Source: Alkalinema sp. FACHB-956 (GTDB lineage: Bacteria; Cyanobacteriota; Cyanobacteriia; Leptolyngbyales; Leptolyngbyaceae). Taken from it: a stretch of 64,000 bases of DNA. A model generated the notes under the pieces. The model did no database searches. It saw only the letters and a program-made list of their open reading frames with translations, and was not told the origin of the DNA. Shown piece after piece: positions 1 through 64,000 of this stretch. The first letter of the stretch is position 1; the number at the start of each line of letters is the position of its first letter. The stretch covers positions 1 through 64,000 of the forward strand of contig NZ_JACJRC010000021.1 of NCBI RefSeq assembly GCF_014697025.1, read 5' to 3'. The translations under genes and the position numbers were made by a program.

Positions 1-125
1 ACCCATGACGATCCCCCTAAATCCCCCTTAAAAAGGGGGACTTTGAAAGAATTTGACTAAATTCCCCCCTTTTTAAGGGGGGCTAGGGGGGATCGGATCT
101 GTAGCATTGATAAATCAATTTGGTA
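1..125 (+). repeat. MITE-like G/C-tract repeat, copy A (clipped by window edge)
   Basis: Two inverted arms are seen: GATCCCCCTAAATCCCCC with its hairpin partner AAGGGGGA, and CCCCCCTTTTTAAGGGGGG followed by CTAGGGGGGATC. The right end reads AATCAATTTGGTA, matching the terminal sequence of the complete copy at 5665-5812. The left terminus lies outside the window. The element sits just upstream of the ABC ATPase gene. Confidence 0.75.
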
Positions 126-204
126 TAAGATTCTTTTTCTCCATCCTTTACGTCAGGGCACTGCCCGATCGACTACAACTCCTAGTAGATAGTGAAAATT
201 TGCA

Positions 205-1293
205 ATGGCAACGGTACGCCTAGAAAACTTAGTTCGTCACTTTCCGGGCGGATCGCAGGTGGGAGAAGTCAGTTTTACCATCCCCGATGGGCAGTTTTGG
301 GTCTTGGTGGGGCCTTCGGGTTGCGGCAAGTCTACGATTTTGCGAATGCTAGCGGGATTGGAAACACCAACGGGAGGAGATCTGTATATCGCCGATCGAC
401 GGGTCAATGACGTTCCGGCTCGGCAGCGGGATGTGGCGATGGTCTTCCAAAACTATGCCCTCTATCCCCACATGACCGTGCGGGAGAATTTGTCCTTTGG
501 CCTCAAAATGCGTCAAGTTGACCCCGCGACGATGCAAAGCCGCGTGCAGGAAGTGGCGGAAATTCTGGATATTACAGCATTACTCGATCGCAAGCCGAAA
601 CAACTCTCCGGTGGGCAGCAGCAGCGGGTCGCATTAGGTCGAGCGATCGCGCGCAATCCCCAGCTATTTTTATTAGATGAGCCGTTGTCGAATCTGGATG
701 CGCAGTTACGGGATGACACCCGCACAGAACTCAAACGGTTGCACCAAACCCTAGGCATTACAACGGTATACGTCACCCACGACCAAACGGAGGCGATGAC
801 GCTGGCGGATCAAATTGTCGTGCTCGATCGCGGGCAAGTCCAGCAAATTGGCGATCCACAAACGATCTACAACCAACCCGCCAATCGCATGGTGGCGACC
901 TTTCTGGGGAGTCCCCCGATGAATATTTTGTCCGCTCAGTATTGGGGCGATCGTTGGCAGGTGGAGGGGCAATCGTTCACGCTGGGGGAACTTGGACAAT
1001 CGCCAGCACTGCCGGAAACGTTGCGATCGGGACAGACCTACGATCTAGGCATTCGGCCAGAATATCTCGCAATCAATGCGACAAATCCCCATGTCTACGC
1101 CACGATCGAAGTGATTGAGCCCCTGGGTCGGGAAACCTTGGTGCGGGTGCGGGTGGGCAATCTTGCATTGATGTTGATTGTACCGATCGGTCAGTCCCTG
1201 CAAGTGGGCGATCGCTTACCCATTACCCTCGATCCCAATCAACTCTTTATCTTTGACCCCGAAACGGGCGATCGAATTTACCCAGCGGCATAA
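205..1293 (+). CDS. ugpC: ABC transporter ATP-binding protein, UgpC/MalK/MsmX type
   Basis: This 362-residue protein is the ATP-hydrolysing subunit of a carbohydrate-type importer acting at the inner face of the plasma membrane. The Walker A motif GPSGCGKST lies at residues 36-44, followed by the Q-loop (VFQNYALYPHMTV), the signature LSGGQQQRVALGRAI, Walker B LFLLDEPLSNLD and the H-loop YVTHDQTEAM. The last ~120 residues form the OB-fold/TOBE regulatory region typical of the MalK group and end in FDPETGDRIY. Length is normal for the family. No permease or binding protein is adjacent, which fits the shared orphan ATPases that serve several sugar importers; the substrate is therefore unknown. 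The ATG is preceded by AT-rich sequence without a clear Shine-Dalgarno. Confidence 0.9.
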   Translation: MATVRLENLVRHFPGGSQVGEVSFTIPDGQFWVLVGPSGCGKSTILRMLAGLETPTGGDLYIADRRVNDVPARQRDVAMVFQNYALYPHMTVRENLSFGLKMRQVDPATMQSRVQEVAEILDITALLDRKPKQLSGGQQQRVALGRAIARNPQLFLLDEPLSNLDAQLRDDTRTELKRLHQTLGITTVYVTHDQTEAMTLADQIVVLDRGQVQQIGDPQTIYNQPANRMVATFLGSPPMNILSAQYWGDRWQVEGQSFTLGELGQSPALPETLRSGQTYDLGIRPEYLAINATNPHVYATIEVIEPLGRETLVRVRVGNLALMLIVPIGQSLQVGDRLPITLDPNQLFIFDPETGDRIYPAA

Positions 1294-1763
1294 CCTCAGA
1301 CCTTCTGGAATGAACCTCAACTTAATCCAAGCTTGATTTCTTCCCAGAAAATTGAACGGTTGCAATGCTCGATACCCTTGGGCGACTAGCGATTCCAATG
1401 GGAATGCGATGCCCGATCGCGTGCCAGATCATAAAGTGGCTAAACGAGGGTAGTCAATCGTACAAGGTTGAGAACCTGAGGTGAAATGCTGGCAGAACGC
1501 TCGATCGGGAAGTTGGAATTACAAAAATGACGCATTGTGGGCTGCAAAAATACGACATCACTCACCTAACCCAATTGCATTAGTGGCATACCAAAGCTGG
1601 AAATTACAACGTTGTTCCGCACAATTGGAAGGGCAAATGACGCGATCTGGATAAATCATTCAGAAAACGTCTTGCATAACATGTCTCTCTGACTCTTTCT
1701 GAGTATCTCTCTGAGTATCTAGGTGTATCTGCCAAGAGTTCAATTTGTAAGGAGATCGAAACG
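1294..1763. other. Intergenic, no gene seen
   Basis: No credible coding frame was found. The last ~70 bases carry the leader of the first CAP gene. It includes a doubled TCTGAGTATCTC-like motif near 1698-1720 and an AAGGAG Shine-Dalgarno before the ATG at 1764. Confidence 0.6.
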
Positions 1764-2366
1764 ATGATTAGACCTCTTTCCGTTGGCGTGGCAGGTGTTT
1801 TACTGACAGTGGGCACATCCCTGGGTGTAGCGGCCCATGCCCGATCGACTGCAACGGTGGCTCCCGCGCCCCAGGCATCAACGACGATCACTCCCACATT
1901 ACAAGCTGATATGGCTTCTTTAGTGGAAGCCCAACAGCCCCTCCGCATTGCTCAGACGACTTCAACTGCGCCCACGACGGCCTCTTTGGAGCAAGCGGTA
2001 TTCAATCAAATTAACGCCTATCGTAAGAGCCAAGGGTTGGCTCCTTTAGTACTCAACAGTACGATTACAACCCAGGCCCGCATCCATAGCCAAAATATGG
2101 CCAATAAAACCGTTCCCTTCGGCCACCAAGGGTTTGATCAACGGGTGAAGGCGATCGGTACGGTGATTCCTTGGAGTGGTGCGGCTGAAAACGTGGCTTA
2201 CAACTATGGCTATTCAGATCCGGCAACGCAAGCGGTACAAGGCTGGCTCAAGAGTTCGGGCCACTTGCGGAACATTCGCGGTAACTTTGATCTCACTGGC
2301 ATTGGGGTGAGCCGTAATGCGAAAGGGGAAATCTACTTCACCCAGATTTTCATTAAGAAGCGCTAA
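1764..2366 (+). CDS. Secreted single CAP-domain (SCP/PR-1-like) protein
   Basis: The protein has 200 residues. The N-terminus (MIRPLSVGVAGVLLTVG, cleavage plausible after AAHA) is a Sec signal peptide, followed by a Pro/Thr/Ala-rich linker to about residue 70. One CAP domain then runs to the C-terminus. Putative CAP cavity residues are present: His in FGHQGF, Glu in AAENVAY and His in SGHLRNI, and the domain ends in the typical IYFTQIF strand. Bacterial CAP proteins are extracellular and mostly of unknown biochemical activity. The start is fixed by AAGGAG nine bases upstream. A paralogue with two CAP domains lies 820 bp downstream and shares almost the same signal peptide, linker, leader and terminator, so the two arose by tandem duplication. 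Confidence 0.88.
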   Translation: MIRPLSVGVAGVLLTVGTSLGVAAHARSTATVAPAPQASTTITPTLQADMASLVEAQQPLRIAQTTSTAPTTASLEQAVFNQINAYRKSQGLAPLVLNSTITTQARIHSQNMANKTVPFGHQGFDQRVKAIGTVIPWSGAAENVAYNYGYSDPATQAVQGWLKSSGHLRNIRGNFDLTGIGVSRNAKGEIYFTQIFIKKR

Positions 2367-2376
2367 CCCGATCGAA

Positions 2377-2415
2377 ATTTTTCGACTAGATTTTTCGACT
2401 AGATTTTTCGACGAG
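2377..2415. repeat. Tandem repeat, 13 bp x 3
   Basis: The unit ATTTTTCGACTAG is repeated three times, the last copy with one change. It starts 10 bases after the stop codon of the single-CAP gene. Confidence 0.9.
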
Positions 2416-2487
2416 GTATTGGTCACGTGTGTATCCCCAGCATGAATTTCGGCTAATTGGCTTGTTTCTGTCTGTCCTTATGTAATA

Positions 2488-2525
2488 TAAAACCTCCTCT
2501 CCGATGTTGGATGGGGAGGTTTTTT
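2488..2525 (+). terminator. Rho-independent terminator of first CAP gene
   Basis: A stem AAACCTCC / GGAGGTTT surrounds a loop that starts with TCTCC and is followed by a run of six T. Nearly the same hairpin follows the second CAP gene. Confidence 0.85.
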
Positions 2526-3110
2526 AGTGGATGAATGCGTTATGAACGCGATCGTGTTTACGGAACCCCATGAATGTTTAGTAAATGTTCGATCTGGCAG
2601 CCCATGCCATGGGGACATTAGGGAGAGCCACCGAGCCTCCAATGAAATTATTCTAAAGTTATAATAAATATACCTTCAAGACTAATTTGTAGATCTACTT
2701 TAGAAAATCTACTCTAGTCTAGAATGTAGTTTTCATAAGCTTTTGCTCCATCTGTAATAGTTGAAAAAGCATTGTAATTGAGATTGATAATTCCCACGAG
2801 AACGGACATAACAAATTATCAAAATTTTTCTTGTAGGTCAGATATCAAAGTGGCTTAATTTTGATTGACGAGACGTGCTTTTCAGGTGCTGTTGTAAAAA
2901 TTTGATCAATGTCACTTATTCAGACTTTGAAATCATTGCAATTAACCCTTTACAGAGATAGGAAATGCATAAATCGAATGTGTCAATTGAATTAATGTCA
3001 TAGGTATTTGCTAATTTTCAGCGTTTTCCATAATGATTGTTAGGGCAAGCGACACGAGCAAAATGAATGCAAGTTGAACTTAATGATTGTCAGTCGTCTT
3101 GCACAGTATC
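2526..3110. other. AT-rich intergenic stretch between CAP genes
   Basis: No coding frame is supported. Bases 2640-3000 are much richer in A+T than the rest of the window and lack HIP1 octamers, which suggests old inserted or decayed DNA. The last part carries the promoter region of the double-CAP gene. Confidence 0.5.
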
Positions 3111-3138
3111 TTTCTGACTCAGCATTTCTGACTCAGCA
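3111..3138. repeat. Tandem repeat, 14 bp x 2
   Basis: The unit TTTCTGACTCAGCA is exactly doubled in the leader of the double-CAP gene. The matching position in the leader of the first CAP gene also carries a short but different duplication. Confidence 0.9.
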
Positions 3139-3185
3139 TTTGAGGTGTATCTGCCAACAGTCCAATTTTTAATGAGATCGAAACG

Positions 3186-4226
3186 ATGATTAGACCTCTT
3201 TCTGTTGGCGTGGCAGGTGTTTTATTAGCAATGGGTACATCTCTGGGCGCAGCTGCTCAGGCCCGATCTATGACAACGGTGGCTCCTGCGCCCCAGGCAT
3301 CAACGACGATCACTCCCACATTACAGGCTGACCTAGCCTCTTTGCTGGATGCACAGCAACCAGTTCGCATTGCTCAAGCGGCCCCTGCGCCCACAACTGC
3401 TGCTTTGGAGCAAGCCGTTTTGAATAAAATCAATGCCTATCGTAAAAGTCAGGGGTTGGCTCCGTTAACGCTTGATAGCCGGATTACGGCGCAGGCCCGT
3501 CTCCACAGCCAAGATATGGCAAATAATCGCGTTCCCTTTGGCCACCAGGGCTTTGACCAGCGGCTTAAGGTGATTGGGGCGGCGATTCCTTGGAGTGGTT
3601 CCGCTGAAAACGTCGCTTGGAACCAAGGTGCGGCTGATCCGGTGGATAAAGCGGTGCAGGGTTGGCTGAACAGTCCTGGGCACCTGCGGAACATTCGCGG
3701 GGATTTTAATCTCACGGGCATTGGTGTGGTTAGAAATGCGCAAGGCCGGATTTACTTCACTCAAATCTTTATTAAGCAATCGTCCCAGAAGCCAGTTCCT
3801 GGAACCAGTCCCACGACTCCTCCCCCCGGTGCCTCGATCGAAGTGTTGGAGAAAGCCGTCTTTGATCAGATCAATGCCTATCGCCGCAGCCAGGGCTTAG
3901 CTCCGTTCCTGCTCGATAGTCGGATTACGGCGCAGTCCCGTCTCCATAGCCAGAATATGGCGAGCAATAAGGTACCCTTTGGCCACGATGGATTCTCCCA
4001 ACGAACCCAGGCCATTGGCAAGGTGATTCCTTGGAGCAGTACTGGCGAAAACGTTGCCTGGAATCAAGGCTATACCGATCCAGTAACGGCAGCGGTTCAG
4101 GGTTGGCTGAAGAGTCCCGGCCATCTGCGCAATATTCGTGGTGACTTTAATCTCACGGGCATTGGCGTAGCTAAAAATGCTCAAGGCCGGATTTACTTCA
4201 CCCAGATTTTCATTAAAAAGCGCTAG
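3186..4226 (+). CDS. Secreted protein with two tandem CAP domains
   Basis: The protein has 346 residues. The signal peptide and Ala/Pro/Thr linker are almost identical to those of the single-CAP paralogue upstream. CAP domain 1 spans roughly residues 75-197. A short Pro/Thr-rich hinge (PGTSPTTPPPG) follows, then CAP domain 2 to the end. Each domain keeps the His (FGHQGF / FGHDGF), Glu (AENVAW / GENVAW) and His (PGHLRNI) positions. The two domains are close to each other in sequence, so the second arose by internal duplication. The Shine-Dalgarno seen in the paralogue (AAGGAG) is altered to AATGAG here, which may lower translation. Role unknown; probably cell-surface or extracellular. Confidence 0.87.
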   Translation: MIRPLSVGVAGVLLAMGTSLGAAAQARSMTTVAPAPQASTTITPTLQADLASLLDAQQPVRIAQAAPAPTTAALEQAVLNKINAYRKSQGLAPLTLDSRITAQARLHSQDMANNRVPFGHQGFDQRLKVIGAAIPWSGSAENVAWNQGAADPVDKAVQGWLNSPGHLRNIRGDFNLTGIGVVRNAQGRIYFTQIFIKQSSQKPVPGTSPTTPPPGASIEVLEKAVFDQINAYRRSQGLAPFLLDSRITAQSRLHSQNMASNKVPFGHDGFSQRTQAIGKVIPWSSTGENVAWNQGYTDPVTAAVQGWLKSPGHLRNIRGDFNLTGIGVAKNAQGRIYFTQIFIKKR

Positions 4227-4286
4227 ATCAAGGGGGCTAGATCCAGCGATCGAACTTGATATCCCCAGTATTTTTTAGCGTTACAT

Positions 4287-4323
4287 AAAACCTCCTCTCC
4301 AGTGTTGGATGAGGAGGTTTTTT
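4287..4323 (+). terminator. Rho-independent terminator of second CAP gene
   Basis: The perfect stem CCTCCTC / GAGGAGG is flanked by AAAA and TTTTTT. It is nearly identical to the terminator at 2488-2525, so the duplication included the 3' end. Confidence 0.87.
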
Positions 4324-4366
4324 AGTGGATCTTGAGTGGATCTAATGCGTGACCAATGCGATCGTG

Positions 4367-5611
4367 TTAACGGCAACCGACAAAGGGTAAACAGACCTTG
4401 GGACGGACTTTTTCCACGGCGCGATCGACGGCTTGTTCAACGGTGGGGATGCCGAGGCCGGGGAAGAGGGCTTGGGCGGTTTTGAGGTAGCTGTTGATTT
4501 GGGCGGTGGTGCGGGCGAAGCCGGAAAAGCCTGAGAATCCTACGTCAAAGATGCAGCCTTCCATCATGTCAGCAGTGACGCCTTCTTTTTGGCAGGTTTT
4601 CTGGGCGGCTTCGATGCGTTGCCGACCGAGCATATTGAGGGTGAGGTATTCGTTGGGGAATTTCAGGTCGGTGAATTTGGCGGTGGTCAGGCCCTGGGGA
4701 TAGTCGAACAGGGATTCGGTGGCGGAGACGCGCCAGCTATTGCCAAATTCGTTATACATTTGCTTGAAGTACAGTTGCTCGGCGGCGCTGAGGGAGACAG
4801 GCCCGGTGCTGACGCCGACGAAGCTGAGGGCTTGGCTGAGATTGCCGTAGCTGGATTGCTCGGGTAAGACGCCTTTGCCGCGAATGGTCATATCGTCTTT
4901 GGGGTTGCCGTTGAAGTTACCCAACAGGCCGATCATTTGGTTGCGTTGGGAGTTGGGGATGAAAACGGCGATGTTGAAAAAGGTTTGTTGCTGGACGGTG
5001 GATTTGGCCAGGGTGACTTTTTCGCCGGTGGGGGAGTTGATGACGTAGAGGTTGTCTTTCAGCGCGATCGCACCGCCGGTGGGTAGGGTGACGGGGGTTT
5101 CGCCGACTTTGATGGGTTTGCCGTTGACCCAGACGCCGTGGCTGCTGTCGCCATCGGGGAAGTTTTGGGTGTAGAAGCCGAGGCGATCGCCGCAGACGCG
5201 CAGGGCGACGGCGCTGTTGAGGGAGAGGGAGGCGTTGACGGGGGTGTGGCGGGCTTGGATTTCAAAGGGGTTATTTTGGGCTTTGGCGAGGAGGAATTCG
5301 CCGACGGTTTGGAAGCTATAGGTTTTGCCGTCGAAGGTTTTGATGTGGGGGTCGCCGTAGCTGCGGCCTTGGTTGAGATCGCCGCTGGCATTGAGGGTGC
5401 AGTTGGCGATGCGTTGCAGGGGGGGTGGGATGAGTTCGTCGGAGATATCTTGGGCGTTGGCGACGAGTTCGCCGGGGAGGGTGGGGCCGCCGAGCATGAG
5501 TGCGCTCAGGATGAGGGCCATGCCGCGACGTAGGAGGCTTTCTAGGCCGATCGCGCCCAGGGCGGCAGCGATCGCGAGGACATAGTGACGAAATCGTCGA
5601 AGGATCTGCAT
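4367..5611 (-). CDS. Secreted von Willebrand factor type D (vWD) domain protein
   Basis: The protein has 414 residues. A hydrophobic N-terminal stretch (ALILSALMLGG) ending near residue 50 looks like a signal or anchor. The vWD domain begins around residue 80 with the hallmark GDPHIKTFDGKTYSF and GEFLL, and continues through MIGLLGNFNGNPKDDM, the conserved GLLGNFNG block of the family. The remaining ~170 residues are family-specific and include a few cysteines and a C-terminal VCLPFVGCR. vWD domains mediate protein interaction and multimerisation in secreted proteins. The gene converges on the CAP genes, which are also predicted to be secreted. Exact function unknown. Confidence 0.8.
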   Translation of the reverse strand: MQILRRFRHYVLAIAAALGAIGLESLLRRGMALILSALMLGGPTLPGELVANAQDISDELIPPPLQRIANCTLNASGDLNQGRSYGDPHIKTFDGKTYSFQTVGEFLLAKAQNNPFEIQARHTPVNASLSLNSAVALRVCGDRLGFYTQNFPDGDSSHGVWVNGKPIKVGETPVTLPTGGAIALKDNLYVINSPTGEKVTLAKSTVQQQTFFNIAVFIPNSQRNQMIGLLGNFNGNPKDDMTIRGKGVLPEQSSYGNLSQALSFVGVSTGPVSLSAAEQLYFKQMYNEFGNSWRVSATESLFDYPQGLTTAKFTDLKFPNEYLTLNMLGRQRIEAAQKTCQKEGVTADMMEGCIFDVGFSGFSGFARTTAQINSYLKTAQALFPGLGIPTVEQAVDRAVEKVRPKVCLPFVGCR

Positions 5612-5664
5612 ATCTGCTGTTTTGGGATGAACTGAGCGATATTGTGAGGGATTTGGGTTAGTGA

Positions 5665-5812
5665 TACCAAATCAACTTGTGATTGCAATAGATAACGATC
5701 CCCCTAAATCCCCCTTAATAAGGGGGACTTTGAAACAATTTGGCTGAATTCCCCCCTTATTAAGGGGGGCTAGGGGGGATCGGATTTGTAGCATTAATCA
5801 ATCAATTTGGTA
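5665..5812 (+). repeat. MITE-like G/C-tract repeat, copy B (complete)
   Basis: This copy is 148 bp. It is bounded by TACCAAATCAA and the near-inverted TCAATTTGGTA, giving short terminal inverted repeats with a TA at each edge. Inside are two hairpin arms (CCCCCTTAATAAGGGGG and CCCCCCTTATTAAGGGGGG). There is no coding capacity, as expected for a non-autonomous element or repeat palindrome. Confidence 0.8.
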
Positions 5813-6028
5813 GGTGCATGTTTTTTCTGCAATCTCTCTGCTTGGGGGCGAGGGACTCCGAGAATTTACCTATAGGTTCCATACAACGGGAATATAGGGG
5901 GAATCCGGGAAGCTTATGCAAATGTTTGCGTAAGCAGGCGGGATTTTTTGCAAGCTTTATAGTGAAGATGGCGATTCTACGAAGTTGGGTCTATGCCATT
6001 AGAGGATCGGGAGTGGGTGGAAGGGGTG
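5813..6028. other. Intergenic, no gene seen
   Basis: No supported coding frame lies between the repeat and the small reverse-strand frame. Confidence 0.5.
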
Positions 6029-6232
6029 TTAGGGACGGTGGTGGTGGCGCAGGACTTTGAGGATTTGGAAGCAGAGCTTGAGCAGAAAGATGCTGATTCC
6101 GGCGCTGGGGTTGACCAAGTTGGCTAGAGAGAGGGTTGCACATTCGATGACTTGCATCCAAGCGTCTTCCCGATCGAGGTTGGATTTTGAGTCAGCTTTT
6201 TGGGTCGTTTGGGGTGGTTGTTTGAATTTCAT
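6029..6232 (-). CDS. Possible small protein with C-terminal hydrophobic segment
   Basis: This is a 67-residue frame divergent from the NACHT gene. The N-terminal half is hydrophilic (Lys/Gln/Asp-rich). The C-terminal half contains a hydrophobic helix around ISIFLLKLCFQILKVL and ends in a His-rich tail. No Shine-Dalgarno is visible before the ATG and the opposite strand is also open, so it may not be real. It is kept because the composition looks like a small amphipathic or membrane protein rather than random sequence. I recognise no family. Confidence 0.35.
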   Translation of the reverse strand: MKFKQPPQTTQKADSKSNLDREDAWMQVIECATLSLANLVNPSAGISIFLLKLCFQILKVLRHHHRP

Positions 6233-6381
6233 AGGAGTCGTTTCCGGTGGTTGAATGGACTCCTGTAATATCGCTAAAGGCTTGTCTGGCTTGGGTTTGT
6301 GTGGTGTATGAGTTGTGTATGTGGAGTGGATGACTTGTGGTTGATCCGATAGAATAGGCGCAAGTTTTGTGTGCGGAAGCT

Positions 6382-8802
6382 ATGGCCGATCGATCGTTGC
6401 AAGCGACTCCTGAGGGGATTCAACTGGCTAAAGTTGCGTTGAAGGGGATGCGGTTGAATCAAATCACATTGGCGCAACGATTGGAGGTGACTCGGCAACC
6501 GATCGGGAAATTTTTTAGAGGGGAAACGGTCAGCAATGATATCTTTGTCCGGATTTGTGAGGTTCTTAATCTAGATTGGCAAGTCATTGCAGGGATTTCG
6601 GTAGCTCCTGAGGTGACGGCATCTACCCGTTTAGGCCATGAGCCAGTTGATCTTCCCACCCTCGTGCAGTCAACCCGTGAGGCAGTGCGTCCCCACATTC
6701 AGAAGCAGTGCGGCACAATGCGGGTGTTGGATATGGAACAGCCGATCGAACTGACGGGCGATCGGGGCATTTATACCCATGTGAATATCCTGGAGCGGGT
6801 GCTGGGACGGCGGCGGTTGGGGGTGGATGATCCGCTGAGGGATTGCGATGTGGAACTGTTCGATCGCTTTGGGTTGGTGCGGGTGACGGAACAGCGGGTA
6901 CCGGGACGGGATGCGGTGCTGAAATACCGCAATTTGCTGGTGTTGGGCAAGCCGGGAGCAGGTAAGACGACGTTTTTGAAATATTTGGCGATGCAGTGTT
7001 TGGCGGGGGATCTGTTTGCCGATCGGGTGCCGCTGTTTGTGACGTTGAAGGATTTTGCAGAATCGCCGGAAAGGTCGGATTTGGTGGAATACCTCGAACA
7101 GCGTGGAGTGTTTGTGTCTGTGGGGGAGGTGCTGCGCCGGGGGCGGGGCTTGGTGTTGCTGGATGGGCTGGATGAGGTGCGGGAGGAGGATACGCCACAG
7201 GTTTTGGGACAGATCCGGGAATTGGTATGGCGATTTGGGGAGAATGCGGTGGTGGTGACCTGCCGCATTGCTGCGCAGGATTATAGTTTGGAAAATTTTG
7301 TGGAAGTACAGGTGGATGATTTTGATGAGAATCAGATTGTAGCGTTTGTGAGAAATTGGTTTCGGGCCAAGGGGGATGAATCTAGAGCAGCGTTAATGGT
7401 AGAGAAATTACAGGAAAATGCACCTATTCAGGAATTAGCTAGTAGTCCACTGTTATTAACGCTGTTGTGTTTGATTTTTGAGGATGCGGTGGATTTCCCG
7501 GTGAATCGAGCAGAACTGTATAAGGAAGGAATTGATTTGCTGCTTAAGAAATGGGATAAAAAACGTAAAGTTGAACGGGATCAGATTTATAAAAAACTAT
7601 CTCTGAAACTTAAGGAGAACTTGCTCAGTTCCATTGCTCTGAAAACATTCAAACGGAATGAATTTCTCATAAAACAGCGAGTCCTAGAAGATTATATTTC
7701 CGATTACATTGGCAATTTACCCGATGCCAAGGATGATCCGGAAGCGCTGCATTTGGATAGTGAAGCGATTTTGCGTAGCATCGAAGCTCAGCATGGATTA
7801 TTAGTAGAGCAGGCCAGGGGAATCTATTCCTTTTCCCACTTGACGTTTCAGGAGTATTTTGTCGCGTGGGAAATTGCCAAGTCACAGGATGATGTAGCAC
7901 GACAACAATTGGTGGAGCAGATAACAGACAAACGCTGGCAGGAAGTATTTTTATTGACAGTGGGAATGCTACGGAATGCTGATAAATTTTTATTGGCAGC
8001 GAAGGAAAAAGTTGATGAAATTGTGGTAAGTGATGAAAAAATTCAACGTTTTCTACAATGGGTAAATGGAAAAGCAAAATCTGTGAAAGTTCCCTATAAA
8101 AATGCTTCTGTTCGAACCTGCTACTTCTTATTAAGCAACGACTGTGATCCATCATTTCATCTAGTCAAGTTTTTAGATCAAGATCTAAACCGTATGCCGG
8201 AGATGTATTTCGCTCATGAGCCTGAGCATCCTCTTGAACATGATTTTGACCTTGATTGTATTCTCAAACATCTTTTGGATCTTCTCCAAATGGTAAGCCA
8301 TGAAATTAAGCATTATATGAGACTAGATAAGAAGCTTGACACTGAAGACGATCCTGCTCTGTATAGAAATCTAGAGTGTGCTTTGGAAGGAGCGTCGGAA
8401 AACTGTAGCATGGTTGTATGGTTTCTTGAAGATACTCTCGATCGAACGGTTAATTATTTGCTAGCTGGAATTCTAAGAGATCAACTTCAAAGGCTAAACA
8501 ACCAAATCAATAGAGCAAGACTAGCTAGCCATGATGTCTTTCGACGATGGTGGAGAGCGCACGGTAAAAAATGGACAGAGAACCTACGCCAATTAATGAT
8601 CACCCATCGCAATATCGGCCATGACTGGCAATTTACAGAAGAGCAAAAGCAATTGCTCCGGCAGTACTATGATGCCAACCTGTTGCTAGTGCAGTGTTTG
8701 AATAGCGATTGTTACGTGAGTCGTTCTGTGCGGCAGGAGATTGAGGAGACGTTGCTGTTACCAGAGATCCCCCTAAATCCCCCTTCAAAAGGGGGACTTT
8801 GA
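6382..8802 (+). CDS. HTH-NACHT NTPase (bacterial NLR-like / STAND protein)
   Basis: From the chosen ATG the protein has 806 residues; a GTG 15 bases upstream is also possible. Residue numbers here count from that GTG. An N-terminal helix-turn-helix (about 16-76, with ITLAQRLEVTRQPIGKFF as the HTH core) precedes a NACHT module: Walker A GKPGAGKTT at 194-202, Walker B GLVLLDGLDEV at 261-271 and sensor VVVTCR near 295-300. The winged-helix/STAND region ends with FSHLTFQEYFVAWEIA. The helical C-terminus (about 575-790) resembles NACHT C-terminal helical domains of cyanobacterial proteins. Bacterial NACHT proteins include anti-phage sensors, and HTH fusions may instead be regulators; neither can be chosen from sequence. 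The 5' half is G+C-rich and the 3' half clearly more AT-rich. The last dozen codons and the stop come from an inserted repeat. Confidence 0.85.
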   Translation: MADRSLQATPEGIQLAKVALKGMRLNQITLAQRLEVTRQPIGKFFRGETVSNDIFVRICEVLNLDWQVIAGISVAPEVTASTRLGHEPVDLPTLVQSTREAVRPHIQKQCGTMRVLDMEQPIELTGDRGIYTHVNILERVLGRRRLGVDDPLRDCDVELFDRFGLVRVTEQRVPGRDAVLKYRNLLVLGKPGAGKTTFLKYLAMQCLAGDLFADRVPLFVTLKDFAESPERSDLVEYLEQRGVFVSVGEVLRRGRGLVLLDGLDEVREEDTPQVLGQIRELVWRFGENAVVVTCRIAAQDYSLENFVEVQVDDFDENQIVAFVRNWFRAKGDESRAALMVEKLQENAPIQELASSPLLLTLLCLIFEDAVDFPVNRAELYKEGIDLLLKKWDKKRKVERDQIYKKLSLKLKENLLSSIALKTFKRNEFLIKQRVLEDYISDYIGNLPDAKDDPEALHLDSEAILRSIEAQHGLLVEQARGIYSFSHLTFQEYFVAWEIAKSQDDVARQQLVEQITDKRWQEVFLLTVGMLRNADKFLLAAKEKVDEIVVSDEKIQRFLQWVNGKAKSVKVPYKNASVRTCYFLLSNDCDPSFHLVKFLDQDLNRMPEMYFAHEPEHPLEHDFDLDCILKHLLDLLQMVSHEIKHYMRLDKKLDTEDDPALYRNLECALEGASENCSMVVWFLEDTLDRTVNYLLAGILRDQLQRLNNQINRARLASHDVFRRWWRAHGKKWTENLRQLMITHRNIGHDWQFTEEQKQLLRQYYDANLLLVQCLNSDCYVSRSVRQEIEETLLLPEIPLNPPSKGGL

Positions 8803-8899
8803 GGAAATCAGGCTAGAAGCATAGATTTTAAAACTCTTCCTCTAATTTCCTCATATTCTCTCCTGTTCCCCCTTTATTAAGGGGGGCTAGGGGGGATCC
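8766..8899 (+). repeat. MITE-like G/C-tract repeat, copy C, overlapping the NACHT 3' end
   Basis: The left arm (GATCCCCCTAAATCCCCC, then AAAAGGGGGACTTTGA) lies inside the NACHT reading frame and supplies its final residues (EIPLNPPSKGGL) and TGA stop. The right arm (CCCCCTTTATTAAGGGGGG, CTAGGGGGGATC) is downstream. The inner spacer is longer than in copy B. Confidence 0.8.
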
Positions 8900-8991
8900 T
8901 CACCCCTCGGGAAAACCGATCGCCCTAAATCTCCTCTTCAGTAGAAAGGACTTTGTAGTATTCAATTGAACGTCGATCGCGCCTACTTTCC

Positions 8992-9024
8992 AAAAACCGG
9001 GATTTTCAAAAAATCCCGGTTTTT
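8992..9024. terminator. Bidirectional rho-independent terminator
   Basis: A 14-bp perfect stem AAAAACCGGGATTT / AAATCCCGGTTTTT has a 5-base loop and A/T runs on both sides. It lies between the convergent NACHT gene and the 72-codon gene and can stop transcription from either. Confidence 0.85.
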
Positions 9025-9041
9025 CAATTCATCGATCGCCC

Positions 9042-9260
9042 CTAATCCAAAGCCCGATCGCGCTCCATCTTGCTCACGTATTGCCAACTTGAACCCGGCA
9101 CCGGCACCGGGGGACTCCACCGCACCCGATCGCTAAATCGCAACACATACAACTGATTAATCGTAGACTGCACTTCCTCGCGGGTGCCCAAAAGATAAAA
9201 TTGCAGCGGCTTGCGATCGTCCTCGATCGCGCGATCGAGATCGTCAAAACTAGTAAACAT
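9042..9260 (-). CDS. Small conserved protein, 72 aa, paralogue 1 (leader-controlled)
   Basis: The ATG is set by AGGAGAAATCCC immediately before it. The protein aligns without gaps to the 72-residue product at 52374-52592. Shared positions include LQ..L.G..E..Q.TINQL.V.R..DR..WS.P and a QY.S...R.R ending. It is soluble and charged, with no signal peptide or membrane helix. I know of no characterised function. It lies behind a promoter and a long structured leader that are also conserved at the paralogous locus, so its expression is probably controlled through that RNA. It is followed by a strong bidirectional terminator, making it a single-gene transcription unit. Confidence 0.75.
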   Translation of the reverse strand: MFTSFDDLDRAIEDDRKPLQFYLLGTREEVQSTINQLYVLRFSDRVRWSPPVPVPGSSWQYVSKMERDRALD

Positions 9261-9499
9261 GGGATTTCTCCTAAACGTAGAGACAGGAAGAAATCCCAAA
9301 AATTAAAGCCACCCTTTTGCGCAGGACAAGTAGGGTGGCCCGATCGAATGTTAAAATCCGTCTCAGACCGCCTCGCTGGTCACTTCAGCTTGGGGGTTTA
9401 GCTGCCCATTGTTGTTGCAGCAACGTTGGGTAGCGCCTCAATTTTTGGGAACTAAGCTGATTCGAACGGCAGTAGAAATTCGATCGAAAACAGCTATGA
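9261..9499 (-). ncRNA. Structured 5' leader / candidate regulatory RNA, copy 1
   Basis: Compared with 52115-52373, three helices are conserved. P1: GCTACCCA with TGGGCAGC (9427-9434 and 9401-9408). P2: CCCCC-GCTG with CAGC-GGCGG (9392-9396, 9386-9389, 9375-9378, 9368-9372). P3: GCCACCC with GGGTGGC (9333-9339, 9308-9314), followed by TTTAATTTTT and so terminator-like. A single-stranded block ATTTTAACATTCGATCG between P2 and P3 is identical in both copies. P1 uses different bases in the two copies but still pairs. The Shine-Dalgarno and ATG follow P3 within about 50 bases, which suggests attenuation. No match to a riboswitch class I know (TPP, cobalamin, glutamine and others) was recognised. 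The 5' end is inferred from the promoter. Confidence 0.7.
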
Positions 9500-9505
9500 A
9501 AAACA

Positions 9506-9534
9506 AGCCTACGGATAAAGTCGGGCAATGTCAA
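9506..9534 (-). promoter_or_regulatory. Sigma-70-type promoter of the 72-aa gene, copy 1
   Basis: TTGACA (9534-9529) and TAGGCT (9511-9506) are separated by exactly 17 bases. The same two hexamers with the same spacing occur at the paralogous locus (52080-52108), although the spacer itself differs. The 21 bases overlapping and following the -10 (9513-9493) are identical at both loci. Confidence 0.8.
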
Positions 9535-9592
9535 GTCTTGAGACAGTTTGCAACAATCCTTCCAGACTACACACAACCCTGCCTTGGTTTTA

Positions 9593-9789
9593 TACCAAAT
9601 TGATTGATCACTGCTACAGATCCGATCCCCCCTAGCCCCCCTTAATAAGGGGGGAACAGGAGAAAATCAAAGACAGTTAGAGAATAACAAATAAAATCTC
9701 TAATTTAAGACTGGTTTTACTCAAATTCCCCCTTTTGAAGGGGGATTTAGGGGGATCGTTATGTTTTGCAATCACAAGTTGATTTGGTC
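9593..9789 (-). repeat. MITE-like G/C-tract repeat, copy D (reverse orientation)
   Basis: Bounded by TACCAAATTGATTGAT on the left and AAGTTGATTTGGT on the right, with both CCCCCC/GGGGGG hairpin arms. The central spacer is about 50 bp longer than in copy B and resembles the spacer of copy C (AATCTCTAATTT-like sequence), so C and D form a subfamily. Confidence 0.8.
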
Positions 9790-9894
9790 TTAGCCCTATC
9801 CCGCTCTGGCAAAGAAGTTGGGGTGAGAGTCGGCTTGCATAACCTCCTGAGGCGCAAACGCTAAACTGACCCAGGAGATTCATCTGAAAAAATC

Positions 9895-11043
9895 ATGAAA
9901 CGTCACGTCAAGCGCAAGCTGATCTACACTCTCTTAATGCTCGGTTTAACCACAGGAATCACCCTCTGTTTCCAAAGTTCGACCCCTGCCCAAACTCAAA
10001 TCAGTCTTATCCCCACTCAGGAAGCCGCAACCGCAGGACTGGTCAATGATTTAAATCGGCAAACCGCTCAACTGATTCTCCAGAAAAAATATGCAGAAGC
10101 GATCGCCGCCGCTCAACATGCCCTCGAAGTGGGTGAACCCATCCTAGGCGATCATCCTGCGATCGCCACTGCCCTCAACAATCTGTCAATGGCCTACCGG
10201 ATTTTAGGCCAAAACGACAAAATAGAACCTCTGCTAATCCGCGCCATTCGCATCAATGAAGCAACGATCGGCAAAGAGAATCCCGACATGGCTTTTAGCC
10301 TCAATAACTTAGCTGATTTTTACCGAGAACAGCGGCAACATCAGAAGGCCGAAACCTTATTTCTGCGTGCGATTCATCTGCTGGAAGCCAAGCCTGACAA
10401 AGCCGATATGAATTTATTAGGCTCTACGTTCCAGAATTTGGCAAGACTGTACTGGGAGCAACAACAATGGAATCAGGCCGTTACGATGGATCTGCGAGCG
10501 CTCAAAATCCTGGAAACCCGTTTGGGCAAGAGCGCGGCTCAGTTACTGCCTTCCTTGGAGAGAACCGCAGCGACCTACCATTCTCAAAAACAGTATGCTC
10601 AAGCAGAATCCTTGTATCTTCGTGTTCTTGCCATTCGAGAAGCAACCTATGGCAAAAATAACCAGAATCTTGCTAATGTTTTGAGTTCCTTAGGCGGAAC
10701 TTACACAAGTCAAGGAAAATTTGCCAAAGCAGAACCCCTATTGAAACGTGCCCTCGCACTTGATGAAGCAAATTTGGCAAAAGACGATCCGAACCTAGCA
10801 ACAACGCTCTGGAATTTAGGGGCTAACTACTATTTACAAAAGCAATATGCTCAAGCAGAACCCCTTTTAACCCGATCGCTGAATATCCAAGAAAAGAAAT
10901 TAGGAGCAACCCATCCCACTACAATTTCATCGATCGAGGTATTAGCCAATCTCTACAAAGCCACAGGGCAGAATTCTCTGGCTCAGCAATACGCTCAACG
11001 TGCAGCAACGCTGCGAAAGCAAAGCAAAATGTCTAATCGCTAA
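9895..11043 (+). CDS. Secreted tetratricopeptide-repeat protein (kinesin light chain-like TPR)
   Basis: The protein has 382 residues. A signal peptide covers roughly residues 1-32 (hydrophobic LIYTLLMLGLTTGITLCF, Ala cleavage region SSTPAQ). Seven or so 42-residue TPR units of the TPR_10/TPR_12 kind follow, each with the A..Y..A..L..R.L.I.E...G..HP pattern (for example YAQAEPLLTRSLNIQEKKLG). Such proteins are scaffolds for protein-protein contacts; in cyanobacteria they are often exported or periplasmic. There is no enzymatic domain. It stands alone, divergent from the 72-aa gene, with MITE copy D and the leader promoter in between. Confidence 0.85.
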   Translation: MKRHVKRKLIYTLLMLGLTTGITLCFQSSTPAQTQISLIPTQEAATAGLVNDLNRQTAQLILQKKYAEAIAAAQHALEVGEPILGDHPAIATALNNLSMAYRILGQNDKIEPLLIRAIRINEATIGKENPDMAFSLNNLADFYREQRQHQKAETLFLRAIHLLEAKPDKADMNLLGSTFQNLARLYWEQQQWNQAVTMDLRALKILETRLGKSAAQLLPSLERTAATYHSQKQYAQAESLYLRVLAIREATYGKNNQNLANVLSSLGGTYTSQGKFAKAEPLLKRALALDEANLAKDDPNLATTLWNLGANYYLQKQYAQAEPLLTRSLNIQEKKLGATHPTTISSIEVLANLYKATGQNSLAQQYAQRAATLRKQSKMSNR

Positions 11044-11190
11044 AAATTAAAGAAGGAGAATGGCCGACCAATGCTGCGTGGGGATGTTAGTAATGGAGCA
11101 GTGAAAAATTTGTGAATACTAAACTGAACACATTCCACACAATTGAAACAAGGAGAATTAGCATAGTAGATTCGTGCTTGCAAATCGTTC

Positions 11191-11280
11191 GATCCCCCTC
11201 TAAATTCCCCTGATTAAGGGAGACTTTGAAAGATTAAGGGGGGACTTTGAAACAATTTAACCGAATTCCCCCCAGTGGGC
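11191..11280. repeat. Degenerate G/C-tract repeat, copy E
   Basis: Fragments of the family are recognisable (GATCCCCCTCTAAATTCCCC, GGGGGACTTTGAAACAATTT, GAATTCCCCCC). The arms no longer match each other, and GACTTTGAAA occurs twice, so the copy is decayed or internally duplicated. Confidence 0.6.
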
Positions 11281-11333
11281 TGGGTGGGGTTTGCTGGCCC
11301 GATCGTGGTCACCTCTGAAAACACGATCGGAAA

Positions 11334-11377
11334 AAGGATCCCTCTTGCCCCAACAGTATCGAGAGTGAGGGATCCTT
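11334..11377. other. Long hairpin, 11-bp stem
   Basis: AAGGATCCCTC pairs perfectly with GAGGGATCCTT around a 22-base loop. It is not followed by a T-run on either side, so it is less typical of an intrinsic terminator. Confidence 0.6.
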
Positions 11378-11421
11378 AAGTGTTTCTAGTTGTATTTCTA
11401 GCCTCCCTAGTATTTCAGAAA

Positions 11422-11449
11422 GTTAACGAACAACGTTGTATTCGTTAAC
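11422..11449. promoter_or_regulatory. 28-bp dyad, possible protein-binding site
   Basis: GTTAACGAA and TTCGTTAAC are perfect inverted arms around CAACGTTGTA, whose core CAACGTTG is itself palindromic. Nested symmetry of this kind is typical of operators. It lies 21 bases before the poly-C tract and about 210 bases before the next gene. Confidence 0.45.
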
Positions 11450-11469
11450 ACGACACCCGCATCGGTTCT

Positions 11470-11490
11470 CCCCCCCCCCCCCCCCCCCCC
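11470..11490 (+). repeat. Homopolymer of 21 C
   Basis: An uninterrupted run of 21 C lies in the spacer about 170 bases upstream of the next start codon. The true length is uncertain because such tracts slip during replication and sequencing. Confidence 0.85.
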
Positions 11491-11660
11491 AGTCATATGT
11501 ATGGGGATCTTTACACGAGCAGAGGGAAATGCCGAGGTACCGAAGAAATTTCCAGCACAATTTGCTAAAAGGAAAGCAGGAACCTCAGGAAGCCTCACTG
11601 CGCTCCTAGGATCCCCGTTGTCGAGGTACCTGGCTCTGTTATTTTCGTGAGGGGTCTGAG

Positions 11661-12272
11661 ATGTCCAAGATCTACAGTACGCAGGAATTGATCGAGGTCT
11701 TGGTGGCGGAACAGCGAGCTTGTATGAACGGAGAACGGCTGCACCTAGCCGCACTATCCGCAGGGCTGAGCCCGCTTTTAGACCAATTTGTCGAACCCGT
11801 TGGCCTGCAAAAATTTGCCGCCTACGACAATTTTCGTCGCACGATTCACGACTATCAGCGAGAACACCAAGTCTCCGGCATCGTCTGGCAGACCGTTCAA
11901 CTGCGGGGCGCGGAACTGTCTCTCCCCATGATCCACGAACAACTCATCAGCCTAGGCAGCGATCGCCGCACCCTCAAATCCAACAAAAATCAGGTTCTTC
12001 GCTTTTGGCAGCAGGTCACCCAAGGAATGGAATTATTCCTCAGCCTCCAAGGGGGCAAATGCTTCAAACCCGCCACCTTGACCGATGTAGAGCACATCAT
12101 CGATCGTACCGAGTGGGCCGTTCTGACCCACCATGGTCGCGAAGAACGGTTAGAAATCATCCTGCAACTGGGCTGGGGCAAACCGGAGGAAGCGACCTAC
12201 CGTCGGGGATTTCCCGAATCCGGCAGCGAATTTATCCATGCCGTCTTTCCGGGATACGAACCTTTAGGGTAG
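11661..12272 (+). CDS. Conserved-looking hypothetical protein, 203 aa
   Basis: I do not recognise the family. The protein is soluble, with no signal peptide or membrane segment. It is predicted to be mostly helical in the first 140 residues (for example ELIEVLVAEQRAC, LLDQFVEPVGLQKFAAYDNF) and ends with a strand-rich Gly/Pro/aromatic region (QLGWGKPEEATYRRGF, FIHAVFPGYEPLG). Codon use and HIP1 content match the core genes, so it is probably native. It stands alone between a poly-C-containing spacer and convergent aspC. Confidence 0.65.
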   Translation: MSKIYSTQELIEVLVAEQRACMNGERLHLAALSAGLSPLLDQFVEPVGLQKFAAYDNFRRTIHDYQREHQVSGIVWQTVQLRGAELSLPMIHEQLISLGSDRRTLKSNKNQVLRFWQQVTQGMELFLSLQGGKCFKPATLTDVEHIIDRTEWAVLTHHGREERLEIILQLGWGKPEEATYRRGFPESGSEFIHAVFPGYEPLG

Positions 12273-12294
12273 GAGGGAAAAGGGTCGCATTCAC

Positions 12295-12339
12295 CCCCCT
12301 ACCTGTCTACCCCCTACCTGTCTACCCCCTACCCATCTA
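12295..12339. repeat. Tandem repeat, 15 bp x 3
   Basis: CCCCCTACCTGTCTA occurs three times (last copy ACCCATCTA variant) between the two convergent genes. Confidence 0.9.
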
Positions 12340-12371
12340 CTCATTTGGGACTTTATTTATACGCTACGCCC

Positions 12372-13541
12372 TTACAGACGCGATTTGACAAACGTGGCAA
12401 TTCGTTCCATGCCCCGTTCGATCGTCGTCATATCCGTGGCGTAGGAAGCCCGCACATGGTCATCCGCCCCAAAGGCAATGCCCGGAATCAGGGCCACCTG
12501 CTGCTCACTCAGAAGCGCATCGCAAAATTCCAAAGACGACATCCCCAATTGCCTAATGTTGATGAACATGTAGAACGCCCCATTGGGTTTCACGCAGGAC
12601 AGGCCCGGAATCGCGTTAATCATGTCGTAAATGGCCTGCCGCCGTTCCGTAAAGGCCGACAGCATATGCGCCACACAATCCTGGGAACCTTCCAGCGCCG
12701 CGATCGCGCCGAATTGGGCAAAGGTGCAGACGTTCGAGGTACTTTGGCTTTGCAACGTGGTCACGGCTTTAATCAACTCCGGTGAGCCGGAGGCCGCATA
12801 GCCCAATCGCCAACCCGTCATCGCATAGGCTTTAGCAAACCCGTTGCTAATAATGGTTCGGGCAAAGGCTTCGGGACTAGCCGCTCCGATGCTGAGATGC
12901 TCCGCGCCATCGTAGAGCAGTTTTTCGTAGATTTCATCGGAGACGACCAGAATGTCTTTTTCCACCACCACGTCTGCGATCGCCCGAATTTCCGCAGGGC
13001 TATAGACCATCCCCGTGGGGTTGGAGGGTGAATTCATCACCAGAATTTTGGTTTGGGGCGTGATGGCCGATCGCAGCTGTTCCGGCGTAATTTTATACCC
13101 TGACTCTGCGGTCGTGGGCAGAATGACTGGCGTTCCACCCGCCAGTTTAACCATTTCGGGATAGCTCACCCAGAAGGGCGCGGGAATGATCACCTCGTCC
13201 CCGGGATCGACCAAGGCCAGAAAAATGTTGAATAGGGAATGCTTGCCGCCATTGGTAACGACCACATTTTCGGCCTGGAGGGAAAGTTGATTATCAGTTT
13301 GCAACTTCTGGGCGATCGCTGCCCGCAACTGCGGTTCCCCAGCGGCGGGGCCGTAGCGCGTTTTTCCAGACTTGAGAGCCTCGATCGCGGCATTCTTGAT
13401 ATGCTCTGGGGTATCAAAATCCGGTTCCCCCGCACTGAAGCTGCAAATATCAATGCCATCTCGCTTCATGGCTTTGGCCTTTGCATCGATCGCCAACGTC
13501 AATGAAGGTGTTACCTGCCCAATCCGTGCTGCCAGCTTCAT
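12372..13541 (-). CDS. aspC: Pyridoxal-phosphate aspartate aminotransferase, class I
   Basis: Using the ATG of [14 protein letters not shown] gives 389 residues; a GTG nine codons upstream is possible but extends beyond the usual family start. The fold-type I hallmarks are present: [13 protein letters not shown] near the N-terminus, the NPSNPTG-like segment [13 protein letters not shown], the [11 protein letters not shown] strand and the PLP-lysine motif [20 protein letters not shown]-terminal Arg binds the substrate carboxylate in this family. The enzyme interconverts aspartate/2-oxoglutarate with oxaloacetate/glutamate in the cytoplasm; cyanobacterial members of this subgroup may also accept prephenate. 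It is monocistronic. Confidence 0.92.
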
Positions 13542-13834
13542 AGTTTCAGACAAATCCTTTGAAATCACCCAGAACGCACCCAGTGTTTCAATTCCCTGGC
13601 GAGTTCCAAGGAAGGTTGGACAAGGGAGCAGTTACGCTGCCGGGAAATGGATGACTTACTGTACTTATTCCCTATTTATTATGAAGCGATTGTAGCCTTC
13701 ATAACCAAGGGAAATCAGTAAAGGATGTAATGAGGTAATCACATTTATCCAGAGCCGCTGGATGACTCTAGACTAGGCTACAGACCCGGCTCAACGACAA
13801 GCCCGGTAGTCCCTAAAATCGTTGGCTAGCGGTA

Positions 13835-14272
13835 ATGACTTCTTCTCAACCTCGGCTTAGCTCTATCAAAAGTGAAGGATCCATAGGAATTCTGTATGAT
13901 TCCGCTTGGGTGACGATCGCGGTAACTGATTTATCCGCTGCCCAACAGTTCTATCAGGCGCTGTTTGCCTGCGAACCCAGCCGCATCTTGCCCGATCGCT
14001 ATGTGGAGTTCCAGTTGGCTGGACTACGGTTAGGAATTTATCGACCCACAAAATTTCCTATCAGTGCTTCGGAAAGGTCAGAGATCGCGGCGCTGCCCCA
14101 AGCATCCATAAGTTTGTGCTTTCAGGTGCAGGACTTGGATACCACAATCGCCCAGCTTGACCAATTACAGGTTCCCCACGATGCGGTCGCGATCGCATCC
14201 CATGGCCGCGAAGTCTATGCCTACGATCCCAACGGCAATCGCCTGATTTTTTATCAACCCAATGCCCGTTAA
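13835..14272 (+). CDS. VOC / glyoxalase-fold family protein
   Basis: The protein has 145 residues. One vicinal-oxygen-chelate domain spans roughly residues 25-142. It begins with WVTIAVTDLSAAQQFYQALF, continues through VEFQLAGLRLGIY and SISLCFQVQDLDTTIAQL, and ends with VYAYDPNGNRLIFYQP, the usual PDGN-like terminal strand. Metal-ligand positions are only partly conserved, so catalytic activity is uncertain and the substrate is unknown. The 3' end overlaps that of the convergent deacetylase by four bases. Confidence 0.85.
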   Translation: MTSSQPRLSSIKSEGSIGILYDSAWVTIAVTDLSAAQQFYQALFACEPSRILPDRYVEFQLAGLRLGIYRPTKFPISASERSEIAALPQASISLCFQVQDLDTTIAQLDQLQVPHDAVAIASHGREVYAYDPNGNRLIFYQPNAR

Positions 14273-15087
14273 GTCGGGTTAACCGGAAGCTGCGGTTGCT
14301 GGTGCGGCGCGGTTGTTCGATCGCAAAATTCCGCAAAGGTCACAAATTGCCCATAACGCCCAATCCACCGCAAATAGCGTTCCAATCGGGTCACCATCGC
14401 AGCGCCCCCATGGCGCGCAATATACTGCGGCAGTCCGTAGCCTTGGATCGGCCCAAACTCCCAGGGATGGAAGTACAGATTGAGTTGGCGATCGCTCACC
14501 AATGTCCACACTGACAGTAGCTTGTAGCACCAGAGCGGCAAGTTCTTGAAACTCAGCCAAAACAAGGGAAACCGAATGCCAGGGGTGACGGATACGGGAA
14601 TATTCAGCAAACGATCTACCCTATAGGGCTGCCGGGGTTGCTTGAGATTGTTATAGCGTCCGGGGATCCAGGTGGGATTCATGGAGGAATTGTAGCGATA
14701 GCCCGCTGCTGCAATTTCCCGATCGGCCACCGGTTGCAGCCGCGCCATGCGATACCCCACGATCGCTTGCCCAGTGACATCCGCTAACACTTGCCGCGAT
14801 TTGGCTAAATCCTGCACCTCAAAGGAGGAATGGTAAAACCCGTGGGACGCAACTTCATGGCGTTGGGCGATCGCTTGCATCACCTCCGGAAAACGTAGGG
14901 CAAAGTTAGCCGTGGTAAAAAAAGTTGCCCGCACATTCAATCGATCGAGCACCCCTAAAACCGCTTGCAAACCCTGTAAGGACACCTGGAACTGGGTTTC
15001 TGGATCGACCGTTTGGCCATATTCCAGGGGAATATCAAATTCTTCGACATCAAAGCTGAGGAGAATGAAGCGATCGCGGCGTGGCAT
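14269..15087 (-). CDS. Polysaccharide deacetylase family protein (NodB fold)
   Basis: The protein has 272 residues with no signal peptide. The NodB motifs are the SFDVEEFD strand near residue 10, with the catalytic and metal Asp, and SHGFYHSSF, in which H-x3-H supplies metal ligands. FYFHPWEFGP-type sequence (LNLYFHPWEF) holds a late conserved His. These enzymes remove N-acetyl groups from extracellular or lipid-linked polysaccharide. This subtype, with DVEE and a late HPWE, occurs in exopolysaccharide clusters, but no glycosyltransferases are adjacent here. The ATG is used. Confidence 0.82.
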   Translation of the reverse strand: MPRRDRFILLSFDVEEFDIPLEYGQTVDPETQFQVSLQGLQAVLGVLDRLNVRATFFTTANFALRFPEVMQAIAQRHEVASHGFYHSSFEVQDLAKSRQVLADVTGQAIVGYRMARLQPVADREIAAAGYRYNSSMNPTWIPGRYNNLKQPRQPYRVDRLLNIPVSVTPGIRFPLFWLSFKNLPLWCYKLLSVWTLVSDRQLNLYFHPWEFGPIQGYGLPQYIARHGGAAMVTRLERYLRWIGRYGQFVTFAEFCDRTTAPHQQPQLPVNPT

Positions 15088-15243
15088 ATGATTCGTAATT
15101 GAGGGCGGTGGTCTAGGCGTTTGTTAATCCAGCATAGGGGGTTTTCCTAGGGGTTTTTGCGAAAGGGCGATCGGGAATGCGTTCAGCCAGCAATTTCAAG
15201 CAAAAATTTCGCTAGACTGCTTTATGCCCCTTGAGGAGTTTGT

Positions 15244-15534
15244 ATGGCTTCTGAAAAGCGCGACCAACAACACCCGCTCTACGCCACCGATCGGCAGATT
15301 GTCAATTCTCTCCTGAGCGGTGAACCCACGGACTATAACTTAGCAGAACTGGCTCGATTACGGATCCGCTATCAAGGGTTCCCCGGTGCCCGGGATATCC
15401 AAACGGACTTAGACAAAGTGCTGAGTCAGTGGCAGTTGACGGAAGCGGTTCTGTTTGAAAAAACCCGCGAACTCCACGGCAGCACTCGGCTCTACAACGT
15501 GCGAGGACGACGCCAAGAAGAAGACTGGAGTTAG
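15244..15534 (+). CDS. DUF3288 family protein
   Basis: This 96-residue cyanobacterial protein opens with Q.HP.Y.TDR.IV..LL.GEPTDYNLAELARLRIRY, the pattern I recall for DUF3288, followed by FPGARDIQTDLDKVL. It is soluble, helical and of unknown function. The start has GAGGAG nine bases upstream. It is monocistronic. Confidence 0.85.
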   Translation: MASEKRDQQHPLYATDRQIVNSLLSGEPTDYNLAELARLRIRYQGFPGARDIQTDLDKVLSQWQLTEAVLFEKTRELHGSTRLYNVRGRRQEEDWS

Positions 15535-15695
15535 TCCACTCGGGGCATAAGGTTATCCCCCTGGATTAGCCTGGTGAGTAGGTTGAATCCTAGTCAGACA
15601 GGTAGATCAGAGCGATAGAGAATGTTTAGTCAGCTATGGCTGGCAGCGCCCTAGGGCAAGCATTGTTTCTGGGGCGCGTGCTGTCAGTTGGAGAC

Positions 15696-15742
15696 AAAGC
15701 TAGCTCGACTAAAAGCTGGCCCGACTAAAAGCTAGCTCGACT
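15696..15742. repeat. Tandem repeat, 16 bp x 3, upstream of toxin-antitoxin operon
   Basis: The unit AAAAGCTAGCTCGACT is present three times (middle copy GCTGGCCC). It contains the palindrome AGCTAGCT and ends 38 bases before the antitoxin ATG, where an autoregulatory operator would be expected. Confidence 0.85.
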
Positions 15743-15780
15743 AAAATCATAGTAGAAACCCACTTCTAGCCATTCCAGCG

Positions 15781-16026
15781 ATGTTCAGCACCACAGTAAC
15801 CGATACTGGTCAAATCACTCTGCCGGAAGAAATTCGCCAACATCTCAAGCTGGTGGGCGGCAGCCGCATTGAGTTTGTGATTGACGAAGACGGTGAAGTC
15901 AAAATTTTTCCCCTCAATGTTGCAGTAGAAGACTTATCTGGAATTCTCTACCGCCCAGGAACTCAACGAGTATCCTTTGAGGAAATGGAAACAGCAATCT
16001 CCGAGGCGGTAGATGATTGGAATTGA
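15781..16026 (+). CDS. vapB: AbrB/MazE-type antitoxin of a VapBC-like pair
   Basis: The protein has 81 residues. The N-terminal SpoVT-AbrB swapped-hairpin domain (TTVTDTGQITLPEEIRQHL...GGSRIEFVID) binds DNA. The acidic C-terminus (VSFEEMETAISEAVDDWN) is the likely toxin-neutralising segment. It overlaps the toxin start by 14 bases, giving translational coupling, with antitoxin first as usual. Confidence 0.88.
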   Translation: MFSTTVTDTGQITLPEEIRQHLKLVGGSRIEFVIDEDGEVKIFPLNVAVEDLSGILYRPGTQRVSFEEMETAISEAVDDWN

Positions 16027-16402
16027 TACTAATATTCTTGTCCGATACCTTACTCGAGATGATGAACAGCAGTGGCAGCAGGCTTTTGCAATCATTCAGC
16101 AGAATCAGCCCTGCTTTATCACCAATATCGTTCTGTGTGAGTTGGTTTGGGTTCTTCGGGGCACGCACTACAATTTTCGCAAAGACAAGATTATTACTGT
16201 CCTAGAATCCATGTTGCATAGTGCAGCTTTTGAATTTGAAAATCGATCAACAGTTGACCAAGCCCTACAGCGATACAAACAGGGCAAAGCAGATTTTTCT
16301 GATTATTTGATTGGGGCTGTCTCTCGGCAAGCAGGTTGCACAGAAACTGTCAGCTTCGACGGTAAGTTGAAAGGTGAGCGAGGGTTTCAGTGCCTCGAAT
16401 AG
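16013..16402 (+). CDS. vapC: PIN-domain ribonuclease toxin (VapC-like)
   Basis: This 129-residue protein is a single PIN domain. Acidic metal ligands are visible: Asp in MIGIDTNILVRYL, Glu in IVLCELVWVL, Asp in DFSDYLIGA and Asp in TVSFDGKL. VapC toxins cleave tRNA or rRNA when freed from VapB. The toxin appears intact, in contrast to the broken PIN gene near 55 kb. Confidence 0.9.
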   Translation: MIGIDTNILVRYLTRDDEQQWQQAFAIIQQNQPCFITNIVLCELVWVLRGTHYNFRKDKIITVLESMLHSAAFEFENRSTVDQALQRYKQGKADFSDYLIGAVSRQAGCTETVSFDGKLKGERGFQCLE

Positions 16403-16479
16403 CCTTGCACGTAGCCCCTTCGCCCCGAATCTACAATTAGACTTTACAAACCTATAACTCCTAATCCACACCTACAGCG

Positions 16480-17775
16480 CTACTGCGGGTTAGGTGAAGT
16501 ATTGGAAGGACTGCCCGATCGCAAAGAAACTGAGGGAGAAGTTGTCGATCGAGGTGGCATAGCTTGGGAAGCAGCCGTTGGCGGTACTGCACCTGGGGCA
16601 TTCAAGGCTTGTGCTTTAGCCGTTTGGGACATCGGTTCCAAAACCTGCGCCATCTGCGCCTGCTGCTGCAACTGCTGACTGGAAGACACCAACCCACTGA
16701 GACCATTAATCAGATTCCGCAAATTATCCCGCAGCTTCGGATCACCCACTAAGTCATCCAGATCCGCTGTGATTTTCTGCGCATTTTGAAACGTGGCGCG
16801 GGCCGAATCCAAGGTTTGCTGGAGCAATGCTAGATTCGCTGGATTATTTAACGCAGTGGAAGCATCTTTGAGATTGGCCGAGGCTTGGGCGGCATTGGCG
16901 GATAACTGTTCTAGGTTTTGTAGAAGCTGGCCGCTGGCAACCCGATCGATCGCAGGCTCCAACTTCGTCACCGACGATCGCAGGGCACTGCTGGTTTGGC
17001 TCAAGTTTTCCAACGTCGTCACTAGAGTTGTGCGATTACTGGCCAGTAGCTCATTCACCTGGGCCAGCGTCAAATTGGCACGATTGGCCACTCCTCCTAA
17101 GGATTGGGCCGTTGTAGCAAAGGTTTTAGCGGTGCCTGAGACGACCGAGAGTTCCTGGCGGGCGCTGCGGGCCAGACTCCCAAACTCACGGCTGACCTTG
17201 GCAATTTCCGCAGCAGCGGTGCTAGAGTTCTGGGTCAGTTTGGCTAAATCCTTGACAAAGGCAGGATTGCTGTAGGCATTGGTGAACTGGATGGTGCTGC
17301 GAATTAGCTCTTCTGTACTCACCCCCAGTTGCCCCTTCAGTCGCGAACCATCGCAGAGCATTTGACTCTGATCGCAATCCCGATCGAGGGGTTTTGTAGT
17401 TGCTTGTAGCGTCGGGGTGTCAGGCTTAGGCGTAAGATCCATCATACTTTCCCCCAGCAAGCTTGACTGGTTGACACTGACTTCAACATTACTGGGAATC
17501 ACCAAATTAGCAGGGGCAATATTAATTTTCACTTCAACGCCATTCGGCCCCGGCTGAATGCTGGCAATCCGGCCTACCACAACCCCCCGATACCGAACAG
17601 GAGATCCCACCTGAACCCCGGAAATATTGCTGAAATCAACCGTCACTTCAAAACTGCGATTGGCCGGATTAAACCCTTTGATCCAAGCTGCTAAAAATAC
17701 AAAGAGTCCAAGTCCCGTCAAAATGAGTAAACCGACTGAACCCTCTCGAATCATTCGCGATCGCATGGTCTTCAC
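16480..17775 (-). CDS. MlaD/TGD2-like MCE-domain lipid transport protein
   Basis: The protein has 431 residues. One N-terminal membrane helix (VGLLILTGLGLFVFLAAWI) is followed by the MCE domain (about residues 38-115: FEVTVDFSNISGVQVGSPVRYRGVVVGRI). A long Ala/Ser/Leu-rich helical region (about 180-370) and a disordered Pro/Ser tail complete it. MCE proteins form periplasmic hexamers that shuttle phospholipid between membranes. A GTG start overlaps the ATPase stop (GTGA), so the two are co-translated; an ATG three codons later is also possible. The permease is encoded elsewhere. Confidence 0.88.
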   Translation of the reverse strand: MKTMRSRMIREGSVGLLILTGLGLFVFLAAWIKGFNPANRSFEVTVDFSNISGVQVGSPVRYRGVVVGRIASIQPGPNGVEVKINIAPANLVIPSNVEVSVNQSSLLGESMMDLTPKPDTPTLQATTKPLDRDCDQSQMLCDGSRLKGQLGVSTEELIRSTIQFTNAYSNPAFVKDLAKLTQNSSTAAAEIAKVSREFGSLARSARQELSVVSGTAKTFATTAQSLGGVANRANLTLAQVNELLASNRTTLVTTLENLSQTSSALRSSVTKLEPAIDRVASGQLLQNLEQLSANAAQASANLKDASTALNNPANLALLQQTLDSARATFQNAQKITADLDDLVGDPKLRDNLRNLINGLSGLVSSSQQLQQQAQMAQVLEPMSQTAKAQALNAPGAVPPTAASQAMPPRSTTSPSVSLRSGSPSNTSPNPQ

Positions 17776-18554
17776 TCCAGCACCTGAATTGGCCCTTCGA
17801 CCTGTCCACCAAAAAATTGTCTGACCATTGGATGGTCTGTTGTATCAATCTCGTGACACTTTCCTTCCCATTGCACCCGGCCTTGATAGAGAAACACAAT
17901 GCGATCGGTGGTTCGCCGAATCGTGCTGTCCTGGTGAGTCACCATCACGTAACTCTCGCAGACCCCATCGGTATGTTGCAACGATCGCACCAAGTCCTCA
18001 ATCACGGTAGAAGCAATCGGATCCAGCCCTGCCGTTGGCTCATCATAGAGCAACAGCGCGGGAGAGTCCGCTGGATTATCTGGATTGGCCATAATGGCTC
18101 GCGCAAAGCTGACTCGCTTCCGCATCCCCCCTGACAACTCCGCAGGATAGCGCTGACTAATCCCTGGTAACCCTACCATAGCCAGCTTTTCTTCCACCAT
18201 CTCCCGGATTTTTTTACGGGGCAGCCGTGAATGCTGATACAACACAAAGCCTACGTTTTCTTCCACAGTGAGCGAGTCAAACAGGGCCGCCTGCTGGAAA
18301 ACCATACCAATGCCGCCCGATCGCAGATTATCCTCAATCAACCCCTGCCGCAATTGCCCCCGGACCCAAATTTCCCCAGCGTCTGGAGCTGTCAGCCCTG
18401 CCATCACTCGCAAAATGGTTGATTTACCCGTTCCCGAAGGCCCAATGATGCCCAAGGCTTCCCCAGGATAAATCGCCAGATCTACCCCATCCAACACTCG
18501 ATGCTGCCCAAAGGTTTTGGTTACGCCCTTTAGTTCAATTAACGGTTCAGCCAT
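17772..18554 (-). CDS. MlaF/TGD3-like ABC ATPase for lipid transport
   Basis: The protein has 260 residues. Walker A is GPSGTGKST, Q-loop VFQQAALFDSLTV, signature LSGGMRKRVSFARA and Walker B LLLYDEPTAGLDP, with H-loop VMVTHQ. The AELSGGMRKR form and the FDSLTVEENV segment are typical of the MlaF group. It drives transfer of phospholipid by the MCE partner encoded directly downstream with a four-base overlap. Confidence 0.92.
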   Translation of the reverse strand: MAEPLIELKGVTKTFGQHRVLDGVDLAIYPGEALGIIGPSGTGKSTILRVMAGLTAPDAGEIWVRGQLRQGLIEDNLRSGGIGMVFQQAALFDSLTVEENVGFVLYQHSRLPRKKIREMVEEKLAMVGLPGISQRYPAELSGGMRKRVSFARAIMANPDNPADSPALLLYDEPTAGLDPIASTVIEDLVRSLQHTDGVCESYVMVTHQDSTIRRTTDRIVFLYQGRVQWEGKCHEIDTTDHPMVRQFFGGQVEGPIQVLE

Positions 18555-19293
18555 TTGCTAGAATTTTTCACGCTTAAAAGGCATAGTGTTGCCGTAGTAG
18601 ATACCCAGTTAGCTTAACCTCAATCCTCAACTTTGACTTGAATCCCTGAGAATTCTAGAAAACCATTCTCACTTTTCATACAAAAAAATTGTTGAGTCTA
18701 AAAACTGTTTAGTTTAAAAACCTTGTTTAATCCCCTTGGAGTTTTCCGCTAGATGCAACGTTTCCTTGCAATTCTTTCTTCTAGATTCCTCCTCCTAGAC
18801 TCTTCCTCCGCGTCTTCCCATAAAGCAGGGCGCTTGTGATCATTCTGCCTCCAATCCATCCGTATTGTTAATGACTCCCTTCCTTAAATCTGATGGGACA
18901 GTGGGAAAGATGGAGTGGTCAACAGCTTCAATACACCTGTCTCAGAAACTCCACCTCCCGTTCCCCAAAACTCCCCCGTTCCCCAAAACTCCATAGCCAG
19001 ACATCGGATATAGCCTATAGACATATCTCCATAGACACATTTACAAAATAGAAATATCTGCAAACGAGTCCTGAGCCCATGGCCCCCGATCGACTAATCC
19101 CGCTTTCTTGCTTTTCCCTTCATGAACGATCGCCTTTCGGTTAAATGATCCCATTTGGAGCGTAAGAAACCAGCAGAATTTCAAACCTAGGCTATCCTGA
19201 CTGGCATAAGCTTTTTGCGGCCCCTACCCCTGCCCGGATATTTGTTCCTGTTCTCGTCTATTGTTTCTTGAGCCTTTTGTTGAGCATTTGCCA
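18555..19293. other. Long intergenic region, no gene seen
   Basis: No credible coding frame or tRNA was found in about 740 bases between divergent mlaF-like and yvcK genes. It holds an exact 18-bp tandem duplication (listed separately) and C-rich polypyrimidine patches. The region presumably holds the two divergent promoters. Confidence 0.5.
18957..18992. repeat. Tandem repeat, 18 bp x 2
   Basis: CCCGTTCCCCAAAACTCC is exactly doubled in the mlaF-yvcK spacer. Confidence 0.9.
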
Positions 19294-20715
19294 ATGACCA
19301 CTAATCGATTGATCCGACGAACCATGCGCACTCTTCGCCAGGAGTCCCGCCATGTCTTTCCCAGTCTTGGCCGCTGGTTTCGCTGGCTAGCCCCTGGTCT
19401 ATTGCTCAAACGCTGGATGCTGATTAGTGCGGGAGGGGTTCTGCTGGTTTCCCTGGGCTTTGCCATTTGGGTCAAGCTGACACCGATCTATTACCTCACT
19501 CAATTTGCGGGCGACTTCCTTGAAACCGTAACTCGCATGGTGCCGAACTATATGAGTGGACCACTGGTGGCAGCCGTGGGATTTTTGCTGATTTGGTGGG
19601 GCCAAACTCGTACCTTCGATTCCATTACAGAAGTCCTGATGCCCGATGAGGATCAAGGGTTGGTGGATGTACTGTGGACCCATCGACGGTTGAATCGGGG
19701 GCCGCGAATTGTCGCGATCGGCGGCGGCACGGGCTTGTCTACCCTACTGCGGGGCTTGAAGCTGTCGAGTACCAATGTGACCGCGATCGTTACCGTAGCG
19801 GACGATGGTGGATCCTCTGGACGGTTACGGCGGGAAATTGGAGTCTTGCCACCGGGGGATATTCGCAACTGCCTAGCAGCCCTGGCGGATGAAGAAAAGC
19901 TGATGACTGAACTATTTCAATACCGGTTTAAGGCCGGGGATGGCTTAACCGGGCATAGTTTTGGCAATCTTTTCCTGACGGCCATGAGCGAAGTGACGGG
20001 AGATTTGGAGCGGGCGGTTGCGGCCAGTTCCAAGGTTCTAGCAATCAAAGGGGAAGTGCTGCCTGCCACCTTGAGTGATGTTTGCCTCTGGGCAGAAATG
20101 GAAGATGGACGGCGGATTGAAGGCGAATCCAATATTCCTGAAGCGGGTGGCAAAATCGTTAATATTGGCTGTACGCCGGCCAACCCTCCAGCACTCCCCA
20201 AGGCGATCGCGGCGATTCACGAAGCGGATTACATCATCATTGGCCCCGGCAGTCTCTACACCAGCATTATTCCGAATCTTCTCGTTCCGGAAATTGCTGA
20301 AGCGATCGCCCAACGCCAAGTCCCCTGTGTTTACATCTGTAACGTCATGACCCAACCGGGGGAAACCGATGACTTCACCGTAGCCGATCATATTCGCGCG
20401 ATCGATCGGGTTTGCGGTCAACCGCTGTTTGATGCAGTTCTCGTCCAGCGTCGTCCACCGTCCGCCAAGGCGATCGCCCACTATGCCAAGGAAAACTCCT
20501 ATCCTGTCGTGTTGGACAGTGAAGCAGTAGGACAACTGGGTCGGCGTATCATTCGGGCAGACGTGATTGACGAGGATCCGGATACGGGGTGGGTTCGCCA
20601 CAATCCCCAGCAATTAGCAGGGGTGCTGCTCCGGTGGTACGAGCGGCAAAATCGGGCGCTGTATGCCCAGGAAAGCCGTGAGGATATGGTCAGAAGCTAC
20701 CACCGAGAAGGATAA
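19294..20715 (+). CDS. yvcK: YvcK/CofD-like gluconeogenesis factor with N-terminal membrane segments
   Basis: From the ATG the protein has 473 residues. The N-terminal ~125 residues hold two hydrophobic helices ([19 protein letters not shown] and the segment ending [11 protein letters not shown]), an extension seen in cyanobacterial members. The CofD-like domain follows: [43 protein letters not shown] and HSFGNLFL. YvcK proteins bind UDP-sugars and affect cell shape and central carbon flow in other bacteria; the precise role in cyanobacteria is unproved. tsaE follows 34 bases downstream and may be co-transcribed. Confidence 0.88.
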
Positions 20716-20749
20716 CGCTGAAAAGCATAAACGCCGCAAAGGATCGTGA

Positions 20750-21370
20750 ATGAGTCGAGATAATTTAGATCAAAATCAACCACTGTCCCAACTAGCTACC
20801 TCCCATCAGCCCGTTTCCAGGGAACGGTTCCAAGGCAACCAACAGCGAGGGGAAATCTTGAATTCGACCGATCGCGTGTGCACCTCACAACTCACCCTGA
20901 ATCTCGCCAATGCCGCCGCGACGCACGATTTTGGCGTGTATCTCGGCCAGCACCTTCCTACGAGCACCGTGATTTTGCTAGAGGGTGACTTAGGGGCTGG
21001 CAAAACGAGCCTTGTGCAAGGGATCGGTCAAGGTTTGGGGATTGAGGAGACGATCGACAGTCCCACATTTACTCTGATTAACGAATATTTTAGTGGTCGT
21101 TTACCCCTCTACCACTTGGATCTTTACCGCCTTGCCCCCGAAGAAACGGCGGATCTATACCTAGAAACCTATTGGGACGGCAGCGAAGCTGAACCGGGCA
21201 TTATGGCGATCGAATGGTGCGATCGATTGCCCTACAAGCCCGATCGCTACTTATTGCTTCAGTTGACCTACCCGGAAGCGACTCAAGGCATTGAAACTGA
21301 GGGGCGTCAAGTGACCCTCACCGCGATCGGGGGATTGACCCTAGCGGATTTTGGGCTTGAGTTGGGGTAG
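20750..21370 (+). CDS. tsaE: tRNA threonylcarbamoyladenosine biosynthesis ATPase TsaE
   Basis: The protein has 206 residues, longer than the ~150 usual for TsaE because of a ~45-residue hydrophilic N-terminal extension (Gln/Arg-rich); a later start is possible. The core has the P-loop LEGDLGAGKTSLVQGI, SPTFTLINEY, the HLDLYRL motif and AIEWCDRLP. TsaE works with TsaB and TsaD to make t6A37 of ANN-decoding tRNAs in the cytoplasm. Confidence 0.92.
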   Translation: MSRDNLDQNQPLSQLATSHQPVSRERFQGNQQRGEILNSTDRVCTSQLTLNLANAAATHDFGVYLGQHLPTSTVILLEGDLGAGKTSLVQGIGQGLGIEETIDSPTFTLINEYFSGRLPLYHLDLYRLAPEETADLYLETYWDGSEAEPGIMAIEWCDRLPYKPDRYLLLQLTYPEATQGIETEGRQVTLTAIGGLTLADFGLELG

Positions 21371-21396
21371 ATCTTTGGGGTAGACCTGTAGAGAGT

Positions 21397-21573
21397 CTAG
21401 AGACGGGACGCGATCGTTGGAGTGAATGCTGACTGGTTAGCAGGAATGGCGGAAATCGGTGCGGGAGCCATCATGTCCGCAGGCAGAAAAATTCGAGCAC
21501 TCACCGCCACTAAGGCGAGGCCAAAGACTAAGACAACAATCAGCGGCGCAATGTATTGACGGAAGAAAGCCAT
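21397..21573 (-). CDS. Small single-helix membrane protein, 58 aa
   Basis: The translation starts MAFFRQYIAPLIVVLVFGLA, continues through LVAVSARIFLPADMMAPAPI and ends at a TAG. A positively charged N-terminus is followed by one membrane helix (about residues 8-28) and a Pro/Ala-rich tail. This looks like the many small thylakoid or plasma-membrane subunits of cyanobacteria. I recall similar sequences from other cyanobacteria but no name. It lies 75 bases downstream of ampG on the same strand and could share its transcript. Confidence 0.7.
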   Translation of the reverse strand: MAFFRQYIAPLIVVLVFGLALVAVSARIFLPADMMAPAPISAIPANQSAFTPTIASRL

Positions 21574-21648
21574 AGCTGTCAGGGTGATGTGTTAACTTTT
21601 CTAAACTTTATCCTATTCTCTATCCGATTTGTTGATTGTCCTGAGGCG

Positions 21649-23076
21649 TTAGGATTCGTCCCCGGTTTGCTGTGCCGTCCCCTGCCATGGGGCAAAAATC
21701 GGCAGCAGTAACAGCCCCGGCAACGCCGCCACAATGGTCATTAAAAAGAAGCTACTCCAACCCAGGGCATTGGCCCAAGCACCTGCCGGAGAGGCTAAAA
21801 GGTCGCGACTGACCGCCATCAAACTAGAGAGTAGGGCGAATTGAGTAGCAGAGAATTGGGGATTACACAACGTCATCATGAAGCCCAAAAAGCCTGCTGT
21901 ACCTAACCCGCCACAGAAGTTTTCCACCACGATCGCGGCTAACAATCCAGCATCCGTTTGGCCCACGCCCACCTGTACGCCATTGGTCAATGTTGGAATC
22001 CAAACTAACAGCCCACTTTTTCCAAAGGTTGCTAGGAGCCAATAGGCCAGGTTGCTCGCAGCCTGCAAGACTCCAAACACCCACAGGGACTTATTCACCC
22101 CAATTTTGCTAAAAACGGCTCCCCCGAAGATCGTTCCCGCGATCGTGGCAAAGATGCCGAGAATTCCTTGAATAATGCCAATTTCGCCCTGTTGATAACC
22201 AGCACTGAGCAAAAACGGAACAGCCATGGAGTTCAGCAAGGCATCTCCGTAGCGGTAAAGCACAACAAAGCCAAGCGCCGCCACTGCACTCTGCCAGCCC
22301 ATGCGGCGAAAGAATTCCTGGAACGGCTGCACGATCGCCGCCTGCATACTGGTCGGTTTAGCGAACTGTTTCGGTTCCGGAGCCAGCAGCGTTGCAACAA
22401 TCCCAATACTCATTAACCCCGCCACCAGCCAGTAGACCTGCTGCCATGACCAATGCTGGGGATTTTTGGGATCGGCGATCGCTAGGGCTATGCCCCCCGC
22501 AATCACCAACGCAATCCGATAGCCTGTCACGAAAAAAGCCGCCCCACTGCCCATTTCCGACACCTTCAACACATCCGTTCGATAGGCATCGGCGCTGATA
22601 TCCTGGGTCGCACTGAGAAAGGCCACGAGTAAGGCAAGCTGGAAGAAGGGACTGGGAAGAATCGTAATCAAAGCCTGCCAAAATTCGCACAACCCTTGGA
22701 ACGAAGAAGCTGCGCAGGTGTTGCTGGAGTGAATCGTGAGTTGGGCCAGTTGGCTAGGACTTTGACTACCTAGGACGACAATCGCGACCACTAGGGCAAT
22801 TTGAGCCAATAGTAGCCAGCCCCGTCGCCGACCCAGTAGCGGAGGAATGTAGCGATCGAGCAAGGGAGCCCAAAAGACCTTGAGGGAATAGGGAAGCGCC
22901 GCCAACCCAAATAGACCAATCACGGTGGCGGAAACCCCATTGGTGGTGAGCCATGCCTGCAATGCCCGCCCGGTGCCCGTTAACAAAAAGGGTAGGCCCC
23001 CAGCAAACCCCAGCAGGGAAAGAACCCCCATTTTACGAAGGTGGGTGAAGCGACGGGATGACTCAACCGAACTCAC
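21649..23076 (-). CDS. ampG: AmpG-type MFS transporter (muropeptide permease family)
   Basis: The protein has 475 residues with about 12 membrane helices. The N-terminus GFAGGLPFLLTGTGRALQAWL and SLKVFWAPLLDR are characteristic of the AmpG group. RTDVLKVSEMGSGAAFFVTGYR lies in the central part. The family imports peptidoglycan breakdown products (anhydro-muropeptides) across the inner membrane, but in cyanobacteria the substrate is untested. Length and topology are complete. Confidence 0.87.
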   Translation of the reverse strand: MSSVESSRRFTHLRKMGVLSLLGFAGGLPFLLTGTGRALQAWLTTNGVSATVIGLFGLAALPYSLKVFWAPLLDRYIPPLLGRRRGWLLLAQIALVVAIVVLGSQSPSQLAQLTIHSSNTCAASSFQGLCEFWQALITILPSPFFQLALLVAFLSATQDISADAYRTDVLKVSEMGSGAAFFVTGYRIALVIAGGIALAIADPKNPQHWSWQQVYWLVAGLMSIGIVATLLAPEPKQFAKPTSMQAAIVQPFQEFFRRMGWQSAVAALGFVVLYRYGDALLNSMAVPFLLSAGYQQGEIGIIQGILGIFATIAGTIFGGAVFSKIGVNKSLWVFGVLQAASNLAYWLLATFGKSGLLVWIPTLTNGVQVGVGQTDAGLLAAIVVENFCGGLGTAGFLGFMMTLCNPQFSATQFALLSSLMAVSRDLLASPAGAWANALGWSSFFLMTIVAALPGLLLLPIFAPWQGTAQQTGDES

Positions 23077-23233
23077 AGCAGTCCCTCAAATAGCGAAATT
23101 AAGCGATCGGTATTGCACGATCGTTCCTGCCATCATGCCACACCGATCGCCCGAAAAATCGTTATGGCTGCTGTTCGAGATGGAACCCCAGCCGAAGGTT
23201 GAATGATCGCCAATTTAGAATCGCGACGATCGC

Positions 23234-23830
23234 TTAAAGATCGCTGTACCGTTCTTCTGCAAAGGGCTCACCCCGATGGTGATAGCCGTTCCGCTCCCAA
23301 AACCCCAATTCCTGCCGATCGAGAAATTCCAGCCCGTTAATCCACTTAGCCCCTTTCCAAGCGTAGAGATGGGGAACCACGAGCCGCACTGGGCCACCGT
23401 GGGGCGCAGGCAAGGGTTCACCATAGAGGGTGTGGGCCAAGAAATTTTCTTCTCGTACAAAATCTTCTAAGGCTAAATTGGTTGTATACCCACCGTAGGC
23501 GTGCTGCATCACATGCACAGCCTTGGGATCAACCTCGATCGCCTGCATAAAATCTGTAACCTTGACGCCGCACCACTGCACATCCAATTTGGACCAAGTC
23601 GTCACACAGTGGAAGTCCGCCGTAAACTCACTTTGGGGCATGGCCATGAGATCCTGCCAGGTGATGACCTTCTCTTGGGCTAGCCCCCATACTTTAAGCT
23701 GCCAATTTTCAGCAGCAACGGATGGTGTATCTCCGTAGGTCAACACTGGAAAACCTGTTGCCAGGTGCTGCCCCGGAGGTACACGATCGCGCAATTCGTC
23801 GCTCGGCTTGTGAAAAAACTTGCCCAGCAT
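23234..23830 (-). CDS. Molybdopterin-dependent oxidoreductase, sulfite oxidase / MsrP-like
   Basis: This 198-residue protein is a compact sulfite-oxidase-fold domain without the dimerisation domain. The molybdenum-binding Cys lies in DFHCVTTWSKLDVQWCGV. GGYTTNL, the PHGGPVRLVVPHLYAWKGAKW block and LEFLDRQELGFWE..GYH are typical of MsrP/YedY-like enzymes. No Tat signal is present, so it is probably cytoplasmic. The natural substrate is unknown. It starts 12 bases after rpmF on the same strand. Confidence 0.88.
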   Translation of the reverse strand: MLGKFFHKPSDELRDRVPPGQHLATGFPVLTYGDTPSVAAENWQLKVWGLAQEKVITWQDLMAMPQSEFTADFHCVTTWSKLDVQWCGVKVTDFMQAIEVDPKAVHVMQHAYGGYTTNLALEDFVREENFLAHTLYGEPLPAPHGGPVRLVVPHLYAWKGAKWINGLEFLDRQELGFWERNGYHHRGEPFAEERYSDL

Positions 23831-23842
23831 CTTGCTACAACC

Positions 23843-24013
23843 TTACTCTTCGTCTTCTGTTTCAGTGGGATAAACAAATCCCTTAGCCCGACCGGTGAGG
23901 ACAGACTTACCGAGAGACAGAGCACGCTGAGCTTGCAGTTCAGCCTTCCGGTTCCAAGTCGCACGACGCTGATCGCGTTTGCCATTGGAGGTTTTCTTCT
24001 TAGGACATGCCAT
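23843..24013 (-). CDS. rpmF: Ribosomal protein L32
   Basis: The translation is 56 residues. It begins [20 protein letters not shown] and continues [17 protein letters not shown], ending in an acidic ETEDEE tail. The Lys/Arg-rich start and KRDQRRATW are diagnostic of cyanobacterial and plastid L32. It is a component of the large ribosomal subunit near the peptidyl-transferase centre. The downstream MsrP-like gene follows after 12 bases. Confidence 0.95.
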
Positions 24014-24223
24014 AGTACTCTGAGTCTTGCTGTTTTAGACAACCTTTCAATTCTACGCTATTGGAAGAGCCTTGTCAGTTTTTCGATCGATAAGATCAAT
24101 AAAATCCTACTCGCACTAAAAAGTATCAAAAAATATTCCGATCGCGCCATGCTCCTCCAAGGATCTCCCCCCACTTGCCCCCTGGAGCCCCCATTCGAAC
24201 CCCTAAAAAAGTAGCCTCGAAAA

Positions 24224-24258
24224 AAGTAGCTTCGGAAGTTTGCACCCCGAAGCTACTT
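24224..24258 (-). terminator. Rho-independent terminator downstream of the CAAD gene
   Basis: A 12-bp perfect stem (AAGTAGCTTCGG / CCGAAGCTACTT) is followed on the reverse strand by a T-run. A second GTAGC-TTTTTT remnant lies just beyond it. Confidence 0.85.
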
Positions 24259-24396
24259 GGACGATCGAACACGATCTGATCAATTTCAAACTTTAATCAA
24301 CAGATAGGCAGCAACCGTCCCCCATAACAGGATCTAACTGTCTATTGGTGAAGGCTGATTGATGTCCTTTCCACGATGAGATCCACGGTGAGAGTG

Positions 24397-24831
24397 TTAC
24401 TTGGAACCCAGGACTTGATCCTTCGTATCGTTAAACTTCACATAGAACTCTTGGCGCTTTTCGGCCTTCAACATAAAGCGGATGATGAACCACGTGGAGT
24501 AGCCCAAACCAATCAACTCCAAAACGGGCTCAACCAACGGAATTTCATTCAAAGCAGCCAACAAAGCTAGGGTCAGCTTGACGGCTACGATCGACCCAAA
24601 AATCAATCCCAGGGTGACCATCAACTGCTTGTACTCAGTGAAGAATTCACCCAAACGCTCCGGCAGATTGGACAGAATCTCGTAGGCAACACTCAGCACT
24701 TCCTTGACCTGTTCGCTGGTCTCGTTTGAACTAGACAGTTGCGCCAGAGTGCCAGCATCTTCCAGGCTGATCGTTGCTTCCGATTGTGCTGTAGATTCAG
24801 CTTGTTGCAATTCAGTTTCCATACCTAACAT
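24397..24831 (-). CDS. CAAD-domain membrane protein
   Basis: The protein has 144 residues (136 to 144 depending on the start; METELQQ is an alternative). An acidic/Gln N-terminus precedes the CAAD region: LPERLGEFFTEYKQ, a hydrophobic pair of helices (MVTLGLIFGSIVAVKLTLALL and LVEPVLELIGLGYSTWFIIRF) and an amphipathic end EKRQEFYVKFNDTKDQVLG. CAAD domains occur in thylakoid proteins and in some membrane-tethered aminoacyl-tRNA synthetases of cyanobacteria and curve or associate with membranes (CURT1-like). Single-gene unit with its own terminator. Confidence 0.88.
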   Translation of the reverse strand: MLGMETELQQAESTAQSEATISLEDAGTLAQLSSSNETSEQVKEVLSVAYEILSNLPERLGEFFTEYKQLMVTLGLIFGSIVAVKLTLALLAALNEIPLVEPVLELIGLGYSTWFIIRFMLKAEKRQEFYVKFNDTKDQVLGSK

Positions 24832-24980
24832 TACGTCCTCTCAACCACGACTCGTTAATGATACTGCCTCTCTTGGATTTCTTGCCATCCGTTTTCACCA
24901 GGAGATAGGCAAATCAAATCAAACGCAACTTTTGACCCCAATTAGGCCCAAAGATCTCGAAGTGAAGCATTTACCCATTT

Positions 24981-25616
24981 TTAAGACTGCAAACCGCAGA
25001 ATTGCTCAATTTTTTGCCAAATAGCTTCTGGAATCTCCGTGAGAGCATGGTCGTCATCCACGCTTTCCACCGTCACCCAAGGGCGATTTTGGGAATATTG
25101 ATAACTAGATTGAATCGGAATGATTTGATCCCCTTGACCATGAATAATTAATGTGGGTAGGGATTTTTGTAAATGTGATTCAGAGTACTGTTCTAAATCC
25201 TGGATAAATTGATAGTGCAGCGGCAATTTTTGTCCTTCGCCATGGTGGTCAACCATCATCGGTTCCCCCGCTTGCCACTTGTGCAAAGCCGCTGGCTCGA
25301 TCGTCGGCAGCCAGTTTTCCAAAAAATAAAAGGCGGGGGCTAGTAAAACCAACCTTTGCACATTCGCAAATCGCTCCCCCAACCAAGCGGCGGTCAGTCC
25401 CCCAAAACTAGAGCCAATCAGTGTCACAGCGGGTGCATCAGCAATTAGTGTTTGGACTTGGTGAATTTGACGACTGAGGGTGAGGTGCGAGAAATCATTT
25501 TGATTAAGATCCGGCGTAATGAGGGGTTGGTGATATTTTTGCCATCGGGATTTGGCAAACTGGGCTTTCCACGATCGTGGACTGGAGGCAAACCCATGGA
25601 GATAGACATACATCAT
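24981..25616 (-). CDS. YqiA-like alpha/beta-hydrolase (esterase)
   Basis: The protein has 211 residues. VYLHGFASSPRSWKA gives the oxyanion region, LIGSSFGGLTAAWLG the nucleophile elbow with catalytic Ser, LIIHGQGDQIIP the acid segment, and DDHALTE near the end the His. This set matches small YqiA/YcfP-type esterases. No signal peptide; substrate unknown. Confidence 0.87.
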   Translation of the reverse strand: MMYVYLHGFASSPRSWKAQFAKSRWQKYHQPLITPDLNQNDFSHLTLSRQIHQVQTLIADAPAVTLIGSSFGGLTAAWLGERFANVQRLVLLAPAFYFLENWLPTIEPAALHKWQAGEPMMVDHHGEGQKLPLHYQFIQDLEQYSESHLQKSLPTLIIHGQGDQIIPIQSSYQYSQNRPWVTVESVDDDHALTEIPEAIWQKIEQFCGLQS

Positions 25617-25917
25617 AAGAAAACCCTATAAAAGTTATGATCAAAAATAATCATTAAAGGCAATCATTCAAAACAATCATTTTCCATCGGACGATCGTAC
25701 GTTCCGTTAAACCTCGGTTGAATTGCCAACGATTCGGTGCATAAACCCTCCTAGACTCAGCCAGGACTCTGTCAGATGGGATATAGAGGGAATTGGGGTG
25801 TCCTCGCTAGGATGGGGCGTAATTGCCCCGGCAGAAAAACACGTAACAATCATGGCAGCGGGAACCCATGGATCTAATCGCTGCAAAAGTATATTTTAAG
25901 GAGTTGGAAGTCAGGAC

Positions 25918-27144
25918 ATGCCACCCAAAAGACGCAGGCGAACTATGGATCTCCTCGAATATCAAGCTAAAGAACTATTCCGCACGGTTGGCATTCCCGT
26001 CTTGCCCTCCCAACGGATCGATCGGCCCAAGGATCTGAGAAATCTCACCATTCCCTACCCTGTAGTTTTAAAGTCCCAAGTCTACATTGGGGGCCGGGGC
26101 CGCATGGGGGGAGTCCGCTTCGTTGAAAATACTATTGATGCGGTTGCCGCTGCCCAAACGATTTTTAATTTGCCCATCATGGGCGAATATCCCAAGGCTT
26201 TGCTGGCAGAAGCCAAATTTGATGCCGTTCAGGAGTTTTATTTAGCCGTTACATTAAACCGATCGATTCGTCGCCCGGTTCTCCTAGGCTCGTGTAAAGG
26301 GGGGATGGAAGTCCAGTCGGCCATTGACCAAATGCAGCAAGTCGTCGTGGACGGGGACTTTTCACCGTTCTATGCCAGACAGTTGGCCCTCAAGATGGGG
26401 TTGCAGGGCGATTTGATGAATGCTGTCAGCCAAGTGATTGAAAAAATGTATTGGCTGCTCGATGACAAGGATTTAGATCTGATTGAAATTAACCCGCTAG
26501 CGGTGGATCACGCCGGTCAGATCATGGCCTTAGATGGCAAGGTGACGGTCAACGATGGCTCCTTAGGGCGACATCCTGATCTCGCGAGTTTGAGCGAATC
26601 CCCGATCGTCAATCCCCTCGATCGGCAACCGGAACTGCAAATGACCATGGATACCAATGGGTCGATCGGCTTGATTTGCAATGGCGCGGGGTTGACCATG
26701 GCTACGCTAGATTTGGTGTATCAGGCCGGTGGTAAGCCCCTGTGTTTTCTCAACATCGGCAGCGAAACCCACCATCAATGGCTCCCCAATACCCTGTGTC
26801 AACGCTTGGATCAGGGGCTCCATCGCATGGGGCAACAGTCCCAACTTAAGATCATTTTAGTCAACTTAGTTGGCGGCATTGTTTCCTGCCAAGATATTGC
26901 CCAGACGTTAGTGGAGTTCCTGCAAAATCACACCCACAATGTGCGAACTTATACCCGGACTCAAGAAGACACGATCGTCAGCCGAGTCACCTTTACACCG
27001 CAAGTGATTGTGCGCCTCGCGGGCAAGGACTACGAAGCTGCTAAGGAAATCCTGAGTGGAACGTCGATCGTGGTTCTGGAGGATCTGGATGCAGCGATCA
27101 AGGAAGTGATGCAGCGAGTTAAACCTAATAAAACCTCGTCTTAA
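25918..27144 (+). CDS. sucC: Succinyl-CoA ligase (ADP-forming) beta subunit
   Basis: The protein has 408 residues; the family-typical start MDLLEYQAKELF is the ATG at 25945, while the upstream ATG has AAGGAG at a long spacing. The ATP-grasp domain covers about residues 10-235 (VVLKSQVYIGGRGRMGGV, LIEINPLAV) and the ligase CoA domain about 250-395 (GLICNGAGLTMATLDLV, LNIGSETH). It forms the nucleotide-binding half of the TCA-cycle enzyme making ATP from succinyl-CoA. The alpha subunit follows after an unusually long 370-base gap, so the pair may be separately expressed. Confidence 0.87.
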   Translation: MPPKRRRRTMDLLEYQAKELFRTVGIPVLPSQRIDRPKDLRNLTIPYPVVLKSQVYIGGRGRMGGVRFVENTIDAVAAAQTIFNLPIMGEYPKALLAEAKFDAVQEFYLAVTLNRSIRRPVLLGSCKGGMEVQSAIDQMQQVVVDGDFSPFYARQLALKMGLQGDLMNAVSQVIEKMYWLLDDKDLDLIEINPLAVDHAGQIMALDGKVTVNDGSLGRHPDLASLSESPIVNPLDRQPELQMTMDTNGSIGLICNGAGLTMATLDLVYQAGGKPLCFLNIGSETHHQWLPNTLCQRLDQGLHRMGQQSQLKIILVNLVGGIVSCQDIAQTLVEFLQNHTHNVRTYTRTQEDTIVSRVTFTPQVIVRLAGKDYEAAKEILSGTSIVVLEDLDAAIKEVMQRVKPNKTSS

Positions 27145-27514
27145 CCAATACTTAACCCGAAGGAAACTCAGTAATTTTACGGAAATTCTTGAGTGGCCCA
27201 AGATCGGACGAAGACATCCGGGCATTGTAGGAAATGTCATCCATCTAGCCACAGCCCTCAACTAAAATCGCTATCCTATAAGCTTCACCTTATGTGTGCG
27301 CCAAGAATCCTGGGAGAGTGGTGGCTGTAAACTTGCTATCTTTTCAGCACGCAGGGAGTGGGGCTCGATCCTCAAACAGCTTGCGAGTTTGGAGACAACC
27401 GTTTTATAGTCCATAGCACAAGCTCTCAGGCGAATGTTTGAGCGAATGGATTCTTCCTGCCAAAGAATAAGTAATTTCGCTCAAGAATAATTAATCCAGT
27501 GCAGTTTGATATTT
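27145..27514. other. Spacer between sucC and sucD
   Basis: No open frame of note and no clear hairpin terminator. The length suggests a separate promoter for sucD. Confidence 0.5.
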
Positions 27515-28429
27515 ATGATTTTTTCGCCCACTAGCCAAGTCATTATTCAAGGGATCACAGAACCCCTAGGAATGACCTATGCTCCGTTAATGAAAACCTA
27601 CGGCACTCATATTATTGCAGGGGTGAGTCCGGGGTATGGAGGCAGCACAGTGGCCGATATTCCGATTTACGACATGGTTGAACAAATTCCCACGATCGCG
27701 CGGGGCATCTCAACCACAGTTATCTGCACCCATCCCTATGCAGCCTTGGATGCGGCGCTGGAGGCCATTCGAGCTGGCATTCGGCAAATTATTCTCATTA
27801 GCCAAGGGATTCCGCCCCTAGATATGGTGCATCTTGTGCGCCAAGCGGAGGCAACGGAAACGTTGGTGGTTGGCCCCAATGGCCCTGGAGTGATTGTGCC
27901 AGGACAGTTATTGTTGGGCATTCATCCCCCCGATTTCTACATGCCAGGGAATGTAGGATTAATCACCCGCAATGGCCCCCTAACCTATGAAATTGCCCGC
28001 ACCTTAACCAGGGCGGGGATTGGACAGTCGATCGGGGTCAGTATTGGCTGTGATGCGATCGTGGGTTCCACGTTTCCCCAATGGCTACAAATTCTGGAGG
28101 AAGACGACCAAACGGAGGCGATCGTTTTAGTGGGAGAGATTGGCGGCGATAGTGAAGAACGGGCAGCCCACTATATTTCAGAGGCGATCGATAAGCCCGT
28201 TGTCGCTTACATTGCTGGTCACACTGCTCCGCGTAATCGTCGAATTGGCCATGCAGGGGCCATTATTGAATCCAAAACCTTCGACTTTGGCCCAGATATT
28301 GGGACAGCAGAAAGTAAAGTAGCGGCCTTCAAGCGGGCGGGAGTTCCCGTGGCCGAGCGTCCCTCCCAAATTCCTGATTTGGTGCATAAATTGCTGAAGC
28401 GATCGCCTTCAAAACTCCAAGCCTCATGA
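27515..28429 (+). CDS. sucD: Succinyl-CoA ligase (ADP-forming) alpha subunit
   Basis: From ATG the protein has 304 residues. The CoA-binding Rossmann domain is N-terminal (VIIQGITEPLGMTYA, GVSPGYGGSTV, VICTHPYAA, ISQGIPPLDM). The C-terminal ligase domain has VLVGEIGGDSEE and the phosphohistidine segment RRIGHAGAIIES, whose His carries the phosphate. It pairs with the beta subunit upstream. A few positions differ from enterobacterial SucD but the catalytic His is intact. Confidence 0.88.
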   Translation: MIFSPTSQVIIQGITEPLGMTYAPLMKTYGTHIIAGVSPGYGGSTVADIPIYDMVEQIPTIARGISTTVICTHPYAALDAALEAIRAGIRQIILISQGIPPLDMVHLVRQAEATETLVVGPNGPGVIVPGQLLLGIHPPDFYMPGNVGLITRNGPLTYEIARTLTRAGIGQSIGVSIGCDAIVGSTFPQWLQILEEDDQTEAIVLVGEIGGDSEERAAHYISEAIDKPVVAYIAGHTAPRNRRIGHAGAIIESKTFDFGPDIGTAESKVAAFKRAGVPVAERPSQIPDLVHKLLKRSPSKLQAS

Positions 28430-28532
28430 CACAAAGAACTTTTGCGATCGCTGACACTCTGAGGGATTTATCTGGCTCATAGCTGTCTCATAGAGATTTT
28501 TCTGTGAACCAGAAAAATCTAAGTGCAAGGGG

Positions 28533-29621
28533 TTAACTGAGGCGTTCCGAGAGGTAATCTGCGGTTGCTTCCACTAGCGCGATCGCGTTGTCGTAGTCCA
28601 TTCGGGTGGGGCCTAAAACGCCAATACTCCCCACAGGAATGTTGCCGCGATGGTAGGTGGAGGAAATGAGTGTGCAGGAACGAATCGGTTCAAGGGGATT
28701 TTCTGCACCAATGCGCACCATCACCCGTCGATCGCGGGAGGCTTGTAAATCGCCACCTTGGGGTCGATCGAAAATCAAAGGCACCAGTTGCTGTTGCCCT
28801 TCTTCTAATAATTGCAAAATGGTTTGTAACTGTTGCAACTCGGAAAACTCCGGTTGCCGCAGCACTTCTGCCAAGCCGCTAATCAAAATCTGAGTGGGCG
28901 CAGCCCCCTGAGCCAGCCGTTGATCCACTTCCTGGACGATCGCGGTCAGCAAGCTACCATACCGCTCAAATTCCTGTCCCAGTTCCCGCCAGTCCACGGC
29001 CTGCACATCCACTAACGTTTTGCCTCGGAGGCGATCGTTCAAAAAGTTGGACAACACCTGTAATTCCTGCTCCAACAATTCCGCATCTTCCGGCTCCGGC
29101 GATTCCGGCAAATCCATCAGCACCGACTGCGTTTCATAGGTATCTGTCACCAGAATTAGCATCACTCGCTTGGGGTCAACTTGCACCAGTTGCAAATGGC
29201 GCAGCTCCAAATTGTGGGTGAGCGGGGTCGTAATCAGGGTGATGTAGCCACTCAAAGTTGCAAGAATTTGTGCAGCACCTTTTAAAACAGCTTCTGCGCT
29301 CCAGTTGCTTGCCTGCAAGCGATCGGCCAACAATCGTTCTACCTGGGGCGTCATCTGTGGCATGGGCTGCATCAAATGATCCACATACAATCGATAGCCC
29401 GAATCCGACGGAACTCTGCCCGCCGAGGTATGGGGCTGATACAACAGGCCCGCTTTCTCCAAAAACCCCATGGCATTCCGAATCGTCGCGGAACTCACAC
29501 TCATCTTATATTCTTTAACCAGTACTTCTGATCCGACGGGTTCTGCGGTGGCAACATAGTGTCGTACCGTAGCCCAAAGAACCTGCTGCTGGCGGTTGTT
29601 AAGGGTGACTTGAATAGACAT
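28533..29621 (-). CDS. hrcA: Heat-inducible transcription repressor HrcA
   Basis: The protein has 362 residues. The N-terminal winged helix ([63 protein letters not shown]) is diagnostic. The GAF-like middle and the end [16 protein letters not shown] complete the family length. HrcA binds CIRCE operators of groESL/dnaK-type operons and depends on GroE. No CIRCE element (TTAGCACTC-N9-GAGTGCTAA) was seen in this window. Confidence 0.95.
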
Positions 29622-29756
29622 TTTGAAGCTACTGGGAAGGGAACTAAACGGGCGTTAAATGAGGATTAAAACGGATTAAGGTTCAAAACAGATTCAGTAC
29701 AGATGCAGTTAAAACAGATGCAGGGAAACCTGCTGCTCGCGTAAAATCACTGACTA

Positions 29757-29795
29757 TTGACCAACTGACGGCCCATTGGACCAACTGACGGCCCA
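29757..29795. repeat. Tandem repeat, 20 bp x 2
   Basis: TTGGACCAACTGACGGCCCA is doubled, the first copy lacking one G. Confidence 0.88.
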
Positions 29796-30175
29796 CAGAC
29801 TGACTGCCCTTCAGCACAAGATTGCTATGGAAACTCCGGTCCGCAGGCGATTCCGGTTCGCAAGCAATATTTCCGCAGGCAATCCTGGAGTCGTCAAGGT
29901 GCGATCGAAGAAATTCTAAAAATGTAGAAAAATCTTGACGGACAACTTCACGCTCCGATCTCCTAGCAGACTCAACAGAACGTAACAGACTCAACAGACT
30001 TCTGGCACAGAACCCGGAAGTTGTTAAGTTTTTGCAATTTCTGCAATGATGTGTCCCTAAGATAGCAGATCTCGTTTTCTGTCGTTGCTGAGGGTGAGCA
30101 GTTTTGGCGCAATTTTCAAAAGCAAGAATGCAGCATTTGTAGGCAGTTCTCTCCCTTGGCAGAGTCCCACCTGAT

Positions 30176-30211
30176 TTGCACTTGTCAAAATTCTTGCACT
30201 TGTCAAAATTC
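30176..30211. repeat. Tandem repeat, 18 bp x 2
   Basis: TTGCACTTGTCAAAATTC is exactly doubled just downstream of the rhodanese gene. Confidence 0.9.
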
Positions 30212-30241
30212 GCCGATCGTCTAGTCAAACCAGAAGGCTGG

Positions 30242-30589
30242 CTAGTAGCGAGGAATCGACGGATCGATCAATACGGAGTAAGCGTCAATCCCCCCAGTAA
30301 TATTCTTCACTTGCGTAAATCCCTGTCCCATCAGCCATTGGCACATCTGGGCCGATCTCATACCGTGATGACACAACACCACAATGGCTTGATCCGCATC
30401 CAGACGACTGTGAATATCCCGCGACCAGACTTCGTACTGGCTTAAGGGGAGACTGATGCTATTCGGTAACTGCGCGATCGCCAGTTCTTCCGGCTCACGG
30501 ACATCCACGAGTTGCAAGGAATCCGGCATATTGGCCAATTGTTGAGCCAGTTCTTCAACACTAATGCTGGGCAGAGTGGGTTGAAACAT
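30242..30589 (-). CDS. Rhodanese-like domain protein
   Basis: This 115-residue protein is a single rhodanese domain. The CDC25-type opening LQLVDVREPEELAIAQLPNSISLPL and the active-site loop VVLCHHGMRS, with Cys as sulfur carrier, are present, followed by WLMGQGFTQVKNITGGIDAYS. It could transfer sulfane sulfur to an unknown acceptor. The cytoplasmic stand-alone form is common in cyanobacteria. Confidence 0.92.
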   Translation of the reverse strand: MFQPTLPSISVEELAQQLANMPDSLQLVDVREPEELAIAQLPNSISLPLSQYEVWSRDIHSRLDADQAIVVLCHHGMRSAQMCQWLMGQGFTQVKNITGGIDAYSVLIDPSIPRY

Positions 30590-30599
30590 AGGAATGGAG

Positions 30600-30665
30600 A
30601 CTTAACAGGCTGGGGACTAACGGACTAGGGACTAACAGGCTGGGGACTTAACGGTCTGAGAACTT
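30600..30665. repeat. Imperfect tandem repeats, about 15-17 bp
   Basis: Variants of GGGGACTAACAGGCT recur four times with small changes directly upstream of the rhodanese gene on the reverse strand. Confidence 0.7.
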
Positions 30666-30821
30666 AAAAGGATTGAAACTCAAGCTCATAGATAATCCCC
30701 GCCCAGCCTACCATGCTCTCCAATCCGCAAACGAGTCCCCGTTGATCAATCTCAGGGGATCCCCTGCATTCAACGGGTTAATAATGCGCTAACAATGAGT
30801 TCACCATTGGTTGACCGTGGT

Positions 30822-32513
30822 CTAAATCGCTTGTTGATTAATCACCTTGATATGGGTGGGCGGAATGTGGGCGGGTGGGCGGACGGTTTTTCGGCGGGCA
30901 AGGGCACTGTGGGGCAATACCCGCAAAATTTCATCCACCGTTGTCACCCCTGCGTTAACTTTCGCGATCGCGGCCATGCGGAAGGATTCAAAATTACTCT
31001 CCGCTAAATATCCATGGAGTTGGGTCATGGTGCCTTCATAGATAATCTGTCGCACCGTGTCGTCGATATTCAGCAGTTCAATGATGGCTTCCCGACCCAA
31101 ATGTCCGGAGTTGAAACACCGTGCACAACCTTTCCCCTTCATCCAATTGTGGGCTTGGGCTTCTTCACGGGTAATGCCCAAAATCGTCAATTCTTTGTCG
31201 GTCGGGGTATAGGGTTCAGCACAATGGGGGCAGACCTTGCGCACCAACCGTTGGGCTACCACGCCTAACAAGGCATCACTCAGCAACCCAGGATCCGGCC
31301 CAATATCCTTCAAACGAGGAATCGCACTGGTGGCATCATTGGTGTGCAGGGTGGTCAGTACTAGGTGACCTGTTAAGGCTGCACGTACAGCGGTTTCTGC
31401 GGTTTCATGATCACGAATTTCCCCCACCATAATGATGTCCGGATCCTGCCGCAGAATCGATCGCAGCCCTGCTGCAAAGGTCATGCCTGCGGCTTCATGG
31501 ACTTGGGTTTGGGTAATCCGGGGTAAAACGTACTCTACGGGATCCTCCACCGTCACCACGTTGACATATTCCGTGGCGATCGTCTGCAAGCTGGTGTAGA
31601 GCGTACTGGTTTTCCCAGACCCGGTTGGGCCAGTGAAGATCACCATTCCTTGGGGTTGCTTCAGCCAGGATTGGTAAATTTCCAACGTATGGGGCGTAAA
31701 TCCTAACTCATCCATACCCGAAAAGGGGTTTTCGCGGGGCAGCAACCGGATCACGGCTTTTTCCCCACCGACACAGGGCAAAGTACTCACCCGCATGTCC
31801 AGCCCCATTTCATTTTGCTCACCGGAGGCGTAGCTTTCGCCGATCCGAGCATCCTGGGGACGGCGGCTCTCCGCAATATCCATACTGGACATTACTTTGA
31901 GCGCGACGATCGCCCGTCGGCTAATTTCGGGGGGCAGGGTGGTAATGTCTCGCAGAATGCCATCAATCCGATAGCGCACTCGTAACCCTTCCGCCGTAGG
32001 CTCCAAGTGAATGTCACTGGCTCGGTTGCGCAAGGCCCCCGAAATAATCGTTTTAATGCGGCCAATCTGATCTTCGGCACGGGAGAGATGCAGTTCGGTG
32101 ATCTGACCAATGTCTTCCTGCTCCCGCTCTCCAGTTAAAGGATTCACCAACGGCACAGCACTGATCGTATTGCGATCCAGATGGGCCAAGTGATACCAAG
32201 TGCGATAACTTTTTTCAGCAACTGGAATCACCTTAATCTCTGTTAGCGTGCGTTCGCCGATCGCCCGTAGTTCTGCTTGAGAGAGCGCTTTGGGGCAGCC
32301 CAGGTAGTAACAATTCCGCCATAGCAGTAGCGGAATCACCGTTGGCAGGGATTGGCGATCGGCAAATTGCCGCATGAAGCGATCGCTGACTTCCCCGTCG
32401 AGGAGCTCAAAGATGACATTTCCGTCGCGATCGATCAACAACTCTAGGGCTTCATCAACGGTAATTGCGCGTTGTTTGAGTTGTTTCCAAACAGAGAGGC
32501 TAGTTGCTTTCAT
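30822..32513 (-). CDS. PilB/GspE-type secretion ATPase
   Basis: The protein has 563 residues, shorter than the cyanobacterial type IV pilus ATPase PilB1 (~670). A divergent N-terminal domain (about 1-130) precedes the ATPase. Asp/His boxes (ASDIHLEPTAEGLRVRYRIDG), Walker A GPTGSGKTSTLYTSL, and Walker B region ILRQDPDIIMVGEIRDHETAE are all intact. A zinc tetracysteine CPHC...GCARC lies at about residues 455-495. It probably powers assembly of a pilus or pseudopilus. No pilC/pilT is adjacent, so it is an isolated paralogue. Confidence 0.88.
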   Translation of the reverse strand: MKATSLSVWKQLKQRAITVDEALELLIDRDGNVIFELLDGEVSDRFMRQFADRQSLPTVIPLLLWRNCYYLGCPKALSQAELRAIGERTLTEIKVIPVAEKSYRTWYHLAHLDRNTISAVPLVNPLTGEREQEDIGQITELHLSRAEDQIGRIKTIISGALRNRASDIHLEPTAEGLRVRYRIDGILRDITTLPPEISRRAIVALKVMSSMDIAESRRPQDARIGESYASGEQNEMGLDMRVSTLPCVGGEKAVIRLLPRENPFSGMDELGFTPHTLEIYQSWLKQPQGMVIFTGPTGSGKTSTLYTSLQTIATEYVNVVTVEDPVEYVLPRITQTQVHEAAGMTFAAGLRSILRQDPDIIMVGEIRDHETAETAVRAALTGHLVLTTLHTNDATSAIPRLKDIGPDPGLLSDALLGVVAQRLVRKVCPHCAEPYTPTDKELTILGITREEAQAHNWMKGKGCARCFNSGHLGREAIIELLNIDDTVRQIIYEGTMTQLHGYLAESNFESFRMAAIAKVNAGVTTVDEILRVLPHSALARRKTVRPPAHIPPTHIKVINQQAI

Positions 32514-32713
32514 AGGGGTAGGGCTGGGGATGAAGGAGAATCAGTCGCTCTTGTAATATCTCTCAGCAATATCTCTCACGAGAATCCCATGGTTATGCAT
32601 GGGGGGAGCACTGGCTGGATAAACCTTTTGATAACTTTACGAACATCAATTCAGAGAAATGCAGCACAGATTTAATAAGCTCCATTCAACAACTGATTAA
32701 CTCCAGAGAACGG

Positions 32714-32737
32714 GTAGAACCACTTGTAGAACCACTT
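32714..32737. repeat. Tandem repeat, 12 bp x 2
   Basis: GTAGAACCACTT is exactly doubled. Confidence 0.85.
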
Positions 32738-33000
32738 ACTAGCTACTTGATCAAACTCCCTAAATCCGTAAACTACAAGTCTAGAAAAATACATCATCTC
32801 CCAAAAAGAAAGGATGCAAGTAAGAATGACGGTAAGCGTTGGGCTAAAATTGGACAATTAGGCAATTTAACCGTGAATTCAGCTAAGAATACAGAACTTC
32901 GGACTGTTCATGCTGACTTTCAACCACCATCCGAACGATGATTTGAACGAGTTCTGACCGATCTGAACGAGATCTGAATGCCGATCTGCCCGGGCAAAAT

Positions 33001-33035
33001 CGAATCCTACCTCTCGAATCCTACCTCTCGAATCC
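33001..33035. repeat. Tandem repeat, 14 bp x 2.5
   Basis: CGAATCCTACCTCT occurs twice plus a 7-base partial copy and abuts the stop codon of the next reverse-strand gene. Confidence 0.9.
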
Positions 33036-33431
33036 TTAATCCGTATCCAGGACTGACTCTGTATCTAAATCCTCATCAACCGCAGATTCTAAAGGGTCTA
33101 CCTGCCCCGCTGCTTCTGGTTCATGGAGGGGTGCGCTGACTTGGGTACGCTTTTCAGCCAAAAATTTCTGCATGGCCTCTCGGCGATTGGTCATGAAGCG
33201 ATGCCAAAACCCTGGAATCAGCGTATCCATGCTCTTTGCGATCGACCAAACTTCCATCGCCATCATGTTATAAAAGGCTCGATCGCTGCTCCGCAGTCGC
33301 TCTAACCACTGTTCGATCGTCATGTGGTTCGGGGTTTGATCGGGCGTAGCATCCTCAGGTGGTTCAGAAGGAGGATCCGACATCTCGGGTACTGGGTTTT
33401 CGGGTTGAGGAACCGTATCATTTTCGAGCAT
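33036..33431 (-). CDS. Hypothetical cyanobacterial protein, 131 aa
   Basis: I start at the ATG of MLENDTVPQPENP because the upstream extension lacks conservation-like features. An acidic Pro-rich N-terminus is followed by a compact helical core (HMTIEQWLERLRSSDRAF, YNMMAMEVWSIAKSMDTLIP, GFWHRFMTNRREAMQKFLAE) and a very acidic C-terminal tail. Trp- and Met-rich helices suggest a small soluble domain with protein partners. Function unknown. Confidence 0.65.
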   Translation of the reverse strand: MLENDTVPQPENPVPEMSDPPSEPPEDATPDQTPNHMTIEQWLERLRSSDRAFYNMMAMEVWSIAKSMDTLIPGFWHRFMTNRREAMQKFLAEKRTQVSAPLHEPEAAGQVDPLESAVDEDLDTESVLDTD

Positions 33432-33665
33432 GCTACCTAGCGTCCATCCAAAGGAATAGGCGATGTCGCAATTGTAACTATTCTCAGCATAGCCATACTT
33501 AAGCATCGACCGAGGGATTGCGGATCTATCATCGATCGTGATTCTCCGCCTCGATCCATGGGGCTAGGTGAGTTAGCCACCAGTGCTTCAACCAGCTACC
33601 GCCCCTGAGCTTTAATTTCCAGATTCCCAGAGTCTAATTCTCTCTAGGCCGATGCTATAGCATTA

Positions 33666-33691
33666 CAGAACACCATCACAGAACACCATTA
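33666..33691. repeat. Tandem repeat, 13 bp x 2
   Basis: CAGAACACCATTA is doubled (one mismatch), with a third partial CGGAACAC copy. It lies in the 336-base spacer upstream of the DUF3352 gene, which otherwise shows nothing. Confidence 0.88.
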
Positions 33692-33767
33692 CGGAACACG
33701 AAGCGTTGCTCTATTGACCCAAGACTGTGTGGAATAATAACCCTGGATTGGTTAAGCCAGATTGCCC

Positions 33768-35501
33768 ATGAAACGTCAATCACTGTTTTCTGCTCTAACT
33801 CTTGTTGTCGCAATTCCCCTCTTGGTTGTCTTGTTGGGATTCGGTTGGATGTTATCCCAGGGGGCGTTTGGGGGGGGGGGCAGAGGGGCGACCTCTGAAC
33901 CGACTGCCATGATCTTTATTCCCAAAAACGCTCCGGCTATGGTCTCCCTCTTGGGGACGCCCGATCGCTTGGCTACTGTCCGCCAAGCCTTAGTGCCTGC
34001 AAACCTGAAAAAACAAGCTCGCCAAGAATTTGAAGTATTTCGGGATAGCTTATTGGGTTCCAGCGATGCGCAATACGACCAAGCGATTAAACCCTGGCTA
34101 GGGAATGAGATTACGGCGGCCATCACGAATCTGGATGTCGATCGGGATACAGAAACGGGCAATCAGGTTGGCTATCTTCTCGCACTCACGACCAAAAATA
34201 CGCAACGATCGCGGGAGTTTCTGCAATTGTTTTGGCAGCAGCGTGCCGTTTCTCCCCAAGATTTGGTGTTAGAGCAATACCAAGGTACGCAAATTATTTA
34301 CGGTAAAGTCAAGCAAACCAATCAAGACGTTCCGTTGACGCTGGCTAGTGCGGTCGTGGGCGATCGCTTTGTCCTATTTGCCAACAGTCCTAAGGTGTTG
34401 CGCAATGCAATTAATAATGTCCAAGCGCCTGATCTAAACTTGGCGAACTCGCCGGATTATCAACGGGCCATCAGCCATTTGCCGCCGCAACGAATTGGGC
34501 TCGCCTACCTCAACCTGCCCCAATTTGCAGCAGCCCTGGGCGATCGCACCATTCTGAATCAGTTGGATACGCTCACGGGTAAGGAGTCTGTCACTTACCA
34601 AGGCATGGCGATTGGGTTATCGGCTAACCGCCAAGGCTTAGTGGCTGATGTTGCTCTCGTCCCCACCCAGCCCAGCGATCGCACAGAAGTTGCTACCTTG
34701 TCCCAACCGATCGCGGCCCTCCAGTACTTACCCACCAATAGCCAGTTCATTGCAGCTGGAACTCAGCTTCAGGCCACTTGGCAGGGCATTCTTGCAGGAA
34801 CGAAAGGGTATGCTAAACTTTCCGATTGGATCCAAAAGCCGATTCAATCCCTAGAATCCCGCTGGCATCTGACACTGACCAATGACATCCTCAACTGGGT
34901 CAAGGGGGAATATGCCTTTGCCCTTCTCCCCAACAAAACCGCTAAAGCCGCTCAGCCCGATTGGATTTTGATGGTCGATCGGAGTGACGAGACAGCCCTA
35001 CAGCAGGGAATTCAGCACCTTAATGAGCTAGCTAAACAGCAGGGTCTGACCCCAGGAAAAATCCAGCTGGGGCAGCGGACTGTGGATGCTTGGACTCAGT
35101 TAGCATCGACGCCCACCATTCCAGCCGATCGTGGGTCTAGCTCGACCGATCTCACCCTCACCGAGCGTAACTTACAAGTCCAGGTGGCTGGGGTACACAC
35201 CGCGATCGATCACTATGAAGTCTTTGCCCCTTCGATCGAAATCCTAGACACCGTTCTTCAAAACAATTCATCCGCTTCCACGGTTACCAGTCGCTTCAAA
35301 GGACTGAATACACCCAACAACGGCTATTTGCAGGTTAGCTGGCCGACCCTACAAGCCCAATTGGAGCAAGACTTACCAGGATTTAAGCTGCTGGAGTTGA
35401 CAGCCCAGCCACTCCTAGGGAACCTGCAAGCACTGAAGCTCAGCGGTTACGGTCAGCAAGAGGGCATTACCACCGGGGGGCTACTTTTAGAATTCCGCTA
35501 G
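33768..35501 (+). CDS. DUF3352 domain protein, membrane-anchored
   Basis: From the ATG the protein has 577 residues. An N-terminal membrane helix (LTLVVAIPLLVVLLGFGWML) anchors or exports it. A short Gly-rich linker encoded by an 11-G tract follows. The DUF3352 region then occupies most of the protein (FIPKNAPAMVSLLGTPDRL at its start, RFVLFANSPKVLRNAI, a repeated half from about residue 300). It is widespread in cyanobacteria with unknown function, probably facing the periplasm or lumen. The homopolymer makes this frame prone to slippage, although here it is open throughout. Confidence 0.88.
   Translation: MKRQSLFSALTLVVAIPLLVVLLGFGWMLSQGAFGGGGRGATSEPTAMIFIPKNAPAMVSLLGTPDRLATVRQALVPANLKKQARQEFEVFRDSLLGSSDAQYDQAIKPWLGNEITAAITNLDVDRDTETGNQVGYLLALTTKNTQRSREFLQLFWQQRAVSPQDLVLEQYQGTQIIYGKVKQTNQDVPLTLASAVVGDRFVLFANSPKVLRNAINNVQAPDLNLANSPDYQRAISHLPPQRIGLAYLNLPQFAAALGDRTILNQLDTLTGKESVTYQGMAIGLSANRQGLVADVALVPTQPSDRTEVATLSQPIAALQYLPTNSQFIAAGTQLQATWQGILAGTKGYAKLSDWIQKPIQSLESRWHLTLTNDILNWVKGEYAFALLPNKTAKAAQPDWILMVDRSDETALQQGIQHLNELAKQQGLTPGKIQLGQRTVDAWTQLASTPTIPADRGSSSTDLTLTERNLQVQVAGVHTAIDHYEVFAPSIEILDTVLQNNSSASTVTSRFKGLNTPNNGYLQVSWPTLQAQLEQDLPGFKLLELTAQPLLGNLQALKLSGYGQQEGITTGGLLLEFR
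33870..33880 (+). repeat. G11 homopolymer inside a coding region
   Basis: Eleven consecutive G encode part of the Gly linker after the membrane helix of the DUF3352 protein. A one-base change would shift the frame about 35 codons into the gene. Confidence 0.85.
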
Positions 35502-35566
35502 AATTCCGCAATCCGTGATTGATCCGAATAATTGCGAATAATTGATACCCCCGCGATCGCAGGAAT

Positions 35567-35581
35567 TCTTGGGCCAAGAAG
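35567..35581. terminator. Possible bidirectional hairpin between convergent genes
   Basis: TTCTTGG-G-CCAAGAA is a near-perfect dyad flanked by two GCGATCGC octamers, and a T-run follows on the plus strand (35597-35602). It lies between the convergent DUF3352 and HEAT genes. With a one-base loop the hairpin is unusual. Confidence 0.4.
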
Positions 35582-35601
35582 CTTGCGATCGCAATGATTT
35601 T

Positions 35602-36270
35602 TTAGGCCAACGACTCCAAGCGTTGCTGTGCTAAGCAAGCCGCTTCAACCACACTGGGGTTACTGTCTTTTGCTAAATATTTCAACGCGGATAAACTTTT
35701 TTCTGTCGGCAGATTACCGAGTGCTTCTGCCAGCCGTTGCCGCACCAACCAGTCCTCCGCTTGGGCAAACCGCAGAATTTCATCCACCGCATCAATGGCT
35801 CGAATTTCCCCGAGGGCTGCGATCGCGGCCTGGTGTAGGACAACTTCTGGGCTGTCCAAAGCCTTTACCAACACATCCCTAGCTCGAGGATCCTTGAGAT
35901 TGCCCAATGCCACTGCTGCACTAAATCGAACCAGCCATTGCGTATCTTCATAGAAGGCTCGAACCAAAGGTTCAAAGGCTCGGACATCTTCAAGATACCC
36001 GAGCGCACCCGCCGCATCGGCTCTGACGCCATAGTCTGCTTCTGTTTGCAAGACTTCTACCAAAATGGGCAGGCATTCATCCGTCGGCTTCAGCCCCAGA
36101 GAAAACACCGCCATCGATCGCACCTGCTGGTTTTCGTCATGCAATACCTTTTTAATTAAAGGAACCGCATCCTCAGGAGGCACCTCTCTTAGCGCAGCCA
36201 GTGCTAATTTTCGATCTTTGACACTGGGACTTTCTAACCGACTAGAAATCTGCTCGAGAGAAAAAAGCAT
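35602..36270 (-). CDS. HEAT-repeat protein (phycobilin lyase-/NblB-like)
   Basis: The protein has 222 residues composed of about six HEAT/PBS-lyase repeats of 30-31 residues with the D..VR..AA.ALG.L...A pattern (for example WLVRFSAAVALGNLKDPRA). Length and repeat type resemble NblB and the E/F-type bilin lyase family, which act on phycobilisomes, but HEAT proteins with other partners look alike. No phycobilisome genes are adjacent. Assignment below the HEAT level is inference. Confidence 0.8.
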   Translation of the reverse strand: MLFSLEQISSRLESPSVKDRKLALAALREVPPEDAVPLIKKVLHDENQQVRSMAVFSLGLKPTDECLPILVEVLQTEADYGVRADAAGALGYLEDVRAFEPLVRAFYEDTQWLVRFSAAVALGNLKDPRARDVLVKALDSPEVVLHQAAIAALGEIRAIDAVDEILRFAQAEDWLVRQRLAEALGNLPTEKSLSALKYLAKDSNPSVVEAACLAQQRLESLA

Positions 36271-36421
36271 ACACAGACCTACCTGAGGAACGATTCCTCA
36301 ATTGTAGGAGCAATTTTTCGGAACTTTGCTGCCAAGGGCTAGGGCCACTAGCCGATACCTATCGGGGCAACTGGCTGATCGGGGCAACTGGGTGTGGAGG
36401 ATACGACTGATGTTGAGGACA

Positions 36422-36625
36422 TTACTGCCCCGCCCGCCGAACTTTCTCCAAAAATTCTGGATAGTTATCTAAATCCGCTGGGGAAGTCAATGCTGAACAT
36501 TCCACCCATCCTGGTTCGGCACTGATTTTTTGAATGTAAGCGCTCATGGCAGCCGCATCGTTGCGGTGGGCCAATAAGTAGGATTTCAACGCAGCACGAC
36601 TCATGGTGGTGAAATTAGGCTTCAT
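36422..36625 (-). CDS. DUF6887 family small protein
   Basis: Starting at MKPNFTTMSRAALKSYLLAHR the protein has 67 residues. The P.F..M.RA.LK.Y.L.HR opening is the pattern I recall for DUF6887. Its ATG overlaps the TGA of the upstream gene (ATGA), so the two are translationally coupled. Function unknown. Confidence 0.75.
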   Translation of the reverse strand: MKPNFTTMSRAALKSYLLAHRNDAAAMSAYIQKISAEPGWVECSALTSPADLDNYPEFLEKVRRAGQ

Positions 36626-36822
36626 TTCTGAAATCTCCATCGACCATCTGGATAGATTAGAATTTCTGTCTCATCCCCTGCCAGGATGAAAATATTGCCG
36701 GACGTTTCGTCAAAACAGACTAACCCGATCGAACGATACATCAACGTTAACCGCTGACACAGATCAAAGCAAGTCTTGAGTTGAGCATTGGTAGGAATAG
36801 GAGAACCTCCCAAGGACACCAA
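36622..36822 (-). CDS. DUF6888 family small protein
   Basis: The protein has 66 residues. The core PTNAQLKTCFDLCQRLTLMY then FDETSGNIFILAGDETEILIYPDGRWRF is the pattern I recall for DUF6888, repeatedly found next to DUF6887 in cyanobacteria. Its short length and four-base overlap with its partner resemble toxin-antitoxin or adaptor pairs, but nothing in the sequence proves that. Confidence 0.75.
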   Translation of the reverse strand: MVSLGGSPIPTNAQLKTCFDLCQRLTLMYRSIGLVCFDETSGNIFILAGDETEILIYPDGRWRFQK

Positions 36823-36978
36823 CTGCCAGTTTACCTGCGATAGAAAGTTTTGTAAGGGAAAGTTTTGCTTGGGGGAAATTGCCGAAATCTTCAGTTTTCA
36901 TGGTGAAATTGATAGTTGAATCTCACCAATGGGGCCATTGATCTCTCAATTGATGACTTCCTCGTATCTATTAGGACT

Positions 36979-37806
36979 ATGACAATCACCGATTTTTTGA
37001 GCAATGATGGCGTGAGCCAGTGGAGTTGGCAAATTCTGCCCAAATTCCTAGGGGCGATCGTCATCCTACTCTGCACCAACTGGATTGGGACCTTGAGTGT
37101 TTCCATCAGTAAACGATTGCTCAATCGGATTGAACCGACCTTACAACGCTTCCTGTTGCAAGTCCTGAAAATCCTGATCTGGGTGGTGGGTAGTATTGCT
37201 GCGCTGAATACGATCGGGATTGAAACGACGACGCTAGTTGCAATTGTTGGGGCCGCAGGGTTAGCCGTGGGATTGGCACTGCAAAATAGCCTTTCCCACT
37301 TGGCCGCGGGCATTATGTTAATTAGCTTTCGCCACTTTGAAGTGGGAGACACGATCGAAGGAGGGGGCGTCTCCGGTGCAGTCGATAGTATTGGCCTCTT
37401 TTCCACCACGATTGTCACCGGGGATAATGTCCGGATTACGATTCCCAATAGTCAACTGTTCAGCGGAACCTTAAAAAATCAAACGGTGCTGGGAACCCGG
37501 CGCGTGGATATTCGCATTCCCATTGGTGATCGCCCGCTTCAACCTACGTTGCAGGATCTCCTCGCGATCGCAGAACACCATCCCAAAGTCCTGACCCACC
37601 CGAAACCCATTGCCCAAGTCACTGTAATTGGTACACACTCCACTACCATCAGCCTCAAGCCTTGGTGCCAATCCAGTGACTACGATCAAGTTCGGGCGGA
37701 TATTCTGTACAGTGTGAAACGGCATCTTGAGCAATCCCAGACTCAATACCCCACTGTCGAGTCCACGATCGACCCGTCCTCCGATGCTTCCTCGATGAAT
37801 GCTTGA
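36979..37806 (+). CDS. mscS: MscS-type mechanosensitive channel
   Basis: From the ATG the protein has 275 residues; a TTG 21 codons upstream is less likely. Three membrane helices occupy the first ~125 residues. TM3 and the beta domain are diagnostic: AIVGAAGLAVGLALQNSLSHL, AAGIMLISFRHFEVGDTIEG, and VRITIPNSQLF. The C-terminal alpha/beta vestibule is short. MscS channels release solutes on hypo-osmotic shock. Confidence 0.92.
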   Translation: MTITDFLSNDGVSQWSWQILPKFLGAIVILLCTNWIGTLSVSISKRLLNRIEPTLQRFLLQVLKILIWVVGSIAALNTIGIETTTLVAIVGAAGLAVGLALQNSLSHLAAGIMLISFRHFEVGDTIEGGGVSGAVDSIGLFSTTIVTGDNVRITIPNSQLFSGTLKNQTVLGTRRVDIRIPIGDRPLQPTLQDLLAIAEHHPKVLTHPKPIAQVTVIGTHSTTISLKPWCQSSDYDQVRADILYSVKRHLEQSQTQYPTVESTIDPSSDASSMNA

Positions 37807-37881
37807 GTCCATTAATTCGACCCGTATTACACCCCAGGTCACGGCCCACCGGTGTATAAGTTCTTACCCGTCAGCCGTCAC

Positions 37882-38379
37882 CTAAGGGCGTTTGACTCGC
37901 GCAGTGGCTTCCCGCGTTGTCACCTTGGGAGCCGCGCCATTACTTTGCCCCCGTAATTCATTGATTTCCTGGTTGAGCTTACGGATCCGGCCAGAGAGGA
38001 TACGGATTAAGTTGAGGGCAATTCCCGGCGTTTCATCGATCGCGGAGTAAAGTTGCTGCTGGGTAAGTTCTAAACACACACATCTTTCTAGGGCCGTAAC
38101 CGAAGCCGATCGCGACTCAGAATCAAAAAGGGCCATTTCACCAAAAAATTCTTCTCGCCCTAGGCGTTTGAGTTCTTGATCACCAATATGAACTTTGACT
38201 TGTCCAGAGGCAATGATAAACATTGAACTGCCTTCTTCACCCTGGCGAATAATTGGCTGTTTGGCTTCAAACACTTCTTCTTCCATAACGGGGACGAGGC
38301 GGATCAAAAAATCCTCCCGCAGTTCCTCAAAAATAGGAACGCCTCGCACCAGTAATAGTCGGTCAAACAAATTCAGCAT
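37882..38379 (-). CDS. Cyclic nucleotide-binding domain (CRP-fold) protein without DNA-binding domain
   Basis: The protein has 165 residues. The cNMP-binding beta-barrel spans about residues 10-125 (EVFEAKQPIIRQGEEGSSMFIIASGQVKV, FFGEMALFDSESRSASVTAL, with the phosphate-binding FFGEMALFD...RSA motif). A helix with RILSGRIRKLNQEINELRG ends it, and no HTH follows. It lies 214 bases downstream of, and on the same strand as, the transporter-HEAT gene. In other bacteria the three domains can occur fused, so this may be its detached sensor subunit (inference). Confidence 0.85.
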   Translation of the reverse strand: MLNLFDRLLLVRGVPIFEELREDFLIRLVPVMEEEVFEAKQPIIRQGEEGSSMFIIASGQVKVHIGDQELKRLGREEFFGEMALFDSESRSASVTALERCVCLELTQQQLYSAIDETPGIALNLIRILSGRIRKLNQEINELRGQSNGAAPKVTTREATARVKRP

Positions 38380-38536
38380 GTTGCTGGAAGATCAAGAGCC
38401 TGAAGATTAATCGCCTTGTTACTGAGTATGCCCTAAAAACCTAATTAAGGCGTCACTAAGAATATTCTACGGATAGCGGCTGCAATAGCAACCAACCAGT
38501 GGTTTAACCTACAAAAGTTTGTAATCGGCACCATCC

Positions 38537-38595
38537 TCCCAGGCTTCGAGTCTCTCAGGCTTAGAGTCTCCCAGGCTTAGAGTCTCCCAGGCTTA
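38537..38595. repeat. Tandem repeat, 16 bp x 3.5, running into a stop codon
   Basis: TCCCAGGCTTAGAGTC is repeated three times with minor changes. A fourth partial copy (TCCCAGGCTTA) contains the TAA stop of the transporter-HEAT gene on the reverse strand. Confidence 0.9.
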
Positions 38596-41500
38596 CATGG
38601 GGCCTAGAATTGCGGTGTTAGGCATATCATCATCATCGGATCCAGAGGCCAGGGGACTAGACGATTGGGGCCCTAGCTGCTGAAGTTGATCGCGAATGTG
38701 GAACCGCAAAATCGGTTCAGGATCATTCTTCATGCGTGGCAACACATTCATGTAGGCCGCTGGGTACATCGACTGTAAGTAAGCCAATACTGCTTCTCTC
38801 AAAAAGCCACTGGAACTCCGGAGTCCACCCAAGACATGATGGCGCTCTAGGGACCACTGCTCCGCCCGAGCCAAGTGAAACCCGCAGGCTAAGACCCAGT
38901 CCGACAAAAAGTGTCTGAGATCCATGAGATGAATTAACCGATCGCTTGGTTCCATCGGTTGATAGGTAATCAAGCTACTTAAGCTTTGCAGTTGTTCTTG
39001 GAGTTCTAACTGTTCTTGACGGCTGAGGCGATGGCTAGTGCGCCGTAATTTCATCCCAGGGGTACTCCGGCCCGACTGAGCCCGAGGAATGCGTTCCAAA
39101 ATGGTGAGGAAAGCCCGTTTTTGTGGAATGTCTAGCTTGTTGTCTAGAATTTCCAGACCTTGAGCCACGTTATCGGATGAGCCTGACTTGAGGTTGAAGG
39201 CGGCGGCTTGAATCGCGTCGGGTTCATAGAGGAATTGCATCAACATAAACAGGCGATCGACGCAGTCTAGCTGAATGGTGCGCAAGGCCCGCCGCAGCAT
39301 TTCTTCGCAGGAACGGTGGGTAATTTGCCCAGACAGATCGAGAATCGCAGCGCTGGTTTGACCAATCAGCATTAGTTCCTGTTCGATCAGCATTTCAATT
39401 CCCGATCGCCCCAGCTTTTCTGCCGTTACTTCAATGCCCTCGTCCTTCGGCACCTTGATCAACGATCGTAGGATATGGGCTCGATCTTCCCCCCAACTGG
39501 TTGTTAGCCGATCCACCATAAAATCGAGGGCTTCGGTGGTGCTAATTTGCCCAATCACCATCCAAGCTGAACTGCGTACCGATTCGGGTTGCCGCCAATC
39601 GGTCACCAACAGTTGCAACTTGGGCAAGGACTCATTTTCCAAGTAAGTCAGGGCTTGCATGGCCACATGACGAGTTTCGGGGTCGTATAACCCGTCCACG
39701 AGAGCCGGGTAGCCCTTTTCGTAATGGGTCATGGAAATTGCTTCCAGCACCGATCGCCGCACAGAGATCGATGTTTCTTTCTTAACAATTTCACTCACGT
39801 AGATTTGCAAAGCTTGCAAATACTTAAGATGACGAATGGCATGGCACCCTTCCGATCGCTCCTGTTCCTGGGCGTGGGTCAACATCAGCCGCAGCACATT
39901 GGTTGCCTCGGCTTTCTGCTGGGGATTCCCCAATTCCACCATCAAGGCCGCAGCCGTGCCACGAATTGCCGGTGGGGACTGGGGTCGGATAAAAATACTC
40001 AGTTCTTTCAGGTCAGCATGGGGATCGGTCAAAAATACATAGCGCAGTGCCGCCGCGACGACCTCGGGGGGTGCCGAAAAATTGATTAATCGGCGGGCAG
40101 ACACAATATGCTCAGGACTGGCATGATCCACCATAAATTCCAGTACCCGGCACTGGGCTTCGGGGGGGAATGACAGCAACATCGGAGCGAGAATCTCCGT
40201 TGCATTACGGGGATCAATTTGGAATAAGAGTTCAATACAAGCAAGTCGAGAATCTTCAAGGCCGGGTTTGCTGAGAGCTTCGATCGCAGCCCGTTTGAGT
40301 TCTTTAATCGTAGCGGGATTGGAACTCATGCCCAGTTGATCCTGACGGGCACTCAGAACCAAGATTTTGACGTAATCCCGTTGAATCAACCAGATATTGA
40401 TCAGCCAAGCTGCTGCTAGCAGAATCATGCCACCGAAAAGCAGACTGCGCCAGTTGTCTGCCCCGAGGCTCTTCTGCCATCCTAGCCCCACCGAAGCCAA
40501 GAGTAATCCCCCCGTCAATCCCGTGGCGATCGGTTCTGCTGAGCCACGAACGCTGGCTTGGATGGCATTACTCCAGCGGGCTGGAATGGGTTGGAATAGG
40601 ACAGGACTCACACTGGCTAGCAGGGTGAAATGAATCAATTCATAGAAGAACTTGAGGACTACAATCATCCAAAAGATGATGACCGTCAGTTCGCCGAATT
40701 GGGGCAGGTAGGGAAACAGGGCGATCGTGCTGCCAAACGCCAACACCAGAATGGGCAACAGTCCTGATGTTGCAAAAATGCCGAGGGTTTCTAAAATGCG
40801 GGGAGACAACCCCCATTGCATGATCAATTCCAAGATCCCCAAGACCCCTTGGAACAATCCTAAAAATCCTGCAATTCTTTCACTCCGAGTCACATTGGGC
40901 CCGACTGCTCCAAACCATTCCAACGGATTGGCCGTCAAGGATTCCAGTTGTTTAGAAAACTGGAAATCCACTAGCAGGAACATTGCTTCCGCTAGGACAA
41001 AGAACGCTAACAACAACCAGCGATAGTTCATAGACTGGCCGCGCAGTTGCTTAGTCGCTTCGGTATTGCTAGATTCTCGCCGGACGGAACTCCGGAAGTA
41101 GCGTTGCTGACGCTGGCTAATGGAAAAGAGCAGCCCGGCTCCCGTCAGTATCATGCCGAAGGCAACCCAGATGACCCCCGATAGGCCCAAGCGGCTGAGA
41201 ACGAGGGGCAGGGCAAATCCGCTGAGCACATCGGCCACTAGGACGCCGCTACTGATCAGGGGATAAGCACGTTTAATTTCTCGAATATTAAAAAGCTGAT
41301 TAACCGTAATGGTGGTGTTAAGGTCGCTGAGAACATACAGCACCTGCTGCCACAATCGCATCAGCAGAACAGAGACGCGAAACACCGTGAACCCAGCGAT
41401 CGCGATCCCCTCTGGGGCTTTAAACCCCATAACAAACAGGGGCAAAGGAGCCGCCATCAGTAATGCCACCAAGACAATCAGCCAACGCATGGCCACAAAG

Positions 41501-41763
41501 GATTGCAGCCAACCATAGATGGATCCCAGAAAAATACTGATCAGGGTACTCGCCAAATAGATGACGGGTAAGTTATCAGCACTGAAGTGTTCTAGGAACA
41601 TTGCGGAGGCCGTGGCTTCTAACCAAAGCACCCCGATCGAGGTTGCGGCATAGGACGCAAACATCAAAAACGTGCGTTCCCCTTCCCCCGGACGCAAATT
41701 AATCCATCGGAGAAATTTATTGCCGAAATTATCTTTACTGGGTTCCTGGATTCCTGTGGTCAT
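38593..41763 (-). CDS. Transporter-like membrane domain fused to HEAT repeats (1056 aa)
   Basis: The first ~460 residues form about 12 membrane helices with an MFS/nucleotide-translocase (NTT)-like arrangement (RTFLMFASYAATSIGVLWLE, LPLFVMGFKAPEG, FYELIHFTLLASVSPVLFQPIP). From about 480 to 900 the protein is HEAT-like helical repeats (for example DPHADLKELSIFI, RRSVLEAISM, SVRSSAWMVIGQI). The last ~130 residues are helical with an acidic DDDD-containing tail. Transport substrate is unknown. The HEAT region suggests a protein-binding or regulated transporter. A cNMP-binding protein is encoded next downstream. Confidence 0.8.
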   Translation of the reverse strand: MTTGIQEPSKDNFGNKFLRWINLRPGEGERTFLMFASYAATSIGVLWLEATASAMFLEHFSADNLPVIYLASTLISIFLGSIYGWLQSFVAMRWLIVLVALLMAAPLPLFVMGFKAPEGIAIAGFTVFRVSVLLMRLWQQVLYVLSDLNTTITVNQLFNIREIKRAYPLISSGVLVADVLSGFALPLVLSRLGLSGVIWVAFGMILTGAGLLFSISQRQQRYFRSSVRRESSNTEATKQLRGQSMNYRWLLLAFFVLAEAMFLLVDFQFSKQLESLTANPLEWFGAVGPNVTRSERIAGFLGLFQGVLGILELIMQWGLSPRILETLGIFATSGLLPILVLAFGSTIALFPYLPQFGELTVIIFWMIVVLKFFYELIHFTLLASVSPVLFQPIPARWSNAIQASVRGSAEPIATGLTGGLLLASVGLGWQKSLGADNWRSLLFGGMILLAAAWLINIWLIQRDYVKILVLSARQDQLGMSSNPATIKELKRAAIEALSKPGLEDSRLACIELLFQIDPRNATEILAPMLLSFPPEAQCRVLEFMVDHASPEHIVSARRLINFSAPPEVVAAALRYVFLTDPHADLKELSIFIRPQSPPAIRGTAAALMVELGNPQQKAEATNVLRLMLTHAQEQERSEGCHAIRHLKYLQALQIYVSEIVKKETSISVRRSVLEAISMTHYEKGYPALVDGLYDPETRHVAMQALTYLENESLPKLQLLVTDWRQPESVRSSAWMVIGQISTTEALDFMVDRLTTSWGEDRAHILRSLIKVPKDEGIEVTAEKLGRSGIEMLIEQELMLIGQTSAAILDLSGQITHRSCEEMLRRALRTIQLDCVDRLFMLMQFLYEPDAIQAAAFNLKSGSSDNVAQGLEILDNKLDIPQKRAFLTILERIPRAQSGRSTPGMKLRRTSHRLSRQEQLELQEQLQSLSSLITYQPMEPSDRLIHLMDLRHFLSDWVLACGFHLARAEQWSLERHHVLGGLRSSSGFLREAVLAYLQSMYPAAYMNVLPRMKNDPEPILRFHIRDQLQQLGPQSSSPLASGSDDDDMPNTAILGPM

Positions 41764-41936
41764 CTATGCGCTCTCGCGAAAAATGGGTGTGCGCATGCTG
41801 AAAAGGCTACTTTTAGTGTTCCCCGACGGCCTTCATTCTAAATACTGGTAGCCCTCTCTGCGAGAAAATTTATCTCTCGATCGAGCAGCTCCATTGTCAG
41901 CTAGAACTAGTCAGATAGAACCTGTCAAATGAAACA

Positions 41937-41964
41937 GGTCAAATAGAAAAGGTCAAATAGAAAA
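41937..41964. repeat. Tandem repeat, 14 bp x 2
   Basis: GGTCAAATAGAAAA is exactly doubled, with degenerate GTCAGATAGAA / GTCAAATGAAA copies before it. It overlaps the T-run region of the infC terminator. Confidence 0.88.
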
Positions 41965-41997
41965 GCAAAAAAGAAGACACCCCATCAAGATGTCTTC
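41961..41997 (-). terminator. infC terminator
   Basis: GAAGACA / TGTCTTC stem with an 11-base loop, followed on the reverse strand by TTTTTTGCTTTT. Confidence 0.85.
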
Positions 41998-42032
41998 TAG
42001 AAGTCACCGATCGCGACTGTCTCGATCGAGGT

Positions 42033-42578
42033 TTACTTTTTCGGAGCGAGGAGCATCATCATGTTTCGCCCTTCTTTTTTCGGCGCTTGTTGGACTTCAG
42101 CGATCTCTTGGAGATCTTGAGCCATGCGCTTCAAAAGGCTCTCTGCCAAATCACTATGTTGGATTTCTCGTCCACGGAACATGATGGTGGCCTTCACCTT
42201 ATCTCCCGCTTTGAGGAACCGCTCTGCCTGACTGATGCGCACGTTATAGTCATGATCCTCAATCTTGTAGCGCATCTTGACTTCTTTAACGTCAACGGTA
42301 TGCTGCTTTTTCTTGGCCTCTTTGGCTTTTTTCTCCTGCTCGAACTTGTGCTTACCGTAGTCAATGATTTTGCAGACAGGCGGATCCGCTTTGTCACTTA
42401 CGAGGACTAGGTCAAGCTCTTTTTCATCAGCGAGCTGCTGCGCTTCCCTAGAGGTCATGATCCCCAACTGACCGCCGTCGCTATCCACCACCCGCACTTT
42501 GGGGAAGCGAATGCGCTCATTAATCATGGGCAGATCACGGTTAAATCGTCTTTCTCTTTCTCTTTCCGTCACAGGCAC
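42033..42578 (-). CDS. infC: Translation initiation factor IF-3
   Basis: The protein has 181 residues. The N-domain ([44 protein letters not shown]) and C-domain ([42 protein letters not shown]) are both complete. IF-3 binds the 30S subunit and checks the start codon. The reading frame opens with GTG ([11 protein letters not shown]); rare start codons are usual for infC and support autoregulation. Confidence 0.95.
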
Positions 42579-42949
42579 CGTTGGTTAAAGTGGATTAGAT
42601 AATTGAACAATTCAGTTTACAAAACAACTTAGCCTTTCGGCTGCTAAAAGTATGCCCCAAATCGATCTCCTTAGGTCTACTTTGGATCTACTATATGTTG
42701 AACTTGTCCCGATCCAGCACTGAAACTATTCAGGATTAGCAGGATCAAATTCAAAGTTCAGCAGTCTTCCACCAAACTCAAGGCTTGGTAAAACACTAAG
42801 GTTTGTAACCGTTATTCTACTCACTTCATCTCCGATTCTTCCATTTCCTTAATTTAATTAACTGAATACCTGACATCATGGCTGCTCCGAATCTGGAGGG
42901 CAGGGGTATCCGGTATTCAGTCTGAGAAGCAACTTTGAGGGAGGCAACC
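42579..42949. other. Divergent intergenic region infC / hydrolase
   Basis: No gene seen. It is AT-rich compared with flanks (TTAATTTAATTAACTGAATA near 42850), consistent with two divergent promoters. Confidence 0.5.
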
Positions 42950-43900
42950 GTGACAACCATGCAGTCCTGGCACGATCGAATTGGCTTTCAGCGCGATTGG
43001 TTTTGGCGAGGCTGGAAAATTCGCTATAGCTATGCAACTCACGCCGCTGCTTCGGACGCAACCCCCATTCTGCTGCTCCATGGGTTTGGAGCCTCGATCG
43101 GGCATTGGCGGCATAATGTACCCCTTCTGAGTCAGCACCATCCGGTCTATGCCTTGGATTTACTGGGCTTTGGGGCGTCAGAAAAGGCGATCGCGGCCTA
43201 TGGAACGGCCCTCTGGGTGGAACAGGTGTATGCGTTTTGGCAGGAATTTATCCGTCGTCCGATCGTGCTGGTGGGCAATTCCCTGGGATCAGTGGTCTGT
43301 GTGGGGTTGGCGGCTAAGCATCCCGACATGGTGGCGGGGCTCGCTTTGATTAACCTCCCGGACTTTTCCGCTGTAGAAATGCCCGCATGGATGCAAAAGA
43401 TCGTGCAACCCCTGGGTAACTGGATGAAGGGATTTTTTACCCTGCCCCCGATTTTTGTGCCCTTTTTCCACTGGGTTCGTCAACCGACTCGGATTCGATC
43501 GTGGGTCAAGGGAGCCTACCCCGACACCAACAACATCGATGATGAATTGGTGGAGATTCTCAGCCATCCCCCCAATGAAGTGGGAGCCGCCCGCACCTTG
43601 GCGGCCATGGTCAAAGGGCAGCGCCAACTCCCACCGGAATACACTGCCCGCTATGCGCTGCCTCAAATTTCGATCCCGATTTTATTGGTGTGGGGGCTTC
43701 AGGACACGATGGTTCCCCCCAGCCTAGCCCGCAAGTTTGTCGAATTTAATCCAGCGGTCAAGCTCGTGGAAATTCCCCAGGCGGGCCATTGCCCCCACGA
43801 TGAATGTCCAGATGTGTTCAATCCGATTTTGCTAGATTGGCTCCAGTCTTGGACTGCCCCTTCGAGCGTCCCCGCAAGTTCCGAGCTTCCCTGCAAGTGA
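42950..43900 (+). CDS. Alpha/beta-hydrolase fold protein
   Basis: A GTG start is chosen because GGGAGG lies five bases upstream; an ATG three codons later is possible. From the GTG the protein has 316 residues. ILLLHGFGASIGHWRHNVP holds the oxyanion region, VLVGNSLGSVVCVGLA the nucleophile Ser elbow, LLVWGLQDTMVPP the acid, and QAGHCPHDECP the catalytic His. A cap domain with PPIFVPFFHWVRQPTRIRSW lies between. Similar cyanobacterial and plastid proteins act on lipids or pheophytin-type esters, but the substrate is not deducible. Confidence 0.85.
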   Translation: MTTMQSWHDRIGFQRDWFWRGWKIRYSYATHAAASDATPILLLHGFGASIGHWRHNVPLLSQHHPVYALDLLGFGASEKAIAAYGTALWVEQVYAFWQEFIRRPIVLVGNSLGSVVCVGLAAKHPDMVAGLALINLPDFSAVEMPAWMQKIVQPLGNWMKGFFTLPPIFVPFFHWVRQPTRIRSWVKGAYPDTNNIDDELVEILSHPPNEVGAARTLAAMVKGQRQLPPEYTARYALPQISIPILLVWGLQDTMVPPSLARKFVEFNPAVKLVEIPQAGHCPHDECPDVFNPILLDWLQSWTAPSSVPASSELPCK

Positions 43901-43929
43901 CGCTGCGGGAAATTGATCCCCAGAGATTT

Positions 43930-44253
43930 TTAATGGGCAGACCCTAGCTTGCGGAAATGCTGAAGCACCCCCGTGGCAGACAAGATGGCTGCAATATTGG
44001 AATGCACGCCCATCAGTGATAATTTGGCCGATCGCTGTTTGGCGATGGCCAGTCCTTGGATCAAAATGTGGGCTGCATCTAGTTCCACAACATGGGTTTG
44101 GCTCAAGTCCAAGATCACACCACTGTGGGGCTGAATTTTTTGGTGGAATTGATCCGCCAATTGCTTGACTCCGGCGGCATCAATGTGGGCGGGCATTCGA
44201 ATGATTGTTAATTCCTGAGTTGCATCCAGCATAGACAGATACTCATCTCGCAT
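43930..44253 (-). CDS. STAS-domain protein (anti-sigma factor antagonist-like)
   Basis: The protein has 107 residues, a single STAS domain: LTIIRMPAHIDAAGVKQLADQF, GVILDLSQTHVVELDAAHILIQG, LSLMGVHSNIAAILSATGVLQHF. The regulatory Ser of SpoIIAA-type proteins (DSSG) is replaced by Ala in ELDAAH, so control by phosphorylation at that site is not expected. Partner unknown. Confidence 0.85.
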   Translation of the reverse strand: MRDEYLSMLDATQELTIIRMPAHIDAAGVKQLADQFHQKIQPHSGVILDLSQTHVVELDAAHILIQGLAIAKQRSAKLSLMGVHSNIAAILSATGVLQHFRKLGSAH

Positions 44254-44348
44254 CCTCCTATGTAAGCAATCTCAGCGATCGCCATCATCCGTAAAATCAG
44301 CTTTGTCGCGCCCCCTCAACCTATGCGACCATCGTAAAAGTACGGTTA

Positions 44349-44993
44349 TTGGGCAAATATCCTGTGAATCAAGACTTGGAACCTTCTTCTCCTGCATCTG
44401 TTGCGCCAGAAACCACCGTGCCCACCAAGGCGGGGGATCGGGTGAGCGATCGGCCCCAGGAGGTGGATACCTTTCGGATTTCGCCGCTGATTCGTGGGAC
44501 ATTACTGAGCCTATATGCGGCGTTGACGATTCCTTTACCCTTTTTAGCGGAGTTTACCCAAGCCCCCGTTCCAGCCAATTGGTTGTGGGTTGGGCTGGGT
44601 CTGGGAGCGATCGCGCTGTACGGAGCCTTGAGTGAGCGGGTCGTGGTCGATGGCCAGGGGGTGCAAGTGACCTATCCGGCTTGGGTGCCCCAGTTGTTTC
44701 GGAAAGGCTGGCAGGTGGCCTGGGAAGAAATTGCAGCCTTGAAGCCTAGAAGCACGGGACAAGGTGGATTGGTTTATTATTTTGTAACGAAATCGGGGGA
44801 AGGCTTTCTGCTACCGATGCGGATTGTTGGGTTTTCCCGGTTTGTGCGGCGGGTGCAGGCGGAAACGGGGATCGATACGACGGATGTGAAACCCCTGTCC
44901 CAGCCCTGGATGTACATCATTCTCTTCGGCTTCACGGTACTGCTGTTGCTGATAGATGCCTGGACGATCGGGGTGGCGATCGGTGGGCAATAG
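44349..44993 (+). CDS. Hypothetical membrane protein, 214 aa
   Basis: The start is uncertain (TTG at the given position or GTG five codons later). The N-terminal ~55 residues are hydrophilic. A hydrophobic helix pair follows (LLSLYAALTIPLPFLAEF and WLWVGLGLGAIALYGAL). A soluble PH-like beta stretch runs about residues 85-165 (VVVDGQGVQVTYPAWVPQLF, VAWEEIAALKPRSTG). A last membrane helix (MYIILFGFTVLLLLIDAWTI) ends the protein. It resembles bacterial PH-domain membrane proteins. It is adjacent to an ABC ATPase gene with one base between stop and a GTG start. Confidence 0.65.
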   Translation: MGKYPVNQDLEPSSPASVAPETTVPTKAGDRVSDRPQEVDTFRISPLIRGTLLSLYAALTIPLPFLAEFTQAPVPANWLWVGLGLGAIALYGALSERVVVDGQGVQVTYPAWVPQLFRKGWQVAWEEIAALKPRSTGQGGLVYYFVTKSGEGFLLPMRIVGFSRFVRRVQAETGIDTTDVKPLSQPWMYIILFGFTVLLLLIDAWTIGVAIGGQ

Positions 44994-44994
44994 C

Positions 44995-45876
44995 GTGGAT
45001 GGCAATCGAGACTGGAAGCGTGGGGGAGCAGCGGGAATGCAGGCGGGTATTGGGCAAAATCAACCCTCTCCAGTCCAGGGAACGCCCCTGATCCAACTGG
45101 AAAAGGTCGGTCTCACGTTGGGGCAGCAAGCGAGCACCCGAACCCAAGGCTGGTTTGGCAAACGGTCAGCGCTGACATTACCGGGGTACCCCGTTTTTCA
45201 GGGCGTTTCAGGGAAGATTCATGCGGGCGATCGCTGGGCCGTGATTGGGGCAGTGGGCAGTGGCAAAACGTCGTTGTTGCGGCTGCTGAATCGGCTGATG
45301 GACCCAACGCAGGGGCGCTTGTTTTGGCAGGGGCAGCCCTACGATCGCGTTCCCATTGCGACATTGCGACAGCAGATTATGGCCGTGGCCCAGGAGCCGA
45401 AGTTACTGGGCATGACGGTACAGCAGGCGTTGGAATACCCACTCCGGCTGAGAAACTTAGCCCCGGAGGAAATCAACGATCGGGTCAAGGCTTGTCTGGC
45501 TCAAATGACGATCCCCGATGCATGGCTCGCCAAAACAGAAGCCCAACTTTCGGCTGGGCAACGACAATGGGTTGCGATCGCGCGGGGGATAATCGCTCAG
45601 CCAACGGTCTTACTGCTGGATGAACCAACGGCCTATTTGGATCCGAAGTTGATTCAACAATTAACGGAATGCCTGCTGCCCGCCAAAACCGTGCCAACGG
45701 TGATCATCGCCACCCATGACATTCCCTGGATCCAAGATATATGCACCTCGGCCATGTACTTGACCGATCGTCGGGGACAATGGTTCACCGATCGGCCTGA
45801 CTGGGCAGGGTTACAAGCCCAACTGAGCCAAGCTCGGCAGCAACTTGCGGCGGAATGGGATGAACCCCTCGAATAG
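44995..45876 (+). CDS. ABC transporter ATP-binding protein, unknown substrate
   Basis: Using the GTG right after the preceding stop gives 293 residues; the ATG at 45037 is equally plausible. Walker A is GAVGSGKTS, Q-loop AQEPKLLGMTVQQAL, signature LSAGQRQWVAIARG (Ala and Trp variants), Walker B VLLLDEPTAYLDP and H-loop IIATHDIPWIQD. An insertion between the first two beta strands (QQASTRTQGWFGKRSALTLP) is unusual. It probably acts with the membrane protein encoded immediately upstream (inference from coupling). Confidence 0.82.
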   Translation: MDGNRDWKRGGAAGMQAGIGQNQPSPVQGTPLIQLEKVGLTLGQQASTRTQGWFGKRSALTLPGYPVFQGVSGKIHAGDRWAVIGAVGSGKTSLLRLLNRLMDPTQGRLFWQGQPYDRVPIATLRQQIMAVAQEPKLLGMTVQQALEYPLRLRNLAPEEINDRVKACLAQMTIPDAWLAKTEAQLSAGQRQWVAIARGIIAQPTVLLLDEPTAYLDPKLIQQLTECLLPAKTVPTVIIATHDIPWIQDICTSAMYLTDRRGQWFTDRPDWAGLQAQLSQARQQLAAEWDEPLE

Positions 45877-45909
45877 ATGGCTGGTGGTTCAAGGGGGCGA
45901 GGAATTGTG

Positions 45910-46665
45910 TTAGGGCACCGATCGGGCGATCGCGATATTAGGCTGGGGGTAGTTCGCCGGGGGGCGGCCCACGGTGGAGTTCAAGCTTTCTAAGTTCAAT
46001 CGATAGCCCACATTCCGCACGGTTTGAATCAGGCTGGGCTGATGGGGATCGATTTCGACTTTTTTGCGTAGCGAAAGGATATGGGTATCCACGGTACGCG
46101 GGTTGTCGATTTCGTCAGGCCAGGCCCGTTGCAGGAGTTCCGATCGGCTGAGGGGCGACCCCCCGGCCTGAGCCAGGACGTACAACAGGCTGAATTCCTG
46201 GGGCGTGAGTTCAATGCGTTCCCCAGCAAAGCGAACCCGCCGATGTACCAGATCAATTTTGAGGCTGCCGTAGTCTAGGAAGGCCGGCGGGGCGGCCATG
46301 CGTGCCCGACGGGTGAGGGCATCGATGCGCGCCAAAAACTCTTGCATCCCAAAGGGTTTCGTCAAATAGTCATCGGCACCGGCACGTAACCCTTGCACAA
46401 TGTCAGCCTCGGTGGACTGGGCAGACAGCATCAAAATCATCACCTGGGGCTGCTGACGGAGCCAGCGACAAAACTCAAGACCTTCGCCCCCAGGTAAATC
46501 GTTACTGACGATTACGAGATTGGGTTGCCGAGCCTGGAAGGCTTCACGAGCCTGCAGGCAATCGGCGGACTGAAACACTTGGTAACCCGCCTGCTGGAGG
46601 TGCCACCCGAGCAGCGATCGCAGGTGCGGATTTCCCTCGATAATTTGTATACAAACGGATCCCAC
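45910..46665 (-). CDS. OmpR-type response regulator with degenerate receiver
   Basis: The protein has 251 residues. A CheY-like receiver (1-120) and an OmpR winged helix (about 130-228: IELTPQEFSLLYVLAQAGG, RSELLQRAWPDEIDNPRTVDTHILSLRKKV, VRNVGYRL) are both present. The phospho-acceptor Asp is replaced by Ser54 (LVIVSNDLPG), the acidic pair by Glu10-Gly11 (IIEGNP) and the switch Thr by Ser81; only Lys103 (LTKPF) is kept. It should not be phosphorylated normally and resembles atypical, phosphorylation-independent cyanobacterial regulators. No histidine kinase is nearby. Confidence 0.9.
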   Translation of the reverse strand: MGSVCIQIIEGNPHLRSLLGWHLQQAGYQVFQSADCLQAREAFQARQPNLVIVSNDLPGGEGLEFCRWLRQQPQVMILMLSAQSTEADIVQGLRAGADDYLTKPFGMQEFLARIDALTRRARMAAPPAFLDYGSLKIDLVHRRVRFAGERIELTPQEFSLLYVLAQAGGSPLSRSELLQRAWPDEIDNPRTVDTHILSLRKKVEIDPHQPSLIQTVRNVGYRLNLESLNSTVGRPPANYPQPNIAIARSVP

Positions 46666-46872
46666 GGGGGTGAATGCCTGAAACTTACGTCAACAGCCTA
46701 GCAAAGCCTTTTGGTTTGGATTTGTAAAGCAGGTTACGCCCTAGGGTGGAGAGTTGACAAATTTTCAGTTATTTGATTGTTCTTAGGATTCCAATTTGTG
46801 GCGAAGGAGAGATCCCCTGCGGTTTCTGGGGCGATCGTCTCCGTATAATGACTCACGCAATGTTACTTAATG

Positions 46873-46896
46873 GAGATTAAATTACCGTGTAATCTC
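46873..46896. promoter_or_regulatory. Inverted repeat upstream of the DUF6761-like gene
   Basis: GAGATTA-N10-TAATCTC lies about 75 bases before the ATG at 46970. It could be an operator. The rest of the 304-base spacer shows nothing. Confidence 0.35.
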
Positions 46897-46969
46897 TACA
46901 TCAAACGATGGAGGATCGGAGAGAATTGATCTTAAGATAGGAGTTAAGATAGCTTTCCTCTAGGAGTCT

Positions 46970-47224
46970 ATGCTTCAAGATGCACGCACCATTCGCTTTT
47001 ACCAACGGCTCTCGGATGCGCTTGTAGAGCTGTGGAATCGTGGGTATCGTTTTGATGACCTTCGCCTCTATTTGGATGGCTACATTGCCGCCCTGCGCCA
47101 TAGCGACAGCCTCGAGCCGTTTCAGATTAATCGTTTAGAAGAGGAGATTACTCGCTACTTGTACGATGCTTCGAATTTTGAGATGCCAGAGCCACAGCCA
47201 GATTGGGACTTGGGCTATTACTAA
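46970..47224 (+). CDS. Small conserved cyanobacterial protein (DUF6761-like)
   Basis: The protein has 84 residues: TIRFYQRLSDALVELWNRGY, FDDLRLYLDGYIAALRH, YQINRLEEEI-like QINRLEEEITRYLYDASNF and an acidic Trp-containing tail ending DLGYY. It is all-helical and soluble. I recall this as a cyanobacteria-wide family without known function. The Shine-Dalgarno is CTAGGAGTCT before ATG. A terminator follows. Confidence 0.75.
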   Translation: MLQDARTIRFYQRLSDALVELWNRGYRFDDLRLYLDGYIAALRHSDSLEPFQINRLEEEITRYLYDASNFEMPEPQPDWDLGYY

Positions 47225-47239
47225 TCCTGGGAAATAACG

Positions 47240-47275
47240 AACCCCTCGACCAAGCTGCGGAAGAGGGGTTTGTGG
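47240..47275 (+). terminator. Rho-independent terminator
   Basis: AACCCCTC / GAGGGGTT stem with a 15-base loop, followed by TGTGGTTTTT. Confidence 0.8.
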
Positions 47276-47351
47276 TTTTTAGGGATCGGTTGCCCTGCCC
47301 ACGGCGATGTCCAGTGACCTGACCATAATGGCCGTACCCAGAATGCACCCC

Positions 47352-47675
47352 CTAGGATGCAAGGGCTACTTCGACCATTTGTTGGAGCTCGCCTTTTTGG
47401 TACAGCTCGATCATGATGTCTGAACCGCCAATGAACTCACCATTAATGTAGACCTGGGGAATGGTGGGCCAGTTGGAGTAGTCTTTGATGCCTTGGCGAA
47501 TTTCGTAGTCTGCGAGAATATCGAAGGTTTCGAAGGGGACGCCGAGGACGTTGAGGATCTGTACGACGTTGTTGGAGAAGCCGCACTGGGGCATGAGTTT
47601 GTTGCCTTTCATGAAAACCATGATTTTGTTGTTTTGAATCAGGTCTTCGATGCGTTGTTTTACTTCTGGGGTCAT
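47352..47675 (-). CDS. grxD: Monothiol glutaredoxin (CGFS type)
   Basis: The protein has 107 residues. The active site CGFS lies in KLMPQCGFSNNVV, with the glutathione-binding WPTIPQVYINGEFIGGSDIM. Monothiol CGFS glutaredoxins carry and transfer [2Fe-2S] clusters. The bolA gene lies 35 bases upstream on the same strand, and BolA and CGFS glutaredoxin form cluster-bridged heterodimers, so the gene order matches a known partnership. Confidence 0.95.
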   Translation of the reverse strand: MTPEVKQRIEDLIQNNKIMVFMKGNKLMPQCGFSNNVVQILNVLGVPFETFDILADYEIRQGIKDYSNWPTIPQVYINGEFIGGSDIMIELYQKGELQQMVEVALAS

Positions 47676-47710
47676 AGTGTTTGCGACGGGTGAGTGATTT
47701 GAATTAGACG

Positions 47711-47986
47711 TTACACCTTAGCGGCCCATTCTTCGGGGGTGAAGGTGTTGAGCGCGAGGGCGTGGATGGCCTCGGTTGCCATGGCTTGTTTGACGGCTGC
47801 GTAGACCATTTGGTGCTGTTGCACGCGGCGTTTACCTGCGAAGGCGTCGGAAACGACGGTGACTTCGAAATGGGAGCCATCATTGGTAAAAACCTGAACT
47901 TTGGCATCCGGAATTTCAGCCGTAATCATTGCTTCAACCTGATCCGGATTCACGATCGCTGCTCCTTTAAAGTCTAGACTGCACAT
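47711..47986 (-). CDS. bolA: BolA family protein
   Basis: This 91-residue protein is a single BolA domain: [30 protein letters not shown], with the [13 protein letters not shown] helix whose His can ligate a cluster. It is first gene of a two-gene operon with grxD. Confidence 0.93.
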
Positions 47987-48130
47987 TTCACTCTTTCCAG
48001 TCTAGCGGTTCCTGGCGATTGGTTTCATTATGGCGATGGGGTGGGTGTCATAGAAAGTAGACTATCCCCCCTAAGGCATGAAGTAATCGCTGATTGAGTG
48101 ATTGCTGATGGGCCGATCGCTGCAATGATG

Positions 48131-48174
48131 GTTGAATGATTGCTAAATGATCGCTAAATGATTGTTGAATGATT
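48131..48174. repeat. Tandem repeat, 11 bp x 4
   Basis: Units GTTGAATGATT / GCTAAATGATC / GCTAAATGATT / GTTGAATGATT form an 11-bp periodic array next to the stop codon of the PSI factor gene. Confidence 0.88.
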
Positions 48175-48175
48175 G

Positions 48176-48808
48176 TTACTGCGGAACCAGTTCGGTACTC
48201 AGTTCATTGACCTTGCGCCGTTGCAGCGTTTGGGATTCCGATCGGGGCAAGAGATCAAACACTTCCCGCAGGACATCATCGGATTTTTCAAAGGGCACCT
48301 TACCCACTTCATCGAGGCGCACTTGGCCCTTTTGGTCAAAAATGACTGTTTGGGGAATATAGCCCTGGTAATAATAGGCGGGTTCCGTCGGTTCGTAGTC
48401 TTCTTTGAGCGGGAGGGAGTCTACTCGAATCGCAATAAAGCTTGCAGCACGACCATAGAAGGCTTGCAGTTGGGAAACCGTCAGTGAATATTCCTTGCAA
48501 TCGCTGCTGTCATCGGCATAGAACACCACGATCGCGGGTTTTTCTTTCTTGATGGTATCTGCCAGGGTGATCCGAGGGGGAATCAGGGAGCCATTTCCGG
48601 CATAGAGCGCAAAAATGTCGCCATCAAAGCGATCGTCATTCAGGGCAGCCTGGGCGGGTGACGGGAAACAGAACAGCAGAGCCAACACACAGAGACTGAC
48701 CACAGTTGCGAGTTTCCGGAGATAGCCGCTGAAGGTTCTCAGAGTGTGAAGGGGCTGGAGAGGACTAAGCATTTTTGAGAGGGCAGCGGACATAAAACGG
48801 GTTCCCAA
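48176..48808 (-). CDS. Thylakoid membrane photosystem I accumulation factor (thioredoxin-like)
   Basis: The protein has 210 residues (an in-frame ATG five codons in is an alternative start). A hydrophobic N-terminal helix (VVSLCVLALLFCFPSPAQA) acts as signal or anchor. The thioredoxin-like domain has IVVFYADDSSDCKEYSLTVS, where a CxxC is reduced to a single Cys, then YIPQTVIFDQKGQV, the cis-Pro region. I recall this family as required for photosystem I accumulation in cyanobacteria and as plastid-related; the name is from memory and moderately certain. Confidence 0.78.
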   Translation of the reverse strand: MGTRFMSAALSKMLSPLQPLHTLRTFSGYLRKLATVVSLCVLALLFCFPSPAQAALNDDRFDGDIFALYAGNGSLIPPRITLADTIKKEKPAIVVFYADDSSDCKEYSLTVSQLQAFYGRAASFIAIRVDSLPLKEDYEPTEPAYYYQGYIPQTVIFDQKGQVRLDEVGKVPFEKSDDVLREVFDLLPRSESQTLQRRKVNELSTELVPQ

Positions 48809-48908
48809 GAAGGTTTTGAAAGGTTTGCGCCTTCACGATTTTACCTGACGGGCTTACCTTTCCCGCTAGGCTTCTTGCTGGAATTGCGTTGAGGGAACCG
48901 TCCCAACT

Positions 48909-49130
48909 TTAGGATTCAGAGTCTTTGGGTTGTGCGGAGTCGGTCGATCGCGGTTGCAACAGGGTCTGGAACCAGTCCACTGGTAGCTTGTCGTAATTGG
49001 AAATGACGGCTAGCACAATTCCACCCAGAATAAAAATCGGAAAGGGAATCGTGAGGTGTTTCAACCACTGAAACCCCTCTACCATGCCGAATACGACTAA
49101 GAAACAGGCGATGGCAAACCGTAAGTTCAT
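48909..49130 (-). CDS. Small membrane protein, 73 aa
   Basis: Two hydrophobic segments (FAIACFLVVFGMVEG and FPIFILGGIVLAVISNY) and a Pro/Ser/acidic tail are seen. The start follows a plausible ATG without strong Shine-Dalgarno. The composition is typical of conserved small cyanobacterial membrane proteins; I do not recognise the family. It is transcribed in the same direction as the PSI factor gene, 100 bases upstream of it, and may be in one operon. Confidence 0.65.
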   Translation of the reverse strand: MNLRFAIACFLVVFGMVEGFQWLKHLTIPFPIFILGGIVLAVISNYDKLPVDWFQTLLQPRSTDSAQPKDSES

Positions 49131-51843
<2,713 letters not shown>

Positions 51844-51865
51844 TAGTCGATTGTTCAATGCTACA

Positions 51866-52018
51866 GATGAGATCCCCCCTAGCCCCCCTTAAAAAGGGGG
51901 GAATTCAGTCAAATTCTTTCAAAGTTCCCCTTTTTCTTGGCGTAGCCTCTCCGAAGGAGATAGGGGGATTTGGGGGGATCGTTATGGGTCGCAATGAGAA
52001 ATTGATTGGGTCTCAATC
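51866..52018 (-). repeat. MITE-like G/C-tract repeat, copy F with nested insertion
   Basis: Both arms are present in reverse orientation (GATCCCCCCTAGCCCCCC with AAAAAGGGGGG, and the CCCC/GGGG arm). The second arm is split by a 25-base insert (51936-51960, CTTGGCGTAGCCTCTCCGAAGG...), a palindromic motif that I recognise as another common cyanobacterial repeat. Confidence 0.75.
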
Positions 52019-52079
52019 AGTTTTGCTTGGGGGTGGGAGGAGGTAATAAATGATACCTGGCAAATTTTTGAAATACGGA

Positions 52080-52108
52080 TTGACAGGAGCTTTAGTTCTT
52101 CGTAGGCT
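52080..52108 (+). promoter_or_regulatory. Sigma-70-type promoter of the 72-aa gene, copy 2
   Basis: TTGACA (52080-52085), a 17-base spacer and TAGGCT (52103-52108). Hexamers and spacing equal those at 9534-9506, while most of the spacer differs. Confidence 0.8.
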
Positions 52109-52114
52109 TGTTTT

Positions 52115-52373
52115 TCATAGCGGCTCCGTGGACATCCTTCTTTGATGAAATGGGTTGGCATGAAGCACGGGGACGCTGGGATCCTGAAAATTTAGGGCAC
52201 TACCTGGGATTGCGCGAACAACCCCAAGTAGCTATCCCCCTCGCTGGTCGTGCAGCAAGGAGGCTTGTTGAGAATTTTAACATTCGATCGAGCCACTCTT
52301 GTTTGTGATGTCAAACGGGGTGGCTCTAAATTTTTGGGCTTTCTTCCGATTCACTACAGGAGAAGCTCACATT
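52115..52373 (+). ncRNA. Structured 5' leader / candidate regulatory RNA, copy 2
   Basis: Homologous to the leader at 9499-9261. P1: CTACCTGGG with CCCAAGTAG (52200-52208 / 52223-52231). P2: CCCCC-TC-GCTG with CAGC-AA-GGAGG (52236-52246 / 52253-52263). P3: GAGCCAC with GTGGCTC (52290-52296 / 52320-52326), followed by TAAATTTTTGGG. In P1 and P3 paired bases differ from copy 1 yet pairing is kept, while the P2-P3 linker is unchanged. AGGAG and the ATG of the 72-codon gene follow P3. The first ~75 nt of the two leaders are not alignable except the initial bases. The 5' end is inferred. Confidence 0.7.
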
Positions 52374-52592
52374 ATGGCGAAAGGTTCTAGCGATCGGAGC
52401 GATCGTTCGGTTGAACATGAGAAACAACGCTTACAGATCCACTTAATCGGTCATCAAGAATTTATTCAGGATACGATTAATCAATTGCATGTTCATCGGA
52501 TTGCAGACAGGATTCACTGGAGTCAACCAATGAAGATTGTCCATTCCGACGGGCAATACATCAGCATCCTCAGTCGCGAACGTCTGCGGTAA
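52374..52592 (+). CDS. Small conserved protein, 72 aa, paralogue 2 (leader-controlled)
   Basis: The ATG is preceded by ACAGGAGAAGCTCACATT. The N-terminal 18 residues are Ser/Asp/Arg-rich and differ from the paralogue. From LQIHLIGHQEFIQDTINQLH onward it aligns without gaps to the product at 9042-9260 (shared INQL, R..DR..WS.P, QY.S). No membrane or signal segment. Function unknown. As at the other locus, the gene stands alone behind its leader RNA. Confidence 0.75.
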   Translation: MAKGSSDRSDRSVEHEKQRLQIHLIGHQEFIQDTINQLHVHRIADRIHWSQPMKIVHSDGQYISILSRERLR

Positions 52593-52943
52593 TGGTGTAG
52601 TATCGGTGTCCCGCAGGTTTGTTTGTCTGACAGTCTGTGGGAACACTCGATATTACGATTAATTTCCTGTCTTAAAGATTTTATGAACAAAGGTACTGGC
52701 ATTGGAAGAGACGTTATACTGCAATTAGTCAGCCTAAGATCACAAATTAGGTGTTAGATAGACATTGTGCTACTTAATCGCCTTTTTGGGGTTAGATGGA
52801 AATATTTCTGACTGAAACTCTAATTTGGGATGTTAGGTAGACTCAATTCTATCCGACAATAAGCTATGCTGCCCCTGGCACTTGATCTGCTCTCTTGAAT
52901 CATATTCAAAAATTTTTCGTGTATAAGTAAGATTAGAGTGTTT
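52593..52943. other. AT-rich intergenic region
   Basis: No gene seen. Two imperfect copies of AATTAGGTGTTAGATAGAC / AATTTGGGATGTTAGGTAGAC occur about 80 bases apart (near 52750 and 52823). AT-rich composition starts at about 52640 and continues to about 54415. Confidence 0.45.
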
Positions 52944-53609
52944 ATGAAGAAATCATACTCGTGGGAAGGTTTTGAGTCGTGGAAAAAAGGCGAATCTAAG
53001 CTAGAAACGATTTCATTACTGTATAGCTACGACCTAGGCGACGCTGATGCCCCAAGTGATGTAAGAGATTTTTTAATTGCGCTAGAGGAGAGATTTGGAG
53101 GTTCTACCTACCCAGTTATTCGCCTGAGCGGTGACAATTATCTTTCCGTAGTTACTCCTAGTGTAGGAATATTGGTTTCATTTATTGTTGCTCCATTAGT
53201 CCGGAAATATTTAGATGGTTTTTTTAATGGTGATGGTCTCAAAGAACTGGGAGAGACTCATCGTGAAGAAATCACTCTCTGGTTTTCTAAATTAGAACAA
53301 GAACTTGATGTTGTAGTTGCTGCCACTAATGATCTGTTACAAGAATATCCGGAGACTCTAATATGTCGTAGACAAAGAACGGATCTGATTTTAGAAACTA
53401 ATTTAGGAGAAAGTAAATTAAGCATAGCCTTGAATAGACATCACTCTCAAGAAATTAGGGCTGCAATACCCAGTAGCATAGTAAATGCTATCAAATATCT
53501 CATCGAAAATCCTCCAGAAGGACACTTAGGAAATTTTACACTGCATTATGATTCAAGTAAAAAGAAGTGGCTTATCCACGTAACTAATGTGATTGATTTT
53601 TCTGGTTAA
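52944..53609 (+). CDS. Orphan AT-rich protein, 221 aa
   Basis: I do not recognise the family. The N-terminal ~60 residues are charged with Trp/Tyr (YSWEGFESWKKGESKLETIS). A hydrophobic stretch about 70-90 (YLSVVTPSVGILVSFIVAPLV) could be a membrane helix. The remainder is soluble, with helix LWFSKLEQELDVVVAATNDLL and a strand-rich end FTLHYDSSKKKWLIHVTNVIDF. The base composition is far more AT-rich than the flanking core genes and HIP1 octamers are absent, indicating recent transfer. Confidence 0.6.
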   Translation: MKKSYSWEGFESWKKGESKLETISLLYSYDLGDADAPSDVRDFLIALEERFGGSTYPVIRLSGDNYLSVVTPSVGILVSFIVAPLVRKYLDGFFNGDGLKELGETHREEITLWFSKLEQELDVVVAATNDLLQEYPETLICRRQRTDLILETNLGESKLSIALNRHHSQEIRAAIPSSIVNAIKYLIENPPEGHLGNFTLHYDSSKKKWLIHVTNVIDFSG

Positions 53610-53765
53610 CCTAAAACTAGGAATATTTCAAAATTCACAAGATTGAGCTGTAAAGTCGCAACAGTTCGATTGGAGATTCTGATTAGGAGCGTTAAATCGC
53701 AGACAAAGTTTGAGTATATGTATATACTGTATACTCTGCCTAGAAAATATATGTGCTGATTCTAC

Positions 53766-54413
53766 ATGAAAGAAAATTATAAGCAACTGATTCAGATCAA
53801 AGGACATTTGCCGACTGGTATTCTTAGTCAGAGTTTTCCAATAGATTTCATCGTCAAGTTTTTGGAGGATAATTCAAAATCAAATGAGTCTTTCCTTGAT
53901 GTTACAGGAGTTAGATTTCAAGGAAAAGATTCATTTTTAGTCCTGACATCTGAAAGACTGATCTGTGTTTATTTTAAGTCTGATGTGATTATTGGGAAAA
54001 ACTTTGAAGTTTCTCTGATCCTAGATTACACCCATATAAATAAATTTTCTATTGCGCCCCAAAGTGGAATTATTGTTACAGACAAAAACAGTGATTTTAA
54101 TATGTATTTTGTCCAGCCAGAAAAAGGTCGAGAATTTTTAGAGTCTCTCAAAAACTTAGGGATTAAGGTTGAAACCCTCACACTTATCCCTTCTGACAAA
54201 CATGAGAAAAAATTGCTCTTTCAGGGCATTGCTGGGTTCATAGTCATAGTCGCTCTAGTTGGTAGCTGCACTTACAATGCAATCACTCAACCTAAATCTA
54301 CCAATTCTGGCGCAAACGCAGAAGAGATTGAAAAATGTTTGAAGAAATACATTCAAGGCGATACTGTAGAGAAGCATGAAATCGAAGAAGCTTATAGGAA
54401 ATGCTCTCCTTGA
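53766..54413 (+). CDS. Orphan AT-rich membrane protein, 215 aa
   Basis: No family is recognised. A PH/GRAM-like soluble region (about 40-130: FLDVTGVRFQGKDSFLVLTSERLICVYF, then strands) is followed by one membrane helix (LLFQGIAGFIVIVALVGSC, about 165-185) and a short acidic tail. 'FLVLTSERLICVYF' resembles the start of PH-like bacterial domains that report 'is there a ligand', but this is only a shape argument. Composition matches the preceding orphan, so both probably arrived together. Confidence 0.6.
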   Translation: MKENYKQLIQIKGHLPTGILSQSFPIDFIVKFLEDNSKSNESFLDVTGVRFQGKDSFLVLTSERLICVYFKSDVIIGKNFEVSLILDYTHINKFSIAPQSGIIVTDKNSDFNMYFVQPEKGREFLESLKNLGIKVETLTLIPSDKHEKKLLFQGIAGFIVIVALVGSCTYNAITQPKSTNSGANAEEIEKCLKKYIQGDTVEKHEIEEAYRKCSP

Positions 54414-54438
54414 AGCTGTTGAGTCAAATTATCAACAG

Positions 54439-54492
54439 GTAATTTCAATCATGTGCCACGATCGCTGCAAGGACGTGAAAGAGCGATGCGAT
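54439..54492. repeat. Direct repeat flanking the PIN module, left copy
   Basis: About 50 bases (GGTAATTTCAATCATGTGCC... through AAGGACGTGAAAGAGCGAT) recur with few changes at 55279-55332, on the other side of the broken PIN gene and its partner. Confidence 0.8.
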
Positions 54493-54514
54493 CGCACAAC
54501 GGAACACCCAAAAA

Positions 54515-54727
54515 TCACCCTTTTCCTTGGCGGAATTGCTTAATTTGAGCGATCGCGTCTTCTAAGGTAATGCCATCCAAAAGCGAATCGCGATCGCGCG
54601 TGTAATCTCCACTGCCCTGGTCAAACTGCTGCAAAAAACGTGCCATTCCCACCGCACCTAACGCCTGCACCAAAGCCTCAATGCCAATCTGCCGTAATTG
54701 CGCTGGACTCAACTCATGGGTTTGCAT
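54515..54727 (-). CDS. Small helical partner of PIN toxin (putative antitoxin), 70 aa
   Basis: The sequence LSPAQLRQIGIEALVQALGAVGMARFLQQF, then QGSGDYTRDRD and ITLEDAIAQIKQF, matches a small cyanobacterial family often encoded next to PIN proteins of the YLDVCCLNRPFDDQ type. The start codon overlaps the last codons of the upstream PIN gene (14-base overlap), so translation was coupled. It is intact, whereas the PIN gene carries a stop. A near-identical partial copy lies at 56124-56309. Confidence 0.75.
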   Translation of the reverse strand: MQTHELSPAQLRQIGIEALVQALGAVGMARFLQQFDQGSGDYTRDRDSLLDGITLEDAIAQIKQFRQGKG

Positions 54728-55175
54728 CAGTCATCACCTCCAAAAGCCATCTCACTGGATTGACTACCTTCACTTGTAACATGTTTGAATGCCGTCCTGC
54801 CCAACGTATCATTCGATCATCCGTCGTCAGCAGTGCTGTTGCGCAGCCGATCTCAGCACAAGCTAAATGTAACGCATCAAACGTCCCCACCCCCTGCTGA
54901 ATAAATACACCCGCTCGAACCTCAATGGATTCATCTACAGTAACTTGCAGAGTTGCTAGATCAGCAAATGCCCGAAGCTGAGATTTCCGCTCTGCATCAC
55001 GAGTTTGGTTAATCTCAAGCGCGATCGCCTAACTTCCTACCAACTGCCATTCACCACGCTGACAGCGACCTAAAATCAGCAAAACTGCCTCTGATTCCAA
55101 CCGAACCCGTTCCTGAGTTTGATCATCAAACGGGCGATTCAAGCAACATACATCCAAATAGATCAGCACACTCAT
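54714..55175 (-). pseudogene. PIN-domain toxin gene broken by one in-frame TAG
   Basis: Translated from ATG at 55175 the frame reads MSVLIYLDVCCLNRPFDDQT and runs through GRCQRGEWQLVGS, then TAG, then AIALEINQTRDAERK, FADLATLQVTV, TFDALHLACAEIGCATALLTTDDRM and ends with TGA inside the partner's start. Both halves align to a single 153-residue PIN protein with no frameshift. The stop falls just before a GCGATCGC octamer and is one base away from TCG (Ser). This is either a true nonsense mutation, a sequencing error, or the toxin is now inactive. Confidence 0.8.
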
Positions 55176-55278
55176 TGATTCGAGGCTAGTTAAGCTGACC
55201 TTATTCTATGACGTGGCCGGGAGTTAAAGGTTTGATTTCAACCTGCTACGTAACATTAATCGACATTTATTAGCATCG

Positions 55279-55332
55279 GGTAATTTCAAGCATCTGCCAC
55301 GATCGCTGCAAGGACGTGAAAAAGCGATCGCC
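55279..55332. repeat. Direct repeat flanking the PIN module, right copy
   Basis: Matches 54439-54492 (GGTAATTTCAAGCATCTGCC... AAGGACGTGAAAAAGCGAT). The two copies bracket the PIN and partner genes. Confidence 0.8.
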
Positions 55333-55485
55333 GCGATCGCTCCCAACATCATCGCCCTCCCCCGTACGATCGAACCAACCGAACCATTCCAAAAAGGCTG
55401 GCTCCAACCAAGGTTTGTCTAAATTGTTAAAATCTAGAACAAACAGCCTAAAACTGCGCTGGCCATATCTCCAGGAGCTAAAACT

Positions 55486-56073
55486 ATGGTTGCAGCCAAA
55501 GACACCGCCCGCCACTTCACCCCCGAAGAATACTTCGCTTGGGAAGAAAAGCAGCTAGAGAAACACGAACTGATTGACGGCCAAGTCTATGCCATGACCG
55601 GTGGTAGCATCAATCATGGCCGCATTGCCATCAAGCTAACTGCTCTATTTGACAGTCACTTAACAAATAGCGCCTGCATTGTTGGCAACTCCGATATAAA
55701 AGTCAATATTCTGAACGCCAACAACTACACCTACCCCGACGCCAGCGTCACCTGCGACGATCGCGACAAAACCACCACCCAATACATCACCTACCCCTGC
55801 CTCATTGTTGAAGTTCTCTCCCCCAGCACCGAAGCCTACGATCGTGGTGGAAAATTTCGCCTATATCGCCAAAACCCCATGCTGATTGACTATGTGTTAG
55901 TTAGTTCCACCAGCATCGAAATAGACTTGTACCACAAAAATGAAGCAGGCGACTGGGTAATCACTAACTACCAGGCAGGCGACACCATTGAACTCAAAAG
56001 CATTAACTTGAGTTTTGCGATCGAACAGATCTATCGCGGTTTAACCCTCACCCCAGAACCCGAATCCGTTTAA
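55486..56073 (+). CDS. Uma2 family endonuclease-like protein
   Basis: The protein has 195 residues. The PD-(D/E)XK-like Uma2 fold is evident: HFTPEEYFAWEEKQLEKHELIDGQVYAMTGG, NYTYPDASVTCDD, CLIVEVLSPSTEAYDRGGKFRLYRQ. The acidic residues (Asp in YPDASV, Glu in IVEVLS) and Lys are in place. Uma2 proteins are extremely abundant in cyanobacteria; they are nuclease-like, with no established function. Confidence 0.92.
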   Translation: MVAAKDTARHFTPEEYFAWEEKQLEKHELIDGQVYAMTGGSINHGRIAIKLTALFDSHLTNSACIVGNSDIKVNILNANNYTYPDASVTCDDRDKTTTQYITYPCLIVEVLSPSTEAYDRGGKFRLYRQNPMLIDYVLVSSTSIEIDLYHKNEAGDWVITNYQAGDTIELKSINLSFAIEQIYRGLTLTPEPESV

Positions 56074-56092
56074 ACTTCAACTCGCCGATCGC

Positions 56093-56309
56093 AAAACGGA
56101 ACACTCAAAAATCACCCTTTTCCTTAGCGGAATTGCTTAATTTGAGCGATCGCGTCTTCTAAGGTAATGCTATCCAAAAGCAAATCGCGATCGCGCGTGT
56201 AATCTCCACGGCCCTGGTCAAACTGCTGCAAAAAACGCGCCATTCCCACCGCACCTAACGCCTGCACCAAAGCCTTAATGCCAATCTGCCGTAATTGCGC
56301 TGGACTCAA
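56093..56309 (-). repeat. Partial second copy of the antitoxin region
   Basis: About 215 bases match 54495-54712 at roughly 95% by eye. This block includes the 3' end and most of the antitoxin gene but not its first codons nor the PIN gene. Confidence 0.85.
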
Positions 56310-56360
56310 ATACAAGTAAGCTATGCACTGAATCCTCTGCATTGAGATGATCTGAATCAT
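56124..56360 (-). CDS. Truncated copy of the PIN-partner gene with new N-terminus
   Basis: From LSPAQLRQIGIKALVQALG the product is nearly identical to the 70-aa partner at 54515-54727 (changes: E to K, S to R, S to L, G to S). It ends five residues early because CAA became TAA. Upstream of the match the codons (MIQIISMQRIQCIAYLY) are unrelated, so the N-terminus is fortuitous. Probably a decaying duplicate. Confidence 0.55.
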   Translation of the reverse strand: MIQIISMQRIQCIAYLYLSPAQLRQIGIKALVQALGAVGMARFLQQFDQGRGDYTRDRDLLLDSITLEDAIAQIKQFR

Positions 56361-56417
56361 TTCGGGGCAAAAACTGGATAATTTGTCTATCTTAAATTCA
56401 GTTTTACCACGCCCCCT

Positions 56418-57533
56418 ATGATCTTTCGAGCAGACGATTCCACAGCAGCCCTCAAGCGCAAAGCCTCCATTTTCATCCTAACAGTCATGGCCTTAGCAGG
56501 ACTATTGGCAACCGTTCTCCACGCCTTTGAACCCCAGCCCCACCTCCTATCCAGAATCATTCCGCCCGCCAGTGCTATCTTTTGCTTCGGCCTTTTGCTA
56601 TACCTGCTGAAAGTGCCTCAGCAACTCCCCCTCGTCATCAAACTCACATTGGGCTGGAGTTGCTTAATTTTTCTACTCCCAGAATACTTCTTTGTCATTG
56701 ATGCTTGGATACATCCCGATCGCCGTTTAGTGGATAGTTTCCCACCTATTTCCTCAGGACTGTTTCTGCTAATTTCCGGAATCGTCGTCTTTCTTCAACC
56801 CCATCGCGCTATCCAACTTGCGATTGCACTATGGATAACGATCGCAGCACCTGTCGTCATCTATTTTAGTTTCCATTTGCCAGAACTATCTACTCCCCGT
56901 GGCATTGACTTAATGATTACCCTTCTGCCTTCCATGGCGATTAACTTTACATTACTTCTGTTTTACTCCCAGCTTCAGGATGCCGTTGTCAAACTTTATC
57001 TAGAGCGATTACATTTCAAGGAAGTCGCCGAAAAAGATGGACTCACCGGTATCTTTAACCGTCGAGCGGGTGAAAAATTCCTGCAAACCTTGCTCGATCA
57101 GGCGGAAGCGTCGATCGGCATCATCCTCTGCGATGTCGATCACTTCAAACAGGTGAACGATCGCTATGGTCATTTAGTCGGAGATCGGGTGCTACAAGCG
57201 ATCGCCCATTGTTGCCAAACCCATTTGCGGAAACAGGATATCTTCAGTCGCTGGGGCGGCGAAGAATTTTTAGTCGTCGTGCCTGGAGAAACTGCAACGG
57301 AATTGCTACACCTGGCAGACCGGCTGAGAATGGTTATCGCCAATCACCCCATCCCGGAGGTTGGCCATGTCACAGCATCCTTTGGAGTCGCCGTCTTGCA
57401 ACACCAAGAAACCCTCGCGCAATTGTTTGACCGGGCAGACCAAGCCTTATACCAAGCAAAAAGACTGGGGCGCGATCGTGTGATGCTGGCCCCAGCCTCT
57501 CAACCCGTTACCAGCGATCGATCGCTGCGTTAA
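56418..57533 (+). CDS. Diguanylate cyclase with N-terminal membrane sensor
   Basis: The protein has 371 residues. Six hydrophobic helices lie within the first ~195 residues. The GGDEF domain spans about 205-365: DGLTGIFNRRAGEKFL, the metal segment GIILCDVDHFKQVNDRYGH, and the active-site GGEEF in SRWGGEEFLVVVPG. An RxxD inhibitory I-site (RKQD) lies five residues before it, implying product feedback. It makes cyclic di-GMP from GTP. There is no EAL domain. Confidence 0.92.
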   Translation: MIFRADDSTAALKRKASIFILTVMALAGLLATVLHAFEPQPHLLSRIIPPASAIFCFGLLLYLLKVPQQLPLVIKLTLGWSCLIFLLPEYFFVIDAWIHPDRRLVDSFPPISSGLFLLISGIVVFLQPHRAIQLAIALWITIAAPVVIYFSFHLPELSTPRGIDLMITLLPSMAINFTLLLFYSQLQDAVVKLYLERLHFKEVAEKDGLTGIFNRRAGEKFLQTLLDQAEASIGIILCDVDHFKQVNDRYGHLVGDRVLQAIAHCCQTHLRKQDIFSRWGGEEFLVVVPGETATELLHLADRLRMVIANHPIPEVGHVTASFGVAVLQHQETLAQLFDRADQALYQAKRLGRDRVMLAPASQPVTSDRSLR

Positions 57534-57588
57534 CTCACCGCTGCATTCACGAACGGCGACTCGGTATAACTGCTAGCTGTTTTAGCCG

Positions 57589-60500
57589 TTAAAAATAATC
57601 CTGCAACGCTTTCACCGCTAGGGTTTGGGATTGCATCGATCGAATCGCCGCCGCCGTTGCCTTAGCCCCCGCGATCGTCGTCACGATGGGGATTTTATAC
57701 ATCAGCGCCGCCCGCCGAATCGTGCGCCCATCGGATTGGGCCTCTTCCCCAGAGGGTGTGTTGATAATCAACTGGATTTGCCCGTTCTTGATCCAATCCA
57801 GTACATGGGGCCGTCCCTCGTGGAGTTTATAGACCAACTCCACTTCCACACCGTGCTCCTTCAACACTTGACGAGTTCCGCTGGTGGCCACGATCTTGAA
57901 GCCCAGATCGATGAACTCCTGCACCACCGACACCACCAGCCCTTTGTCCCGGTTATTGGTGGATACAAACACCATGCCTTCCCGAGGCAAGCGTTGACTC
58001 GCACCCAACTCCGCCTTCGCGTAGGCCGTCCCAAAATTACTATCGATGCCCATGACTTCGCCCGTCGATCGCATCTCCGGCCCCAGAATGGTATCCGTTC
58101 CCGCGAATTTTTCAAAGGGCAACACTGCTTCCTTCACCGAGATATGGGTCGGAATAATTTCCGATGTAAAATCCAATTCCGCTAGCGTTTTCCCCGACAT
58201 GATCCGCGCTGCTAACTTAGCCAAGGGTTTTCCGATCGCTTTAGAAACAAACGGCACCGTTCGAGAGGCGCGGGGATTGGCTTCTAGGATGTATACCTGT
58301 TCCCCTTGCACGGCGAACTGGATATTCATCAAGCCCACGACTTTCAGAGCTTTGGCCAGTTGCACCGTCCAAGTACGAATTTGCGTCAGCACGCTCTCGG
58401 GCAACGACACCGTCGGAATGGAACAAGCGGAATCCCCCGAGTGAATCCCCGCCTGTTCAATGTGCTCCATGACGCCCCCGATTACCACCTGACCCGTCGC
58501 ATCGGCGATCGCGTCCACATCCACCTCGATCGCGTTTTCTAAAAACTTATCGATCAAAATCGGGTGATCCGGCTCCACCTGTACGGCGTAAACCATGTAG
58601 CGTTCCAATTCCGCATCGGAATAGACAATCTCCATAGCCCGACCGCCCAGCACATAACTAGGCCGCACCACCACCGGGTAACTAATCCGGTTGGCCACTT
58701 CCCGCGCTTCCTCGTAACTGCGGGCGAGGCCGTTGGCGGGCTGCTTGATGTCCAACTCCCGCAGAATTCTTTCAAACCGCTCCCGATCTTCGGCAGTGTC
58801 GATCGAATCCGGTGAGGTGCCCAGAATCTTGGTTTCAACGGTTGCGGAATCGCTGGCTAAATATTCTTGCAACGGGACTGCCAACTTCAGCGGCGTTTGC
58901 CCCCCAAATTGGATAATCACACCCCTGGGATTTTCCGCTTCCAAAATGTTGAGCACATCTTCCTTGGTCAGCGGTTCAAAGTACAGGCGATCGCTGGTGT
59001 CGTAGTCCGTGGAAACCGTTTCTGGGTTGGAGTTGACCATGATCGTTTCATAGCCATCATCCTGTAAGGCAAAGGAGGCATGGCAACAGCAATAGTCAAA
59101 CTCAATCCCTTGCCCAATCCGGTTTGGCCCCCCGCCCAGGATCATAATTTTGGGTTTATCGGACGGCAGCACTTCCGTTTCCGTTTCGTAGGCGGAGTAA
59201 TAGTAAGGCGTCAGCGCTTCAAATTCCGCCGCGCAGGTGTCAACGGTTTTGTAGACCGGAATCACCCCGAGGGATTTGCGGTAGCTGCGGACTTCATCCT
59301 CGTGGGTGCCCGTCGCAAAGGCAATTTGCCGATCGCTAAAGCCCTGCCGTTTGATGGCGTATAGGGTGTCCTGATCGAGGCTGGTTAAGGCGGTCGATCG
59401 GAGGAATTGTTCCGTTTTCAGTAAATCCTGCAACTTATCCAGGAACCACAGATCGATCGCGGTTAATTCATGAATCTCCTCAACGGTCATCCCACTCAGC
59501 ATGGCGTGGCGCAGGCTGAAGACGCGCTCCGGGTTGGGTGTCCGCAGGCTAGCCCGAATTTGTTCAATCGCTGGCAAGGTTTCCTCGCGATCGCAGCCCC
59601 AGCCAGCTCGCCCCGTTTCCAGCGATCGCAAGGCTTTTTGGAAGGACTCTTGGAACGTCCGCCCGATCGCCATCGCTTCCCCCACGGACTTCATTTGCGT
59701 GGTTAGGGTGGGCTGGGAACCGGGGAACTTTTCAAAGGCAAAGCGAGGAATTTTGGTGACGACGTAATCGATCGTCGGTTCAAAGCTGGCCGGGGTCTTT
59801 TTCGTGATGTCGTTGGGGATTTCATCTAACGTGTAGCCCACGGCTAACTTCGCCGCCATTTTTGCGATCGGGAATCCCGTAGCTTTCGAAGCCAAGGCCG
59901 ACGATCGCGACACGCGCGGATTCATCTCAATCACAATCACTTCGCCCGTTTCAGGATTGACGGAGAATTGAATGTTCGATCCGCCGGTTTCGACGCCGAT
60001 TTCGCGAATGATTTTAATCGAGGCATCCCGCAGGCGTTGGTATTCCTTGTCCGTTAGCGTTTGCGCTGGTGCAACAGTGATGGAGTCGCCGGTGTGGACG
60101 CCCATGGGATCAAAGTTTTCGATCGAGCAGATAATCACCACGTTATCGGCTAAATCCCGCATCACTTCCAGTTCGTATTCCTTCCAGCCCAGCAGCGATT
60201 TTTCAACTAGAATCTGCGAAACGGGGCTGGCGTCTAACCCGGACTGGGCGATCGCTTCGTATTCCTCTTGGTTGTAGGCAATACCGCCGCCGGTGCCCCC
60301 GAGGGTAAAGGCTGGACGAATAATCAACGGATAGCTACCAATTTCCTGGGCGATGCGCTTGGCTTCTTCCATCGTTTCTGCCAAGCCGGAGGGACAGACA
60401 CCGACGCCAATCCGTTCCATGGCCTCTTTAAAGAGCTTGCGATCCTCCGCCATTTCGATCGCGGGCAGTTTCGCGCCAATCAGTTCAACGTTATAGCGAT

Positions 60501-60825
60501 CGAGCACCCCACTCTTAGCTAGGGTAACGGCAAGGTTTAAGGCGGTCTGTCCCCCCATGGTGGGCAGGAGGGCATCGGGGCGCTCCTTGGCAATGACTTG
60601 CTCCACCAGTTCGGGCGTTAGGGGTTCGATGTAGGTACGATCGGCAGTCTCCGGATCCGTCATGATCGTAGCCGGATTGGAGTTGATGAGAATGACCTCA
60701 TATCCTTCATCCCGCAGTGCTTTACATGCCTGCGTCCCCGAATAGTCAAACTCGCAAGCCTGTCCAATCACGATCGGGCCCGAGCCAATTAACAGGATCT
60801 TTTTGAGGTCATTACGACGCGGCAT
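57589..60825 (-). CDS. carB: Carbamoyl-phosphate synthase large subunit
   Basis: Starting at [20 protein letters not shown] the protein has 1078 residues, normal for CarB. Two ATP-grasp halves are present (first with [18 protein letters not shown], second with [17 protein letters not shown]), an oligomerisation domain between, and a C-terminal MGS-like regulatory domain ([37 protein letters not shown]). It makes carbamoyl phosphate for arginine and pyrimidines from glutamine-derived ammonia, bicarbonate and 2 ATP. carA is not in the window. Confidence 0.96.
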
Positions 60826-61209
60826 GGCAATTAATCTTGAGGTGCAGAAATCCAAACTATTGTAAGGGATGAGGGGCTTTCTAAAAGAGCCGACCCAAGG
60901 AAGAGTTCTGGAGAAATTCTAAAGGAACGGCAAGCTGAAATGCTCCTCCTAGGGGACAACCTATCCAGGTCAGTCTAGGTAGTGAGCCATGTCAGAATTA
61001 GCTGATAAGTCGTCAGCATTCGCTGATAGTCTAGGCAGTTGCTGATAGTCTAGGCAGTTGCTGATAGTCTAGGCAGTTGCTGATAGTCTAGGCAGTCGAT
61101 CGCGACTATTGCGCCACCAATTGTGCTGTTAGGTGTGACATCAGTCATCCTTCCATTCACCCTTTGGGTTCTGGAATCGACGCGAGTCTACGGGTTGCTG
61201 CGATCGTGC
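60826..61209. other. Spacer with 19-bp tandem array, no gene
   Basis: Nothing coding is seen. The array at 61022-61097 is listed separately and is preceded by degenerate copies (CTGATAAGTCGTCAGCATTCG). Confidence 0.5.
61022..61097. repeat. Tandem repeat, 19 bp x 4
   Basis: GCTGATAGTCTAGGCAGTT is repeated four times, the last copy differing only in its final base. It lies between carB and the rodZ-like gene. Confidence 0.95.
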
Positions 61210-62262
61210 CTAGAGGGGACTTTCCCCCGTTGGCGTAAATTTTATTCCTTGAGGGTTGGCGGTTTTCCCCAGGGCTTTGGCGGCACCTTGGTTGCGGGAA
61301 ACGGAGACGCCCTTGGCATTCCCTGAGTAAACAATGATTTCCTTCTGCCCAGACCAGGTTTTCTGGGTTCCCTTAGGCAAGGTTGCCGAGGTTTCGACCT
61401 TGCCATCCACTTCCACTTCCACCCAACTGTCGTCTGTCACATTGAGATTCACCGTGACGGCTCCGGGTTGGGGGGCGGCGGATGGGCTAGCGGCAGCTTG
61501 AGGACTGGCGGCAGCTTGGGGGGCTGGCGTGGTCGAAGTTGCGGCGATGGTTCCCGATCGCCCGTCGGTGATTGGTTGGGGGCTTGGGCTGGGAGCCGGG
61601 GGAACGGTCGTTGCCCCACTAGGACTGGCGGGTTCGGGGGTGGGCGTCCGGTTTTGGGTGAGCAGGAATACCATACTGCCCAGGAGAACTACCCCTAAAA
61701 TTCCGGCCAACACCGGCAGTCGCCAATTGGGCCTGTCAGAGGGGGTGTTCAGCGATCGCGTCCAAGAACTCGGCAAATCCTGGAGCATTGTGCTGGAACT
61801 AGCGATCGGTTCAGCGGTAGGTGCAGAAGAATTGGAGCGATCGCCGACGGTTGAAGCGTTGCGAGGGGTCGCGTTCGAAGGGCTAGTTTCCACCCGCCGG
61901 GTCGGATTGGGCACAGAAGACTGGACAGGAGCTTGGATCAAAGGCTCAGCAGGACGGGCAGTGACAGGTTGCGAGTAGGTGACGACGGGATTGGGAATGC
62001 TACTGGTGGTCTGTTCCAGCGGAAATTCATGGGAAATGGCGGTACCATCCAGCCCAACCAAATCGGCATAGCGTTTGATAAACCCCTGAACAAAAATGGG
62101 TTCCGGCAGCTTGTAGGTCTCTGCTGCCTCCAATGCCTTCAAGAGCCGCAGCGGAATGTAAGTCTTAGTAGAAATCTCATTCAAAGAAATTCCCTGAGCT
62201 TCTCGGGCTTGGATGAGCTTTTCTGCGATCGCTTTGAGTGTTTCTGCTGCAAACTTGTCCAC
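61210..62262 (-). CDS. RodZ-like helix-turn-helix membrane protein with DUF4115 domain
   Basis: The protein has 350 residues and opens with GTG (MDKFAAETLKAIAEKL) after GGGAGAG. A Cro/RodZ-type HTH spans about residues 1-75 (LIQAREAQGISLNEISTKTYIPLRLLKALEA). A Ser/Pro/Thr-rich linker follows, then one membrane helix (about 182-205, LPVLAGILGVVLLGSMVFLL), a long Pro/Ala/Ser-rich segment and the C-terminal DUF4115 beta domain (VNLNVTDDSWVEVEVDGK, VSVSRNQG). RodZ couples MreB cell-shape filaments to the wall. The assignment to RodZ proper is likely but not certain. Confidence 0.82.
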   Translation of the reverse strand: MDKFAAETLKAIAEKLIQAREAQGISLNEISTKTYIPLRLLKALEAAETYKLPEPIFVQGFIKRYADLVGLDGTAISHEFPLEQTTSSIPNPVVTYSQPVTARPAEPLIQAPVQSSVPNPTRRVETSPSNATPRNASTVGDRSNSSAPTAEPIASSSTMLQDLPSSWTRSLNTPSDRPNWRLPVLAGILGVVLLGSMVFLLTQNRTPTPEPASPSGATTVPPAPSPSPQPITDGRSGTIAATSTTPAPQAAASPQAAASPSAAPQPGAVTVNLNVTDDSWVEVEVDGKVETSATLPKGTQKTWSGQKEIIVYSGNAKGVSVSRNQGAAKALGKTANPQGIKFTPTGESPL

Positions 62263-62583
62263 TGCTTTCTCTCCCTAAGCCGATACACCAACACCCTGAA
62301 AATTTCTGCCTGAATACCCTATTTCTAAAGACCTTAGCAATGCGATGGAACGTTCATCAAGCCAGTCTTCACCTTCATCAAGCCAGTCTTCACTTTGCTG
62401 AATGAATCCAGGGATGGCTGAATTTAGGGGTGTGATTACGCAGGCTAGAACATCTTTGGGAAATCGCAAGAAATTCTCAGGTTGCCCACGAATCTATGGG
62501 ACAGTTTACAGGGTCAAGAGGCGGATGAGAACACTCTCTGTGGAGATCTCAAGGGAAGATGGGCCGTGTTAATTGCAGCTAAT
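62263..62583. other. Spacer, no gene seen
   Basis: No coding frame is supported. It contains one tandem duplication, listed next. Confidence 0.5.
62353..62394. repeat. Tandem repeat, 21 bp x 2
   Basis: The unit beginning TTCATCAAGCCAGTC is doubled with one mismatch, just upstream of the rodZ-like gene. Confidence 0.9.
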
Positions 62584-63501
62584 CTAGCCCCCCAGCCACT
62601 CTGCAACCAATTCCGGTTGCTTTTTCGTGGCAAAAACTTTGATGGCGTGATAGCTGACTTTTTCCCGCAGGCGGTAGACCTGCTTGATGGGCATATTGAG
62701 GGCTTCGGCAATGGTTTCCTGAGTTTTTCCCTGCAAGTATAATTTCAGCCATTCAGAGGCTTCCGGGCCAACTTTTTCATCGAGGTAGGCAGCCAAGTTA
62801 TCCACCACCGCTTCCCGAATTTCCTGCTGTTGGGCTTGGGCTTGGGCATCTTGATATTCGCTAATGGCTTGGCCATCCAATAGGCTAACGGATCCGTCAG
62901 CATCATCTGGATTGACCTCTTCAGACACCAGACGGATAAAGTCGGCGGTGGGCACTTGGGTCATGCCGCCCCGCTGCGATCGGCGCAGATAGTTGACAAA
63001 GCGATACATCAGCAAGGGCTGGTTGCGGATGGGGCGCAGGCAATATTCTTCAGTCGCGGCAAGTACCAAGGCATTCCGTAGCCGGGGATCGGGGGTGCAT
63101 TGGCTGATCCAAGCAGTTTGCTGTTGCAGATAGGAGTCCTGCTGCATTAACTCTTGAATCACTTCCTGCAATACATCCACCACCGTCCGCTGCCGATCGC
63201 GGGAGAGGGAAATCCAAGTCTTAATTTTATTGCGTAGTAAAAATAAGCCGCTGAGGCGTTGGATCAGATTGCGATAGGCCCGTTCAGGGGAGGCGTTGAG
63301 ATAGCGATCCCGCAGGATGCGATAGCGATAATCCATTGCTTGGCGGGCAATGTCTAATTGGGTATGACTAAAGGTATCGAACTGCTCTTGGTTTTCTCCC
63401 AGTAACCAGGACACAATGGCCCCATGGGCATTTGCTTGGCCCGGTAAATCTGTCTGCAACTGCGATCGCCATTCCTGCGCTAACTTGCCTGCTAGAGTCA
63501 T
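62584..63501 (-). CDS. HetZ-related protein
   Basis: The protein has 305 residues. The blocks ARQAMDYRYRILRDRYLNAS, YRNLIQRLSGLFLLRNKI, LSRDRQRTVVDVLQEVIQE, CLRPIRNQPLLMYRFVNYL and a C-terminal helix-turn-helix-like end (LQGKTQETIAEALNMPIKQVYRLREKV) correspond to what I recall as HetZ-related protein 2. HetZ itself controls heterocyst formation in Nostoc; this shorter relative is widespread, including in non-heterocystous species, and its role is unclear. The HTH-like end suggests DNA binding. Confidence 0.78.
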   Translation of the reverse strand: MTLAGKLAQEWRSQLQTDLPGQANAHGAIVSWLLGENQEQFDTFSHTQLDIARQAMDYRYRILRDRYLNASPERAYRNLIQRLSGLFLLRNKIKTWISLSRDRQRTVVDVLQEVIQELMQQDSYLQQQTAWISQCTPDPRLRNALVLAATEEYCLRPIRNQPLLMYRFVNYLRRSQRGGMTQVPTADFIRLVSEEVNPDDADGSVSLLDGQAISEYQDAQAQAQQQEIREAVVDNLAAYLDEKVGPEASEWLKLYLQGKTQETIAEALNMPIKQVYRLREKVSYHAIKVFATKKQPELVAEWLGG

Positions 63502-64000
63502 GGTTCACTGTCCTTCCATTCCCGCTTAACTTTAGAGTGTGCCGCACTTCGTCAATTTCACACACTTACCCGTTCGGGTAATCTCATTTCTCCGATTGTT
63601 TGGTAGCTCCAGCTAACTAGGTATATGGCTGTTGTCAACGTGGTTATGCAAAGGAGGAATGCAAATGCGGGGGGGCAAATGCAGGGATGTCAATGCAAGG
63701 GGGGATGCAGGGACGCCAATACAGGGACATTAGAGGAGACTCCAACGAACTAATTGTGAAGTTTCACAACAAATCGGGGGATCTACTGATGCTGAGTGTA
63801 GGTATCGTAGGACGACTGCACTCAGCTAGTCAGTGATCTCATCCCACTCGCAGACTGATCCCACAGGCTGATTCCCCAGACTGATTCCAACGCTTCCAAC
63901 CATTCCTATCGCTTCCCGCCATTGCCAGCCATTCCCAATACTTCCCGCCCTTCCCGAGGCGGCTAGAGCCTTTAGGGACGTGAAGCATCGGCTGGGGCCA
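63502..64000. other. Terminal spacer, no gene seen
   Basis: No gene is supported to the window edge. Imperfect GCAAATGCAGGG / GGATGCAGGGAC repeats occur about 63655-63730, and CTTCCCGCC-type pyrimidine repeats near 63890-63955. Confidence 0.5.

What the first reader, a model, noticed from the sequence alone, without database searches (positions are those of the whole stretch)
52080..52592. Candidate new regulatory RNA: duplicated promoter + structured leader + 72-codon gene (copy 2)
Seen directly: this region and 9534-9042 (reverse strand) share TTGACA-N17-TAGGCT, about 21 identical bases around the -10, then three helices at corresponding positions. P1 pairs CTACCTGGG with CCCAAGTAG here but GCTACCCA with TGGGCAGC in the other copy, so pairing is kept while bases change. 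P2 keeps CCCCC-nn-GCTG / CAGC-na-GGnGG. P3 is a terminator-like hairpin followed by a T-rich run. An unpaired block ATTTTAACATTCGATCG between P2 and P3 is identical. Such a pattern fits a ligand- or factor-sensing leader that switches P3, or an sRNA whose readthrough makes the small protein. I know of no described class with this layout (memory only).
Basis: partly seen in the sequence, partly recalled or inferred. Interest (0 to 1): 0.85.

Follow-up and report, generated by a model that had tools for sequence, protein, structure and literature searches.

The report
High-copy switch-like RNA of cyanobacteria
The region is one of about 77 copies in this cyanobacterium of a folded RNA, not found in the standard RNA library, that sits in front of small unknown proteins and looks built to switch their production on and off.

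Summary
Copies 1 and 2 belong to a family of 77 structured leaders in this 6.16-Mb genome. A covariance model finds the RNA in 77 of 291 genomes of the class, the window's own included; 20 of these, recounted, hold 4-58 matches each. Rfam 15 has no match at its cutoffs. Covariation is strong: 31 of 43 pairs change on both sides, against 16.9 in shuffles. Each unit has its own promoter-like site and a small protein of no known family under purifying selection (dN/dS 0.12). In one other lineage the RNA precedes an unrelated protein family (40 of 47 genes). Apical loops of P1 and P2 differ in nearly every copy. Best reading: an orphan cis-acting translational switch with unknown trigger. A trans-acting, loop-specified RNA is not excluded. 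Nothing was tested at the bench.

The parts
52080..52108 (+). Copy 2 promoter-like site: TTGACA 52080-52085, N17, TAGGCT 52103-52108
   Evidence: TTGACN-N16-18-TANNNT within 160 nt upstream of the core in 65 of 67 own copies and 25 of 28 copies of other genomes; 0 of 67 and 0 of 28 in windows 400-560 nt upstream, of which three of the 28 were empty; not reported by the consensus scan
52119..52177 (+). Copy 2 5' hairpin (AGCG..CCGTG / CACGG..CGCT), by eye
   Evidence: similar 5' hairpins seen by eye in some other copies; not tested
52183..52338 (+). Copy 2 RNA core: P0 52183-52194/52327-52338; P1 52200-52212/52219-52231; P2 52236-52246/52253-52263; P2b 52272-52275/52282-52285; P3 52290-52298/52318-52326
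   Evidence: covariance-model match 52184-52338, 143.4 bits; covariation
52336..52368 (+). Copy 2 P4, SD-covering hairpin: GGGCUUUCUUCC (52336-52347) with GGAGAAGCUC (52359-52368); GGG 52336-52338 shared with P0
   Evidence: L019, -10.6 kcal/mol, z -2.8
52374..52592 (+). Copy 2 gene, 72 codons, small protein without a known family
   Evidence: Pfam; family scans; dN/dS
52605..52647 (+). Hairpin after the copy 2 gene, possible 3' end of the unit (by eye)
9506..9534 (-). Copy 1 promoter-like site
9294..9449 (-). Copy 1 RNA core
   Evidence: covariance-model match, 154.5 bits
9261..9297 (-). Copy 1 P4: GGGAUUUCUUCC (9297-9286) with GGAGAAAUCCC (9271-9261)
   Evidence: L018, -17.6 kcal/mol, z -5.2
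9042..9260 (-). Copy 1 gene, 72 codons

Best explanation
Each unit is a self-contained transcription unit: its own sigma-70-like promoter, a ~155-nt structured RNA (P1, P2, P2b and P3 closed by long helix P0), then a small protein gene. The RNA belongs to a structured class that is not in Rfam 15. In the branch that holds copies 1 and 2 it works as a cis-acting translational switch. When P0 opens, the same GGG starts P4, which pairs with the Shine-Dalgarno site and blocks ribosomes. Something that stabilises or opens the P0 domain (metabolite, ion, protein or RNA; unknown) would set the output. Shown here by sequence: the structure and its covariation, the promoter-like site at a conserved place, the shared GGG, the near-equal computed energies, the high copy number and the selection on the protein. 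Inferred: that the unit is transcribed, that the two states are used in the cell, the direction of control, and any ligand.
For: Covariation: 31 of 43 pairs with double changes, score 0.334 against 0.163 shuffled and at most 0.079 slid (51 RNAs); a further 40 RNAs, 0.299 against 0.137. Start codon 29-36 nt after P0 in 21 of 23 copies of other genomes; 32-36 nt in 43 of 66 own copies. P4: mean z -3.2 in 45 short own segments, -2.0 (median -1.3) in 21 others. The base after GGG pairs as C-G 34, A-U 23, U-A 7, unpaired 1 in 65 own copies; SD at least 75% paired in 59 of 65 own copies; energy with the GGG forced upstream minus forced downstream has median 0.3 kcal/mol, 59 of 65 within 3. Shuffling only the downstream part moves the median from -0.2 to -4.2 in 23 own copies (real higher in 23) and from 1.4 to -2.7 in 21 others (real higher in 20). 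Own copies with long spacers keep both P4 arms around the inserted repeat. Promoter-like site 65 of 67 and 25 of 28.
Against: In other genomes P4 covers the SD site in only 7 of 18 copies where an SD was found; in the rest it is a hairpin beside it. In genome G060 the gene match starts 37-397 nt after the RNA and I saw no P4 by eye in the 12 loci fetched. About 77 copies in front of one protein family is unlike any metabolite riboswitch I know of (recalled). P2b is 56% paired in one set, and the number of pair types there is no higher than in shuffles. Alignments were fitted to the model and lean towards it. The energy test forces only the GGG, not whole helices. No transcript, ligand or expression data.
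Confidence: 0.52

Rival explanations
1. The RNA acts in trans. Each copy makes a short RNA whose two apical loops (P1, P2) form a copy-specific address that base-pairs with other nucleic acids or is read by a partner; the small protein is its co-factor or product.
For: Loops differ in nearly all copies (53 and 56 distinct of 65, some P1 loops cut short by the pattern; 52 and 55 of 64). Nearest-neighbour loop distance 0.48/0.55 against 0.27 at fourfold sites and 0.04 in the rest of the RNA, 42 of 47 pairs. Subclass III: rest 0.02, loops 0.34/0.51, fourfold 0.25. Three other genomes: loops above fourfold sites in 21 of 30 pairs. The same RNA precedes an unrelated protein family in G060. Loop 6-mers recur on the same strand close to their own unit slightly more often than with loops permuted: 9 against 4.2, 12 against 6.7 and 7 against 3.0 (permutation fractions 0.04-0.05, uncorrected over 20 tests).
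Against: No excess in 400-nt flanks or for reverse complements; loops do not pair with each other. The excess over synonymous sites is modest when neighbours are chosen by leader alone (30 of 45) and in other genomes, so relaxed constraint on apical loops could suffice. No target was found; none was searched for genome-wide.
Confidence: 0.2
2. Transcription attenuation: P3 plus the T-run is an intrinsic terminator that decides between a short RNA and read-through into the gene.
For: P3 is a strong conserved hairpin followed by TTTTT. The P0 5' strand can extend into the base of P3 by 3 bp or more in 27 of 51 RNAs, against 24% in cross-sequence controls.
Against: In copy 2 the T-run is interrupted (UAAAUUUUUGGG) and is paired in P0. 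The simple terminator scan found 0 (its loop limit would miss P3). The extra pairing found is with the Shine-Dalgarno site instead.
Confidence: 0.15
3. The unit is a mobile or gene-converted cassette; the RNA serves its copying rather than host gene control.
For: 77 dispersed copies; nearest copies mostly share sequence from about the promoter to just past the gene, with a few longer flank matches; 0-11 RNA matches in sampled genomes of the same family (one search scores at most 10 per genome) against 77.
Against: Strong purifying selection on the protein; no transposase or recombinase seen in the unit; copies are old (nearest-neighbour dS about 0.31). Target-site duplications and empty sites were not tested.
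Confidence: 0.1

Closest known systems
Downstream-peptide motif (RF01704), related to glnA (RF01739); known as glutamine riboswitches (that name recalled)
   Same: Cyanobacterial structured leader in front of small ORFs (17-100 aa) of no known family; 634 examples reported (PMC2864571, passages seen).
   Different: No Rfam match to it in the window, in copy 2 at E up to 5 or in five other loci at E up to 1. Here: hairpins closed by P0, an SD-covering P4, about 77 copies in one genome, hypervariable loops.
Orphan riboswitches with translational platforms (general, recalled)
   Same: A conserved closed multi-helix domain competes with an SD-sequestering hairpin for the same bases.
   Different: Ligand unknown; tens of copies before one small protein family, and an unrelated protein in another lineage.
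Type III toxin-antitoxin (ToxIN-like; recalled)
   Same: Promoter, structured RNA, terminator-like hairpin, then a small protein gene.
   Different: No tandem repeat in the copy 2 leader; PADLOC, Pfam and NCBIfam give no toxin family.
IS110 bridge RNA (recalled)
   Same: Dispersed units; a structured RNA with two variable loops upstream of a gene.
   Different: Loops do not clearly match flanking DNA; the 72-aa protein is far smaller than an IS110 recombinase (recalled).

Membership tests
Downstream-peptide / glnA (RF01704, RF01739) | Match to the Rfam covariance model | tested here: not met
   Searches (window, gathering; copy 2, E up to 5; five loci, E up to 1): no match to either family
Any Rfam 15 family | Score at or above the gathering cutoff | tested here: not met
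   0 matches in the window. Below cutoff: a lncRNA match at E 2.9 on the other strand and a Na+ riboswitch match at E 0.86 (21.8 bits, cutoff 40.5) on the other strand at the end of the L056 leader
Riboswitch (functional class) | Conserved structured domain with compensatory changes upstream of a gene | tested here: met
   promoter-like site
Riboswitch (functional class) | Expression platform mutually exclusive with the conserved domain | tested here: inconclusive
   shared GGG and tuned energies by computation in the own-genome branch; SD covered in only 7 of 18 others; no P4 seen in G060; not shown in RNA
Riboswitch (functional class) | Direct binding of a small ligand | not testable with these tools
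   needs in-line probing or ITC
Type III toxin-antitoxin | Antitoxin RNA made of tandem repeats | tested here: not met
   no tandem repeat in 52060-52600
Type III toxin-antitoxin | ToxN/CptN/AbiQ-type toxin downstream | tested here: not met
   no PADLOC, Pfam or NCBIfam match; whether PADLOC holds these toxins was not checked
IS110 bridge RNA | RNA loops complementary to donor or target DNA at the unit's ends | tested here: inconclusive
   no excess in 400-nt flanks; marginal same-strand excess within 60-80 nt (permutation fractions 0.04-0.05 of 20 tests)

The most novel reading that the evidence does not exclude
A high-copy RNA-protein system of cyanobacteria in which each of dozens of near-identical RNAs carries its own pair of hypervariable apical loops as a copy-specific address acting in trans, while the partner protein is interchangeable between lineages (a beta-alpha-beta-beta protein in one, an unrelated 115-129-aa protein in another).
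Probability: 0.2. Interest if true: 0.93.

Novelty: new variant of a known kind. Interest (0 to 1): 0.8.

Why it matters
A structured RNA present in about a quarter of the sampled genomes of its class (77 of 291), at up to tens of copies per genome, and missing from Rfam 15, would be among the more abundant undescribed RNA classes of cyanobacteria. It comes with protein families that have no Pfam or NCBIfam entry, yet one genome keeps about 70 copies of one of them under selection. The P0/P4 switch gives point mutations that can be tested at once, and the loop variability makes a trans-acting role directly testable.

Tried and rejected
Tried without result: Rfam; Pfam, NCBIfam, PHROGs and PADLOC for the small protein (Pfam and NCBIfam gave only chance matches of single members, best E 0.085; PHROGs only families of unknown function, best E 0.0065); PDB by sequence and by fold (best Foldseek E 0.08, best VIA-align Z 4.4 with rmsd 12.5; rows such as PII, ACT, S10/NusE are common alpha/beta arrangements and not evidence of kinship); phage records (no match for one protein). 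The first genome-contig scan with the own-genome alignment confirmed nothing; the second, with one protein of another genome, gave 18 named loci.

Rejected: P1-loop/P2-loop pairing (15% with 4 or more pairs against 17% across copies); loop inversion as a source of variability; loops as a clear match to the flanks (a marginal same-strand excess next to the unit remains open); decaying selfish repeats (dN/dS 0.12; in-frame stops occur only in L052 and in the fragment L093 of the own genome); homology between the two protein families (probability 0.1%). The likeness of the P2b loop (UUUARCA, 25 of 51) to the rRNA boxA element is recalled and untested.

Results against my reading: 13 of 24 named protein loci lack the RNA, and 11 of 20 relatives' protein loci had no model match, so the protein family is wider than the leader; P2b 56% paired and pair types no higher than in shuffles in A7; SD covered in only 7 of 18 other-genome copies; the promoter scan did not report the site and found as many others as chance. 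Left out before counts: L052, L063 and L103 from the 31 leaders prepared for A2; L020 and L053 have no protein match; L052, L087 and L093 from the loop counts, and L087 and L093 from the energy counts; from the 28 RNAs, L115, L121, L123, L130 and L135 had no usable family gene, and L127 and L132 were left out of the P4 set because of long spacers; two of the 40 loci had no protein match. Match counts were not cleared of antisense echoes, which were 8 of 85 in the own genome.

Full report
Check of the observation. Both copies are in the sequence as described. The identical 17-base block, with up to two mismatches, occurs 53 times in the window's own genome (G000, 6.16 Mb, 59 contigs) against 1 for the reversed control. 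I fetched all 53 places. Fifty have a recognisable ribosome-binding site followed by a start codon of one small-protein family; of these L052 is interrupted. Of the other three, L039 has the gene with a variant site, L020 is cut, and L053 is a chance match. A protein search gives 71 places in the genome with one sequence and 72 with a profile. So the two copies in the window are members of a genome-wide family.

Structure. Inside it lie P1 (GUUG/CAAC near its tip), P2, a small hairpin P2b, and P3. Pair counts: 92.3% of cells paired, 18 pairs with changes on both sides against 8.7 in shuffles, covariation 0.235 against 0.149, slid versions at most 50.3% paired; the number of pair types is not above shuffles (72 of 500 reach it). 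A covariance model was used to gather 51 diverse RNAs: 31 of 43 pairs change on both sides (16.9 in shuffles), covariation 0.334 against 0.163, slid at most 0.079. A further 40 RNAs from three other genomes give 0.299 against 0.137, although P2b is then only 56% paired and pair types are not above shuffles. Alignments were fitted to the model, so they lean towards it; A2 was made without the model. Rfam 15 has no match in the window at gathering cutoffs. At lax E-values copy 2 has only a lncRNA match at E 2.9 on the other strand, and of five diverged loci only L056 has anything touching the leader, a Na+ riboswitch match at E 0.86 on the other strand, far below its cutoff.

Number and spread. 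In G000 the model gives 85 matches, of which 8 are antisense echoes of the same places, leaving 77. Of these, 66 are followed by the small gene within 32-132 nt. The other 11 were fetched: three sit at contig ends and, by eye, share junction letters with the other halves of split copies (L074, L084, L090); seven, one of them cut by a contig end, precede a 61-62-aa protein of similar motif (KLQLSG...LHVINFISAHEWS), called subclass III here; one is degenerate. In 291 genomes of the class, 77 genomes, G000 included (43 of 130 genera), have the RNA, with only 10 candidates scored per genome. Recounting 20 of these 77 with fuller scoring gives 4-58 RNA matches (echoes not removed) and 5-81 protein matches each. 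That the class is cyanobacteria is inferred from the named relatives. Outside the class I did not test. Named carriers of the RNA include Leptolyngbyaceae MAGs RM1_406_9 and SM1_4_3, FACHB-471 and Microseira wollei; the RNA was found at 11 of 24 named protein loci and not at the six Nostocales plasmid loci examined. The protein family is therefore wider than the leader.

The unit. A TTGACN-N16-18-TANNNT site lies within 160 nt upstream in 65 of 67 own copies (median 65 nt before the core) and 25 of 28 copies of other genomes (29-81 nt before it); windows 400-560 nt upstream have none, three of the 28 being empty. The generic consensus scan does not report the copy 2 site. The start codon lies 29-36 nt after P0 in 21 of 23 copies of other genomes. 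The protein is 70-75 aa in most G000 copies (61-62 aa in subclass III) and up to 110 aa in the other copies aligned, predicted beta-alpha-beta(-beta) (pLDDT 76.5 and 81.5), with no Pfam, NCBIfam or PADLOC family, and under purifying selection: nearest-neighbour median dN/dS 0.12, dS 0.31, over 69 genes.

Expression platform. Directly after P0, GGGNUUUCUUCC pairs with the Shine-Dalgarno region GGAGAA(G/A)NUCC in the own-genome branch. Mean z is -3.2 for 45 short own segments and -2.0 (median -1.3) for 21 others. The base after GGG covaries (C-G 34, A-U 23, U-A 7, unpaired 1 own; U-A 11, C-G 7, A-U 1, G-C 1, unpaired 1 others). The Shine-Dalgarno site is at least 75% paired in 59 of 65 own copies, but in only 7 of 18 others. 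P0 and P4 both need the GGG. Forcing the GGG to pair upstream or downstream gives energies within 3 kcal/mol in 59 of 65 own copies and 13 of 21 others. If only the downstream part is shuffled, the upstream side wins by 4.2 kcal/mol (own) or 2.7 (others); the real sequence competes better in 23 of 23 and 20 of 21 cases, the 23 being every second short own copy. Own copies with long spacers carry a repeat inside the P4 loop and keep both arms.

Partner swap. Genome G060 has 58 RNA matches but few matches of the small protein (9). There 40 of 47 genes of a different 115-129-aa family lie 37-397 nt downstream of an RNA, against a mean of 0.36 (maximum 3) in 200 random shifts. That family shows no homology to the first (hhalign probability 0.1%) and was not found in the three other genomes searched, G000, G103 and G153. 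Many of the weaker RNA matches in G060 score only 25-45 bits, but their position in front of these genes supports them. The RNA is thus not the private leader of one protein.

Hypervariable loops. Among 65 own copies there are 53 different P1 loops and 56 different P2 loops (where the pattern cut some P1 loops short; 52 and 55 of 64 with a better pattern). For nearest neighbours by leader plus gene, loop distance is 0.48 and 0.55 against 0.27 at fourfold synonymous sites, 0.04 in the rest of the RNA and 0.02 in the P3 apex; 42 of 47 pairs, p 2e-8. With neighbours chosen by leader alone it is 30 of 45, p 0.002; in three other genomes 21 of 30, p 0.005; pairs share members, so these p values are too small. 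In subclass III the rest of the RNA differs by 2%, the loops by 34% and 51%, fourfold sites by 25%. The loops do not pair with each other and are not inverted copies. They do not match 400-nt flanks; loop 6-mers recur on the same strand within 60-80 nt of the unit or in its 5' part marginally more than with loops permuted (9 against 4.2, 7 against 3.0, 12 against 6.7; permutation fractions 0.04-0.05, 20 tests), which I leave open. Free drift of apical loops is the simple explanation; copy-specific addressing is the bold one.

What is known. The closest described system that I found is the cyanobacterial Downstream-peptide RNA (PMC2864571, passages only). Seven answered literature searches (listings and abstract starts only) listed no paper whose title or abstract start describes this RNA; most subscription papers and all preprints are outside that library.

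Verdict. The structure and family are about as certain as sequence alone can make them (about 0.97). The cis-acting translational switch is the best-supported function (about 0.5). The trigger is unknown.

Noticed in passing
L171-L182 (genome G060): A 115-129-aa protein family (47 matches, no significant Pfam match, GIPxxLILRFEQWA..FVHRxDRGGQFISYR motif) sits behind the RNA in one lineage; behind the L174 RNA lies instead a winged-helix-like ORF (Pfam HTH_IclR E 3e-4, just below its cutoff).
   Followed up: partly
L157-L163 (own genome): Subclass III: seven near-identical RNAs followed by a 61-62-aa protein MTRYTKKIKLQLSG..., with P2 loops that all differ.
   Followed up: yes
L165-L170: Leaderless relatives of the protein on Nostocales plasmids, some near ParG, a helix-turn-helix protein or a tyrosine recombinase.
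   Followed up: partly
L154, L155, L156 with L084, L090, L074: Three cassettes are split at contig ends, apparently by repeated insertion elements (shared junction letters on both halves, by eye).
   Followed up: partly
own copies with long spacers, e.g. L001, L005, L008: A dispersed CCCTCATCCCCGGCCCTTCTCC-type repeat is inserted inside the P4 loop, keeping both P4 arms.
   Followed up: partly
window 52042-52057, and e.g. L005, L026, L029: Subgroup-specific blocks upstream of the promoter: a GGTATCAAATGATACC-like palindrome in one group, AAATATCACAGGATTGCAA in another; possible operator sites.
   Followed up: no
window about 8866-8898, 9623-9655, 9726-9757, 51871-51903 and 51925-51981: Both window copies are flanked by GATCCCCCCTAGCCCCCCTTAAAAAGGGGG-type dispersed repeats.
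   Followed up: no
L092 (own genome, C1:822430): A divergent relative of the protein with a longer N-terminal part and no RNA match in front.
   Followed up: no
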